The notes under the pieces are model-generated. The model saw nothing but the letters and a program-made list of their open reading frames with translations, made no database searches and had not been told where the DNA came from. A DNA stretch of 46,418 nt from Candidatus Poribacteria bacterium (GTDB taxonomy: Bacteria > Poribacteria > WGA-4E > GCA-2687025). The stretch is taken from contig VGLH01000013.1 of NCBI GenBank assembly GCA_016866785.1, positions 1-46,418 on the forward strand, given 5' to 3'. The position numbers and the translations under genes were made by a program. Every line of letters starts with the position of its first letter. Position 1 is the first letter of the stretch. Shown here one piece after another: positions 1 through 46,418 of the stretch.

Positions 1-2
1 CG

Positions 3-1097
3 GGGGCCCGATCCGTCCTGACCGTCGAGGGTAACCCCCTCATCGCCGCCCGCGACATCGGCATGGGTCGAGCGCTTTACGTCGGGGTTCCGCTCGCCGC
101 GTGCACGCCGACGATGGAGGCAGCCCTGTGGCGCGACGTGTTCGGCGCCGTGCGTAGGCAGCCGCTCGCCCCCTGGGAGCGACTCGATCCCGCGCAACGG
201 CAGCGTCTCGTCGACCGGCTCAACGCCCTGCCGGAAAGCGCTCCGGCGCGTTCCGGACGACTCGCCCTCGTCACAGTGGTATGGGTGGTCTGTATCAGCG
301 CACTCGCGATGCTCTTCGCTCGTCGTCGCCGATGGGCGGTGGGCGTTGCGCTGGCGCTGTCGGTATGCGCCACCGCAGCGCCGATCGTATGGCGGAGCCG
401 TAATCGCTCCATACCCGCCCAGGAATGGGGTGTCCTCCGCGTCTATCCCGAATCCGGCGATGCCTACTGGCGAGGGACACTGACCGTCGATCCGGTCGAC
501 GCCACGTCGTTCGTGATGCCGTTTTCGACGAACCCGAACCCGACCGCGCTATCGGGGGGCCCATCGGGAGTCTGGGTTGCGGACATCCGGGGCGCGGGCG
601 GCACGATCCGCGACGTGTCCACCGGTCCCAATCAGGCGCGGCATTGGGAGGCGCAGGCGTTCGTGCCGTCGCCCGGCAGCCTGTCAGTTGAGACCGACTC
701 TCCCGACGGCTCGCTGCGCCTCACGAACCACATGAACGTCGCCTTCGAGCGAGGGGCCGTGGTCGCTGGGGGCGCAGCCGCTTTCGTCGACGGCTTGCGG
801 GAGGGGGAGAACCGCCCGATTGAGTTCGCTGCCGTCGAGACGCGGCGCTCATTCTGGTCTCAGCTCAGCCTGCCGACGCCGTTGCACAGCTACTGGTCTC
901 GCGAGGGGCTCCTGGATGCTCTGATGACCGGCGACACGACGTATTGGGTAGGGTGGGTGCGGGGGGCGTCCGTGGTTGGCATGCGCGCGAGCTCCGCTCC
1001 CGCGCATGCCTTGCTCGTCATCGTGCCGCTTGATATAACAGCCGACCGGATCGAGACGCCGAACATCGCACCGAGCCCAGCGAAGGACACGGAATGA
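3..1097 (+). CDS. C-terminal part of a membrane protein (BatA/GATase-like type), 5' end outside window
   Basis: The frame is open from the left edge (first full codon at base 3), so the true start lies outside the window; the ATG at 63 is internal. The visible part begins with a stretch ending IAARDIGMGRALYVG, which resembles the end of the glutamine-amidotransferase-like domain found in BatA-type and DUF4159-type membrane proteins. Two hydrophobic segments follow, around VTVVWVVCISALAMLFA and VGVALALSVCATAAPIVW, separated by an arginine-rich loop. The last 200 or so residues look extracytoplasmic and beta-rich, and I do not recognise them. The stop overlaps the next start as ATGA (1094-1097), so this gene is probably translated together with the PfkB kinase. 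Function is unknown; family placement is by resemblance only. Confidence 0.6.
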   Translation, partial: GARSVLTVEGNPLIAARDIGMGRALYVGVPLAACTPTMEAALWRDVFGAVRRQPLAPWERLDPAQRQRLVDRLNALPESAPARSGRLALVTVVWVVCISALAMLFARRRRWAVGVALALSVCATAAPIVWRSRNRSIPAQEWGVLRVYPESGDAYWRGTLTVDPVDATSFVMPFSTNPNPTALSGGPSGVWVADIRGAGGTIRDVSTGPNQARHWEAQAFVPSPGSLSVETDSPDGSLRLTNHMNVAFERGAVVAGGAAAFVDGLREGENRPIEFAAVETRRSFWSQLSLPTPLHSYWSREGLLDALMTGDTTYWVGWVRGASVVGMRASSAPAHALLVIVPLDITADRIETPNIAPSPAKDTE

Positions 1098-2041
1098 CGA
1101 CCGGTAGAGCCGCATGCGTCGGCATTTACGTCGTGGACGCCCTCGGGCGACCCATCGACAGCGCTCCCGAACGAGGCAAGCTGGTGCTGTTCGACAGCTT
1201 GGCGCTCCACACCGGCGGATGCGCCAACAACACGGGCATCGCCTTGGCGCGGCTGGGAGTGCCGGTAACAGCGTACGGCAAGGTGGGCTCCGATGCGTTC
1301 GGTGACTTCGTCGTGCAGAACCTTCACGAAAACGGCGTTGACGCCAGCGGCATGTCCCGGACTGCCGAAGTGAGCACGTCGTTCACGTTCGTCGTGGTCT
1401 CTAGCGACGGCGAGCGGTCCTTCTACCACACCATCGGTTCCAACGGCGTCTTCTCGGAGACCGATATCGACCGCGACACCATCCTCGGTTCCACGGTCAT
1501 GCACGTCGCCGGAGCGAACCTGATGCCGCAGCTCGACGGCGCGCCGACCACTCGCTTGATGCACTGGGCGCGCGAAAACGGCATCGTCACGGCTTACGAC
1601 ACGACGTGGGACGCATCCGGCGCGTGGCTCGACAAGATCGGCGAATCGCTCCCCTACGTCGACTACTTCCTGCCGAGCATCGAGGAAGCCCGCGCGATGA
1701 CCGGACTGCACGACGTCGAAGATGTCGCCGAAGCGCTCCTCGACTTGGGCGTGGGTACGGCGGTTCTGAAGCTGGGCGTTGACGGCAGCTACGTCCGCAA
1801 CGCGGATGCGACGGTTCGGATGCCGTCGCTGCAGGTGTCCGTCGTCGATACGACCGGCGCGGGCGATGCCTACGTCGGCGGGTTCCTCGCCGGGGTCGCC
1901 ATGGGATGGGATATGGAGCAATGCGCTCAGCTTGGGACGTGCGCCGGAGCGGCATGCGTCACCGCCATCGGCACGACACCGGGCTTGCGTGACTTGGACG
2001 GAACCCTCGAGCTCTGGCGCACCTGTCCGCCGCGCACGTAG
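1094..2041 (+). CDS. PfkB-family carbohydrate kinase
   Basis: A 315-residue cytoplasmic kinase of the ribokinase/PfkB fold, expected to phosphorylate a sugar or nucleoside using ATP. Visible signatures are the N-terminal sugar-binding glycines in [17 protein letters not shown] (about residues 39-55) and the C-terminal [16 protein letters not shown] (251-266), whose GAGD forms the anion hole and supplies the catalytic aspartate D257. The length is normal for the family. The ATG at 1094 overlaps the preceding stop by 4 bp, which fixes the start. A DUF1028 gene follows 22 bp downstream. The substrate cannot be told from sequence; ribokinase, fructokinase and KDG kinase are all possible. Confidence 0.93.
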
Positions 2042-2063
2042 ACACGTAGAAAGGGATCCGTCG

Positions 2064-2708
2064 GTGAACCGCGACTGGCTTCCGTTCGGCACGTTCTCGA
2101 TTGCGGCGCGGGACCCATCCAACGGCGACCTCGGCGTGGCTGTGGCATCGAAGTTCTTCGCCGTGGGCTCGGTGGTTCCCTGGGCGCGGGCTGGTGTGGG
2201 CGCAATCGCCACGCAGTCCCACGCGAACACGTCCTACGGTCCTGCCGGGCTGAACCTGCTCGCGGGCGGAGCGCCGCCGGAACTGGTTCTCGCCGAACTC
2301 GCCCGGAGCGATCCCGAATCCCGCCTCCGGCAGGTCGGCATCGTCGACGCCCAGGGCAGGTCTGCCACATTCACCGGCGACGGGTGCACGGGTTGGGCGG
2401 GCGGCAACGCCCGTCCTAACTGCGCCGTACAGGGGAACATCCTCGTCGGAGCCGTCGTCATCGACGCGATGACGGCAGCCTTTGACGCCGCGCAGGGCGA
2501 GTTGGCAGAACGGCTCCTCGCCGCTCTCGAAGCGGGGGATCGGGTCGGCGGCGACTCGCGGGGGAAGCAATCGGCTGCGCTGCTCGTCGTGCGCGCCCAC
2601 GGCGGGTACGCCGGGTTCAACGATCGCTACATCGACATCCGATCCGATGACCACCCCGAACCGACCGCCGACCTGAAGCGGCTCCTCAGCCTCCGACTCG
2701 GACGATGA
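2064..2708 (+). CDS. DUF1028 family protein (Ntn-hydrolase-like fold)
   Basis: A 214-residue protein with the DUF1028 pattern: an opening [20 protein letters not shown], then [43 protein letters not shown] and AVQGNIL. Family members have an Ntn-hydrolase-like fold and are often annotated as uncharacterised amidohydrolases; the substrate is unknown. I chose the GTG at 2064 because it follows an AAAGGG ribosome-binding site (around 2051) and puts the conserved TFSIAARD about nine residues from the start; an ATG further upstream would lie inside the kinase gene. Its last base overlaps the next gene as ATGA (2705-2708). Position between a sugar kinase and a P-loop protein gives no clear pathway. 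Confidence 0.9.
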
Positions 2709-3223
2709 CGCCGTCAGCCCATCCGTGGGGATCGATCGAACTGACCTCGGGGCAGCGACGGGCGCTCGACCAGATCGAGTCGATCCTGGCGTCCGGGCCC
2801 CCGAACATGCCCATCTGCATCATCGGGGACTTTGGTTCGGGCAAGACAACGCTCGCCCGATACTGGCTAGCAAGCCATTTCGACGACCCGGAGCGGAGAG
2901 TCCATGCGCTGAACCGCGCGCTCCTCGACGCGCTCAAGCGCGAGGGCGATCTCGCGGATTTCGCAGCGGATCCCGACAAGACGCGCGTCTTCCTGCGGAT
3001 CGCGCTCGCCGACGCCTTGGAGTCGGCGTTCTCTGGTGCCGATGCAGTGGTTCTCGATGCCATCGAGCTGCTTCATGTCTATGCCGTGCCGCTCATTCCC
3101 CGCGTTGCTGAGCACGCGCGACGCGGCGTGGTGGCGCTGATCTGCGTGCCGGACAGCCCCAACGAGGGCGTTCGGTACGAGCTCCGACCCTTCGAGTGCC
3201 ATGTCGTGCGACTCGACTCGTGA
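2705..3223 (+). CDS. Small P-loop ATPase of unknown role
   Basis: A 172-residue protein with a clear Walker A motif, GDFGSGKTT (residues 41-49), and a hydrophobic strand ending in Asp, AVVLDAIEL (114-122), that fits Walker B. A final hydrophobic strand, [10 protein letters not shown] (141-150), completes a minimal P-loop core. No sensor, arginine-finger or DNA-binding domain is recognisable, and it is short for an AAA+ protein. It resembles small ATP-binding proteins of the TniB or phage type only in outline. It is translationally coupled to the DUF1028 gene and lies just upstream of a ComEA-like gene, so a nucleic-acid role is possible but unproven. Confidence 0.7.
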
Positions 3224-3235
3224 CCGAGAAGACCC

Positions 3236-3703
3236 ATGTGGAACCAGTTCACAGCCGGGGAAAAGCGCATCTTGGCAGCCCTGATGGTCGTGACGCTCAT
3301 TGGCGCCGGAGTGAGCCTTGCCCGTCGCGCACGCCCCGAGTGGTTCTACGGACCCCCGGACTTCGTCCTCGACGAGCCCCTGAACGGGGTTGAGAGCGAG
3401 GCAGCCGAGGAGCCCGCCTCGCCGGTTCCAAAGCCGCCATCCGCGCCGACCGAGACACAGGTCGCGCCTGCGCCTTCAGCCGCCGACGCCGTGCAGGATC
3501 GTGCCACGCGCGTCAACCTGAACACGGCGGACAGCGCCACCCTGCAGACGCTGCCGGGCATCGGGCCCGTGCTCGCCGAGCGGATCATCGCGTATCGCAA
3601 GGAGGCGGGAGGGTTCCACAGCGTGGACGACCTGATCGATGTGCGCGGCATCGGACCCAAGACGCTCGGAAAGCTCCGCGACCTGGTCACGGTGGAGCCC
3701 TGA
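3236..3703 (+). CDS. ComEA-like membrane-anchored helix-hairpin-helix protein
   Basis: A 155-residue protein with one N-terminal membrane segment (ILAALMVVTLIGAGVSLA, about 12-29), a proline/alanine-rich linker (about 55-88), and a C-terminal double helix-hairpin-helix domain starting VNLNTADSATLQTLPGIG (93-110) and ending DVRGIGPKTLGKLRDL (135-150). The order anchor-linker-HhH is that of ComEA, which binds incoming double-stranded DNA at the outer face of the membrane during natural transformation. The start lies 12 bp after the P-loop gene stop. No comEC or pilus genes are in the window, so a competence role is inferred from the family alone. Confidence 0.88.
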   Translation: MWNQFTAGEKRILAALMVVTLIGAGVSLARRARPEWFYGPPDFVLDEPLNGVESEAAEEPASPVPKPPSAPTETQVAPAPSAADAVQDRATRVNLNTADSATLQTLPGIGPVLAERIIAYRKEAGGFHSVDDLIDVRGIGPKTLGKLRDLVTVEP

Positions 3704-3742
3704 CGCCTTTCGCGTGTCACTTCGCCGTGGTATCGTGATCCC

Positions 3743-6700
3743 ATGACACGGCTTGCTTGCGCTGAGCGGATCGCTTCTAGCAGGAGCCAGACTTTGGCGT
3801 ACCAGAAACAGGCAACTCGCGCCCGACTCCTGATCGCCTGTCTCGCCGCCCTCGGATGGCTTTTCGAGGTCGGCTTCGCGCGGTCAGCGACGCCGCTGGT
3901 CGAGCTTCAGACGGACCTGCCGCTGCTGAACGCGGGCGACACCTTCCGCGTGAATCTTCGGGTCACCGACGCAACGCCCTTGTTTGGGGCGAGTGCGAAG
4001 CTCACGTACGACAGCTCACGATTGGAGTACATCGCGGCTGAGGTCGGCGAGCTCTTCCTGACGGCGGCTCGCTTCCCGCCCTTGATCAGCGTGCTCGAGG
4101 CGGGCGGGACGCTCGCGCTGACCACCAGCCGCAACGTCGGCGACTCCGAGGTGTTCCGCGACGGCGTGCTCGTCTCGATCCGCTTCCGCGCAGCTCGGGC
4201 AGGGATCGCGACGATGGGTCTCGACGCAGGCAGCATCACGCTGGTCACGAAGTCGGGCGTGCTGGTCGAGGGCTCCGAGCGCGTTCAGACCAAGGGTTTG
4301 TCGGTTTCCGTCGGCGCTGGCATGGTGCTGAACCCATCCAGCGGACCCCCTCGGACCGTGGCAACCGTTTCCGCGGCGGGTTTTCTGCCCAATGAAGATG
4401 TCCAGATCACGCTCGACGGCGTGGACATCGGAGCGCCGGCACGATCCGACGCCTCAGGGCAGGTGCTCTTCGCGCCGGTTGAGATACCGGACGCACCGGC
4501 GAGCGCACGTCCGATCGTGCTCCTAGGCGTCGAGTCGAAACGCCGGTATGAGACGCGCTTCCAGATCGTGCCCACGTTGGATGAGGCGACCGCTGCGTTC
4601 GTCGGTCCCGGCGACGTGCTACGCGTGAGCGGCGAGGGCTTCGGGGCGTCCGAGCGGGTGACGTTCCAGATCCAGGGCGTCGCCGTGACGACGATCCTCG
4701 GCGGAGATCAGGCGACTGCACAAGGCAAGCTGTCCACGCAGATCGGGCTGCCGAACGACCTGATCGTGGGACCGGCGGAACTGGTCGTCGAGGGCCGAAC
4801 GTCCCGTCTGAAAGCCTACCGACCGAACTTGACCGTTCAGCCCCGCATCACGACCGTCACGCCACCGATGGGCCCTGCGGGAACCAACGTCCTGATCGCT
4901 GCGAGCGGCTTCGCGCCGGGTCAGCAGGCGGACTGCCTCGTCAATGGGCAGGTCGCCGGCACGCAGACCGTGGGAACGCGAGGAACCGTCTCCTTCACCG
5001 TGCCGATCACAACGACGCTCGTGCCCCGCAGCGAACGCGCGGCGATCCCGATCATGGTTCGCGCGCCTGGGCTCGTCGCCGCCAGTGCTCCCTTCGTCTA
5101 CGTCCCCAACGCCACCATCACGGCGGTTACGCCGGAGGGCGGCGACTCGGTCGTCCTTCCTGGCGAGACCGTCCGCGTCACCGGAACCGGGTTCCTCGCC
5201 GACGCCGCCGTGACAGCGACCTTCGGCGCGGTTGCCGTGCCGCCCGTCACGGCGAAGGCGAACTCCTTCGGCGAGATCGACGTGCGCCTCTCGATTCCCG
5301 CGCAGCCGTCGGGTCCCCAGACGCTGACCGTCCGCACGGGAACCGCAGCCGCCAGCGACAAGAGCCTCACGGTCGCCGGACGGATCACGGACTGGGCGAT
5401 GGAGGGCGGCTCGTCGCCGAAGATCGGAGCGCTGGGAACCATCCTCGTCGTCCACGGAGCCGGATTCGTCGCCAACGAGACCATCTCATTCGATCTTGGG
5501 AGCCTATCGAACGTCCAGACGACCCGGAGCGACGCATCCGGCAGCTTCCGCGCCGCGATCGTGCTGAGGCAGCTTCCGGTCGACCTTCCCGCCGGAGTCG
5601 GCGAAGTCGTGGTGCGCGCGCGGGACAAGTCCAACACGGCGCAGACGACCGTGCTGCTCTCCAGTCCCAGCTCCAACGTGCTCGCGACGGCTTCCATCCG
5701 CTCGATCCCTGCGACGGCGGCGGAAGGCGATACGATCCATATCGTCGGGCTCGGCTTCGGACACAACCATATCGTCGGGCGTATCCTGCTCGACACGAAG
5801 CTCGACGCCCGCCTGTCGCCGCAGGTGCTCCCCGTCGTCGAAGTGGTCGCCGGGACGCGATCCGGCGATCTCATCCTCGCCGACCCGAACGGCGCGTTCG
5901 ATGTCGTCGTCGCCGTGCCACCGCTGCTGGCTGATGGGCGAGCCGGGGAGAAGGAGGTGCTGGCGGAGTTCCCCAAGGCGACCAGCGGAGCCCCGGCAAT
6001 CGCCGCCCCTCTGAATCTCGCCGCGTCGGTCCGTGTCACCGATGCCGCTGGGAACCGGGTCACGACGGTCGGCTCCGGCGACTCCGTGTTCATCCAGGCG
6101 ACGGGGTTCCAGCCGTTCGAGACGCCACAGGTGCAGTTGGGTTCCTCGGGTACCAGCTTCCTCGGCTCGGCGAACCAGCACGGGCAGATCGTGAACCTAC
6201 CGTACTTCGTGCAGCCGACGTCCGGCGGTGATCAAACGCTACAGGTCCGAGGACTCGCGTCTGGCACGATTGCCGAGACAGTTCTGAAGATCGTTCCCAA
6301 GCTCACACTGCTATCGCCGCCGCCGGGCTCCATCGTCACGACAGGGCTGTCCGTCACGGTGCGTGGAGCCGGCTTCCCCGATGGACCCGTGGCGTTCGAC
6401 ATCGACGGCATCGCGCTCACTCCGAGCCCATCGAACGTCACGTCGGTCGGCGGCACGTTCATCGCGTCGTTCACGGTCTTTTCGGGTTCCCTGCCCGTCA
6501 CAGGCGCGATACGAGCGACCGTCGGCTCGACCCGCGCGTCCTCCGAATCGCTCCGGTTCAGCACTCCGGGCTTGGCGATCACGCCGGCGAGCGGCAGAGC
6601 CGGCACGACCGTCAAGGTTCGCGGCGCGTTGGGCAATACGGTGACGTTCGGATCGCAGTCGCTGGGACTGCTGCTGAACAGCCAGTCGGTGGCTGGAGTG

Positions 6701-8734
6701 TGGGAAGGCGAGTTCGTCGTGCCGTCGGTGCCGGGCGGCAGCTATGTCGTGGTGGTCGGCACTCTACCGGTTGGTTATACCGCGCCCACGTTCGCCGTCA
6801 CGCCGACCGTCTCGATCAGCCCGACGACGGCGACTCCGGGCGAACGCGTCGCGATCGCGGGTGACGGGTTCGGCGGCGACCGAACGACAACGATCGCCAT
6901 CGGATCGTCGCGCACTCCGACTGTGCTGCGGTCGCGCTCCGACGGCTCGTTCAGCCTCTCCGTCGTCGTGCCGGCAGGTCCCGGCGGCATCACGCGCGTC
7001 GTCGCGTCAGACAACGTGAGCGCTGCGTCCGTCCAGCTCCGCGTGAGACCCGTGCTCCGCGCGGTCGAGCCGGATCCGAAAGCGGTCGTGGACGGCAAGC
7101 TCCCCGCCGGAGCCAATCTCGTCCTGATCGGCGATGGCTTCGAGATGAACGAGGAGCTCACGGCAACGGTCGGCGGCACGCCCGTGGTTCCGCGCACACG
7201 CTTGGCGGCGGATGCGAACGGCTCGCTGAACGCGACCGTACCGATGCCGGCGATTCCGACGGGGCTGCACGATGTCGCAGTGCGGGGGAGCAGCAGCGGC
7301 GAGACCGTATCCCTGACCGCTGCCGTCGGAGCGCTCGCGGTGATCGACGTTCCCAAGCCGTCCAGCGGCGCGCAGGGAACCGTGGTACTCGTCACGGGCT
7401 CCGGCTTCGGTGCCCGCGAGATCGTGCGCGTGAAGATCGGGTCCAGTCTCCTCGGCGAGAGCGAGTCGGATGCCTCTGGCACGTTCCGCGTCAACGAGAC
7501 CTTTGCCGGGATCGAGCCGAATGCCGCCCTGGACGTCACGGCGGTAGGGCTCGCGTCCGATCTCACGGTCGTGCGAGAGAAGGCGTTCACCTTCCGCGAC
7601 TCGCGCCCACCCACGATCCTGAGCGTCGAAGAGGACAGCAAGGGCAAAACGCTCATCACCGGCGACGTGTTGGCGATCACCGTCGTTCAGAGCGCGGATC
7701 CCGAGAAGATCACCGAAGCGACCTACTCCATCGGAACCGTGACCGGGGCGCTCACGGAGTCCAAGACGAACGCCGATGGGACGCGCGTCTGGACAGCGAC
7801 CGTGACGATCCCCGAAGGAGCATCCGTGGCGGCGCGAGCCGTGGATGTCACGTTGACCGACCTCGGCGGGAACAAGGGACGCCGGAGCACGACGACGCGC
7901 GTCACCATCGACGCCGTCATTACGATTACAGTCGGATCCGTGACGGGGTCTCCTGCGACGTCTGGGGAAACCATCGCCGTGACAGCGACCGGCGAACGGG
8001 GCGGAACCGCGACATTCTCCATCGCCGGGGTCGCGACCAACGTGCCCATGACCGAGTCCTCCGCTGGAACCTACAAGGGCTCCTACACGGCGAAGGAAGC
8101 CGACCGGGTCACGGATGGCGCCCTGTCCGTGGCGTTCGTCGACGCGTCGGGGAACCGGAAGACGCTCGTCGCCGATACGAAGGTGACGATCATCCGGGCG
8201 ACGGCGTATGCGCTGAACCTCGCCAAGGGACTCAACCTCATCTCGCTGCCAGTCGACGACCCCGGGCTCAAGAAGGCTTCCGATCTCATCGCGCGGCTCG
8301 GCACACGGGCGGCGTTCGTGCTGTCCTACGACACGACCCGCAAGCAGACCGTATCCTACGTGCGCGGCGCGCCGACGACGTCCGCCAGCAACGCGGCGAT
8401 CCGCGCAGGAGCTGCCTATCTCGTCATGATGGAGGGCGCGGCGACGCTCGACATCAAGGGAACGCCCTGGCGCGAAGAGGCGGTTCCCCTGGTTCGCGGC
8501 GTCAACTTCGTCGGTCTTGTCGCCGACTCCGGGTACGAGCGGGTATCGGACATCGCGCTCGCTCTGGGCGACTCGATCTCAGCGGTTGTCCACATGGACA
8601 CGACCAACAGCAGGTTCGTCACGTTCACGCCGCTGTCGGACCCGACTTCGCCGGACAATCGGCGCATGCGCCCAGGAGACGGCGTGCTCATCATCGCAAC
8701 GACCGCGACGGCGCTGCCAGCCAAGAAGCGCTAG
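3743..8734 (+). CDS. Giant exported cohesin-domain and TIG/IPT-repeat protein
   Basis: A protein of up to 1663 residues. After a basic stretch comes a signal-peptide-like core (RLLIACLAALGWLFEVGFARSA), then a cohesin-like domain (about 50-170: VELQTDLPLLNAGDTFRVNL, FGASAKLTYDSSRLEYI, VLVSIRFRAARAG). Roughly eleven immunoglobulin-like TIG/IPT-type repeats follow to about residue 1290, each with a strand like GTNVLIAASGFAPGQ and a later SDASG.F motif. Two similar C-terminal units start at LNLAKGLNLISLPVDD and VPLVRGVNFVGLV, a form common at the ends of such proteins. No LPXTG, PEP-CTERM or type IX tail is visible. The ATG at 3743 lacks a ribosome-binding site; a TTG at 3794 sits 7 bp after AGGAG and gives a cleaner signal peptide, so it is a serious alternative start. 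Likely a surface adhesin or scaffold. Confidence 0.85.
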   Translation: MTRLACAERIASSRSQTLAYQKQATRARLLIACLAALGWLFEVGFARSATPLVELQTDLPLLNAGDTFRVNLRVTDATPLFGASAKLTYDSSRLEYIAAEVGELFLTAARFPPLISVLEAGGTLALTTSRNVGDSEVFRDGVLVSIRFRAARAGIATMGLDAGSITLVTKSGVLVEGSERVQTKGLSVSVGAGMVLNPSSGPPRTVATVSAAGFLPNEDVQITLDGVDIGAPARSDASGQVLFAPVEIPDAPASARPIVLLGVESKRRYETRFQIVPTLDEATAAFVGPGDVLRVSGEGFGASERVTFQIQGVAVTTILGGDQATAQGKLSTQIGLPNDLIVGPAELVVEGRTSRLKAYRPNLTVQPRITTVTPPMGPAGTNVLIAASGFAPGQQADCLVNGQVAGTQTVGTRGTVSFTVPITTTLVPRSERAAIPIMVRAPGLVAASAPFVYVPNATITAVTPEGGDSVVLPGETVRVTGTGFLADAAVTATFGAVAVPPVTAKANSFGEIDVRLSIPAQPSGPQTLTVRTGTAAASDKSLTVAGRITDWAMEGGSSPKIGALGTILVVHGAGFVANETISFDLGSLSNVQTTRSDASGSFRAAIVLRQLPVDLPAGVGEVVVRARDKSNTAQTTVLLSSPSSNVLATASIRSIPATAAEGDTIHIVGLGFGHNHIVGRILLDTKLDARLSPQVLPVVEVVAGTRSGDLILADPNGAFDVVVAVPPLLADGRAGEKEVLAEFPKATSGAPAIAAPLNLAASVRVTDAAGNRVTTVGSGDSVFIQATGFQPFETPQVQLGSSGTSFLGSANQHGQIVNLPYFVQPTSGGDQTLQVRGLASGTIAETVLKIVPKLTLLSPPPGSIVTTGLSVTVRGAGFPDGPVAFDIDGIALTPSPSNVTSVGGTFIASFTVFSGSLPVTGAIRATVGSTRASSESLRFSTPGLAITPASGRAGTTVKVRGALGNTVTFGSQSLGLLLNSQSVAGVWEGEFVVPSVPGGSYVVVVGTLPVGYTAPTFAVTPTVSISPTTATPGERVAIAGDGFGGDRTTTIAIGSSRTPTVLRSRSDGSFSLSVVVPAGPGGITRVVASDNVSAASVQLRVRPVLRAVEPDPKAVVDGKLPAGANLVLIGDGFEMNEELTATVGGTPVVPRTRLAADANGSLNATVPMPAIPTGLHDVAVRGSSSGETVSLTAAVGALAVIDVPKPSSGAQGTVVLVTGSGFGAREIVRVKIGSSLLGESESDASGTFRVNETFAGIEPNAALDVTAVGLASDLTVVREKAFTFRDSRPPTILSVEEDSKGKTLITGDVLAITVVQSADPEKITEATYSIGTVTGALTESKTNADGTRVWTATVTIPEGASVAARAVDVTLTDLGGNKGRRSTTTRVTIDAVITITVGSVTGSPATSGETIAVTATGERGGTATFSIAGVATNVPMTESSAGTYKGSYTAKEADRVTDGALSVAFVDASGNRKTLVADTKVTIIRATAYALNLAKGLNLISLPVDDPGLKKASDLIARLGTRAAFVLSYDTTRKQTVSYVRGAPTTSASNAAIRAGAAYLVMMEGAATLDIKGTPWREEAVPLVRGVNFVGLVADSGYERVSDIALALGDSISAVVHMDTTNSRFVTFTPLSDPTSPDNRRMRPGDGVLIIATTATALPAKKR

Positions 8735-8756
8735 AGCCGCCTCGGTCGAGGTAGAT

Positions 8757-9686
8757 TCAGAAGAGCTCCCAGCGCGTTTTCCTCTCTCCGCTCTGCAAGT
8801 ACAGCCATTCCCCGGATCGATAGGAGACGTGCCGACGCAGGTGTGCAACACACGTCGGCACAGACTGGTCGAGAGCCTCGTATGCGCGCTGTAGGCTGTT
8901 GGCGAGACGAGCGTAGAGGTTCTTGTTCAGTTTCTTCATTTGGTCTCTGGCACGCGTCAGTTCTTCCACATAGAAGGCAGTTGCGTCGAGGTCGCTGCCC
9001 GCGGGCGATGACCCCCGGTGCGAGCGAACGTAGCGGATCGAGGCATGGGCATCGGCTTGTGCGTCCAACAAGTCGCGACGTACCTGCTGCGCTTTCTGTT
9101 CTTCCTGCGAGACGGCGTCTGGATCCGTCAGAGCCAGCAGCTCCGCGGCAGATACCCATCTACCCTCGTTCAGAATGAGGGTGTGGATGTACGTGAAACC
9201 CTTCCGATCCCGCATCCGCGCCTCCTCTTCGCCGAAGCACAGATACCAGTAGTCCCCACCCTCCTTGCGGAACGTATGGTGCTTCTCGTCGCCAACAGGG
9301 CTGGCGCCGCGCCGGAGTCCAAGCTCTGACATCGGTCGCTCTGCCATTGGGCGTGCCGTACCGAAGGGTTCCTGCGCGCCTTCTGTAGGTTCGAGCGCCG
9401 CGTCGAGAACCGTCGTCTTCGGATGCGAGGGTTCTTGGTTCTCCACATCCGCGCTGAAGCGAGCGCCACAAAGCTGCGCACCCGCGAGAATGGCGTCGTC
9501 GAGGCATGCGCCACGGAGATCGGCACCTCGAAGCGAGGCGCCTGTCAAGTTGGCACCACGTAGATTGGCGCTGCGGAGATCAGCTCCCTCTAGGTCGGCG
9601 CCCCGAAGGTCCGCCTCTTCAAGGTCCGCGTTTTGGGCGTTGACTCGCCGAAGGCTCGTTCTTCTTGCACTCATTGCTTCTGCCAC
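8757..9686 (-). CDS. Pentapeptide-repeat protein with a C-terminal regulatory-type domain
   Basis: About 309 residues. The first 80 carry roughly ten A(D/N)LXX pentapeptide repeats (for example ADLRGADLEGADLRSANLRG), which fold as a right-handed beta-helix. After a linker, the stretch FRKEGGDYWYLCFGEEEARM followed by RDRKGFTYIHTLILNEGRW resembles the short domain (FR..GEYW...Y....RLRD.KG..YL..LL..PGREF) that I recall next to ATPase or LuxR-type regulators in actinobacteria and myxobacteria. A charged helical segment follows (residues 195-280). The listed start is a GTG; an ATG at 9674 is the alternative, and neither has a good ribosome-binding site. It is convergent with the cohesin gene, 22 bp apart. 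A signalling or DNA-binding role is inferred. Confidence 0.75.
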   Translation of the reverse strand: MAEAMSARRTSLRRVNAQNADLEEADLRGADLEGADLRSANLRGANLTGASLRGADLRGACLDDAILAGAQLCGARFSADVENQEPSHPKTTVLDAALEPTEGAQEPFGTARPMAERPMSELGLRRGASPVGDEKHHTFRKEGGDYWYLCFGEEEARMRDRKGFTYIHTLILNEGRWVSAAELLALTDPDAVSQEEQKAQQVRRDLLDAQADAHASIRYVRSHRGSSPAGSDLDATAFYVEELTRARDQMKKLNKNLYARLANSLQRAYEALDQSVPTCVAHLRRHVSYRSGEWLYLQSGERKTRWELF

Positions 9687-9909
9687 ACCAGATGTGTCCG
9701 GAGATCACCCCCTCGACTCCGGCTTAACCCACCGCGCGTCCACTCGCCCCGCCCCGGAACACTGCCCGCATCTCTGTCGAATGCTATGGACGGCGCCGTG
9801 GTCAAGACACATCACGTTCACTGATGAGATACGGCAGAAGACTGTGATCGACCTCACGTCACTGTGTCAGCGCATGGAAAGGGAACGAGACGAGGCAGTC
9901 CAGGTGAGG

Positions 9910-10437
9910 TCACGGCTTGGGCAGCGCCCAGACGGTATGGATCCAGAATCGTACCAGGCTCTCAGCAAGCGACAAGCAGCCGACGTAGGAAGTCGGTTTG
10001 ACGAGACATGCGTTCGCATGCTCCTGATAGGCTTGTCGGATTGTGACGACATCTTCTCCGTCGGTCATAGCAACGACCGGGATCTCGCGCAGAGATGGCG
10101 TAGATTTCATCCTTCTGAGCAACGCGAGTCCGTCGCCGTTACCCACGTGCAAGTCAAGGAGCATGACGCTGACGGGAGTGGCTGCTGACGCGATTGTAGC
10201 CAGCGCTGCGGCTGGCTCGTGTGCGGTATCTATGTCGCCTGTGAAACCTGCGTCACGGAGAGCTTCACCGATGAGCACCGTGTCAGATCGGCTGTCGTCG
10301 ACAAGCAGGATCCGACTTAGACGGTCCCTGAGCGATGCAATAGAAGAGCACTTGTCTGCCACGGTAACATATGCCAAGCGTTCCATTGGCGCTGCTATCT
10401 CAGCGACTTGAGGGCATTCCGTGCGGTGACGCTTCAT
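9910..10437 (-). CDS. Rcp1-like response regulator receiver
   Basis: A single-domain receiver of the CheY fold with no output domain. From the listed start it has RILLVDDSRSD (acidic pocket D47/D48), the phospho-acceptor D95 in VMLLDLHVGNGDG, T124 in VAMTDGED and the conserved K146 in CLVKPTSY. The short loop after the acceptor and the KPTSY motif fit the Rcp1 group, which pairs with phytochrome-type kinases. It is divergent from the histidine kinase that begins at 10665, whose catalytic half is of the matching type, so they probably form a pair. The first 40 residues are not part of the domain; the ATG at 10386 is a plausible alternative start, and neither has a strong ribosome-binding site. 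Confidence 0.9.
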   Translation of the reverse strand: MKRHRTECPQVAEIAAPMERLAYVTVADKCSSIASLRDRLSRILLVDDSRSDTVLIGEALRDAGFTGDIDTAHEPAAALATIASAATPVSVMLLDLHVGNGDGLALLRRMKSTPSLREIPVVAMTDGEDVVTIRQAYQEHANACLVKPTSYVGCLSLAESLVRFWIHTVWALPKP

Positions 10438-10664
10438 ACTTCATCTTGCATCTATGTGCTACAGGGAGCATAACTGGGAGATACGTCTCGCGTTGGACAT
10501 CAGCGGCCTGTACGATGCTTACCGAAGATGGCATGGGTTGCATCGAGGTCGCTGCAATCTTGTCCGTGCATGGGTCGCCGGGCTGGTCGACAACGGTGGA
10601 GATCGGCGACCGCCGTTGATACTGAGCGCAGACGTTTCCCCGAACTTCGGAGCCGCAACGGGCG

Positions 10665-12347
10665 ATGGACCACGCATCCTGGATGCCGCTCGAGGTCGCG
10701 TTGGGCGTGGGAACGCTCATCTCGACGGGCGTACTCGGATGGATCGTGCTCCTGCGGAACGCGCGAAGCTGGACGAATCGCCTGTTTGCCGTCCTGGCGT
10801 CTCTGATCTGCATTTACACCGTCCTGAACTTCCTGTCTCTGCATCCGTCGCTTACGGGCGGACACCAGCTTTTCTGGATCCGCGCCGTGATGTTTGCCAC
10901 GTCGTTCATCTGCCCGACGCTCCTGCTGTTCGTGCACACATTCCCCGGCGCTCAAATAGACATGCCGTGGTCGATGCGAGTGCCGCTCATCGCCTTGATG
11001 ACTGCCAGCGGCGCGCTATCGCTCACGCCACTCGTGTTCGTATCGCTTTCCTACGCCAACTCCGAGGCGATCCCCGTACCCGGTCCTGGCATGCCAGTCT
11101 GGGTACTCAACTCCGGGGGTCTCCTCATCATCACATTCGTGGTCCTTGGACTTCGATACCGAAGGCGTCGGGACGCCGAACGCGCTCGATACCGTCTCCT
11201 CCTCATCGGGATCGTCGCGACGTTCACCTGCATGTTCACATCGACCAACGTCGCCATCATCGCGTTCAACACGTCACGGTTTGTGTTCCTGGGACCGCCG
11301 TCGTTCGTCATGCTCGTCGTCTGCGTCACGTATGCGATCGTGCAGTATCAGTTGTTCGGCATCCGTTTGGCAGCCATCTACGCCTTGCTGGCGATGCTCT
11401 TCATACTCGCCGTGGCGAACGTCAGTGCGAACCAGTCCTATTCCGGGATGGCAATGGATTCGGTCGTATTCATCGGATGCGTCGTGACAGGAACGCTGCT
11501 GATTCGAGCATTCCACGCGGAGACGCGTCATCGATCCAGGCTCGAGCAGAGCGCACAGGAGCTTCGTCACGCCAATGAACGCTTGTCCGCCTCCAACGCC
11601 GAGTTGGAGCGCTTTACGCACGTCGCGTCGCACGACTTGCGGGAACCGCTTCGGGCGGTCATTGCCTATGGCGAGCTGTTCGAGCGACGCTACGTCAGGC
11701 TTTTGGACGAAGCCGGCATCGAGTTCTTAGGCTTTCTGGTCGGCGGCGCGCGCCGTATGGAGCGGCTTGTCGAAAGCCTGCTGACGCTGGCGCGCGTCGA
11801 AACGCGTGGTGGGACATTCGTCAATACGGATGTTGGCGAAGTGGTTCATCATGTCCGCAACGCACTGTCCGTGCAGATCGCTGAGACACAAGGCGAAATC
11901 CGCGTGGACCGACTCCCGATGATCCGAGCCGACCCCACACAGATCGCACAAGTTTTTCAGAACCTGATCGCCAACGCGCTCAAGTTTTGTGGACCCGGAC
12001 CGCCTCTGGTCATCGTCTCATCGGAGCGCCTCTCGGATGCATGGCTTTTCCGCGTGCGCGACAATGGGATCGGCATCGACCCGCGTTTCCACGATCAGGT
12101 GTTCGAGACGCTCCGCCGACTCCACACGCACGAAGAATACGAAGGCACCGGCATCGGGTTGGCAGTGTGCAAGAAGATCGTGCAGCGGCACGGTGGACGG
12201 ATCTGGGTCGAGTCGGAGATCGGACGCGGATCGACGTTCCTGTTCACCATCCCGGATCGAATCCCCGGCGAGCAGTGTGCGGTCGAGCCCTCAGCTCAGG
12301 CTGACCTCAATGGAGTAACCAACCAGGGCTGTTTCACGAATGTATGA
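10665..12347 (+). CDS. Membrane sensor histidine kinase, C-terminal tail altered by an IS
   Basis: A 560-residue kinase. Residues 8-280 form about seven to eight hydrophobic helices with short loops, a polytopic sensor without a large extracytoplasmic domain. A coiled segment (285-315) leads to the HisKA motif FTHVASHDLREPLRAV with phospho-acceptor H323, then the N-box (NLIANALKF, 433-441), G1 (DNGIGID, 466-472) and G2 (GTGIGLAVC, 494-502). The catalytic half is like that of cyanobacterial Cph1-type kinases. The last seven residues (QGCFTNV) are encoded by the end of an insertion sequence; removing it and one target copy restores RKA-stop, so the insertion costs almost nothing. The start ATG has only a distant GGAG upstream. 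Partner: the divergent receiver at 9910. Confidence 0.92.
   Translation: MDHASWMPLEVALGVGTLISTGVLGWIVLLRNARSWTNRLFAVLASLICIYTVLNFLSLHPSLTGGHQLFWIRAVMFATSFICPTLLLFVHTFPGAQIDMPWSMRVPLIALMTASGALSLTPLVFVSLSYANSEAIPVPGPGMPVWVLNSGGLLIITFVVLGLRYRRRRDAERARYRLLLIGIVATFTCMFTSTNVAIIAFNTSRFVFLGPPSFVMLVVCVTYAIVQYQLFGIRLAAIYALLAMLFILAVANVSANQSYSGMAMDSVVFIGCVVTGTLLIRAFHAETRHRSRLEQSAQELRHANERLSASNAELERFTHVASHDLREPLRAVIAYGELFERRYVRLLDEAGIEFLGFLVGGARRMERLVESLLTLARVETRGGTFVNTDVGEVVHHVRNALSVQIAETQGEIRVDRLPMIRADPTQIAQVFQNLIANALKFCGPGPPLVIVSSERLSDAWLFRVRDNGIGIDPRFHDQVFETLRRLHTHEEYEGTGIGLAVCKKIVQRHGGRIWVESEIGRGSTFLFTIPDRIPGEQCAVEPSAQADLNGVTNQGCFTNV
12315..12323 (+). repeat. Left target-site duplication of the IS
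   Basis: GTAACCAAC lies immediately left of the insertion sequence and is repeated exactly at 13537-13545. Nine bases fits the 8-10 bp duplication known for ISAs1-family elements. It sits in the last codons of the kinase gene (GTA ACC AAC). Confidence 0.9.
12324..12342 (+). repeat. Left terminal inverted repeat of the IS
   Basis: CAGGGCTGTTTCACGAATG is the exact reverse complement of 13518-13536. The match continues for six more bases with two mismatches. It contains the transposase stop codon (12334-12336, read on the minus strand). Confidence 0.95.
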
Positions 12348-13461
12348 GTCCTCTGAGTTGCCATGCTTGCTGGGGTTTGGCTGCGAATCGTCGAGTCGCT
12401 CGGGCGACGTTGTCGACTCCGTTGAGGCGCAGGAATCCCAGCAAACAGGCTCTTACCGTCGCCAAGACGCGGGGCGTAGCTCCGCAACGGACTTGGGATC
12501 GATCCTCGTCATAGGTGACGTCTCGGACTCGATGGTTGCGGTTCTCGATGTGCCAGTGCTGTCGGCGGAGGCGAAGCAGCACTTCGGGAGAACCGATTGT
12601 CGCGTCCAGACTCGTCAGACCTACCTCTACCTGCCGACGCGTTTGACCATGGCGCGTGGTTTCCCGCTGGAGGTGGTAGGCTTGCGTAGCATTGGGCCAA
12701 TCGTAGACGTGGGCGATGTAGTCGCCGAGCTCCGGACTGACCGTGAGCCGACGCCTCTCCCAGCGTCCTCGGTTCCGCTCGATGGTCTGGGCGGATCGTC
12801 GTGTGATCGCCAGCCCGTCTGCGTCCTCGAACAAACGCATCAGTTCTCGTCGAAGCGCCGGATGGTTGTCTTTGACCGGCATCAGGTAGTCGCCTCCCGA
12901 GTCACGGATCGCCTGCGCCAAGCCACGCTGAGTCAGGAGCGCGTCCACGGTCACCACACAGTGGTCCAGCCGCAACCCCTTGGCCAACTGCTCGGCGACG
13001 GGAATCTCGTTGGTCTTGTCGTCCACCGCCGCTTCCGACCAGACCAGCCCGATGTCGTGCAGCACCATCGAGAGGATATGGCAGCCACGGGCGCCCCGCT
13101 TCCTGCTGCCCCGGAGCGTCTTGCCATCCATCGCCAGAGCCGTCGGCGAATGGCTCTTGGTGTCCGTCCACTCCCGAGCCCAAGCGTGGAGGATACCTGC
13201 GAAGGCTTCCCAATCGAGTCGGCGCAGCACTCGGGAGAACGTCGCCGCACAGGGCGTCTCGGATCGCTCATATCCCAAGGCTTGGGTATACTCGGCGTGC
13301 AGCCGTCCCCATTCCGCGATCGCACGAGGACCTTGCGCGCCACAAAGAACCGCGAAGCACAACTGCAGCAGGATCGCCGCCAGAGGATGCTGCACCTTCG
13401 ACGCTTGGCGTGGATCCGATACAAGCGCTAATCTCTCTGCGAGCGATGGAAGTCGTTGCAT
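12334..13461 (-). CDS. ISAs1-family DDE transposase
   Basis: A 375-residue transposase that catalyses cut-and-paste movement of the surrounding element. The N-terminal region (RLALVSDPRQASKVQHPLAA, FAVLCGAQGPRAIAEWGR) is the helical DDE_Tnp_1-associated domain of ISAs1 proteins. The DDE core shows ALAMDGKTLRGSR (first Asp), VVTVDALLTQRG (second Asp) and HWHIENRNHRVRDVTYDEDR (the region with the Glu). I chose the ATG at 13461 because GAAAGGA precedes it by about nine bases; the ATG at 13485 is in frame but lacks such a site. The length is normal and no frameshift is visible, so it is probably active. Confidence 0.95.
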   Translation of the reverse strand: MQRLPSLAERLALVSDPRQASKVQHPLAAILLQLCFAVLCGAQGPRAIAEWGRLHAEYTQALGYERSETPCAATFSRVLRRLDWEAFAGILHAWAREWTDTKSHSPTALAMDGKTLRGSRKRGARGCHILSMVLHDIGLVWSEAAVDDKTNEIPVAEQLAKGLRLDHCVVTVDALLTQRGLAQAIRDSGGDYLMPVKDNHPALRRELMRLFEDADGLAITRRSAQTIERNRGRWERRRLTVSPELGDYIAHVYDWPNATQAYHLQRETTRHGQTRRQVEVGLTSLDATIGSPEVLLRLRRQHWHIENRNHRVRDVTYDEDRSQVRCGATPRVLATVRACLLGFLRLNGVDNVARATRRFAAKPQQAWQLRGLIHS

Positions 13462-13517
13462 CGTGATGATTCCTTTCTCACCCATGACCCATCATCACGA
13501 TTCTTCCATCGCTCAAC

Positions 13518-13536
13518 CATTCGTGAAACAGCCCTG
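13518..13536 (-). repeat. Right terminal inverted repeat of the IS
   Basis: CATTCGTGAAACAGCCCTG on the plus strand, the exact reverse complement of the left end at 12324-12342. Confidence 0.95.
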
Positions 13537-13545
13537 GTAACCAAC
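13537..13545 (+). repeat. Right target-site duplication of the IS
   Basis: GTAACCAAC, identical to 12315-12323. The following bases AGG AAG GCT TGA would complete the kinase frame in the uninterrupted ancestor and also include the AGGAAGG ribosome-binding site for the nitroreductase at 13562. Confidence 0.9.
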
Positions 13546-13561
13546 AGGAAGGCTTGACACG

Positions 13562-14719
13562 ATGGCGGACCCGTCCACAGGCGACGCCGGTAGAGCTCCC
13601 GATCTCAGCGCCAGGCATGTGCCTCTTCCCACCCCATCTGCGTTCTCGCTCTTGCCATTCGAGGAACAGGCGCTGTACCTGTGCCGAGTGGCGCATCTGG
13701 CGCCAAGCACACACAACACGCAGCCTTGGCGGTTTCGGATCGACCCTCGACGCGCATCGATCGAGCTATACCTCGACCGCGTCGCCGTATTGCCCGAATC
13801 CGATCCCAAGGGCAGGCAGGCGACCATCAGCGTCGGCTGCGCGCTTGAGAGTCTCGTCGTCGCAGCGGAGTGCTATGGCTTGGCGTCAGGGGTCAGCCTG
13901 TGTCAGCCAGACCGGGATACGATTCGACCGCTTGAGGACGACCAACCCGATCCGTTGGTCCATCTTGCGACGGTTCAGGTACAGCGGGCTCCTGAGCTTC
14001 AACCGTTGGGCGCGGACGATCCGCGCATCCGAGCCATGATCTCGCGCAGAATCGTCCGCGCCGAAATGGATGCGTCCACGCCAGTGCCGCCGTCCCTCGT
14101 CCAAGCGCTCACGTCACGATCGCTCGATGGCTTCGCCCATATCCATGCGCTGTCGTCGTCGAGCGTCGCAAAGCGGCTCTTGGCGGAGCTTCAGGGGCAG
14201 GCAGACGCGTTCGTCATCAACTCGAGCACGTTCCGACAGGAGCTTGCGTCGTGGTTGTTGCCCAACGACACGCACCTGGATGTCGGCATGCCTGGCATCG
14301 GGTTCGGACTCAACGACGACGAAGCGCGACGGATCCACGATGGCTTGGCTGGGCGGATTCCGCTGCGCCCGGAAGACGGTCTCAAGTTCTCCTTGGCTGG
14401 CAAGCGCGGTATCGACAGTTCGCCACTCGTCTTGTTGGTGGTCGTGCCGCGAGACGAGGTCGTGGAGTGGCTGAAGGCGGGTCGGGCGATGCAGTGCGCA
14501 CTACTCGACCTGGAACGTGAAGGGTTCCACGCCGCCATCCACGCTGCCGTGGCGGAAGTACCGCTCATCCGAAGCATGTTCCGTTGGGCAGGAGCCGATG
14601 GTGCGCTGGTCTGCGTCGTACGAGCCGGCAGAGCGCGTAACTCGGAGCATGCGAGGCGCCCCTACAGCCCTCGCCAACCCATCGACCGCGTCATGCTAGA
14701 CGACCTTTCTCAGGAGTAG
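13562..14719 (+). CDS. Acg-type nitroreductase-like flavoprotein
   Basis: A 385-residue protein of the nitroreductase fold. The motif HLAPSTHNTQPWRFRID (residues 45-61) is the hallmark of the Acg/TM1586 subgroup, and the C-terminal part (MFRWAGADGALVCVVRAGRA) closes the fold. Mycobacterial Acg (Rv2032) binds FMN under a lid that blocks normal reductase activity, so family members may store flavin or act on an unusual substrate rather than reduce nitro compounds. AGGAAGG (13546-13552) precedes the ATG by nine bases, just right of the insertion sequence. Before that insertion the start lay only a few bases after the histidine kinase stop, so the two genes were probably one operon. Its 3' end overlaps the convergent E1-like gene by 10 bp. 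Confidence 0.88.
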   Translation: MADPSTGDAGRAPDLSARHVPLPTPSAFSLLPFEEQALYLCRVAHLAPSTHNTQPWRFRIDPRRASIELYLDRVAVLPESDPKGRQATISVGCALESLVVAAECYGLASGVSLCQPDRDTIRPLEDDQPDPLVHLATVQVQRAPELQPLGADDPRIRAMISRRIVRAEMDASTPVPPSLVQALTSRSLDGFAHIHALSSSSVAKRLLAELQGQADAFVINSSTFRQELASWLLPNDTHLDVGMPGIGFGLNDDEARRIHDGLAGRIPLRPEDGLKFSLAGKRGIDSSPLVLLVVVPRDEVVEWLKAGRAMQCALLDLEREGFHAAIHAAVAEVPLIRSMFRWAGADGALVCVVRAGRARNSEHARRPYSPRQPIDRVMLDDLSQE

Positions 14720-17097
14720 GTCCACGCCTGGAAGGTGTGTTTGTTGATACGGGCGCGCGGCGGATACACGGCGCCAAGTCGCAAGCGAGCAATCGTCTCT
14801 GCGGCAATCGCACCCGCCATGGCAGCCGTCGATCCGAGTTGCGGTACGACCGTCGCCGTCGGCACCTCACTCCGTCCGGCGAGGATATCGCCGAGCTCGT
14901 CGCTGCGGTACCCTGGACCGACGAGCGCATCCGCAAACGCGAAGAAGCACGCACGGTCGCTCGGATTGTCCTCGAGTTGGTCGAGAGCGCGGTACACGTC
15001 GTCGTCTGACACGCCAAACGCCAGCGGGAAATCGGGGTTCCTGTCGTACGGCAGCACGTCCAACTGCACGCACGATCCGATATCCGTCAGCATGATCAAC
15101 GGGACGCCGTTCGAGCGACATTCCTCCCTGAGCCGAACCTTCGTTCTCGGGTCATCGACTTCGTCCACGACGACGCTGGCAGCCGGCTCCTCGTCGTTCC
15201 CGAGGATGAACCGGCGGATCGTCTCCTCGGTGATCCCCTCGTCATAGACGTAGACCGTCACATACGGATCGATCGAGTAGACCTGCGAGGCAGCGACGCG
15301 CGCCTTGTTCCTGAGAGCCGGTGTAAGAGGACTGGGGCGCTGATCGTTGGCATCAACCAGGTCGGAATACGTCAGTCGGACTCGGTTGACGTTCTCCATC
15401 TTGAAGACCATCTTGTCGGCGATTTTCAGATGGCTCGGTCGCATGTCCATCGCCACGCTGTGCAGGATGTTGTTGCCGACGCTCCCGCCTGCGACGGCGA
15501 CGGTTGTGTTCTCGAAGACACGTTGTATCGACTCCCACGTCATCTCTCGACGTGGATCGGTCACCAGTTTGGAGTTGCTCGCGACGGCGACGACGCGGTG
15601 CCAATATCGAGAACAGTAGCGGACAAGCTCGTTCCGGTCGGCGTAGTACGCGTAGGTTCCATAATCTATCGCCCCGTCGCCGGCGCGGAGGACGGCGTCC
15701 GAGTAGCGCTCCCATTCCGAGTTGAACCGGTCCCGCAGCGTCTCAGACGACCCAAGAACCGGCGAGATGACTGAAGAGGTGAGTCGCTCGTTGAGTCCGA
15801 ACATGGTCGGTTGCGTCACATCGTATTGGCTCGATGGCGGTATGCACGACGTGCGTCCGCCTTCGTGACGAATCACGGCAGTGCCGTCCGCTTGGAAGGA
15901 TATTTGACCCAATCGGTGGGCTGTTGGCGCGTCGAACAGCCGAGGCTTTCCGGGGAGATTCGCGTATGCCTGGCGCTCCACCTCCTCCAGCATGCCGTCG
16001 ATTTCGTCGCTCCAAGCGCGGGCATCGAAGATGTACAGAACAGGCTCGTCCTCAACGACGCGGTCGAGATATGCCCGCAGCCGCTCCCCAGTGATCCTCG
16101 CACCCACGAGCTCGCCACGCGCTGTCAACAGGCTTCCGAGCTGTCTCGATTGTGTGAGTCGCACTAAGTTGCTGCCCAGTTCGACGTCGTCGAGTCCGAG
16201 GTAGTGCCGCAGCGTAGCGCGAGTCAAAACGCCCTGCGCCAGCAGATCGCCGAGCACCCTTGCCAGTTGGCGCACATCCAGGAAGTACCCGGGGTAATGG
16301 TACGCCTCTGCGGATCGGTCGAGCTTCACATCTCGCACGGAAGCAAGGCCGAGCATATCAGCCCCAGTCGTATACCGCGGCACCACCCTCCCGTCTGCGT
16401 TCCGTACTGAGAACGCCGACGCAAGCAGCTTGGGATGGCATAAACCGGTGAGATACCGCCACGAACCCCCGTATCTCCGCATCACGTATCCATGCGCCAT
16501 CGCGAATGCTGCGGCGCTGTACCGAAGCGCCCGACGCGAGTTCGCCTTCCCATCTCCCGCCTCGGTTCCCACGGTATAGGCTGGAATCGCCGACATCCGC
16601 GATATGGACACGAGACCGGATAGCCCCGATCTGTCGGAGCCGAGAAGAGCCGTCTCGATCACGTTGCCAACTGGCTGATCCTTGCAGATGCAGTTGTTCA
16701 GGTCGGCGTTGCCGTGAGGCAGCCCGTCGCTCGGCACGAACCGAATCGTGAACCACTCCTCCATCGGGAGGGCTGCGTGCGCCGTGTGGCATGTGAATGT
16801 GGTTCGCACAAGGCATACGGACGACTTGGCGTCGTACTCGTCCGTCACGGGCACGGGACCATATCTGTCGAACGATCCACGCGCCGCCCAGACGAGGTCT
16901 CGCGCGGCGCTATCGTTCCATTCGGGGTCGTAGAGGGCTTTGGCTTCGTACAGACTCATCTCTGCCGACGCTAGCCTCAGCGCGGCGTCAGGCTGCGACA
17001 GGCTCTGCCCGAGACGATACAGCTCGTGATGCGAGGCCCCGTGCTCGCAGCTCTCGCTGCTGGGCGTGGCAAGTATCCCAGGTTGTGATACGGACAT
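14710..17097 (-). CDS. E1/ThiF-like protein with an autoinducer-synthase-like (GNAT) N-terminal half
   Basis: A 795-residue two-part protein. Roughly residues 50-300 follow the order of LuxI/PEP-CTERM-type acyl-transferases: VTDEYDAKSSVCLVR, then LVSISRMSAIPAY, a helix, YLTGLCHPKLLASAF, a glycine-rich stretch and HYPGYFLD. From about 530 there is an E1/ThiF Rossmann domain: VAVAGGSVGNNILHS (533-547), a strand ending in D561, NVNRVR with the usual Arg (569-574), NKARVAASQVYSIDP (597-611), and VVVDEVDDPRTKVRLREECR (641-660). This suggests ATP-dependent adenylation. No zinc-binding CXXC pairs are visible, and no obvious catalytic-cysteine loop. The start at 17097 follows GGAGG (17105-17109); an upstream in-frame ATG at 17154 lacks one. 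No ubiquitin-like, E2 or JAB gene is nearby. The target is unknown. Confidence 0.75.
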   Translation of the reverse strand: MSVSQPGILATPSSESCEHGASHHELYRLGQSLSQPDAALRLASAEMSLYEAKALYDPEWNDSAARDLVWAARGSFDRYGPVPVTDEYDAKSSVCLVRTTFTCHTAHAALPMEEWFTIRFVPSDGLPHGNADLNNCICKDQPVGNVIETALLGSDRSGLSGLVSISRMSAIPAYTVGTEAGDGKANSRRALRYSAAAFAMAHGYVMRRYGGSWRYLTGLCHPKLLASAFSVRNADGRVVPRYTTGADMLGLASVRDVKLDRSAEAYHYPGYFLDVRQLARVLGDLLAQGVLTRATLRHYLGLDDVELGSNLVRLTQSRQLGSLLTARGELVGARITGERLRAYLDRVVEDEPVLYIFDARAWSDEIDGMLEEVERQAYANLPGKPRLFDAPTAHRLGQISFQADGTAVIRHEGGRTSCIPPSSQYDVTQPTMFGLNERLTSSVISPVLGSSETLRDRFNSEWERYSDAVLRAGDGAIDYGTYAYYADRNELVRYCSRYWHRVVAVASNSKLVTDPRREMTWESIQRVFENTTVAVAGGSVGNNILHSVAMDMRPSHLKIADKMVFKMENVNRVRLTYSDLVDANDQRPSPLTPALRNKARVAASQVYSIDPYVTVYVYDEGITEETIRRFILGNDEEPAASVVVDEVDDPRTKVRLREECRSNGVPLIMLTDIGSCVQLDVLPYDRNPDFPLAFGVSDDDVYRALDQLEDNPSDRACFFAFADALVGPGYRSDELGDILAGRSEVPTATVVPQLGSTAAMAGAIAAETIARLRLGAVYPPRARINKHTFQAWTYS

Positions 17098-17226
17098 AGA
17101 GTCGCCTCCACACGATGGTCCAGAGATCGAGTCGGACACCATGGAAGGGACCACGCCGTATCATGGCGCAGACTATGCCGGGCTCCCGCGTCGGCAACGC
17201 GCGGCGTAGCGGTTGGCGCTTCTTCG

Positions 17227-17255
17227 TTGCATGAGCCTAGGAGCGCAGCTATACT
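17227..17255 (+). promoter_or_regulatory. Sigma70-like promoter for the receiver at 17329
   Basis: TTGCAT (17227-17232), a 17-bp spacer, then TATACT (17250-17255). The -10 box matches consensus at five of six positions, the -35 at three. It would give a leader of about 65 bases. Predicted only. Confidence 0.5.
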
Positions 17256-17328
17256 ATGGATTGGATCGTTCGGCGCCTGACTTGGCGTTTCGATCAGATC
17301 GCGAAGCGCACGGCCGAGGAGGCGGGTG

Positions 17329-17865
17329 ATGCTTGCAGCACAGCCCCAGATGGGCCGGATGGCTGTTCTTTACGTCGAGGACAGCGCTCCCGATGCGACG
17401 TACATGAAGGAGTTGCTTGGGGAGGCCCTCGGTGGCGCTGTTGACGTCACGTGCGTCGAGGACCTCGGGAAAGCCCTTCGATACCTGCGAACGTTTCGGC
17501 CGACCGTCATTCTGTTGGACCTGTACCTACCCGACAGCTCGGGGCTGGAGACGGTCTCGCAACTCCATGCAGTCGCGCCTGGTTTGCCGATTGTCGTCGT
17601 GAGTGGCGCCGACGAGGAGTCTTTGCTCGCAAATGCCGTCGAGGCAGGAGCTCAGGACTACCTGCTCAAGGGTCACATCGACCAAGAGCGGCTGCTGCAC
17701 ACGATCCGATTCGCTATCGAGAGGCAGCGGATCCAGAACGAAAGATTCGTAAGCCTCGAGGAAGCTGCGCGTCTCCTGAATCCAAGGAGACTGTCGTCCA
17801 TCGAAGCCAACGTAGACTCCCTCCTGGACCGACTCGGGCAACCCCCAGACCGAGACACCGACTGA
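17329..17865 (+). CDS. Response regulator, receiver domain with short C-terminal tail
   Basis: A 178-residue protein with a CheY-type receiver: VLYVEDSAPD (E17/D18 acidic pocket), phospho-acceptor D64 in VILLDLYLPDSSG, S92 in VVVSGADEE and K114 in YLLKGH. After residue 130 there is a charged helical tail (RQRIQNERFVSLEEAARLL) and no recognisable output domain. GGAGG at 17318-17322 precedes the ATG at 17329 by six bases; the GTG directly before it is the alternative start. It is divergent from the E1-like gene, about 230 bp away. No kinase is adjacent; the one at 10665 is the only candidate in the window. The output is probably by protein-protein contact. Confidence 0.92.
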   Translation: MLAAQPQMGRMAVLYVEDSAPDATYMKELLGEALGGAVDVTCVEDLGKALRYLRTFRPTVILLDLYLPDSSGLETVSQLHAVAPGLPIVVVSGADEESLLANAVEAGAQDYLLKGHIDQERLLHTIRFAIERQRIQNERFVSLEEAARLLNPRRLSSIEANVDSLLDRLGQPPDRDTD

Positions 17866-18385
17866 CTGAACGCGCCGCTAGATCACGGCTCAGCGTCCTC
17901 TGAACCAGCCGCTGAGCTCCGCGAACGGTCCGTGCTCGGGCCCGTGTCGCTCTACACGTGGCTGGCGCAGCAAGGGTGTGGTTCCTGCCAACGGTTCCAT
18001 CCGAACGAATGACGCCCACTGGCGATCTCTGGAAGCTGCTCGGCAAGGGGGTCCGTCGAACCCGGAGTGCTGCCAGGTTTTCGTGCGATACCGAAAACCA
18101 GCGTCCACGAAGAGCATCCGAAGCTCCCGAGCGATTCCGCTCGTCATCGCACGATGGTATGATGGCAAGGGATTGGCAGACGCGAAGCCACTGCCATTCG
18201 CTTCGCCCTTGTCCGGGCAGACTGAGGCGCATACACGGAAGCCATGGAGGATTCGACGACGGGAGGAACCGCCGCCCGGCGCGTGTCGGCGCTAGGGCAT
18301 GTGCCGGGGAGAGAACATGGCGTTGGCATCGTATCGCAAGACGATACAACGCGTGCTTGGCGCTGGCTGGGAACCTAACAACGGG
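17866..18385. other. 520-bp intergenic stretch without a recognisable gene
   Basis: Between the receiver stop and the tRNA. Several frames stay open, as expected at this GC content, but none has a ribosome-binding site or protein pattern I recognise; a 211-codon minus-strand frame here runs back into the receiver gene and is arginine/serine-rich in the way of shadow frames. I see no clear terminator, tRNA or repeat. Confidence 0.6.
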
Positions 18386-18461
18386 TGGCGTGCCTGGCGG
18401 GAGTCGAACCCGCGGCCTTCAGATCCGGAGTCTGACGCTCTATCCACTGAGCTACAGGCAC
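18386..18461 (-). tRNA. tRNA-Arg (anticodon CCG)
   Basis: Read on the minus strand: acceptor GTGCCTG pairs with CAGGCAC, the D arm contains TAGCTCAGTGGATAGAGC, the anticodon stem CAGA/TCTG encloses the loop CTCCGGA with anticodon CCG (codon CGG), and the T arm contains GCGGGTTCGACTCCCGC. The discriminator base is G and the 3' CCA is encoded (18386-18388 read TGG on the plus strand). Total length is 76 nt. It decodes CGG, a codon in steady use in this GC-rich genome. Confidence 0.97.
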
Positions 18462-18495
18462 ACCGACTGAGAGAGGGCGATTGCCCACACCTGGA

Positions 18496-18524
18496 ACGAT
18501 ACCGCACGGATTCGCCTTGTGCAA
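18496..18524 (-). promoter_or_regulatory. Sigma70-like promoter for tRNA-Arg
   Basis: On the minus strand, TTGCAC (18519-18524), a 17-bp spacer and TATCGT (18496-18501), placing the start site about 30 bases before the tRNA. The -35 box lies inside a perfect 18-bp palindrome (18512-18529: TCGCCTTG-TG-CAAGGCGA). Prediction from sequence only. Confidence 0.5.
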
Positions 18525-18569
18525 GGCGATTGCGGACCTGCCGCCGTGTCGAGACATCCGTTGAGGAAC

Positions 18570-19277
18570 ATGGTGTCGACGGAACTGATTGCTAAGGCTC
18601 GCAGCGTCCTCCATTTGCTGGCGGCAGAGCTTGGCGAGCCGCCCGTGGAGGTTTCCGGCGAGCCGCTCGAAGAGCTCATCGCCACGGTGCTCTCGCAGAA
18701 CACGTCCGACGTGAACAGCCATCGCGCCTACGATTCCCTCCGCCGGGCGTTCCCTCGGTGGAGCCGGGCTCGCGACGCCCACATCGACGACGTCATCGAG
18801 GCGATCCGATGCGGCGGGCTCGCCGAGACCAAGGCAGCCACCATTCAGGCGATACTGCGCGGGATCGGTGTGGAGGATGGAGAGCCGTCGTTGAGCGGAT
18901 GGCTCGATGGCGACGATGCCGCCGACATCGCACGACTGACGACGTTCAAGGGCGTCGGCGTCAAGACTGCCGCATGCGTGCTCCTGTTCGCGCTGGGTCG
19001 CGATATCTGCCCTGTGGATACCCACGTGCACCGCGTCGCAAACCGGCTGGGACTCGTGCGTACTGCCTCGCCGGACGCGACACACGAGGCGCTCCAGCCG
19101 CTCGTTCCGCCGGGCAAGGCGTACGCGTTCCACGTCCTGTTCGTGCGCTTCGGCAGGCGCGTCTGCAAGGCGCGAACGCCCTTGTGCGGAACGTGCCCAC
19201 TGTACGATGAGTGCGAATTCGAGGATCGACACGTGATCGCGTCCGCGTCGGCGCGACTGAGAGGCGATGCACGGTGA
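18570..19277 (+). CDS. nth: Endonuclease III-like DNA glycosylase/AP lyase
   Basis: A 235-residue base-excision-repair enzyme of the HhH-GPD superfamily, removing oxidised pyrimidines and nicking the abasic site. It has LSQNTSDVNS (41-50), the hairpin FKGVGVKTA with catalytic Lys K132, and PVDTHVHR with catalytic Asp D150. The [4Fe-4S] cluster cysteines follow the family spacing C-X6-C-X2-C-X5-C (199, 206, 209, 215). The ATG at 18570 follows GAGGA closely; the adjacent GTG at 18573 has slightly better spacing. The stop overlaps the next gene as GTGA (19274-19277), so the two are coupled. The specificity could also be closer to a UV endonuclease or MutY-like relative, but K132 favours a bifunctional enzyme. 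Confidence 0.92.
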   Translation: MVSTELIAKARSVLHLLAAELGEPPVEVSGEPLEELIATVLSQNTSDVNSHRAYDSLRRAFPRWSRARDAHIDDVIEAIRCGGLAETKAATIQAILRGIGVEDGEPSLSGWLDGDDAADIARLTTFKGVGVKTAACVLLFALGRDICPVDTHVHRVANRLGLVRTASPDATHEALQPLVPPGKAYAFHVLFVRFGRRVCKARTPLCGTCPLYDECEFEDRHVIASASARLRGDAR

Positions 19278-19831
19278 GAGTGGCGCGGGAGGTTCCGCTG
19301 AACCCGAACATCGTTCTCTACCACGTCGATGTGCCGCAGACGCGCGAGATCGTCGAAGCGTATCGAGTCGGCTTCGACTCCGCTCGCCAGCCCTTCTCGG
19401 GGATCATCGACTGCGGCGCAGAGAGCGTGCATGTGACCCGCTATCGTTGGGCAATACGCAAACCTCGGGATAAGGATCCGCTCGACTTCATGGCAGCCGT
19501 GGAACCGGGCATCTGCGAATGGGCGGGCATCGACGCGATACCGGCGCTCCGCGAGAGATCGGAGCGGTCGCGCGCGTTCGAGGTACCGTCCGACGCAACG
19601 CTTGCCGGCAGACGCGAAGTCTATGAAGGAAGCCGACCGGCAGAACAGAACCCTTTGGCGGCAGCCTTGTTCAATGTCCACGGGGTCGCCGAAGTCATCC
19701 TCGATCCTCTCCGCGTGCGGATCTCTCGCGGAGCGCTGTTCGAGTGGAGCGCCCTGGAGCCGGCAATCAGCGCAGTCATCGACAAGTCCCAAGTTCGTTC
19801 CGGCGGCGACAGCATCCATGGATCTGTTTGA
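19274..19831 (+). CDS. Nfu_N-domain protein without the NifU cluster-binding domain
   Basis: A 185-residue protein. Residues 98-175 resemble the N-terminal domain of Nfu/NifU scaffold proteins: QNPLAAALFNVHGVAEVIL (125-143) followed by a strand and FEWSALEPAISAVID (156-170). The CXXC-bearing NifU C-terminal domain that binds the Fe-S cluster is absent. The first 95 residues are not recognised. The GTG at 19274 overlaps the endonuclease III stop as GTGA, which decides the start; the 3' end overlaps rarA by 14 bp. Because its upstream partner is an Fe-S enzyme, a part in cluster delivery is a reasonable guess but only inference. Confidence 0.7.
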   Translation: MRVAREVPLNPNIVLYHVDVPQTREIVEAYRVGFDSARQPFSGIIDCGAESVHVTRYRWAIRKPRDKDPLDFMAAVEPGICEWAGIDAIPALRERSERSRAFEVPSDATLAGRREVYEGSRPAEQNPLAAALFNVHGVAEVILDPLRVRISRGALFEWSALEPAISAVIDKSQVRSGGDSIHGSV

Positions 19832-21158
19832 CGCTCTCGCGCAGAAGTCTAGCGACGGCATGCCGTTGGCGGCTCGGATGCGACCCGCCGCGCTGGACGA
19901 TCTGCTGGGTCAGGAGCACATCCTGGCTCCTGGGAAGCCCTTTCGGCGCGAGATCGAGGCGGACGCGCTGAGGTCGATGGTGCTGTGGGGCCCGCCGGGC
20001 TGCGGAAAGACGACGCTCGCTCGTGTGATCGCGAGAGTCACCCAAGCGGAGTTCGAGCCGTTCCACGCCGCCACGTCGGGAGTGCCGGAAATCCGCAAGC
20101 TGATCGCCAAGGCGGAGGAACGCCGGAAGTACCATCAGCGGCGGACGATCCTCTTCATCGACGAGATTCACCGGTTCAACAAGGCGCAGCAGGACGTGCT
20201 CCTCCCGCACGTCGAGGAGGGTACGGTCATCTTGATCGGCGCCACGACCGAGAATCCGTCGTTCGAGCTGACCGCGCCGCTGCTGTCGCGAGCTCGCGTC
20301 ATCGTGCTGCGACCGCTCGAGCCGAGACACATCCGCATGCTGCTCGCACGAGCCCTGACGGCGGACGCCGGGCTCCACGCCCTCAACCCCGACATTGAGG
20401 ACGAGGTCCTGGATCGCATCGTCGAGATCGCCGACGGCGATGCACGCACGGCGCTCAACCTGCTCGAGTCCACCGTCCTGATGGCTCCCGTCGAGGACGA
20501 CCGCCATGTCGTCAGGACCGAGCACTTCGCAGAGGTCCTCAAGCGCCATGCGATCCCACACGATCGCAGAGGCGACAATCACTACCAGCTCATCTCCGCG
20601 CTCATCAAGTCGGTGCGAGGCAGCGATCCCGACGCGGCGATCTACTGGCTCGCCCGTCTCCTCGAAGCCGGCGAGGATGCCCGATTCGTCGCGCGACGGC
20701 TCGTCATCTCCGCCAGTGAGGATGTCGGGAACGCCGACCCCATGGCGCTGACTGTTGCGGACGCTGCGGCGCACGCCGTCGAATACGTCGGGCTCCCCGA
20801 AGCGCAGATCGCGCTGGCTCAGGCGACGGCGTATCTGGCATCAGCGCCGAAGAGCAATGCCGCCTATTCGGCGTTGCTGCGCGCGCGCCAGGTGGTTCGC
20901 GAGCAGCCCCTCTACCCGGTTCCGCTTCATTTGCGCAATGCCGTGACCGCTCTTCAGCGCGAGCTCGGCTACGCCGAAGGCTACCAGTACGCCCACGACG
21001 CCGACGACGGATACTTGCCGCAGGAGCACCTGCCGCCCGAACTCACGGACCGGCGGTTCTACGAGCCGAAGGACATCGGAGCCGAAGCCGACATCCGCGC
21101 GCGACTGGACGACTGGCGTCGCCGACGCGCCTCTGAGAGGAAGCCGACGAAACGATGA
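19818..21158 (+). CDS. rarA: RarA/MgsA replication-associated recombination ATPase
   Basis: A 446-residue AAA+ protein of the clamp-loader group that acts at stalled replication forks. It starts MDLFDALAQ and PLAARMRPAALDDLLGQEHI (16-35), typical of RarA, then Walker A GPPGCGKTT (58-66), Walker B ILFIDEIHRFNKAQQD, sensor 1 ILIGATTENPSFEL and the C-terminal tetramerisation region with SASEDVGNADP and YPVPLHLRNA. The length is normal. The ATG at 19818 lies inside the preceding gene (14-bp overlap), which fits a coupled operon of DNA-repair genes; the frame remains open further upstream but that part is not RarA-like. The stop overlaps the next start as ATGA. Confidence 0.95.
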   Translation: MDLFDALAQKSSDGMPLAARMRPAALDDLLGQEHILAPGKPFRREIEADALRSMVLWGPPGCGKTTLARVIARVTQAEFEPFHAATSGVPEIRKLIAKAEERRKYHQRRTILFIDEIHRFNKAQQDVLLPHVEEGTVILIGATTENPSFELTAPLLSRARVIVLRPLEPRHIRMLLARALTADAGLHALNPDIEDEVLDRIVEIADGDARTALNLLESTVLMAPVEDDRHVVRTEHFAEVLKRHAIPHDRRGDNHYQLISALIKSVRGSDPDAAIYWLARLLEAGEDARFVARRLVISASEDVGNADPMALTVADAAAHAVEYVGLPEAQIALAQATAYLASAPKSNAAYSALLRARQVVREQPLYPVPLHLRNAVTALQRELGYAEGYQYAHDADDGYLPQEHLPPELTDRRFYEPKDIGAEADIRARLDDWRRRRASERKPTKR

Positions 21159-22132
21159 AGCGCTGGCGTGTGCTCATCACCGAGACGATCCACCGAATCG
21201 GGACGGATCTGTTGGAACCCGTCGCCGACTGGCGGCTCTCGTCCGCTCCCGACGACACGACGCTCCTGCGCGAAGTCCGCGATATCGATGGGCTCATCCT
21301 CCGAGCGCGAGGTTTCGTGGGAGCCGAGGTGATGGACGCCGCCCCGCGCCTGCGTGTCATCGGTCGACACGGCGTTGGCGTCGACAACGTCGATCTGGAC
21401 GCGGCAACGGCTCGCGGCATCTGGGTCGTCAACACGCCGGAAGCGAACGCCGAAGCCGTGGCGGAACACGTGTTCGGCGTCGTGCTAGCGTTCAGCAAGC
21501 GGATCGTCGCCGGCGATGCCGCCGTCCGCGCCGGCGACTGGGCGTACCGGAACCGCGACCACGGGTTCGAGATCCACGGGCTCACGTTGGGTGTTGTCGG
21601 TATGGGACGCGTTGGAGCCCGAGTCGCCGCCATCGGCGCGCTGGGATTCGGGCAGCGCGTGCTCTACACGGACGCGGTCGCGCGACCCGACGCCGAGAAG
21701 AACCTGGGAGCCCGGCGCGTGACGCTCGACGAACTGCTGACGACTTCGGACATCGTGACGCTCCATGTCCCATCGACGCCCGATACATCCGGCATGATGA
21801 ACCGGGAACGGTTCCGTCTGGTGAAACCGGGGGCGTTCTTCATCAACGCATCGCGAGGTACGGTCGTCGACGAACCGTCGCTTGTCGAGGCGCTGACGTC
21901 GGGTCGTCTCGCCGGCGCAGCGCTCGACGTCTTCGCCGTGGAACCGATCCCGCCCGATTCGCCCTTCCTGATTCTGCCCAACGTGATCCTGTCGCCGCAC
22001 AAGGCGGGTCAGACCGAGGAATCGATGCGGCGCATGGCGCTCGTCGCCGAAGACATCCTGCGCGTGCTCAAGGGCGAGGAGCCCCGGTATCCCGTCAACC
22101 GACCGGAGCGGCTGAAACAGGTGGTATCATGA
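21155..22132 (+). CDS. D-2-hydroxyacid dehydrogenase (phosphoglycerate dehydrogenase-like)
   Basis: A 325-residue NAD-dependent dehydrogenase. The substrate domain has RHGVGVDNVDLDAATARGI and VVNTPEANAEAVAEH; the Rossmann fold has GVVGMGRVGARVA; the catalytic set is the Arg in NASRGTVVDE, the Glu in FAVEPIPPDSP and the His in ILSPHKAGQT. It lacks the C-terminal ACT domain of long SerA, so it is the short form that may make 3-phosphohydroxypyruvate or act on another 2-hydroxyacid. Its ATG overlaps the rarA stop (21155-21158) and its own stop overlaps the start of a 33-codon frame (22129-22132). Confidence 0.93.
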   Translation: MKRWRVLITETIHRIGTDLLEPVADWRLSSAPDDTTLLREVRDIDGLILRARGFVGAEVMDAAPRLRVIGRHGVGVDNVDLDAATARGIWVVNTPEANAEAVAEHVFGVVLAFSKRIVAGDAAVRAGDWAYRNRDHGFEIHGLTLGVVGMGRVGARVAAIGALGFGQRVLYTDAVARPDAEKNLGARRVTLDELLTTSDIVTLHVPSTPDTSGMMNRERFRLVKPGAFFINASRGTVVDEPSLVEALTSGRLAGAALDVFAVEPIPPDSPFLILPNVILSPHKAGQTEESMRRMALVAEDILRVLKGEEPRYPVNRPERLKQVVS

Positions 22133-22230
22133 GCATGCCCGCGCTCGTCGGCATCGGAGTCCTGGCGGGGGTTGTCGTTCCGGTGGTCGTGGCGGCGGCG
22201 TTCCGTGCGCTGCTTCGGCGGCGGGCGTAG
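22129..22230 (+). CDS. 33-residue single-span membrane microprotein
   Basis: ATG at 22129 overlaps the dehydrogenase stop as ATGA. The product is one hydrophobic helix (VGIGVLAGVVVPVVVAAAF, about 7-25) followed by the basic end RALLRRRA, so it would sit in the inner membrane with the C-terminus inside. The next gene has its own GGAGG site right after this stop. The tight coupling and the clean membrane pattern make it a credible small gene, though I know no family for it. Confidence 0.5.
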   Translation: MSMPALVGIGVLAGVVVPVVVAAAFRALLRRRA

Positions 22231-22245
22231 ACGGAGGAACCGCGC

Positions 22246-22575
22246 ATGAACGGGCCCATCGCCCAGTTCGATGAGCACAAGGAAGAGATACGCAACCAAC
22301 TTGGGCGGGCGATTCGGGGATTCCAGCGGCTGGCGCAGCTCGACCTGGCGGACCTGACCCGCGAGAACGCGACCGAGTTCTACCAGGAGTTCGCCGCGCT
22401 CGAAGAGGAGTTCGAGGGAATTGGCGGAATCCTCGACCTGCTGCGACATCGGTTGGTCCTCGCAGGCGATAGCCTGACCGCGCAGCTCGAGCAGATCGGG
22501 TTCAGCGGCGCGCCCACTCCGACGGTCGCCGATCAGCTCGACGAGGACGAAGCCGCGCCGCTGAACCAGCGCTAG
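22246..22575 (+). CDS. Small helical protein of unknown function
   Basis: A 109-residue acidic protein, nearly all predicted helix with heptad-like spacing (EEIRNQLGRAIRGFQRLAQL, FYQEFAALEEEFEGIGGIL). It ends in a disordered acidic tail (DQLDEDEAAPLNQR). There is no signal peptide or membrane segment. GGAGG precedes the ATG by about eight bases. It lies between the microprotein and a PhyH gene on the same strand, 25 bp from the latter. I do not recognise the family; a coiled-coil adaptor is a guess. Confidence 0.7.
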   Translation: MNGPIAQFDEHKEEIRNQLGRAIRGFQRLAQLDLADLTRENATEFYQEFAALEEEFEGIGGILDLLRHRLVLAGDSLTAQLEQIGFSGAPTPTVADQLDEDEAAPLNQR

Positions 22576-22600
22576 AACACACCGGTGAGGAGGCAACCGA

Positions 22601-23350
22601 TTGTCGAACGATATACGTCTGCTCGATGACGATCAAGTTCGGCGGTACGAATCCGACGGCTATCTGGTCGTCCACGACCTGCTGACCGACGCCGAAGTGC
22701 GCGCCTTTCTCGACCACGAGTCGAAGCCGAAGCCGTCCGAGTGGCATCTGGGGCTCCGCACCCACACGGCAGACCCTCAGTGGCGGTACCTGGCGACCCA
22801 TCCGCGCGTCGCCGGGATCGCGCGGCAGCTCCTCAACTCGCAGCCGATGATCGTCCAGACGATGTTCCTGAACAAACCCGCGAACGGCGGAACCGGCATC
22901 GCGCTCCATCAGGACACGCACTACCTCCCCAGCGAACCCAACACGCTGATGGCGTGCTGGCTGGCTTTCACGGACACGGATGGAAACAACGGCGGGCTGT
23001 GCGTCGTGCCGGGAAGCCACCACGAAGGGCTGCGGTCGACGCACAAGGCGCGCGATCCCAGGGAACACGCCGTCTGGGAGACCGAGCACCGGATGCGCGA
23101 CCGACGCGGCAAGGAATGGACGCAGCGACTCGTTTCGTTCGAGATCGACGACCTCGATCCGGCGTCCATCGCCAAGCTGACGGTTCCCAGAGGCGGAGGC
23201 GTCTTCTTCACGGGAATGACGATCCACGGGTCCTTCGCGAACCGTTCGACGGATCGCCCAAGACCCGCGTTCGCCGTCCACTACATCGCCGCCGAGAGTT
23301 GGCTGCTTCGCACCGACGTTCAGGAAGTGGTTCCAGCGTTGCCGGCGTGA
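22601..23350 (+). CDS. Phytanoyl-CoA dioxygenase family protein (copy 1)
   Basis: A 249-residue Fe(II)/2-oxoglutarate oxygenase. The iron triad is H103-X-D105 in ALHQDTHYLP and H209 in MTIHGSFANRS, with R215 placed to hold 2-oxoglutarate. The N-terminal YESDGYLVVHDLLTD is the usual PhyH opening. The start is a TTG at 22601 placed seven bases after GAGGAGG; no ATG lies near the domain start. The substrate is unknown, since bacterial PhyH proteins hydroxylate many small molecules besides phytanoyl-CoA. Two further PhyH genes lie at 29706 and 31675; the three are clearly divergent in sequence, so they are not recent copies. Confidence 0.9.
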   Translation: MSNDIRLLDDDQVRRYESDGYLVVHDLLTDAEVRAFLDHESKPKPSEWHLGLRTHTADPQWRYLATHPRVAGIARQLLNSQPMIVQTMFLNKPANGGTGIALHQDTHYLPSEPNTLMACWLAFTDTDGNNGGLCVVPGSHHEGLRSTHKARDPREHAVWETEHRMRDRRGKEWTQRLVSFEIDDLDPASIAKLTVPRGGGVFFTGMTIHGSFANRSTDRPRPAFAVHYIAAESWLLRTDVQEVVPALPA

Positions 23351-23473
23351 CGAACGTCCCGCCAGCGCCGTGTCCTGAGCAAACGAAGCCAAGCAATGGC
23401 GCGCCCCCGACGGACATCGCCACGCTTGGCTCCGTGCAAGATGACTGTGCGTCTTGCGACCTCGCGACGTTCC

Positions 23474-23800
23474 TCACGCGAGCGCAGCGTCGACCTTCTG
23501 CGCGAGCGCTGCCTTCGGCAGGAACCCGACGATCTGCTGGGCGACCTTGCCCTCCTTGAAGATCAGAAGCGTCGGGATGCCACGGATGCCGTACTTCATC
23601 GCCAGCGACGGGTTGTCGTCGACGTTCACCTTGGCGACGTTCAGGCGTCCGGCGTAGTCCTTGGCAATCTCCTCGACGACGGGGGCGACCATCTTGCACG
23701 GTCCGCACCACGGCGCCCAGAAATCGACCAGCACGGGCAACGCGTTCTGAATCACGTCGGCGTCGAACTTCGCTTCGCCAGTCTCCAGAATATCAGCCAC
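23474..23800 (-). CDS. trxA: Thioredoxin
   Basis: A 108-residue protein with the redox motif WCGPC (C32, C35) in VDFWAPWCGPCKMVAP and the cis-proline in GIRGIPTLLIF. Length and motif match ordinary cytoplasmic thioredoxin, the disulfide reductant for ribonucleotide reductase and other enzymes. The start is GTG at 23800 after AAGGAGC. It has no signal peptide. About 250 bp with no recognisable gene separate it from the caspase-like gene that ends at 24053 on the same strand, so it may also receive transcripts from that operon. Confidence 0.96.
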   Translation of the reverse strand: MADILETGEAKFDADVIQNALPVLVDFWAPWCGPCKMVAPVVEEIAKDYAGRLNVAKVNVDDNPSLAMKYGIRGIPTLLIFKEGKVAQQIVGFLPKAALAQKVDAALA

Positions 23801-24052
23801 GGGAATGCTCCTTGTTCTTGGGTCGGCTTTCCGCCGTCGAACACAATGCCGAAGTCCGCGACAACAAGATGCAAGGGACGTGCCCTCGCATCGACTGATG
23901 CCACTGCTATATGGTGGTCGATTCGGCGCACGTTTGTCGAACCGAAATCGTCAAGGGCTCCGTACGACCACGGTTAGCGACTCCTCAGTCCATGTCGCGG
24001 GATTGAGCGTGCGAACATAGTCCAGCAGACGCCGCACCGCGCCGACCGACTC

Positions 24053-25714
24053 TCACGCGGAGAGCGCGTACGGATCGTCCTCTCCCTCGACGTCGCCAAT
24101 GAGAGACGCGATCTCCCTGTCGGAGGTCGTCAGAACCGCCTTCACTCTCTCGACACCCGGGGGACCCGCCGCCTCGATCCGCCAGCCGCCGGCGGGGATG
24201 CTCACGGTCTCGCCGCGACGGACCCGGTTGTCTTCGTCCAGCCGATTGGGGTAGAGCACGAAGAGCGATCCGTCGCTCGACAGGTTCACGACGAACAGCC
24301 GACCATCCGCGTTCGGCGTGACACGAAACGACAGCGATTCGCCGATTGCCACGATGGCAGGTCCGTCGAGACCGATGCGCACGGGCGTCGTGGTGTTGCG
24401 CACCGCAGCCAGGGCTTTGGACGCTGCCGCTGCCGCCAAGTGCTCCGAAACGGCGTCGATCGCGCTCGCCAGTTCGTCGGACTGGAATGACATGGCAAGC
24501 TCGCACGTGCCCGACATCGGATCGCTGATCTCCAGCGTCGTCCGATCCGCAGAAGCGTCATAGCGAACGCGAACGATGCGGTCCAGCGGCTTCGCGCCGG
24601 TGAACACGGCTTCCGGCAGCGACAGCGCGGAGATCGCACGCGCCGCTTCGGAGGGAGTGTCGGACTTCACCAACACCCGAAGCGATGTGGCGGGCTCTGC
24701 CGCGACGCCGATGCGCACCTGCGGTTCCCCTGGGTCCGCAACCGAACTTGGCGCTTGCGCCACCGCCTCGCCGCCGACGTTGAGCGCGAACGAGACGTTG
24801 GGCCCGGACAGCATCGGGTCCTGGGCGAAGCCGAACTCGCGGATGCGCCGGGCGGCGTACTGCCGGAGCTCAGCGAGCGTGAGTAATCCATCCAAGTCGC
24901 TGTCCGCGATGCCCCGAATTCCCTCCGCCAGGAAGTAGGTGAGCGCTCCGTGCTCAAGCTGGGGAGCCTCGACGACGACCTGATCCGGTTGGCAACCCGC
25001 CAACTCGACGACACCGCCCACGCCGGACGCGGACAGGTCGCCCACATCCAGCAGCGCCTCCGAAGCGCCATCGGGCAATCCGAGACCTGCGTCGAAGCTG
25101 CGTTCGATCTCCGCGCGCGTCTCGCGGGACGACAGCCGGATCGAGTCGCGATCCACATCGGCGACGCGCAGCGCGTTTCCGCCAAGGTGGCGCGATGCCG
25201 TGCCGGAATGGCAGCAGTCGAGCACGGCGATCTTGCGAGCCGCGTCGATGCCGGACAGCCAGCGGTTCAGGTCATCATCGCGGATCAACGTGATATCGAG
25301 CAGGGCGCTGTCCCATGCCCACAGGCACTCGTCGTAGCCGTCCTCTTCATCTCCGTTGTCGTCGATGAGCTGCACGCCGTGCCCGGCGAAGTAGAAGAGC
25401 ACGGTGTCCGCCGGGCTCGCCGACGAGCGGAGCCATCCCTTCATCTCCGATGCGATAGCTCTGCGAGTGGCTTGTTGTCCCACGAGTATGCGCACGTTCT
25501 CGGGCGGAAAGCCCGCGTGGGACACGAGGGCATCGCGCATCAAGAGCGCGTCGCTCTCGGCGTAGTGTAGATCGCGCAGCCCCGGAAACTGGTAGTCGTC
25601 AATGCCGATGGGGAGGGCGTAGTTCTCCGCCTGTGCCGATTGCGCCGCGCAAAGGGCAGCGATGACTGCCACGACGGCAAGGAGCCCACGCCGACGAAGC
25701 GCGGATGATCTCAT
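24053..25714 (-). CDS. Secreted caspase-like protease (peptidase C14) with DUF4384 domain
   Basis: A 553-residue exported protein. Signal peptide: basic MRSSALRRRG, then LLAVVAVIAALCAAQSAQA with cleavage likely near 29/30. The caspase fold follows (about 32-330) with catalytic H112 in FYFAGHGVQL and C168 in AVLDCCHSG. A DGLLTLAELRQYAARRI stretch is EF-hand-like and typical of such proteases. The C-terminal part (about 435-540: IGESLSFRVTPNADGRLFVV, LYPNRLDEDNRVRRGE) is a DUF4384 domain, common beside caspases. Bacterial members usually cleave after Arg or Lys. The gene starts 8 bp after the stop of another caspase-like gene, so they form an operon driven from about 27650. Confidence 0.9.
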   Translation of the reverse strand: MRSSALRRRGLLAVVAVIAALCAAQSAQAENYALPIGIDDYQFPGLRDLHYAESDALLMRDALVSHAGFPPENVRILVGQQATRRAIASEMKGWLRSSASPADTVLFYFAGHGVQLIDDNGDEEDGYDECLWAWDSALLDITLIRDDDLNRWLSGIDAARKIAVLDCCHSGTASRHLGGNALRVADVDRDSIRLSSRETRAEIERSFDAGLGLPDGASEALLDVGDLSASGVGGVVELAGCQPDQVVVEAPQLEHGALTYFLAEGIRGIADSDLDGLLTLAELRQYAARRIREFGFAQDPMLSGPNVSFALNVGGEAVAQAPSSVADPGEPQVRIGVAAEPATSLRVLVKSDTPSEAARAISALSLPEAVFTGAKPLDRIVRVRYDASADRTTLEISDPMSGTCELAMSFQSDELASAIDAVSEHLAAAAASKALAAVRNTTTPVRIGLDGPAIVAIGESLSFRVTPNADGRLFVVNLSSDGSLFVLYPNRLDEDNRVRRGETVSIPAGGWRIEAAGPPGVERVKAVLTTSDREIASLIGDVEGEDDPYALSA

Positions 25715-25722
25715 GGGACCGG

Positions 25723-27543
25723 CTACTGCTTCTTGAGAGTGATTACGATCGACCGGCTGCCGCCGGTTATCGTCACTTCATGGATCGACGGCACGTAGCC
25801 GTCCAGCGACGCCGTGATCCGATAGGTTCCTGCGGGAACCTGGAACGTGTGCCGAGGATCGTCCGGTTTGACGCGCAGGGCGCGCATCGGGGCGATGCTC
25901 TTAGCTCCCACCGGAAGCACCGTGACATCGGCGGCGGCTGGAGTCACGCTGACGACGATCTCGCCCGTCTGCCGCGAATCGCCGCGAGCCTCCGTCGAAG
26001 CCGAAGCCACCGTCCGCGCCACCAGCACGAAGCTGCTCCCCGGCTCATTGCCGATGAGCTCGCCCGAACGAGGCTGCGGCGTCACCTTGTCCAGATGCAG
26101 CAGCATCTCCTCGAGCGTCAAGACGCCGTCCGCGCCGCCGTAGGACCGGAGAGCCGCCAGGAACTGCCGCGAGAACGGGCTGTGCTGCCCAGGGCGACCG
26201 TCCGACACGTACTCCTTGCCGCCCGCCGTGATATAGCGGCGGGTCTGGAACGCGAGCTTCCTTCGGATGTACTCCGTGCGCGCCACTGGTTCGTAGACGT
26301 CATCGACCTGGCGGGCAGACGCCGCCATCGCCAGAACCGGGTCCAGCGTGCCCGAGAAGCACGAATCGACCACGAGCATCACATGCCGGCAGTCGAGCCG
26401 CTCCAGGATCGTGCGAACATCCTCGTGGGGCACGAGCGTGTCGCGAAGTGCGTCTTCCTTGAAGGGCTTGCCGTCCTTCATCGCCAGGAAGCCCCGTTTC
26501 AGCTTCTCGTCGAACCAACCATGTCCCGAGATGAACACCAGCAACTGGTCATCCGGCTTGTAGGCGCGGTCGGCGAGCGCGAACAGCGCCTTTCGAAACT
26601 CGTTACGGGTCGGGTTCCGCAGGAGCGTCGTCTCGCAGCCGTACATGTCGCGAAGTTCCGCCTGCACGGCTTCGGCATCCGGCACGGGATTCGTCAGCTT
26701 CGGGAAACTCTCGTATTCGTTGACCGCAACGAGCAGTACGTGGGTCTTGCCAGCCACGCCAGGCAGTCGGGCAGCGCTCGGAGCGCCCACGCCGCCTTGT
26801 TCCGTCGGCGCGCCACGCGGCAAAAGAGCCAGGCTCTGGTCGACGGGCGACGCCGACGTGCCGTAGCCCACCAGACGCGGATTCGTGGCGGTGACTAGGC
26901 GCTCGCCGCCATCTGACATGGCGACCCGGTACTCGGTCGGACTGAGTTCCTCCAGAACCCGATACGCCACGCCTTCGACGGTCTGCTCGTCCGAGGATTC
27001 GCCGGACGCCAACCGAAGCGGGGTGCGCCCGAAGTCGTAATAGGGGTTCAAGAACTGCTTGCCGGTCAGCGTTTTGGTCTGACGGAACGACGCGACGGGC
27101 GCCTCGACCTCGAAGGTCACCTGATCATCGGGTCCGAGTTGCGCCAGACCGAAATCGTCGATGAGCGACGCGTACGCCATGCCACCGTCGTCCGTCCGGT
27201 ACGTCCTCTCGATCCCGACGCCCCGAACGATCACCTCGCTGCCGGGAGCCGGCGCCTTCGACGGATTCTGAACGTCCAGCGCGAACAGGACGCGGACGCG
27301 CTCATGCGTCTCCTCTTCGATCCGAACCGCGAGCCTCGGATCCGACGGCGACGTCGTATCGGGGAGCGTCACGATGTAGTTGCCAGTGGGACGCTTGTGG
27401 ATAGAGACGGGCGAGCAGCCGTTCCGCACGATAAAGAACGCCGCGACGCCTAGCAGCGCCCATTTCCAGGGCTTGCGCTTCTTGGTGTTCCGGGTGGGTT
27501 CCTCGAAGTCCGGGAAATCCGGATCGATGGACGAGAACAACAT
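25723..27543 (-). CDS. Membrane-anchored caspase-like protease with C-terminal PEGA-type domain
   Basis: A 606-residue protein. After an acidic N-terminus there is a basic segment and one membrane span (WKWALLGVAAFFIVRNG, about 26-42). A beta-rich region follows (50-240), then a caspase domain (about 267-490) with catalytic H341 in FISGHGWFDE and C395 in MLVVDSCFSGTL. The final 70 residues (VSVTPAAADVTVLP, FQVPAGTYRITASLDGYVPS) look like a PEGA domain, often used in cell-surface attachment. The ATG at 27543 follows GGGGAGG by six bases; an in-frame ATG 39 bp upstream has no such site. It is the first gene of a two-gene operon and differs from its neighbour in anchor and accessory domains. Confidence 0.88.
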   Translation of the reverse strand: MLFSSIDPDFPDFEEPTRNTKKRKPWKWALLGVAAFFIVRNGCSPVSIHKRPTGNYIVTLPDTTSPSDPRLAVRIEEETHERVRVLFALDVQNPSKAPAPGSEVIVRGVGIERTYRTDDGGMAYASLIDDFGLAQLGPDDQVTFEVEAPVASFRQTKTLTGKQFLNPYYDFGRTPLRLASGESSDEQTVEGVAYRVLEELSPTEYRVAMSDGGERLVTATNPRLVGYGTSASPVDQSLALLPRGAPTEQGGVGAPSAARLPGVAGKTHVLLVAVNEYESFPKLTNPVPDAEAVQAELRDMYGCETTLLRNPTRNEFRKALFALADRAYKPDDQLLVFISGHGWFDEKLKRGFLAMKDGKPFKEDALRDTLVPHEDVRTILERLDCRHVMLVVDSCFSGTLDPVLAMAASARQVDDVYEPVARTEYIRRKLAFQTRRYITAGGKEYVSDGRPGQHSPFSRQFLAALRSYGGADGVLTLEEMLLHLDKVTPQPRSGELIGNEPGSSFVLVARTVASASTEARGDSRQTGEIVVSVTPAAADVTVLPVGAKSIAPMRALRVKPDDPRHTFQVPAGTYRITASLDGYVPSIHEVTITGGSRSIVITLKKQ

Positions 27544-27609
27544 GGGATGCCTCCCCGAACGACGGCGGACCTTACGGCGCACGAGGCGCTCGACGCGCGC
27601 CCGATACCG

Positions 27610-27633
27610 TATTACCTAACCATATTACCTAAC
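27610..27633. repeat. Tandem TATTACCTAAC repeats, candidate operator
   Basis: TATTACCTAAC occurs at 27610-27620 and again at 27623-27633, so the copies are 13 bp apart. They cover the -10 box and start site of the predicted promoter of the caspase operon, the position of a typical repressor site. No regulator gene is adjacent. The surrounding 100 bases are far richer in A and T than the rest of the window. Confidence 0.6.
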
Positions 27634-27650
27634 GAGGTGAACTTCGTCAA
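27622..27650 (-). promoter_or_regulatory. Strong sigma70-like promoter of the caspase operon
   Basis: On the minus strand: TTGACG (27645-27650), exactly 17 bp, then TAATAT (27622-27627). Both boxes are close to consensus, and AT-rich sequence lies upstream (27651-27690), as for an UP element. The predicted start near 27614 leaves a leader of about 70 bases before the ATG at 27543. Confidence 0.7.
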
Positions 27651-27715
27651 GGGTATATCTCAACTATTATTATCTTCGGATTGAATTCCTTGAACCGATC
27701 GTCTCCGTTCTGGGA

Positions 27716-28654
27716 TCATCGTCGCGCGGGACGTCCCTCAGGCTCGTGAACCGACGTCTGGTCCTCGCGGCTGCCATCCTCCAGGCGCATCCACGACTCG
27801 AACTCCCGCACGCCCTCGCGCAGGCGGATGATCCTCGACCCGTGGAGGAACCCCTCCCTGCCGTACGTGGCGAACCCGCTTCCGCGCCCATAGCACAGGC
27901 GGATGCCGTGCAGCATGCCGTCGTAGTCGTTCACGTGGTCATGCCCGACGAACGTCCCCAGCACGTCGCCGCACTCGTGGAACGCCGCGAACAGACCCGT
28001 GTTGATGCGCGGGCAGCAGACGGCTTCCTGCTTGACCCCCACGCACGGATGCATGTCCCACACGTCATCGTATTCGGGCAGCGGGATGTGGAAGAACGCC
28101 AGCGCCGGGATCAGCCCCGCCTCGCCGCGTAGATTCCGCGCCGTCGAGACGTACCACTCCACCTGATCGCGCCGAACCCAGCCGTAGCCATCGACGGACG
28201 TCTCCGTGTAGCTGTTGGAGTCGATGAAGTAGAGCGCCGCGCCGGTCTCATGGTCCGACCGGCGAGCGATCCGCACGACGTAGTTTCCTACGCCCGATAC
28301 GTCGGCGGGACCTGGCTCCGACAGGCACATGTCCGATTGCTGCTGCTCCTCGATCAGCGCCATGCGTCTGAGCGAGCCCTCGTCGTCGTGGTTCCCGAAC
28401 ACGGCAGCCCATGGAATCCGCCGCTCTTCGATGGCCTGCACGAGCTGACGCATCGACTCCGCTGGGTCCTTGCATCCTCCACCAGCGATGTTGTCGCCTG
28501 TCAGCGCGACGAGGTCGGGCTTCTCGGCGTCGAGAACCGTCTCGATGAGCTCGCGCGTGCGGAGATCGGCTGGCTCCCCGTTGTGCCAGTGCGTATCGGT
28601 GAACTGAGCGATCGTGAACGTGCCGTCCTCGCGGAACCGCAGAGGATGCCGCAT
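27716..28654 (-). CDS. Calcineurin-like metallophosphoesterase
   Basis: A 312-residue phosphoesterase with the full metal-binding set in order: QFTDTHWHNG, LTGDNIAGGG, VFGNHDDEGS, an isolated His in LAFFHIPLPE and GHDHVNDYDG. The layout resembles the Dcr2/purple-acid-phosphatase-like subgroup, which acts on phosphomonoesters or phosphodiesters. There is no signal peptide, so it is probably cytoplasmic. GGAAGGA precedes the ATG by about ten bases. Its upstream neighbour on the same strand is the fucosidase-like gene 33 bp away. The caspase operon downstream has its own promoter. Confidence 0.92.
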   Translation of the reverse strand: MRHPLRFREDGTFTIAQFTDTHWHNGEPADLRTRELIETVLDAEKPDLVALTGDNIAGGGCKDPAESMRQLVQAIEERRIPWAAVFGNHDDEGSLRRMALIEEQQQSDMCLSEPGPADVSGVGNYVVRIARRSDHETGAALYFIDSNSYTETSVDGYGWVRRDQVEWYVSTARNLRGEAGLIPALAFFHIPLPEYDDVWDMHPCVGVKQEAVCCPRINTGLFAAFHECGDVLGTFVGHDHVNDYDGMLHGIRLCYGRGSGFATYGREGFLHGSRIIRLREGVREFESWMRLEDGSREDQTSVHEPEGRPARR

Positions 28655-28687
28655 GGGTTCAGGTTCCTTCCCGGTTGGCGAACCGTG

Positions 28688-29680
28688 TCAGCGATGGGAG
28701 AGCGCAGCGCCGAGCGTTGTGAGTTGCGGCATGAATCCGCCGTCGATCAGACCCGTCGGCAGGATCGGCACGTCCCAGGTAATCGCCCAGCCAGCGTCGA
28801 TGACGCTTCGCGTGTAGCGAACCACCCAGTCGTCGTCGAAGCGCGTCGGGCTCCTGCCCCAGTTCTCGCCGAGATAGCTGAGGATTTGGTACTGCGCCTG
28901 GTTCACGAATCGGCGCGGCACAGGCATCGGGAACGTCGTGCTGATCTCGCCGGCGGTGAAGTCTTGGTGCTCGGAGATGGCGGGAAGCCAGTTCTGGACG
29001 CCCGGGTTGAACGCGACGATGCTGTCGGAGTTGCCGGCGCGCGCGGCGTCTGCGAGCGTCCCGAAGTTCGGCGCGTCAGGATGCAGGTACATCGCCGTCG
29101 CGTAGTAGCAGCCGTCGAACCACCAGCCGCAGACGCGCTCGCCCCAGCGAACCGACCACTCGCGGACGACCTCTGCCCACATGAACTGGAACTCGGCGAA
29201 CCGAGGGTCGCCGGTTCCCCAGGGTCTGCCCTCATCGTCGATGCCGCTTGCAGGGCGGGCGTAATCCGGGTACCGACCTGGACGCCACTTGAGCGCCTCC
29301 ATCGCGGCGGCGTCCTTGTCGGGAGCCCCGGACGGCAGGTAGACGCACAGGCGGATGCCGCGCGGATGCAGCACATCGTAGAGGTCGGAGATCAGATCAC
29401 GCCGCGAGCACTTGCTGGAACGGATGCCGACGTACCGGTCGTACGCCGCGTTCGGCGCGCAGTAGCACCCGGAGTTCTGCCCCAGAGTGATGAAGTAATA
29501 CCGCGCGCCGGTCGCCGCGAGTTGATCGGCGAGGGCATTCACATCGAAGCTGTCTACGAGCCGGTTCCAGTCATCGGCGCTCGTCGCAGCGCCGGACGCG
29601 ACCACTTCGGCGAGGTAGTGCGTGAAGACGCCCCAGCCAGCTTCGTGCATCCAGTCGGCGCGATGTCCCGTCGCGCTCAT
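28688..29680 (-). CDS. Alpha-L-fucosidase-like (GH29-type) protein
   Basis: A 330-residue protein with the fold outline of GH29 catalytic domains: HEAGWGVFTHYLAE near the start, SFDVNALADQLAATGARYYF, a DLYDVLHPRGIRLCVYLPSG strand, and VCGWWFDGCYY, where the Asp is at the place of the GH29 nucleophile. The C-terminal beta domain of true fucosidases is missing and the protein lacks a signal peptide, so substrate and even activity are uncertain. The ATG at 29680 follows GGAAGGGG; the longer upstream frame would start inside the neighbouring PhyH gene. It is flanked on the same strand by PhyH (25 bp) and the phosphoesterase (33 bp). Confidence 0.78.
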   Translation of the reverse strand: MSATGHRADWMHEAGWGVFTHYLAEVVASGAATSADDWNRLVDSFDVNALADQLAATGARYYFITLGQNSGCYCAPNAAYDRYVGIRSSKCSRRDLISDLYDVLHPRGIRLCVYLPSGAPDKDAAAMEALKWRPGRYPDYARPASGIDDEGRPWGTGDPRFAEFQFMWAEVVREWSVRWGERVCGWWFDGCYYATAMYLHPDAPNFGTLADAARAGNSDSIVAFNPGVQNWLPAISEHQDFTAGEISTTFPMPVPRRFVNQAQYQILSYLGENWGRSPTRFDDDWVVRYTRSVIDAGWAITWDVPILPTGLIDGGFMPQLTTLGAALSHR

Positions 29681-29705
29681 AGGAGACCCCTTCCGCGTGA
29701 CCCTC

Positions 29706-30593
29706 CTAGACGCCCCACCGTCGGCGCGCTTCGTCCATCGGAACCGTCTGTCCCGCGCTCCAGCCGTAGTGGGCGATGGGGTTCTCGCCGATCCATCGCT
29801 CATCGACCGGTTCGTCGGCTCGCTGGTAGCGCGTGTCGCAGCTCAGGCGGAAGCGCTTCTGTTCGTTGTTGAGCGAGCAGTGCATCAGGAACATGCCGAA
29901 GATCAGGGCATCGCCCGCCTGGAACTCGGACGTCAACAGCCGACCGCCGTATTGGTCGATTACGTCGATGGGATCATTGGAGAAGTTGCCCGTCACGTGG
30001 TCGCGGTCCACGTCCATCTTGCCGTACGTCTCCTTGATCTTCTCGAAGTGCTGGGAACCCTCCAGCAGCGCGAGCGGCGCGTGGTCGTACGGCACATCGC
30101 CCAAGGGCGTCCAGACCGTGTACACGTCGAGCGTGCCACGTCCCATGTACGGGATATCGTAGTGGAGCCCGGAGTTGTCGCCGGTTCCGAGCGCCCGAAG
30201 CCACTTGAAGTCGTACGTCAGCGACGGTCCATCCAGCAGATCGGCGAAGAACTGCATCAGCTCCGGCGCTTCGACGAGCGCGAGGAAATCGGGCTTGTGC
30301 GAGATCGCCTTGACGCCGCCCAGGAACGCCCCGCGCTGCCCTTCCGCGATGGCTCCCTCGTCCATCGGTCGCGCCGGGTCGAGCTTGCCTCCCGCCTTCA
30401 GGTTCTCGAGATAGACGCGCCGTGCTGCCTGCACCTTCGCCGGATCGTGCAAGCGCCGAATCAACAGGTAGCCGTCTTCCTCGAGCCGCGCGCGAAGCGC
30501 CGACGGATCGCCGACCACGTCGTTCGACTCCCGCAGCGACCCCAGGTACTTGCCGCCCAACTCCAACTCACGGTTGCCCATACGGAGCAGCAT
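29706..30593 (-). CDS. Phytanoyl-CoA dioxygenase family protein (copy 2)
   Basis: A 295-residue Fe(II)/2-oxoglutarate oxygenase. The triad is H144-X-D146 in SGLHYDIPYMG and H238 in FLMHCSLNN; FRLSCDTRYQR supplies the basic residue for 2-oxoglutarate. The N-terminus has EEDGYLLIRRLHDP. The DIPYMGRG region and the C-terminal YGWSAGQT mark a subgroup different from the copies at 22601 and 31675. GGAGGG precedes the ATG by seven bases. It probably starts an operon with the fucosidase-like and phosphoesterase genes, a set that would fit breakdown of a decorated sugar or phospholipid, but the substrate is not known. Confidence 0.92.
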   Translation of the reverse strand: MLLRMGNRELELGGKYLGSLRESNDVVGDPSALRARLEEDGYLLIRRLHDPAKVQAARRVYLENLKAGGKLDPARPMDEGAIAEGQRGAFLGGVKAISHKPDFLALVEAPELMQFFADLLDGPSLTYDFKWLRALGTGDNSGLHYDIPYMGRGTLDVYTVWTPLGDVPYDHAPLALLEGSQHFEKIKETYGKMDVDRDHVTGNFSNDPIDVIDQYGGRLLTSEFQAGDALIFGMFLMHCSLNNEQKRFRLSCDTRYQRADEPVDERWIGENPIAHYGWSAGQTVPMDEARRRWGV

Positions 30594-30689
30594 GATCCAT
30601 CCCTCCTCGATGTCATCGTCTCACCGCTTGACGAGACCTGACCGACCACAGCATAGTGTTAGGCGCGTTCCCTCGACAAGGACGCGCCT

Positions 30690-31568
30690 CTAGCCCGACA
30701 GGTGGCGTCTCAGGAACGCCACGGCGCGTTCGATCGCGCTGGCTGCCCTTGGGTCGGATGTATTCCCGTCGAAGCCGTGAGCCCCGTTCTCAACCGTGTA
30801 GAGCTCGTGTTCCACGCCAACCCGACGCAACGCCGCCGCCATATCGACGGACTGGCTGTACGGCACGTCTGTGTCTGCCGTGCCGTGGAGCAGCAACGTC
30901 GGCGGGTAGCTCGCATCGGCTTGGCGCTCCGGGCAGTACGGTTCCAGCGCCTCGGGATGCGCCACCGGATCGACGCCTCCGACCTCGTGGAGCCATCGCC
31001 CCTGCTGGCGGCAGTACAGGTAGAACCGTCCGCGCCCGGAGTTCGGCGGCTCCTCCGACAGCTCCGCCTCGCCAACGACGGCTCGGGCGTCCGGCTCGAA
31101 CACGAGCGGCTGTGTCCGGTAGAACGGGTCTGGCTTCGCGTACCAGTCGGCGAGAATATCTCCGTACCCGTAGAACGACACGAGCGCCTGCACACGCGGC
31201 TCGACGGCGCACCCAGCCATCAACGTCAGGTAGCCGCCTCCGGACTGCCCAACGACGCCGATCCTCGACGGGTCCGTGCCGAAAAGCCGGGGACCTTCAC
31301 GGCGCATCCACGCGAACGCGTCGACGACATCGCCGACGATCTGCGGCAGTTTGGTCTCCGGGCCCAGACGGTAGTCGATGGAGACGACCGCCCAGCCCTC
31401 GGCGAAATACCTGTCGCGTTGCCGCCCGTGGATCGCCTTCCGGTCGCCGAGGATCAGCGCGCCGCCGTGAATCCACACGACCACCGGATACGGCGGAGCG
31501 ACCGACGGCAGGTAGACGTCTGCCCGGATGTCAAGATCGCCGACACGTTTGTAGGTGTAGGTCTCCAT
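30690..31568 (-). CDS. Alpha/beta-hydrolase (acetylesterase/BD-FAE-like)
   Basis: A 292-residue esterase-type hydrolase. The oxyanion motif HGG lies in VVVWIHGGALILGD (34-36), the nucleophile S109 in GVVGQSGGGYLTL, an Asp in HGTADTDVP, and the His in NGAHGFDG near the end. There is no signal peptide. The ATG at 31568 follows AGGAGG by about ten bases; the longer upstream frame is unlikely because it runs toward the divergent gene. It ends 96 bp before the PhyH gene on the same strand and is divergent from a third PhyH gene 106 bp away, so both promoters should lie in that gap. Confidence 0.92.
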   Translation of the reverse strand: METYTYKRVGDLDIRADVYLPSVAPPYPVVVWIHGGALILGDRKAIHGRQRDRYFAEGWAVVSIDYRLGPETKLPQIVGDVVDAFAWMRREGPRLFGTDPSRIGVVGQSGGGYLTLMAGCAVEPRVQALVSFYGYGDILADWYAKPDPFYRTQPLVFEPDARAVVGEAELSEEPPNSGRGRFYLYCRQQGRWLHEVGGVDPVAHPEALEPYCPERQADASYPPTLLLHGTADTDVPYSQSVDMAAALRRVGVEHELYTVENGAHGFDGNTSDPRAASAIERAVAFLRRHLSG

Positions 31569-31674
31569 GTGCCCATTGCCTCCTGAAACCCGGTTGACGG
31601 TGCGTCGGACGCGCGATAGATTCGGCGTCGGTGACGCCGCCCAGTCCACACCCAGCGGACAAGGAGGATGCAGG

Positions 31675-32514
31675 ATGCCCGTACTCTCCGAGCAGGATCG
31701 CGCCTTCTTCGACGAGAACGGCTACGTCGTCGTCCACGATGCCGCCCCAGCCGACAAGCTAGCCGCCGCCGTCGCGGCGATCTGGGAGTTCCTCGGCATG
31801 GACCCCGACGATCCCGACGACTGGTACCGCCCACCCCACAAGCCCGGCGCGGGAATGGTCGAGTTCTACCAGCATCAGGCGTTGTGGGACAACCGGCAGA
31901 GCCCGCGTGTACACGGCGCGTTCGCCGACATCTGGCGAACCGATAAGCTGTGGGTCAGCTTCGACCGCGTCAACATGAAGCCGCCGCGCCGCCCGGACAA
32001 GCCCGAATGGGACAACAAGGGCTTCGTCCACTGGGACGCCGACACGAGCCAACTCCCGCTTCGCTTCGGCGTTCAGGGAGTGCTCTGCCTGACCGACACC
32101 GCCGCGAACCAGGGCGGCTTTCAGTGCGTGCCCGGTATGCACAACCGGCTGGAGGAGTGGGTCAAGACACAACCCGCCGACCGGAACCCGCGCGTTCCCG
32201 ATCTCGCCGGTCTGGAGGTTGTCAACGTCCCTGGGAAGGCAGGCGACCTCATCATCTGGCATCGCGGGCTGCCGCACGGCAACAGCCACAACACGTCTGA
32301 CAAGCCCCGACTGGCGCAGTACATCTCCATGTCGCCCGCGTCCGAGTCCAACGACGAGGCGCGCGCGCGCCGCATCGAGCTCTGGCATCGGCGACTGCCG
32401 CCAGGACCCCCGATCTTCCCAGGCGACCCGCGACGGATCGAGGAGGAGCACGGCACGACCGCCGTCTTGACTCCCCTCGGTAAGCGCCTTCTCGGACTCG
32501 ACACGTGGGGATGA
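31675..32514 (+). CDS. Phytanoyl-CoA dioxygenase family protein (copy 3)
   Basis: A 279-residue Fe(II)/2-oxoglutarate oxygenase. The triad is H119-X-D121 in FVHWDADTSQ and H201 in GLPHGNSHN; the Arg of KPRLAQYISM completes the site. It opens with FFDENGYVVVHDAAP. Many such proteins hydroxylate small metabolites, and this one has the extra FYQHQALWDNRQSP segment seen in a subgroup I cannot assign to a substrate. AAGGAGG precedes the ATG by seven bases. Its stop ends one base before the stop of the convergent secreted protein at 32516. Confidence 0.92.
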   Translation: MPVLSEQDRAFFDENGYVVVHDAAPADKLAAAVAAIWEFLGMDPDDPDDWYRPPHKPGAGMVEFYQHQALWDNRQSPRVHGAFADIWRTDKLWVSFDRVNMKPPRRPDKPEWDNKGFVHWDADTSQLPLRFGVQGVLCLTDTAANQGGFQCVPGMHNRLEEWVKTQPADRNPRVPDLAGLEVVNVPGKAGDLIIWHRGLPHGNSHNTSDKPRLAQYISMSPASESNDEARARRIELWHRRLPPGPPIFPGDPRRIEEEHGTTAVLTPLGKRLLGLDTWG

Positions 32515-32515
32515 G

Positions 32516-34657
32516 CTAGTCCGCGACTTGACGCAGGACCGACTCCAAGAGCCGGATCGCCCTCGCTTCGATCTCCCGCGCGGCTTCCAAGCCCTCGATC
32601 TCCGGCTGGAGTCCTTCCGTCGTCCATCCCGACGCATCGACGCCGTGGAACCGATGGAACCGCGACTCTTCGCGGTTCAGAAGCGCGTCCAGCAGGTCGA
32701 ACTCCTTCTGGTAGAGGTCGGAGGCTTCACGCAGCGCCGCAACATGGTCTTCGCCGAGCGCATCCGCGTATTCGCGCAGGAACTTGGAAGCCTCTCGGCG
32801 GGCGTCCCAGAGCGTCTCAAACGCCCACATATAGCCGTGGCGCATGTTGGCGCGCTCCTGGTCGGTGAACTCCACTCGGTCGAGGATGCGTAGCTCGCGG
32901 ATCCACTCGCGGTACGCGGCGTCGCCGTACCAGTAGGAACCCGAGATGCCCCGCCGCCAGCTATGGACGGCGATCCGCATCGCCTGGAGCAGCGCATCGC
33001 GTCGAGAAGGAGCGCCGAGGAACTCGGGCGTGAAGATGAGCGTGGGCCCCATCGACGCGGCGGGGATGCGGCGGTGCTCTTCCTTGTCGAAGTAGCCATG
33101 CACCAGGATCATCTTGCCGCCGTCGGCGTGCCCGTATGCGACGCCACAGTTCAGATCGCCCGTGACATATCCCGTCACAGGCGACCCCGAGTTGATCGAC
33201 GCGATGACCATATCGGCGAACCGCTCCATGGCAGGAGCGCTCCAGTCCGATGCCCTGATGTTGGTGAGCCGCCATCCCGTGCCAGACGACGCGGCGGAGA
33301 TCTCCTCAGGGAACTCGCCGACCGGCGTCGATGGGCACCAGCCCTTGCCGTCGCCCTTCCAGCCCCGGACACGGAACGCCAGGCCCGTGACGCCCATCAG
33401 GTACGTGTAGGAGTAGGGGTAGGCGGTGGGCGCGAGCGCCGCTTCAAGCGCGCCCGCGAACGTGCACATCTTCGAGGGGAACCGGGGATGGAGAACGCCG
33501 TCGATGCGGATCGCATCGCCCTCCTGGCGCATGTTGTCCTGGCTGAGCGCCCAATTGAGGTCGCTGGCGACGCCGCCGAGCTCCGCCATCACCTGCCGCA
33601 GCGTCGCCGCATGGTCGTGCTGCGTCGCCGCGTCGCCGATGAGCCGCTCGTAGCCCGTTTCATCGTCGCGCGCCAGTACAGGGATCAGAAGCTCGACGAT
33701 TCGTTCGTAGCGTTCCGCCGCGCGCTCCAGCCTTGGGCGCGACGCCTCGGCGAAGGCATCGGCACGGGAACGCAGGTACGCCGCTGCCGTCTTGGAGCGG
33801 TCTACCAGGTCGCGGGCGTTGTCGTCGGCGCACGACCAGACCCGATCCGGGGCGCTCTTGAAGCACGGTTCACAGAACGGCGTATGCTCCATCGCGTCGA
33901 TCCACGCGCTCACGGCGCGGACCCCGTAGACGACGTCCTTCGTCGGCAGGAACGGCTCCCGCGAACCGTCGATGGCGGCGGTTGCGGCACGAAGCGCCTG
34001 ACGATCCGCGTCGTGCGGAGCGAGCGTCACGTCGCCCTTGGACAGCGCGAACAGCTTGCCCCACGGGTAGGGCACGTTGTCACGCCGTCCGTTGTGGCTC
34101 AGCCCGAGTACCGTGCCGTCCTCTCGCGCTTCGACGACGATCCCGTACCACAACCACGGGACGAATCCGCCGTCAGCCGTCTTCTGCCACGGAGACGTCA
34201 GGACGACCTCTCCCTGGTTCATGGCATCCCGGATGGCGCGTGCCCGCGCCTGCATGGTGCGAGCCTTGATTTCGTCGCTGTCGTCCCAACTACAGTCCGG
34301 CGCGTCGAGCCAACGGTATCGCAGCCCGAACCGCGCGGCGACGTCGGCGATCCCCTCGTCCCGTGGGTCGCGATGCCACCACGCCGTGCAATCCTCGCGC
34401 AGATTGATCCGAGGCGCGAAGCACGCGCCGCTCAACGCGCTGATCTCGCCGTAGTCCGCCTCGACGCCCAGGAGTTGCGCCGCTGCTTGTACACACTCGG
34501 CGAACGTGTCCGTGCCGGTGCCCGTGAGTTGCAGTGATCCGTAGTCCATGGCGAATGCCTCCTGCGTTGACGCCTCCGCGTGTCCAGTGATGGCAGCCAG
34601 CGCCACAAGAGCGATCAGCGACACGCAGCCGCCGTGACCGCGTCGGGTACGGCTCAT
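32516..34657 (-). CDS. Secreted protein with two papain/BtrH-like modules
   Basis: A 713-residue exported protein. A signal peptide (about 1-29: RTRRGHGG, then CVSLIALVALAAITGHAEA) precedes two related units. Each has an N-terminal part with a TF....A pattern and (M/A)G(L/V)(S/T)G.aF (DYGEISALSGACF; YTYLMGVTGLAFRV), and a helical C-terminal part with YR.WI..(L/M) and a D.RR.A..YLR motif. Unit 2 also has WCPSTP. These resemble the C39-like BtrH_N/DUF4872 proteins, but the usual nucleophile Cys and the His of the HW.vv.G motif are not where expected, so catalysis is doubtful. AGGAG (seven bases upstream) marks the ATG. It starts 5 bp after the stop of a single-unit paralogue, an operon. Confidence 0.72.
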   Translation of the reverse strand: MSRTRRGHGGCVSLIALVALAAITGHAEASTQEAFAMDYGSLQLTGTGTDTFAECVQAAAQLLGVEADYGEISALSGACFAPRINLREDCTAWWHRDPRDEGIADVAARFGLRYRWLDAPDCSWDDSDEIKARTMQARARAIRDAMNQGEVVLTSPWQKTADGGFVPWLWYGIVVEAREDGTVLGLSHNGRRDNVPYPWGKLFALSKGDVTLAPHDADRQALRAATAAIDGSREPFLPTKDVVYGVRAVSAWIDAMEHTPFCEPCFKSAPDRVWSCADDNARDLVDRSKTAAAYLRSRADAFAEASRPRLERAAERYERIVELLIPVLARDDETGYERLIGDAATQHDHAATLRQVMAELGGVASDLNWALSQDNMRQEGDAIRIDGVLHPRFPSKMCTFAGALEAALAPTAYPYSYTYLMGVTGLAFRVRGWKGDGKGWCPSTPVGEFPEEISAASSGTGWRLTNIRASDWSAPAMERFADMVIASINSGSPVTGYVTGDLNCGVAYGHADGGKMILVHGYFDKEEHRRIPAASMGPTLIFTPEFLGAPSRRDALLQAMRIAVHSWRRGISGSYWYGDAAYREWIRELRILDRVEFTDQERANMRHGYMWAFETLWDARREASKFLREYADALGEDHVAALREASDLYQKEFDLLDALLNREESRFHRFHGVDASGWTTEGLQPEIEGLEAAREIEARAIRLLESVLRQVAD

Positions 34658-34661
34658 GGGA

Positions 34662-35783
34662 TTACTCCTGAACGCCGTGGGCGGAGCGAAGCAGGTCAAG
34701 CGCCGTCTCGATCCGTGCGACCGCTTTCTGTTCCAGCTCGAGCGCTTGTGCGAGCGTCGCGGCTTCGCCGTCGCGCATCTCCTGCGTCCAGCTCTTCCCG
34801 TCGGCGAGTTGCCAAGGGAACGGCGCGTTCCCGCGTCCCGCCTTCAGCGCCTCGACGATCCGCTCGTAGTCGGCAGCGGCTCCTCTGAGCGCGTCGCGGG
34901 CGGCTCCATCGAGCTCCCCGGCGATGGATCGCAGGTAGCGCACTGCGCTCGAACGCGCGTCGATCAGGCTCATGTAGCACCAGGCGTTGACATGCGTCAG
35001 GAACCCTGAGTCCTCGGCCTTGGCGAACATCGCCGCGTTCCGCAGGTCTCGGATCCAGGCATCGTACGCGGCGAATCCGCTCGCGTAGGACCCGTATTTC
35101 GGTGTGTTGGCGATCTCGACGGCGATCTCGAGCGACCGGATGATCGCTTCGGCATTGGGGCGATGGGCTCCCGACGCGTCGATGCTGCGGGCAGTCCACG
35201 GTTCATCGGGAGCCCAGACGCTCTCGACGATCCAGGGGAACTTCGTGGCGGGCTCGTAGTGGTCAGTCTTGAGGTAGTAGTCGCGGCAGAGGAGGACTTC
35301 GCCGCCCTTCTCGTAGCCGGTGATGACGCCCCAGTCCGCGTGCTCGACCAGCTGGATGCCCAGCACGGGGCGTCCCGCGTCGATGGACTCGACGATGAAC
35401 CGCCGGGCTTTCGCGACCTCGTCGGGGTTCTTGAGGTCGGCCGAGCAGAACTCCCCGCCATATCCAAACGCCACGCGAGCTGGGCTTTCGTGGTTGAATC
35501 CCACGTTCGCGTCGGGAGCGCTCGGACACCACTGCGGTTGACGGATGTGCAGTCGGAACGCCGCGCCGGAGAGACCCATCACGTCATCGTACGTGACATC
35601 CGAGCCAAGTGCGCGTAACGCGACCGTCAACGCGCCAATGAAGGTGTTCTCGGTTCCCTTGCCCCACTCCAGCCGCTCGACGCCAGGGATCGTCCTACGG
35701 TCCATCGTCTGTCCTTCCTGGATTGCTGCGAGTAGCGCGGACGGGGTGAGGAACACGTACAAGATAGCGATACGGCACACCAT
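34662..35783 (-). CDS. Secreted papain/BtrH-like protein, single module
   Basis: A 373-residue exported protein with a signal peptide (MVCRIAILYVFLTPSALLAA). Its one module matches unit 2 of the downstream gene: ENTFIGALTVALRALG, YDDVMGLSGAAFRL, WCPSAPDAN, ADWGVITGYEKGG, then the helical part AAYDAWIRDLRN and IDARSSAVRYLRS. The position of the usual catalytic Cys is occupied by Gly/Ala. The ATG at 35783 follows AGGAGG by eight bases; the frame extends 33 bp further up without a site. It is the first gene of a two-gene set; the three modules in the set probably arose by duplication. Extracytoplasmic ligand binding or a changed hydrolase are both possible. Confidence 0.72.
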   Translation of the reverse strand: MVCRIAILYVFLTPSALLAAIQEGQTMDRRTIPGVERLEWGKGTENTFIGALTVALRALGSDVTYDDVMGLSGAAFRLHIRQPQWCPSAPDANVGFNHESPARVAFGYGGEFCSADLKNPDEVAKARRFIVESIDAGRPVLGIQLVEHADWGVITGYEKGGEVLLCRDYYLKTDHYEPATKFPWIVESVWAPDEPWTARSIDASGAHRPNAEAIIRSLEIAVEIANTPKYGSYASGFAAYDAWIRDLRNAAMFAKAEDSGFLTHVNAWCYMSLIDARSSAVRYLRSIAGELDGAARDALRGAAADYERIVEALKAGRGNAPFPWQLADGKSWTQEMRDGEAATLAQALELEQKAVARIETALDLLRSAHGVQE

Positions 35784-35914
35784 GGCAGATGCCTCCTGCC
35801 TTGCCCGTTGCGCCATACCAGCCGTCGTGTCGAGTGGGTCTGGGTACTAGGACGTGCCGCCGTCAAGTCCCGTTGCGGCGAATCGCGAGCGTTGGGAGAG
35901 GGCGGGGCACGCGA

Positions 35915-35948
35915 AGCGCCGTCCGGTGATGCGGGACCGGACGGCGCT
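35915..35948. terminator. Perfect 13-bp GC-rich hairpin
   Basis: AGCGCCGTCCGGT (35915-35927), an 8-base loop, then ACCGGACGGCGCT (35936-35948). It lies just past the folD stop on the minus strand and before the secreted-protein gene. No T-run follows on either strand, so it is not a textbook terminator; it may still end folD transcription or stabilise its 3' end. Confidence 0.45.
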
Positions 35949-35980
35949 GCGTGAAACGTGGGTCGCATGGCGGCTCGTGG

Positions 35981-36877
35981 CTAGACGCCCGAGCGACTGT
36001 GCTGCAGGTTCGCGGCGCGGATCGTGTTCCGCACCAGCATGGCGATGGTCATCGGACCGACCCCGCCGGGAACCGGTGAGATCGCCGACGCAACTTGGCT
36101 CGCCGACTCGAAGTGCACGTCGCCGACGATTCGGTAGCCCTTCGGAGCCGACTCGTCTGCCACCCGGTTCACGCCGACGTCGATGACGGCGCACCCCGGC
36201 TTCAACATCTCGCCGGTCACGACCTCCGGGCTCCCGGCGGCGGCGATGACGATGTCGGCATCCCGCGTGTAGACTGAGAAGTCAGGTGTCGCGGTGTGGC
36301 AGACGGTAACCGTCGCGTTCCCGCGAGGCGTTTTCTGGACGAGCATGTTCATCAACGGCTTGCCCACGACGTTCGATCTGCCGAGGATCACAGCGTGCTT
36401 CCCGGCAGGTTCGCATCGGGCTCGAAGCATCATCTCGACGATGCCGCTCGGCGTGCAGGGCTCGAACAACGGAGCCCCGACGACGGCTTGCCCGACGTTC
36501 GTCGGGTGGAACCCGTCGACGTCCTTGCGATAGTCCAGCGCCTCGATGACGCGAGTCGACGATATCTGGCGCGGGAGCGGCATCTGTACCAAGATACCGT
36601 TGACGGCGGCGGCGGCGTTCAGTTGGTCGATGAGCGCGAGTAACTCGTCCTCCGTGGTCGAAGCCGGCAGCACGATGGTCTTCTCGGTGATCCCGACCCG
36701 CTCGCACGCCTGACCCTTGCGGTTGACGTAGACGTGAGACGCGGGGTCGTCTCCCACCAGAACTACCGTCAGGTGCGGCGTAACGCCCGTGTCGGCTCGG
36801 AACGACTCGACTTCCTTGGCGACCTCTCGCTCAATGGTGCGGGCGATCTTCTTGCCGTCGATGATTTCTGCGGACAT
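35981..36877 (-). CDS. folD: Bifunctional methylene-THF dehydrogenase/methenyl-THF cyclohydrolase
   Basis: A 298-residue folate enzyme that interconverts 5,10-methylene- and 10-formyl-tetrahydrofolate. It has SHVYVNRKGQACERVGI with catalytic K54, the LVQMPLPRQI motif, DVDGFHPTNVGQ, the Rossmann motif VILGRSNVVGKPL, and PVPGGVGPMTIAMLV near the end. Length and motif order are standard. It is the only gene between the hairpin and a 58-bp divergent gap shared with the DUF4159 gene. Cytoplasmic and probably essential. Confidence 0.96.
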   Translation of the reverse strand: MSAEIIDGKKIARTIEREVAKEVESFRADTGVTPHLTVVLVGDDPASHVYVNRKGQACERVGITEKTIVLPASTTEDELLALIDQLNAAAAVNGILVQMPLPRQISSTRVIEALDYRKDVDGFHPTNVGQAVVGAPLFEPCTPSGIVEMMLRARCEPAGKHAVILGRSNVVGKPLMNMLVQKTPRGNATVTVCHTATPDFSVYTRDADIVIAAAGSPEVVTGEMLKPGCAVIDVGVNRVADESAPKGYRIVGDVHFESASQVASAISPVPGGVGPMTIAMLVRNTIRAANLQHSRSGV

Positions 36878-36935
36878 AGGCTATCCTTAGTGCGTCGTGC
36901 AGAGCTCGGCGGAACGGACGACCGGGAGGCGGACG

Positions 36936-38300
36936 ATGCATTTGCGGCGTGTGCAGACGGGGCTGAGTCGCGGGTCGCGCGGCGCGATGACGATCTCGTT
37001 CGCTCTGCACCTGGTCGGTTTGGTCGGGGTGTCGGTATACCTGGTTGCGACACGGCTCCCGTACGCCGATGAGTCCCAACTCGCCATCGAGTGGGTGGAG
37101 CTCCCACAGGAGCAGGTGCGCCGGCTGTTCCCTCGCAAGGAGCCGATGCCTGTCACGAAGACGATGCCTCTCACCGTCGCGACGCGCACAACGCCAATGG
37201 CGACCTTCTCGCCCAACATGATACCGGAAGTCGTGAGGCGCTCAAGCAACGTCCTGACACAGAGCGTCGAGGTGAACCCTCACCCCGTTCGTACCGCGTT
37301 GCCGCAGATCACAACCGCAGCCTCTTTGAACACTAGCCGAGCATCCGCCACGCTGCCAGAGCGTTCGAGCACGCCCTTCGGCGACACGTCTGGGCGAGGC
37401 GTCGAGACGGGCAGAACGCGTGCCGCCGCCGGTGTGCTGGGAAGGCAGGGCTTGTCCATCGTCGAATCGACCGGCACGCAGGGCTTGGGCATCTCCCAGC
37501 CGAAGTTCGTCGATACGACGGCGCTCTTAGCGGATGCCCAGCTCGGAGCCGTGCTCCAGGGCAAGGGGCGCGACATCACGGGTCACATTCGGATCATCCG
37601 CGTCAAGCACACGCTGTCGGACTGGTGGCAAGACCCGACGGCGATGGCGAGCATGATCGAGAACATCCAGGCGAACACGCGCCTCCGCGCCGACATGAAA
37701 TTCGAGGGAGGCGCGCTTCCACTCACGGACGACCGAATCCTCGACGCGCCCCTGCTCGTCATGACGGGACACGACAAGGACATCACCGTGTCGCGGAACA
37801 TGGTTCGCGGCGGGCCCCTAACCGACGGGCTGACAGATGCCGAGCGCGTGAACCTGCGTCGCTACCTGCTCGACCGCAAGGGTACCCTCTTCTTCGACGA
37901 TTGCGGTTTCAACGGCATCTTCGCCGAGCAGGTCCGGCAAGAGCTGCGCCACATCTTGCCCGAGTACGACCTACAGGACATCCCGCACAACCACGAAATC
38001 TACACGGTGTATTACGAACTATCGGGTCCGCCCACCGGCGGCGACGTGTTCTGGAACTCCGAGAACAACCCCCAAGTATCGCGGTTCCGTTCGCACAAGG
38101 GCATTACCATCGACGGCAGGCTGGCGGTCCTCTACAACCGCAAGGACTACATGTGCGCCATGGAGACCGCCGAGATCGAGAGCCGCACCATGCTCCGCCT
38201 GCGACGTTCGCCCGACGTGTATCGGTTCATGACGAATCTGCTCGTCTACGCGATGAAGTACGGCGGCAACGTCGATCGGACGCACTACTCCTCGCGCTGA
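36936..38300 (+). CDS. DUF4159 protein with N-terminal membrane anchor
   Basis: A 454-residue protein. A membrane span near residues 20-40 (MTISFALHLVGLVGVSVYLV) is followed by a low-complexity, TonB-like linker to about 210. The DUF4159 domain fills the rest: HIRIIRVKHTLSDWWQDP, LLVMTGHDKDITV, a FFDDCGFNG motif, and the diagnostic GPPTGGDVF and GRLAVLYNRKDYMCAMET. DUF4159 proteins have a glutamine-amidotransferase-like fold and usually accompany BatA-type membrane proteins; the partial gene at the left edge may be of that kind but is far away. GGGAGG precedes the ATG by seven bases. Function is unknown. Confidence 0.85.
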   Translation: MHLRRVQTGLSRGSRGAMTISFALHLVGLVGVSVYLVATRLPYADESQLAIEWVELPQEQVRRLFPRKEPMPVTKTMPLTVATRTTPMATFSPNMIPEVVRRSSNVLTQSVEVNPHPVRTALPQITTAASLNTSRASATLPERSSTPFGDTSGRGVETGRTRAAAGVLGRQGLSIVESTGTQGLGISQPKFVDTTALLADAQLGAVLQGKGRDITGHIRIIRVKHTLSDWWQDPTAMASMIENIQANTRLRADMKFEGGALPLTDDRILDAPLLVMTGHDKDITVSRNMVRGGPLTDGLTDAERVNLRRYLLDRKGTLFFDDCGFNGIFAEQVRQELRHILPEYDLQDIPHNHEIYTVYYELSGPPTGGDVFWNSENNPQVSRFRSHKGITIDGRLAVLYNRKDYMCAMETAEIESRTMLRLRRSPDVYRFMTNLLVYAMKYGGNVDRTHYSSR

Positions 38301-38372
38301 GCTTGCCCTCTCCTCCCGGTTGCACGTAACCTACCCGTCGTTCCGCTCCCGACGAAGCCTTCGAGGACGCGC

Positions 38373-39773
38373 ATGCTGGCATCCGTTTGTTTCGATGTCG
38401 AAGACCTCGTCACGCCGGAGAGCGATGACGCCGCGAAGTGGATCGCGTCGATCATGGAGTCGGTAGGTCTCACCGGCACGTTCTTCCTCGTCGGCGAGAA
38501 AGTGCGCCTGCTCCGAGAACGCGGCAGAGAAGACGTCATCAGCCACCTGAAGGCCCACGAGCTCGGGTTCCACTCGACGTGGCATTCGGTTCCCCCAACC
38601 GTCTGCGCGGTGTGCGAGGACGCATCGTTTCTGGGCGGAGTGCAGCGACTCATGGAGCGCGAGCGCGACGGCTGGGAACTCGCCGAGGCGATCCTCGGGA
38701 CGCGTCTCATCGGCTGGGCGACGACCGGCGGCTCATGGACGCCGTCGCTCTGCGGGCTGATGCATCAGTTCGGCGGCGTGCAGGCGTACTCTCCGGCGTG
38801 CTTCGGCGAACACAGCGTGGTGTGGTACGGCAACTGCCTGAATTTCGGACAGCTCATCGGCGGTCTGGACGCCTCGTTCGCCAACGACGGCGACTATGCA
38901 AACGCCATCGCTCGGTTCGAGACGGCGCTGGAATCCGCGCTCAACTCGACGCGCGACTGGCAGGGCTTGTTCGGCGGACACCCGACGCGGGTGATCTCGC
39001 ATGAGTTCTGGGACGGCGTCAACTTCCAGGGCAGCGCGAATCCGCCGCGCGATCAGTGGAAGCGCCAGCCGCTGCGCACGCCGGACGAGATCGACACGGC
39101 GCAGCGCAACTTTGAGAACTTCTGCAAGAGGCTCATTGCCGACCCGCGTCTTCGCTTGGTTCCGCTGTCCGAAGCGGCGCGCCGGTTCAGTTCGCAGAGC
39201 CCGGGATGCTCGGGCAGTGCGCTGTTGGAAGTCGCCCGACGCATCTCTGACGAGGAACGACCCGTCTTTACCGAGTCGTTCTCGACGGCGGAGCTGCTCG
39301 TCATGATGGCGTACGCCGTCCTCCTCGGCAGAACGGACGGCGCGTGGTTCGTGCGACCGACCGCCTTCGGGCCCGATGCGATGCCGCCTGAGAGCGAGCC
39401 CCGACGTGTACCTCGCACCGCACTCACGGCGCTCGCGTCGGATGTCACCGCGAGCCTGGCAGACACCGGCTGTATTCCGGCGACGGCGACTGTCGCCGAC
39501 CTGACGCTCTCGGCGGGACAGGTCCTCGTCGCCTTTGCGCGAGCCCTGCTGCGTCCAGACGCGGAGCACTTCGACGTCTCGTCGGTTCCGTCCTACCCGT
39601 CCGTCGGCGACGAGATCGCCGAGCGGGCGCGCAGCGGCATCCGAGGTTGGCGCATGCACTCCGAGTCGTTGGACACGACTCGAATCGAAGAGGCGGCGCG
39701 ACTGCAGACGTGGACCCTCAAACCCGCGTGGCTGCGAGGCAAGCTGCCCTGGGAGGAGCACCACCACGACTGA
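38373..39773 (+). CDS. Polysaccharide deacetylase-like (NodB) protein with C-terminal extension
   Basis: A 466-residue protein. The first 290 residues follow the NodB fold of the polysaccharide-deacetylase group: MLASVCFDVEDLVTPES with D8 and E10/D11 near the metal, GLTGTFFLVGEKV, and ELGFHSTWHS with two histidines (about 67 and 71) of the metal site. The region after about residue 300 (STAELLVMMAYAVLLGRTDG) is extra and I do not recognise it; SAGQVLVAFARALL recalls repeated helical units of surface-attachment modules. No signal peptide is present, so it may not act on external polymers. It begins 72 bp after the DUF4159 stop and precedes a BNR-repeat gene by 29 bp. Confidence 0.78.
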   Translation: MLASVCFDVEDLVTPESDDAAKWIASIMESVGLTGTFFLVGEKVRLLRERGREDVISHLKAHELGFHSTWHSVPPTVCAVCEDASFLGGVQRLMERERDGWELAEAILGTRLIGWATTGGSWTPSLCGLMHQFGGVQAYSPACFGEHSVVWYGNCLNFGQLIGGLDASFANDGDYANAIARFETALESALNSTRDWQGLFGGHPTRVISHEFWDGVNFQGSANPPRDQWKRQPLRTPDEIDTAQRNFENFCKRLIADPRLRLVPLSEAARRFSSQSPGCSGSALLEVARRISDEERPVFTESFSTAELLVMMAYAVLLGRTDGAWFVRPTAFGPDAMPPESEPRRVPRTALTALASDVTASLADTGCIPATATVADLTLSAGQVLVAFARALLRPDAEHFDVSSVPSYPSVGDEIAERARSGIRGWRMHSESLDTTRIEEAARLQTWTLKPAWLRGKLPWEEHHHD

Positions 39774-39802
39774 CACGCGACGTCGAGGGTAAGGAGGAAC
39801 CC

Positions 39803-40732
39803 ATGCCGCTCTTGATCGCTCTGGCGCGACAGGCATATGTCATCCATAGTGAAGAAGGGCTCCCGCAGTCCATCTGCGAGACCGACCACGAGATCGCCGC
39901 TGCGGACGTGTCCGGGGAGCTTGGCGCCCTTGCCCTGGCGAACGGCGAGATCGTCATCGTCGGCTCGACCGACCATACCCGCATCGCGACCGGCATCGCC
40001 GAGCCTGTAGGCTCCCTGCTGGTGCGCAGCTCCGATCCGTTCCGTGCTCTGGTCGGAACCGATGACAGCGCCCATCTGTATTCGATCTCCGACGGCTCAC
40101 CAGGCGAGCGCGTCGCGGAGTTTGACGCGCTCGCCTGCCGCAAGGACTGGTACACGCCCTGGGGAGGACCTCCTGCCGTGCGCTGCCTGGCATCGAGCAG
40201 CGACGGTTGGGTCTATGCCGATATCCACGTCGGCAGCATCATGCGATCCCCCGACGGCGGTGCGTCTTGGGAACCGGTCACGCCGGAGCTCCACCCGGAC
40301 GTGCATCAGGTCGCTGTTACGCCAGCGGCTCCGTCGCGCGTCTATGCGAACACAGCGGATGCCGTATTCGTCAGCGACGACCGAGGCGCGAGTTGGCGTC
40401 AAGCAAGCCGAGGGTTGAGCGCGCGGTACGGACGCGGTCTCGCCGTCCACCCGACGGATCCCGATGTCGTGCTCGCATCGGTGAGCCGAGGACCACGCGG
40501 CGGCGACGCGCGCCTGTTCCGCTCCGAAGATGCTGGCAACACGTGGAATGCCGTCGTCGGCGAATTCCCGGCGTCGTGCGAGCGAAACATCGATACCTTT
40601 CAGATCGCCTTCACGCGCGACGGAGCGGCATGGGCGGCGGTCGGGACGACGCTCTATGTCGGACGCGATGGTGGCGCCGACTGGCGCTTCCACTGGGAAG
40701 CCCCGCAGGAAATACGGTTGTTGGCGTCGTAG
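39803..40732 (+). CDS. BNR/sortilin-type repeat (beta-propeller) protein
   Basis: A 309-residue protein with four BNR-like Asp-box motifs, SPDGGASWEPV, SDDRGASWRQA, SEDAGNTWNAV and GRDGGADWRF, at roughly 40-60 residue spacing in the second half. These build a beta-propeller like that of sortilin and sialidase-like repeats. No catalytic residues of a sialidase are seen and no signal peptide. AAGGAGG precedes the ATG by five bases. It sits between the deacetylase-like gene and a metal transporter, with gaps of 29 and 39 bp, so co-transcription is likely. The binding partner is unknown. Confidence 0.85.
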   Translation: MPLLIALARQAYVIHSEEGLPQSICETDHEIAAADVSGELGALALANGEIVIVGSTDHTRIATGIAEPVGSLLVRSSDPFRALVGTDDSAHLYSISDGSPGERVAEFDALACRKDWYTPWGGPPAVRCLASSSDGWVYADIHVGSIMRSPDGGASWEPVTPELHPDVHQVAVTPAAPSRVYANTADAVFVSDDRGASWRQASRGLSARYGRGLAVHPTDPDVVLASVSRGPRGGDARLFRSEDAGNTWNAVVGEFPASCERNIDTFQIAFTRDGAAWAAVGTTLYVGRDGGADWRFHWEAPQEIRLLAS

Positions 40733-40771
40733 CGCCCACACGTTCCGCGTCACGGATGGGGAGGAATGCGC

Positions 40772-42220
40772 ATGGCGAATGGGGAGAGCGCGACTTCGTC
40801 GCGCGAGTTCGAGCCGCTGCAGACGGCGGAGATGCCGGCTCGGACGAGGTCGTTCTGGCAGCTCGCGGGCCCCGGAGCCATTCTCGTCGGGCTGTCCATC
40901 GGCGCTGGCGAGATCATCGTATGGCCCCGCATCGCCGCTCAGTACGGCGGATCGATGGTGTGGGCGGCGGTCCTGGGCGTCTTCATGCAGCTCTGGATCA
41001 ACTTTGAGGTCGCCCGTTGGACCATCGTGACGGGCGAGAGCGTCTTCTCCGGGTTCGCGCGAACCTGGCGAGGCTTTGCGCTCATCTTCGCCCTGTTCAC
41101 CGTGTTCAGTTGGATCGCTCCCGGCTGGGGCAAAGCCTCGGGTTTGGCGTTGAAGGCGCTGCTGGTGGGACCCGACGGCTTCGGTTCCGGCACGTTCTGG
41201 ACAGCCGTCACATTCGGCTTGGTCGCGCTGCTCCTGCTCGGACCTAAGCTCGTCTACACGAGCGTCGAACGAACGATCGCCGTGCTGATCGTGATCGTCA
41301 TCGGCGGATTGGTCGCCGTCGCGGTCGGGGTCGGAACCGCCGAGCACTGGGGCGAGCTGGGACGTGGCATCGTCAGTGTCGGACGAATCGAGCCCGGCAT
41401 GGACATCAAGTCGCTCTTCATCGCGACGGTCTTCGCCGGCGCCGGAGGAACCGCGAACCTGTTCTACACCTTCTACCTCCGAGACAAGCACGTCGGCATG
41501 GGCTTGCGAATCCAGGGCATGGCGAACCCTCTGCGCGACCGCACCGAGAAAGCCCCCACGCCAGGGTACACCTACGACGACGCGAACCCTGAGAACGCCG
41601 CGCGGTTCCGCTCCTGGTTCTCCTACGCGCGCCGCGATCAGCTGCTCTTCTTCTGGTTCCTGAACACGGTGACGATCCTGCTGTTCGTCTTTGGCGCGCT
41701 GTGCGTGCTCCGTCCGCAGGGCATCGTACCGCAGGCAGGGACGCTCATCTGGGACGAGGCGGCGGTTCTCGCGGAGGTGTGGGGCGAGACAGGGCGGACC
41801 ATCTTCCTGCTGGTGGGCGTCGCGACACTCTTCTCGACACAGTTGGCGCTGATCGACGGATGCGCGAGGTCGCTGTCGGACATCGTCTACTTCAACGTGC
41901 CAAAGGCTCGGAAGCGCGGCGTGGCTTGGTGGTACATCCTCTTCGCCGCCGCATGGATGGTCGTCGGTACGGGTCTGACGTGGTTCATGGAACAGCGGAA
42001 CATCACCGAGTTGGGGTTCGTGTTCAACTCGGCGTACATCGGCGGGTTCGCGATGGCGGTCTACGTGCCGCTGCTGCTCTACATGAACCTGAAGCGTCTT
42101 CCGAAGTCGGCGCGTCCGGGTCCCGTGCACACGGCGTTCATGGTGATCGCCAGCCTGATCTACGTCGGCTTCGCCGTCGCGTCGACCGTGTGGGAGATCG
42201 GACGGATCGCTACGGGATGA
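40772..42220 (+). CDS. Nramp-related membrane transporter lacking the DPGN motif
   Basis: A 482-residue protein with about 11 membrane helices in the LeuT-like arrangement of Nramp proteins (for example GPGAILVGLSIGAGEIIVWPR near residue 34). In true Nramp transporters this place holds DPGN and helix 6 has a MPH motif; here they read GAGE and GAGGTANLF, so the metal site is changed. Such Nramp-related proteins include Mg2+ and Al3+ carriers and proteins of unknown substrate. The ATG at 40772 is favoured because GGGGAGG is seven bases upstream; the ATG at 40766 is too close to it. The gene's stop overlaps convergent hisG by 11 bp. Confidence 0.85.
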   Translation: MANGESATSSREFEPLQTAEMPARTRSFWQLAGPGAILVGLSIGAGEIIVWPRIAAQYGGSMVWAAVLGVFMQLWINFEVARWTIVTGESVFSGFARTWRGFALIFALFTVFSWIAPGWGKASGLALKALLVGPDGFGSGTFWTAVTFGLVALLLLGPKLVYTSVERTIAVLIVIVIGGLVAVAVGVGTAEHWGELGRGIVSVGRIEPGMDIKSLFIATVFAGAGGTANLFYTFYLRDKHVGMGLRIQGMANPLRDRTEKAPTPGYTYDDANPENAARFRSWFSYARRDQLLFFWFLNTVTILLFVFGALCVLRPQGIVPQAGTLIWDEAAVLAEVWGETGRTIFLLVGVATLFSTQLALIDGCARSLSDIVYFNVPKARKRGVAWWYILFAAAWMVVGTGLTWFMEQRNITELGFVFNSAYIGGFAMAVYVPLLLYMNLKRLPKSARPGPVHTAFMVIASLIYVGFAVASTVWEIGRIATG

Positions 42221-43082
42221 CCTTGTTGAGCGGGAACTCGATCAGGTCTTGCGCCCCGGCGCGGTGCAGGACCGGGATCAACGACCGTATCTGCGACTGA
42301 TCGACGACCGTCTCGACGGCGACCCAGTCTTCGTCCGCAAGGGTCGAGATCGTCGGGGTCTTCATCGCCGGCAGCACGCTGAGAACCTCTGAGAGACGCG
42401 CCTTCGGGGCGTTGAGCTTGAGCGCCACCTTGCTCTCTGCCGAGAGCGCGCCCTGCAGCAGCATCACGATGTCTTCCCCCTTGGCGCGCTTCCACGGGTC
42501 CGCCCAGCTCGCGCGGTTCGCCACGAGCACGGTCGCCGTCTCCATCATCGTGTCTACGATGCGCAGGTTGTTCGCCTCGATGGAGCTCCCGGTCTCCGTC
42601 AGATCGACGATGGCGTCGCACAGGTGCGGGATCTTCGCCTCGGTGACGCCGTGCGAGAATCGGATATCCGCCGTGACGGAGTGTTTGGCGAACCACTCGG
42701 AGACCGTCCGAACCAACTCCGTGTAGACCACCTTGCCGTTCAGGTCGTGGACGGACTGGATCGGCGATTCCTCGGGCACGGCGAGCACCCATCGGGCGGG
42801 TCGGTTCGTCGCGCGGCTGTAGACGAGCTCGGTCACGATCTCGACGTCTGCGCCGCACTCGCTGACCCAATCCTTCCCGGCGAACCCGATGTCGAGGATG
42901 TCCTTCTCGACGTAGAGCGCCATCTCCTGGGGTCGCAGCAGCATGCCGGTCAGTTCGGCGTCGTCGAACGAGATCGAGTACGACCGGGACGAAACGAAGA
43001 TTTGGTACCCCGCCTTGGCGAACAGGCGCGTCGTGGCTTCCTGCAGACTGCCCTTGGGGATACCGACGCGCAGGACGTTCAT
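42210..43082 (-). CDS. hisG: ATP phosphoribosyltransferase, long form
   Basis: A 290-residue enzyme that joins ATP and PRPP in the first step of histidine synthesis. It shows RVGIPKGSLQEATTRLFAKAG at the start, DIGFAGKDWV, and the PRPP-binding AIVDLTETGSSIEANN. The last 75 residues (VALKLNAPKARLSEVLSVLP onward) form the HisG_C regulatory domain that binds histidine, so this is the feedback-inhibited hexameric long form that needs no HisZ. It is not in a his operon here; the neighbours are unrelated. The 3' end overlaps the Nramp-like gene by 11 bp on the opposite strand. Confidence 0.96.
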   Translation of the reverse strand: MNVLRVGIPKGSLQEATTRLFAKAGYQIFVSSRSYSISFDDAELTGMLLRPQEMALYVEKDILDIGFAGKDWVSECGADVEIVTELVYSRATNRPARWVLAVPEESPIQSVHDLNGKVVYTELVRTVSEWFAKHSVTADIRFSHGVTEAKIPHLCDAIVDLTETGSSIEANNLRIVDTMMETATVLVANRASWADPWKRAKGEDIVMLLQGALSAESKVALKLNAPKARLSEVLSVLPAMKTPTISTLADEDWVAVETVVDQSQIRSLIPVLHRAGAQDLIEFPLNKVIP

Positions 43083-43140
43083 GGGACAGGCTCCGTCAAG
43101 TGACGCGGCGGCACCGAGCCGTCGTCGCTACCCCACCATG

Positions 43141-44091
43141 TTAGCGCGCGCGCACGACGAGCGGCGAGTCGTACCATTCCACGATCCGCCAGTCGGGACT
43201 CGTCCCGGTCGTGCCGCCGCGCATCAGCAGGAAGGTCGCCGTGCCAGCCACGCGCCGCGACTCGACGGCGTTCGCCAGGCGCATGTCGTAGTCGTACGTC
43301 ACCTGGGCGACGCCGGGTCGGATGAGCTCGAAGTCCTGCGGTCGCGACAGACGAACCGCCGCATCCGTATACCGCGCCATGAGCCGGTTGATCCCGATCG
43401 CCTCGTATTCGATGCCGCGATGGTATCGGTCATCGGAGGCGTCGTTGGGGGTTCCTCCGTTGTGCGTGTATTGGTAGTCCACATCGAGCGCGGCAAGGTA
43501 CTGATCCGCATCGTGTCCGGCGAACGCCAGCCGCAGGAACCCGTTCACGACTCGATCCACGTCGCGCTGGGCAGCCGCCGCCTGCTCGACGCTCTGAGCC
43601 GTCAACGGCAGATCGGTCTCGGCGGTCCAGAGCCGGTCGGGACGAGCGTCGTCCTCGTCTTGCAGCATGCTCGGATCGATGAACGAGTCGAACAGACCGG
43701 CGAACGTCTCCGGGATTCGGGCGTCGCCATCGGACGCGCCGCCCTCGGACGTCGAGCCGAACACCTGTTGGGCGAGGGCTTCCGCCTTCACGCGCTCGAT
43801 GTACGCCTGTTCAGCGGCGGCTTCGGTCGTGTAGATGTCGGTCAGGACGAGGGCTTGTCGTGGAGGCTCCGCCTCGCGGACCGAAGCGACAGCCACCGGC
43901 TCGGATGGGACGATGAGGGGCTCGCCGGGCCGCGCGACTTCAGGAGCCGGGCTCGCAGCAACCCCATCTCCCGATGCCGGAGCGTTGCCTGTCATGCTGG
44001 GAACCGGCTTGGGAGCATAGCGGTTCAGCAGGAAGGCGAAGCCCAGAACGCAGGCGACAGCGGCGATGATCGACAGGTGAAATCGGCTCAT
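43141..44091 (-). CDS. Membrane-anchored NTF2-like domain protein
   Basis: A 316-residue protein with one N-terminal span (SIIAAVACVLGFAFLLNRY, about 7-25), a long Pro/Ala/Glu-rich linker (30-180) and a C-terminal domain (about 185-316) with DVDRVVNGFLRLAFAGHDAD, EYEAIGINRLMARYTDAAV, and WRIVEWYDSPLVV, the pattern of NTF2/SnoaL-like folds. Such domains often sense or bind small ligands. GGAGG is five bases before the ATG at 44091. It lies 58 bp after valS on the same strand; the 58-bp gap to hisG is also on the same strand. No function is assigned. Confidence 0.72.
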   Translation of the reverse strand: MSRFHLSIIAAVACVLGFAFLLNRYAPKPVPSMTGNAPASGDGVAASPAPEVARPGEPLIVPSEPVAVASVREAEPPRQALVLTDIYTTEAAAEQAYIERVKAEALAQQVFGSTSEGGASDGDARIPETFAGLFDSFIDPSMLQDEDDARPDRLWTAETDLPLTAQSVEQAAAAQRDVDRVVNGFLRLAFAGHDADQYLAALDVDYQYTHNGGTPNDASDDRYHRGIEYEAIGINRLMARYTDAAVRLSRPQDFELIRPGVAQVTYDYDMRLANAVESRRVAGTATFLLMRGGTTGTSPDWRIVEWYDSPLVVRAR

Positions 44092-44149
44092 GGCTCCTCC
44101 TTCCACCGGTTCGGCGCACTGCGAGGAAGAGGAGCCATTCGAGCGATGG

Positions 44150-46418
44150 CTAGCTTCGCAGCAGCGCGAGGTTCCGCCGGAGCGTATCGGCGACAGCCTC
44201 GAGTTCCGACTGCCGAGCGCGCTCCGCTTCGACGATGTTCGCTGGCGCACGCCGGGCGAAGTTCTCGTTGGATAGGTTCTTCGCGACGCGCTCCAAATCC
44301 TTCTCCGTCTTGCCGAGCTCCTTCGCGAGCCGTGCCATCTCCTGCTCGACGTCGATCACGCCTGCCAGCGGCACGAACGTCTCGACGTTGCCAGCGACGG
44401 CAACTGCTGCGGCGTGCGGCTTCTCGTGCGACGCCGCGACGTCGAACTCGGACGCCTTGACGAGCGTGCGAACCAGGTCGCGGTTCCGGGTCAGGACATC
44501 GCGCTCCCACGCGTTCGGCGAGTGCGCCATCGCCCGAATCTCCATCGCCGGCGAGACGTTCATCTGTCCACGGACGTTCCGGATCGAGTGCGTCACATCC
44601 ATGATGAGCGCCATCTCGCGCTCGGCGTCCTCGTCGATGGCGTCGATGTCCGAAGTCGGGAACGCCGCCAGGCAGAGCGTGTCGCCGTCATGCGGGAGGT
44701 GCTGCCACAGCTCCTCCGAAATGAACGGCATGAACGGATGGAGCAAACGCAACCAGCCATCCATCACCTTCCAGAGCGTCTGCTTCGCCGTCCTCTGGGC
44801 GACCGGATCGCTCGACGCGTAGAGCCGGATCTTGGCGAACTCGATGTACCAGTCGCAGTACTCCTTCCAGATGAAGTCGTACAGCGCGTTTGCCGCATCG
44901 CCGAAGCGGAACTTCGCCAGCGAGTCGTTCACCGTCGCAGTCAATCGAGCGGATCGGCTCAGAACCCAGCGATCCGGGAGCTCCAACTCCATGGGATCGT
45001 CGCCCGACGGATCGAAGTCGCGAAGGTGCATCAGGACGAAGCGAGCCGCGTTCCATATCTTGTTCGCGAAGTTCCGGTACCCCGCGATCCTCCCCTCGGG
45101 AAGCTGCATCCACGGCGCTTCGATCATCGCGGCGGCGATGGCGAATCGGAAGGCGTCCGTGCCGTACCGATCCATCAGCACGATGGGATCGATGACATTG
45201 CCCTTCGACTTGCTCATCTTCTTGCCGTCGTCGCCGGCAAGGAGCGGATGCAGATAGACGTGACGGAACGGCGAACGACCATCGAGCTTCAGCGACAGGT
45301 TCACCATCCGCGACACCCAGAAGAAGAGGATGTCCCAGCCCGTAACCAGCACGTCCGTCGGGAAGAACGTGCGGAACGTGTCCGTCTCCTCGGGCCATCC
45401 GAGCGTCGAGAGGGGCCACAGGCCGCTGCTGAACCACGTGTCCAGCACGTCTGGATCGGGTTCCAGCGTGGTGTCTCCGAGCTTCTCCAGAGCCTGTGCG
45501 CGTGCGTCCTCTGCGTTCTCGGCGACGAACACCTCGCCGCCCGGAGCGTGCCACGCCGGGATCGGATGACCCCACCAGCGCTGCCGCGACAGGGGCCAGT
45601 CTCGGACGCTCGCCATCCAGTTGAGGAAGGTCGCCGTCTGGTTCTCGGGAACGAACTGGACTTCGCCGTCGCGCACCGCCTGCATCGAGCGCTTCGCCAG
45701 CGGCTTCATTCGCATGAACCAGCCACGGGCGACGACCGGCTCGACAATCTCTTTCGTCCGCTCGTGCACGCCGATCGCATGGACGTGGTCTTCGATCCGC
45801 AGCAGGTACCCCTGCTCCTGCAGGTCGTGAACCATCCGCTGACGGCATTCGAAGCGGTCGAGCCCGGCGTAGGCACCACATTCGACGCTCATCGTTCCGT
45901 CGGGGTTGAGGATGTTCAGCCGAGGCAGCCCGTGACGCTTGCCGATCTCGTAGTCGTTGGGGTCGGAGCCCGGCGTCACCTTGAGGGCTCCCGTGCCGAA
46001 CTCGCGGTCCACGTACTCGTCCGCGATGACCGGGAGCTCCCTGCCCACCAACGGCAGGATGGCGACCTTGCCGATGACGTCCTGGTAGCGCGGATCGTCG
46101 GGGTGGACGGCGATTGCCGTGTCGCCCAGCATCGTCTCCGGGCGCGTCGTCGCTACGATCAGAGCCTTCTCGCTGTCACGCAACGGGTACCGGACGTGGT
46201 ACAGCTTCCCTGGGCGTTCCTCGTGCTCCACTTCCAGGTCGCTGACGCTGGTCTGCAGGCTGGGAACCCAGTTGACCATCTCCTCGCCGCGATAGATCAG
46301 ACCGGCGTCGTAGAGCGTCTTGAACGCCCGACGAACGGCGCGAACGGAGCCGTCGTCGAGCGTGAACCGCTCGCGTTCCCAGTCGCAGGAGGCGCCCAGG
46401 CGCTTCAGTTGCCCGATG
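44150..46418 (-). CDS. valS: Valyl-tRNA synthetase, N-terminal part outside window
   Basis: About 756 residues of a class I aminoacyl-tRNA synthetase are visible. The frame stays open past the right edge (visible part starts with IGQLKRLGASCDWERERF), so the N-terminus with the HIGH motif is missing; the ATG at 46279 is internal. The editing domain has VATTRPETMLGDTAIAVHP, the KMSKS loop is KKMSKSKGNVIDP, and the end is the ValS coiled coil (VEQEMARLAKELGKTEKDL). The last Leu-rich helix ends at the stop, so the C-terminus is complete. Confidence 0.97.
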   Translation of the reverse strand, partial: IGQLKRLGASCDWERERFTLDDGSVRAVRRAFKTLYDAGLIYRGEEMVNWVPSLQTSVSDLEVEHEERPGKLYHVRYPLRDSEKALIVATTRPETMLGDTAIAVHPDDPRYQDVIGKVAILPLVGRELPVIADEYVDREFGTGALKVTPGSDPNDYEIGKRHGLPRLNILNPDGTMSVECGAYAGLDRFECRQRMVHDLQEQGYLLRIEDHVHAIGVHERTKEIVEPVVARGWFMRMKPLAKRSMQAVRDGEVQFVPENQTATFLNWMASVRDWPLSRQRWWGHPIPAWHAPGGEVFVAENAEDARAQALEKLGDTTLEPDPDVLDTWFSSGLWPLSTLGWPEETDTFRTFFPTDVLVTGWDILFFWVSRMVNLSLKLDGRSPFRHVYLHPLLAGDDGKKMSKSKGNVIDPIVLMDRYGTDAFRFAIAAAMIEAPWMQLPEGRIAGYRNFANKIWNAARFVLMHLRDFDPSGDDPMELELPDRWVLSRSARLTATVNDSLAKFRFGDAANALYDFIWKEYCDWYIEFAKIRLYASSDPVAQRTAKQTLWKVMDGWLRLLHPFMPFISEELWQHLPHDGDTLCLAAFPTSDIDAIDEDAEREMALIMDVTHSIRNVRGQMNVSPAMEIRAMAHSPNAWERDVLTRNRDLVRTLVKASEFDVAASHEKPHAAAVAVAGNVETFVPLAGVIDVEQEMARLAKELGKTEKDLERVAKNLSNENFARRAPANIVEAERARQSELEAVADTLRRNLALLRS

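Follow-up and report, generated by a model that had tools for sequence, protein, structure and literature searches.

Acyl-oxazolones, known from tuberculosis bacteria, are small ring compounds that resemble lipids. Their physiological role has been called a major unresolved question (PMC12856293). In M. tuberculosis, TyzABC carries out N-acyl tyrazolone synthesis, and its acyltransferase TyzA is reported to have the FeeM/AHL-synthase fold (PMC10404671). OxzAB of Pseudoalteromonas rubra gives acyl tyrazolones and phenazolones, and TrzAS, the Rv1356c-Rv1355c type of Mycobacterium and Rhodococcus, is responsible for N-acyl tryptazolone synthesis. The function of Rv1355c is now known: it is TrzS, a fusion of a ThiF cyclase with a flavin oxidase, and makes N-acyl tryptazolone (PMC12856293). 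Relatives of Rv1355c are proven oxazolone enzymes, and the function published for the family is the synthesis of small molecules (PMC10404671, PMC12856293).

In the window, the 46,418-nucleotide stretch of DNA analysed here from Candidatus Poribacteria, a phylum that has been little studied, a ThiF protein and a flavin oxidase are encoded side by side, just as oxazolone biosynthesis of the OxzAB/TyzABC/TrzAS type has them adjacent or fused. The gene pair comprises the following features:

13562-14719, plus strand: Acg-type flavoprotein gene, 385 aa; predicted flavin-dependent oxidase (Acg-type nitroreductase fold, TyzC-like) with the motif APSTHNTQPW
14710-14719: tail-to-tail overlap of the flavoprotein and E1 genes, 10 bp, tcaggagtag
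14710-17097, minus strand: E1/ThiF-type gene, 795 aa; possible acyltransferase in the N-terminal half, then a linker and a C-terminal ThiF cyclase-type domain
14767-15681, minus strand: ThiF domain of the E1 protein, about residues 473-777, placed by alignment and by the NF005901 match (1.8e-30)
16198-16980, minus strand: N-terminal domain, E1 residues 40-300; probable LuxI/TyzA-type N-acyltransferase by element order and motifs, with a weak profile score

Both open reading frames are present at the coordinates originally given, and they converge with a 10-bp overlap as had been described. A longer E1 frame from the GTG at 17154 is unlikely, because GGAGG stands before the ATG at 17097. When the neighbourhood was tested in other genomes, we found that the pair is kept in three Poribacteria genera. 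In the two other genera the orthologous genes are again convergent, with a 10-bp overlap in one (L002) and a 15-bp gap in the other; the E1 orthologues share 55% and 50% identity with the window protein and the flavoprotein orthologues 52% and 45%. The same layout in two further genera indicates that the arrangement is more than chance.

A single NCBIfam model, NF005901 (Rv1355c family), matches both proteins, each taking up a different half of it: the E1 protein scores 105.9 bits (1.8e-30), and the flavoprotein matches model positions 374-645 with 49.9 bits (1.5e-13). Both scores miss the curated cut-off of the model, which is 476 bits on one protein. Here the ThiF and oxidase parts are two convergent genes and not a single fused chain; in Rhodococcus, Nocardia and one further phylum we saw ThiF and the Acg-flavoprotein fused. 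These results support the original prediction that the pair is a split form of the Rv1355c-type protein. Because the Rv1355c model spans both proteins, and Rv1355c is TrzS, sequence comparison makes the pair most likely a split oxazolone-type synthase rather than a ubiquitin-like tagging system.

The individual domains point to the same families. The E1 protein matches Pfam ThiF (7.8e-8), and its ATP-site residues N569, N571, R572, K598 and D648 are conserved in alignment with TrzS-type cyclases. D648, invariant in nine sequences, falls opposite the E-C-D motif Asp in TrzS-type proteins, which we take to be TrzS D217, the adenylation Asp. The flavoprotein matches NCBIfam NF047509 over residues 41-378 (2.4e-56), its 191.6 bits falling just below the curated cut-off of 199 bits, and also matches Acg (PDB 2ymv, 5e-10). 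In our alignment, which is weak in that region (16-21% identity), equivalents of TrzS R540 and Q651, which lie near FMN, do not appear conserved in the flavoprotein; this was counted against the oxazolone-synthase reading. The numbering of these two residues is presumably that of the mutated M. smegmatis protein.

The locus shares the ThiF cyclase-type and flavin-oxidase families of TrzAS, one HMM spanning both window genes, but scores far below the family cut-off. Moreover, TrzS is fused and TrzA is a separate gene, whereas here the N-terminal domain is joined to ThiF, leaving the oxidase as a separate gene on the other strand. Like the window, TyzABC has a separate flavin oxidase gene beside the ThiF gene, and one of its three genes is on the opposite strand; in contrast to the two genes here, however, its acyltransferase is a protein of its own, and no sensor kinase is mentioned in PMC10404671. 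OxzAB has the same domains and proposed chemistry, likened by its description in PMC10404671, but combines a ThiF-oxidase fusion with a separate acyltransferase. As read from the sequence, the arrangement predicted here, with an N-terminal domain joined to ThiF and a separate oxidase, is one that we did not find described.

By analogy with these systems, the E1 protein's N-terminal half would probably attach a fatty acyl chain to an amino acid. The ThiF domain would then adenylate this N-acyl amino acid at its carboxylate, with ring closure and loss of AMP to follow, as in TyzB and TrzS; the flavoprotein would desaturate the amino-acid part with O2, as in TyzC and TrzS. The expected product would thus be an N-acyl amino acid that has been cyclised and usually also desaturated (an oxazolone), the adenylate being no more than an intermediate. 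Small-molecule synthesis, as opposed to ubiquitin-like tagging, had been proposed originally and agrees with the Rv1355c-family match and the family's published job; the acylated, adenylated product proposed with it would need correcting accordingly.

The genes upstream of the pair add a signalling component:

8757-9686, minus strand: pentapeptide-repeat protein
9910-10437, minus strand: single-domain response-regulator receiver (Pfam), divergent from the kinase gene
10665-12347, plus strand: 7TM sensor histidine kinase, the candidate sensor (HisKA_7TM, HisKA and HATPase_c in Pfam), next upstream of the flavoprotein gene if the insertion sequence (IS) is disregarded
12324-13536: IS element between the kinase and flavoprotein genes, with 19-bp inverted repeats
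12334-13485, minus strand: DDE transposase gene of the IS

We found that, in each of the three Poribacteria genera carrying the system, a 7TM histidine kinase gene precedes that of the flavoprotein, the IS lying between the two here; in L006 and L007 the kinase orthologues adjoin the flavoprotein gene. Among six genomes of the family, full-length kinase relatives occur only in the three that have the E1 and flavoprotein genes. This conserved sensor-kinase neighbour was absent from the earlier reading of the locus. The kinase probably senses the product, and the locus would therefore be a signal-and-receptor unit.

Relatives in a second phylum, which from its gene style may be Bacteroidota, show a similar linkage. 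In all 10 loci found there (L018, L024, L033-L039 and L078), a long histidine kinase comes after an acyltransferase and a ThiF gene, with or without an oxidase, and 7 of the 10 kinases were Pfam-checked as 7TM. The kinase gene is conserved beside the synthase and often overlaps it. These operons resemble the window in their same-group ThiF, TrzA-like acyltransferase and adjacent 7TM kinase; they differ in that the acyltransferase is separate, that 7 of 10 lack an oxidase in the stretch examined, and that the kinase is of the 7TMR-DISM family, as against HisKA_7TM in Poribacteria. The kinase linkage thus recurs in two phyla with different 7TM families. GGDEF-type genes adjoin the Rhodococcus and Nocardia loci.

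On balance, we lean towards the view that the two polypeptides together make an N-acyl amino acid oxazolone (azlactone) or something closely related, and that the adjacent 7TM kinase is probably the sensor of their product. We infer both the chemistry and the signalling: the locus is probably a signal synthase with its own sensor. It would extend the oxazolone pathway to Poribacteria and another phylum, and the conserved kinase gene beside the synthase offers a concrete receptor candidate for acyl-oxazolones. As the enzymes adjoin a membrane sensor kinase in two phyla, the idea of oxazolones as signals becomes directly testable. The likeness to LuxI-type acyl-homoserine-lactone signalling, a proposed ring signal derived from an acyl amino acid with a neighbouring sensor, is one of analogy only: here the ring would be closed by ThiF adenylation and not from SAM, the sensor would be a membrane histidine kinase, and there is no sequence match to LuxI or FeeM. 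A broader proposal, to which we give somewhat less than even weight, is that acyl-oxazolones, or the N-acyl amino acids that precede them, serve as widespread quorum-type signals, each made by a ThiF-based synthase and read by a dedicated adjacent 7TM kinase in at least two phyla, Poribacteria packing acyltransferase and cyclase into one protein.

The same chemistry might serve no signal role, yielding instead an envelope lipid, antibiotic or stress metabolite, with the kinase regulating genes or kept for other reasons. Roles as antibiotics, membrane constituents and stress-linked metabolites have been considered for N-acyl amino acids and oxazolones, and tryptazolones are more abundant inside cells (PMC12856293). 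The kinase linkage, given here as raw adjacency counts, could be regulatory and not ligand sensing. However, the linkage holds in two phyla with different 7TM families, and a third type of signalling gene lies beside the actinobacterial loci; we consider the absence of a signal role a substantial minority possibility.

The signal-synthase reading also assigns an acyltransferase to the E1 protein itself. The LuxI/GNAT-like half originally proposed was not borne out by profiles: no search gave a match, the outcome set beforehand as counting against it, and AlphaFold models were of low confidence. Specifically, the N-terminal half matches no Pfam or NCBIfam acyltransferase profile, including LuxI and FeeM (PF00765, PF21926) in hmmscan with E up to 10 and in genome searches; a custom profile test gave a weak score, hhalign against TrzA-type and FeeM-type profiles was not significant, and HMMER ranking with a TrzA-type model gave no signal for E1. 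AlphaFold with full-length E1 (three sequences) reached pLDDT 35.7, too poor for fold assignment, and with the N-terminal half plus nine TrzA-type rows an unusable pLDDT 48 and pTM 0.41; the best Foldseek hits of the N-half model were unrelated proteins (E 0.35). About 120 row and trim choices were tried for a MAFFT register matching our alignment by eye of the N-half and TrzA; being picked to fit, that register carries no evidence.

These results would suit an N-half that is not an acyltransferase, the E1 protein and flavoprotein modifying an N-acyl amino acid or other carboxylic acid from an unlinked enzyme. The profile-match test is insensitive, however, because the TrzA-type acyltransferases adjoining TrzS likewise match no Pfam or NCBIfam model. 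Furthermore, no separate acyltransferase was found among the neighbours scanned, whereas in the relatives examined ThiF has one as its neighbour; Streptomyces has a GNAT-ThiF fusion; and the position, order of elements and motifs of the N-half agree with TrzA-type acyltransferases. We regard an unlinked acyltransferase as likewise a substantial minority possibility, and the N-half as probably a LuxI/TyzA-type N-acyltransferase on these sequence features.

Less probable again is an open-chain N-acyl dehydroamino acid product with only a transient ring, as in stieleriacines, thalassotalic acids and kyonggic acids, whose producers have ThiF, nitroreductase and acyl synthase genes with no oxazolone seen (PMC12479983): the ThiF domain here has its nearest relatives among proteins of the TrzS type, and these release the ring; moreover, acid or alcohol work-up easily destroys oxazolones. 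Protein tagging or antiphage defence by a ubiquitin-like E1 or another E1-based system, to which the ThiF fold and a very weak PADLOC E1-E2 match (E 0.029) might point, is highly improbable, as the ThiF core lacks both a conserved Cys and a CxxC (invariant Cys of the E1 protein are only at 136, 138 and 495, all outside the core), the nearest relatives are oxazolone-type cyclases and, as originally noted, no ubiquitin-like protein, E2 or JAB is found among the 19 window proteins scanned. The protein-tagging E1 and tRNA TcdA readings were rejected on score, Cys content and context.

Searches of viral contigs gave no relatives, and a plasmid search with the second phylum's acyltransferase gave no match; the genome-collection scan found relatives only in two Poribacteria MAGs, apparently identical with G004 and G008. 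The receiver and pentapeptide-repeat genes hold the same positions in L007 (33% and 46% identity, respectively). The adjacent L007 receiver lacks the phospho-acceptor Asp, which was counted against the signal-and-sensor reading. Finally, the IS is flanked by a 9-bp duplication, GTAACCAAC, at 12315-12323 and 13537-13545.

Both convergent genes are complete open frames, and their tail-to-tail ends overlap by 10 bp, as originally observed:

13562-14719, plus strand, gene for the 385-aa Acg-type flavoprotein, a putative flavin oxidase
14710-17097, minus strand, gene for the 795-aa E1-like protein (E1), preceded at its start (17097) by a good ribosome-binding site

The closest family to the flavoprotein is Acg, whose model NF047509 it matches at 2.4e-56 with 191.6 bits (cut-off 199); it also matches PDB 2ymv. 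The C-terminal half of E1 is a ThiF domain. We found that a single NCBIfam model, that of the Rv1355c family, covers both proteins: its positions 58-325 match E1 and its positions 374-645 match the flavoprotein. Orthologous pairs occur in two further genera of the same family (E1, 55% and 50% identity; flavoprotein, 52% and 45%), both in the convergent layout and one with the identical 10-bp overlap. From the shared model and the retention of the pair in these genera, we conclude that E1 and the flavoprotein belong together, which supports the original prediction of a split Rv1355c-type small-molecule system. E1 is present in only 3 of the 85 genomes of the phylum, and, among the six genomes of the family, the flavoprotein is confined to exactly those three. 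A second single-domain receiver (17326-17865) is divergent from the E1 gene in the window; it was not seen at that position in L006 or L007, the two related Poribacteria loci.

Rv1355c is TrzS, a fusion of ThiF cyclase and flavin oxidase, which with the acyltransferase TrzA makes an N-acyl tryptazolone (PMC12856293). TyzABC and OxzAB do the equivalent job for tyrosine (and phenylalanine) with the domains split otherwise, and TyzA is described as sharing its fold with FeeM and the AHL synthases (PMC10404671). Our alignment of the window's ThiF domain with ThiF proteins from Rhodococcus, Mycobacterium, Nocardia, Streptomyces and other sources showed conservation at the ATP site, including D648, which lies within an E-x-D motif of the TrzS type. 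A thioester-forming E1 does not fit: the ThiF cores of the three E1 proteins contain neither a conserved cysteine nor a CxxC motif. Their absence favours a cyclase, and the domain would fit one in which the adenylate is resolved by ring closure. All of the chemistry proposed for the locus is predicted from family membership.

The original prediction also gave E1 a LuxI-like N-terminal half. That part is unproven: residues 1-300 and the orthologous stretches match no Pfam family at E up to 10 and no NCBIfam model, and searches with LuxI and FeeM models do not recover the E1 locus. The absence of a match is not decisive, since the TrzA-type protein found beside TrzS in Rhodococcus, like those of a second phylum, also matches no family. 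By eye, the N-terminal half and the TrzA type share elements in the same order, beginning with a short stretch resembling A-K-x-L-x-D and a YG that is invariant, continuing with two paired strands that end at an invariant arginine (R119), and closing with SISR, LCHP and YxYP. Its semi-global profile score was modestly over background (31.4, versus 24.8 +/- 3.8 for shuffled sequences; 6 of 100 shuffles reached 31.4). In a 60-protein set that includes the two orthologues of the window's E1, the three N-terminal halves came out close to the top; one genuine but distant TrzA control ranked about level with them, and another control ranked higher. Two AlphaFold runs on E1 or its N-terminal half were of too poor quality for judging the fold. 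We consider it fairly probable that this half is an acyltransferase.

A fusion of this kind has a precedent in an apparent GNAT-ThiF fusion on a Streptomyces plasmid. No oxidase lies near it or near a second plasmid locus:

L015:3029-4897, Streptomyces plasmid, 622-aa GNAT-ThiF fusion with a beta-ketoacyl-ACP synthase III gene after it
L014:3731-5529, Streptomyces plasmid, ThiF gene with a GNAT gene after it

The ThiF part of the fusion is 48% identical to the ThiF of the second phylum and 26% identical to that of the window, and the fusion probably arose independently. In the 553-aa protein of L041:1423-3084, a FeeM-type acyltransferase domain is fused to an apparent class V aminotransferase.

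The Poribacteria pair is accompanied by a sensor kinase. In L007, a 563-aa histidine kinase gene adjoins the flavoprotein gene, the frames overlapping by 4 bp. The L006 kinase has 546 aa, and its gene lies 63 bp upstream of the flavoprotein gene. The window carries the orthologue, separated from the flavoprotein gene by an insertion sequence (IS):

10665-12347, kinase orthologue (48% and 47% identity overall, 43% in the sensor part)
12324-13536, IS element whose 19-bp inverted repeats are perfect, with a target duplication of 9 bp, GTAACCAAC

The insertion looks recent and alters the last residues of the kinase; when the flanks are read without it, the kinase stop would fall four bases ahead of the flavoprotein start. 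Of the three kinases, those of the window and L007 match a 7TM model; that of L006 falls below the listed threshold yet can be aligned end to end. Among the six family genomes, several of them incomplete, full-length kinase matches occur only in the three with E1 and the flavoprotein; in the remaining three, matches fall chiefly within the kinase part. Both the window and L007 continue with genes for a receiver and a pentapeptide-repeat protein. The L007 receiver (11310-11813) lacks the phospho-acceptor Asp (VGIN versus LDLH in the window), and its role as a partner of the kinase is doubtful.

A ThiF profile search of 297 genomes of the second phylum returned ten loci from eight genera and five families; they reflect common descent rather than ten separate events, and independence holds between phyla. 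All ten encode a TrzA-like acyltransferase and ThiF, and after these a histidine kinase (about 700-740 aa) and a receiver-kinase protein, in reading frames that mostly abut or overlap. Pfam confirmed a 7TMR-DISM kinase in seven (L018, L024, L033, L034, L036, L038 and L039); the kinases of L035, L037 and L078 were assigned from position, length and resemblance. ThiF is fused to an oxidase in three loci, and the other seven (L018, L024, L033, L036, L038, L039 and L078, the last with its ThiF truncated by the contig end) are acyltransferase, ThiF and 7TM-kinase operons with no oxidase gene in the stretch. These seven loci imply that desaturation is optional in this phylum; they may make an oxazolone that stays saturated, or some other N-acyl amino acid in cyclised form.

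The neighbours in Rhodococcus and Nocardia are GGDEF or GGDEF-EAL-like genes, and published authors noted neighbours of this type in M. tuberculosis likewise. Histidine kinases are not mentioned in the full papers on TyzABC (PMC10404671) and TrzAS (PMC12856293). Together, the Poribacteria kinase, the 7TMR-DISM kinase of the second phylum and the actinobacterial GGDEF-type neighbours suggest our main new point, that the same chemistry is tied to differing signalling proteins in three lineages. Judged from sequence, the window's locus most likely encodes a synthase of the oxazolone type together with a sensor kinase linked to it. Elsewhere in the window are genes for a 1663-aa protein with a cohesin-type and several TIG domains (3743-8734) and a 553-aa caspase-domain protein with DUF4384 at its C-terminus (24053-25714).
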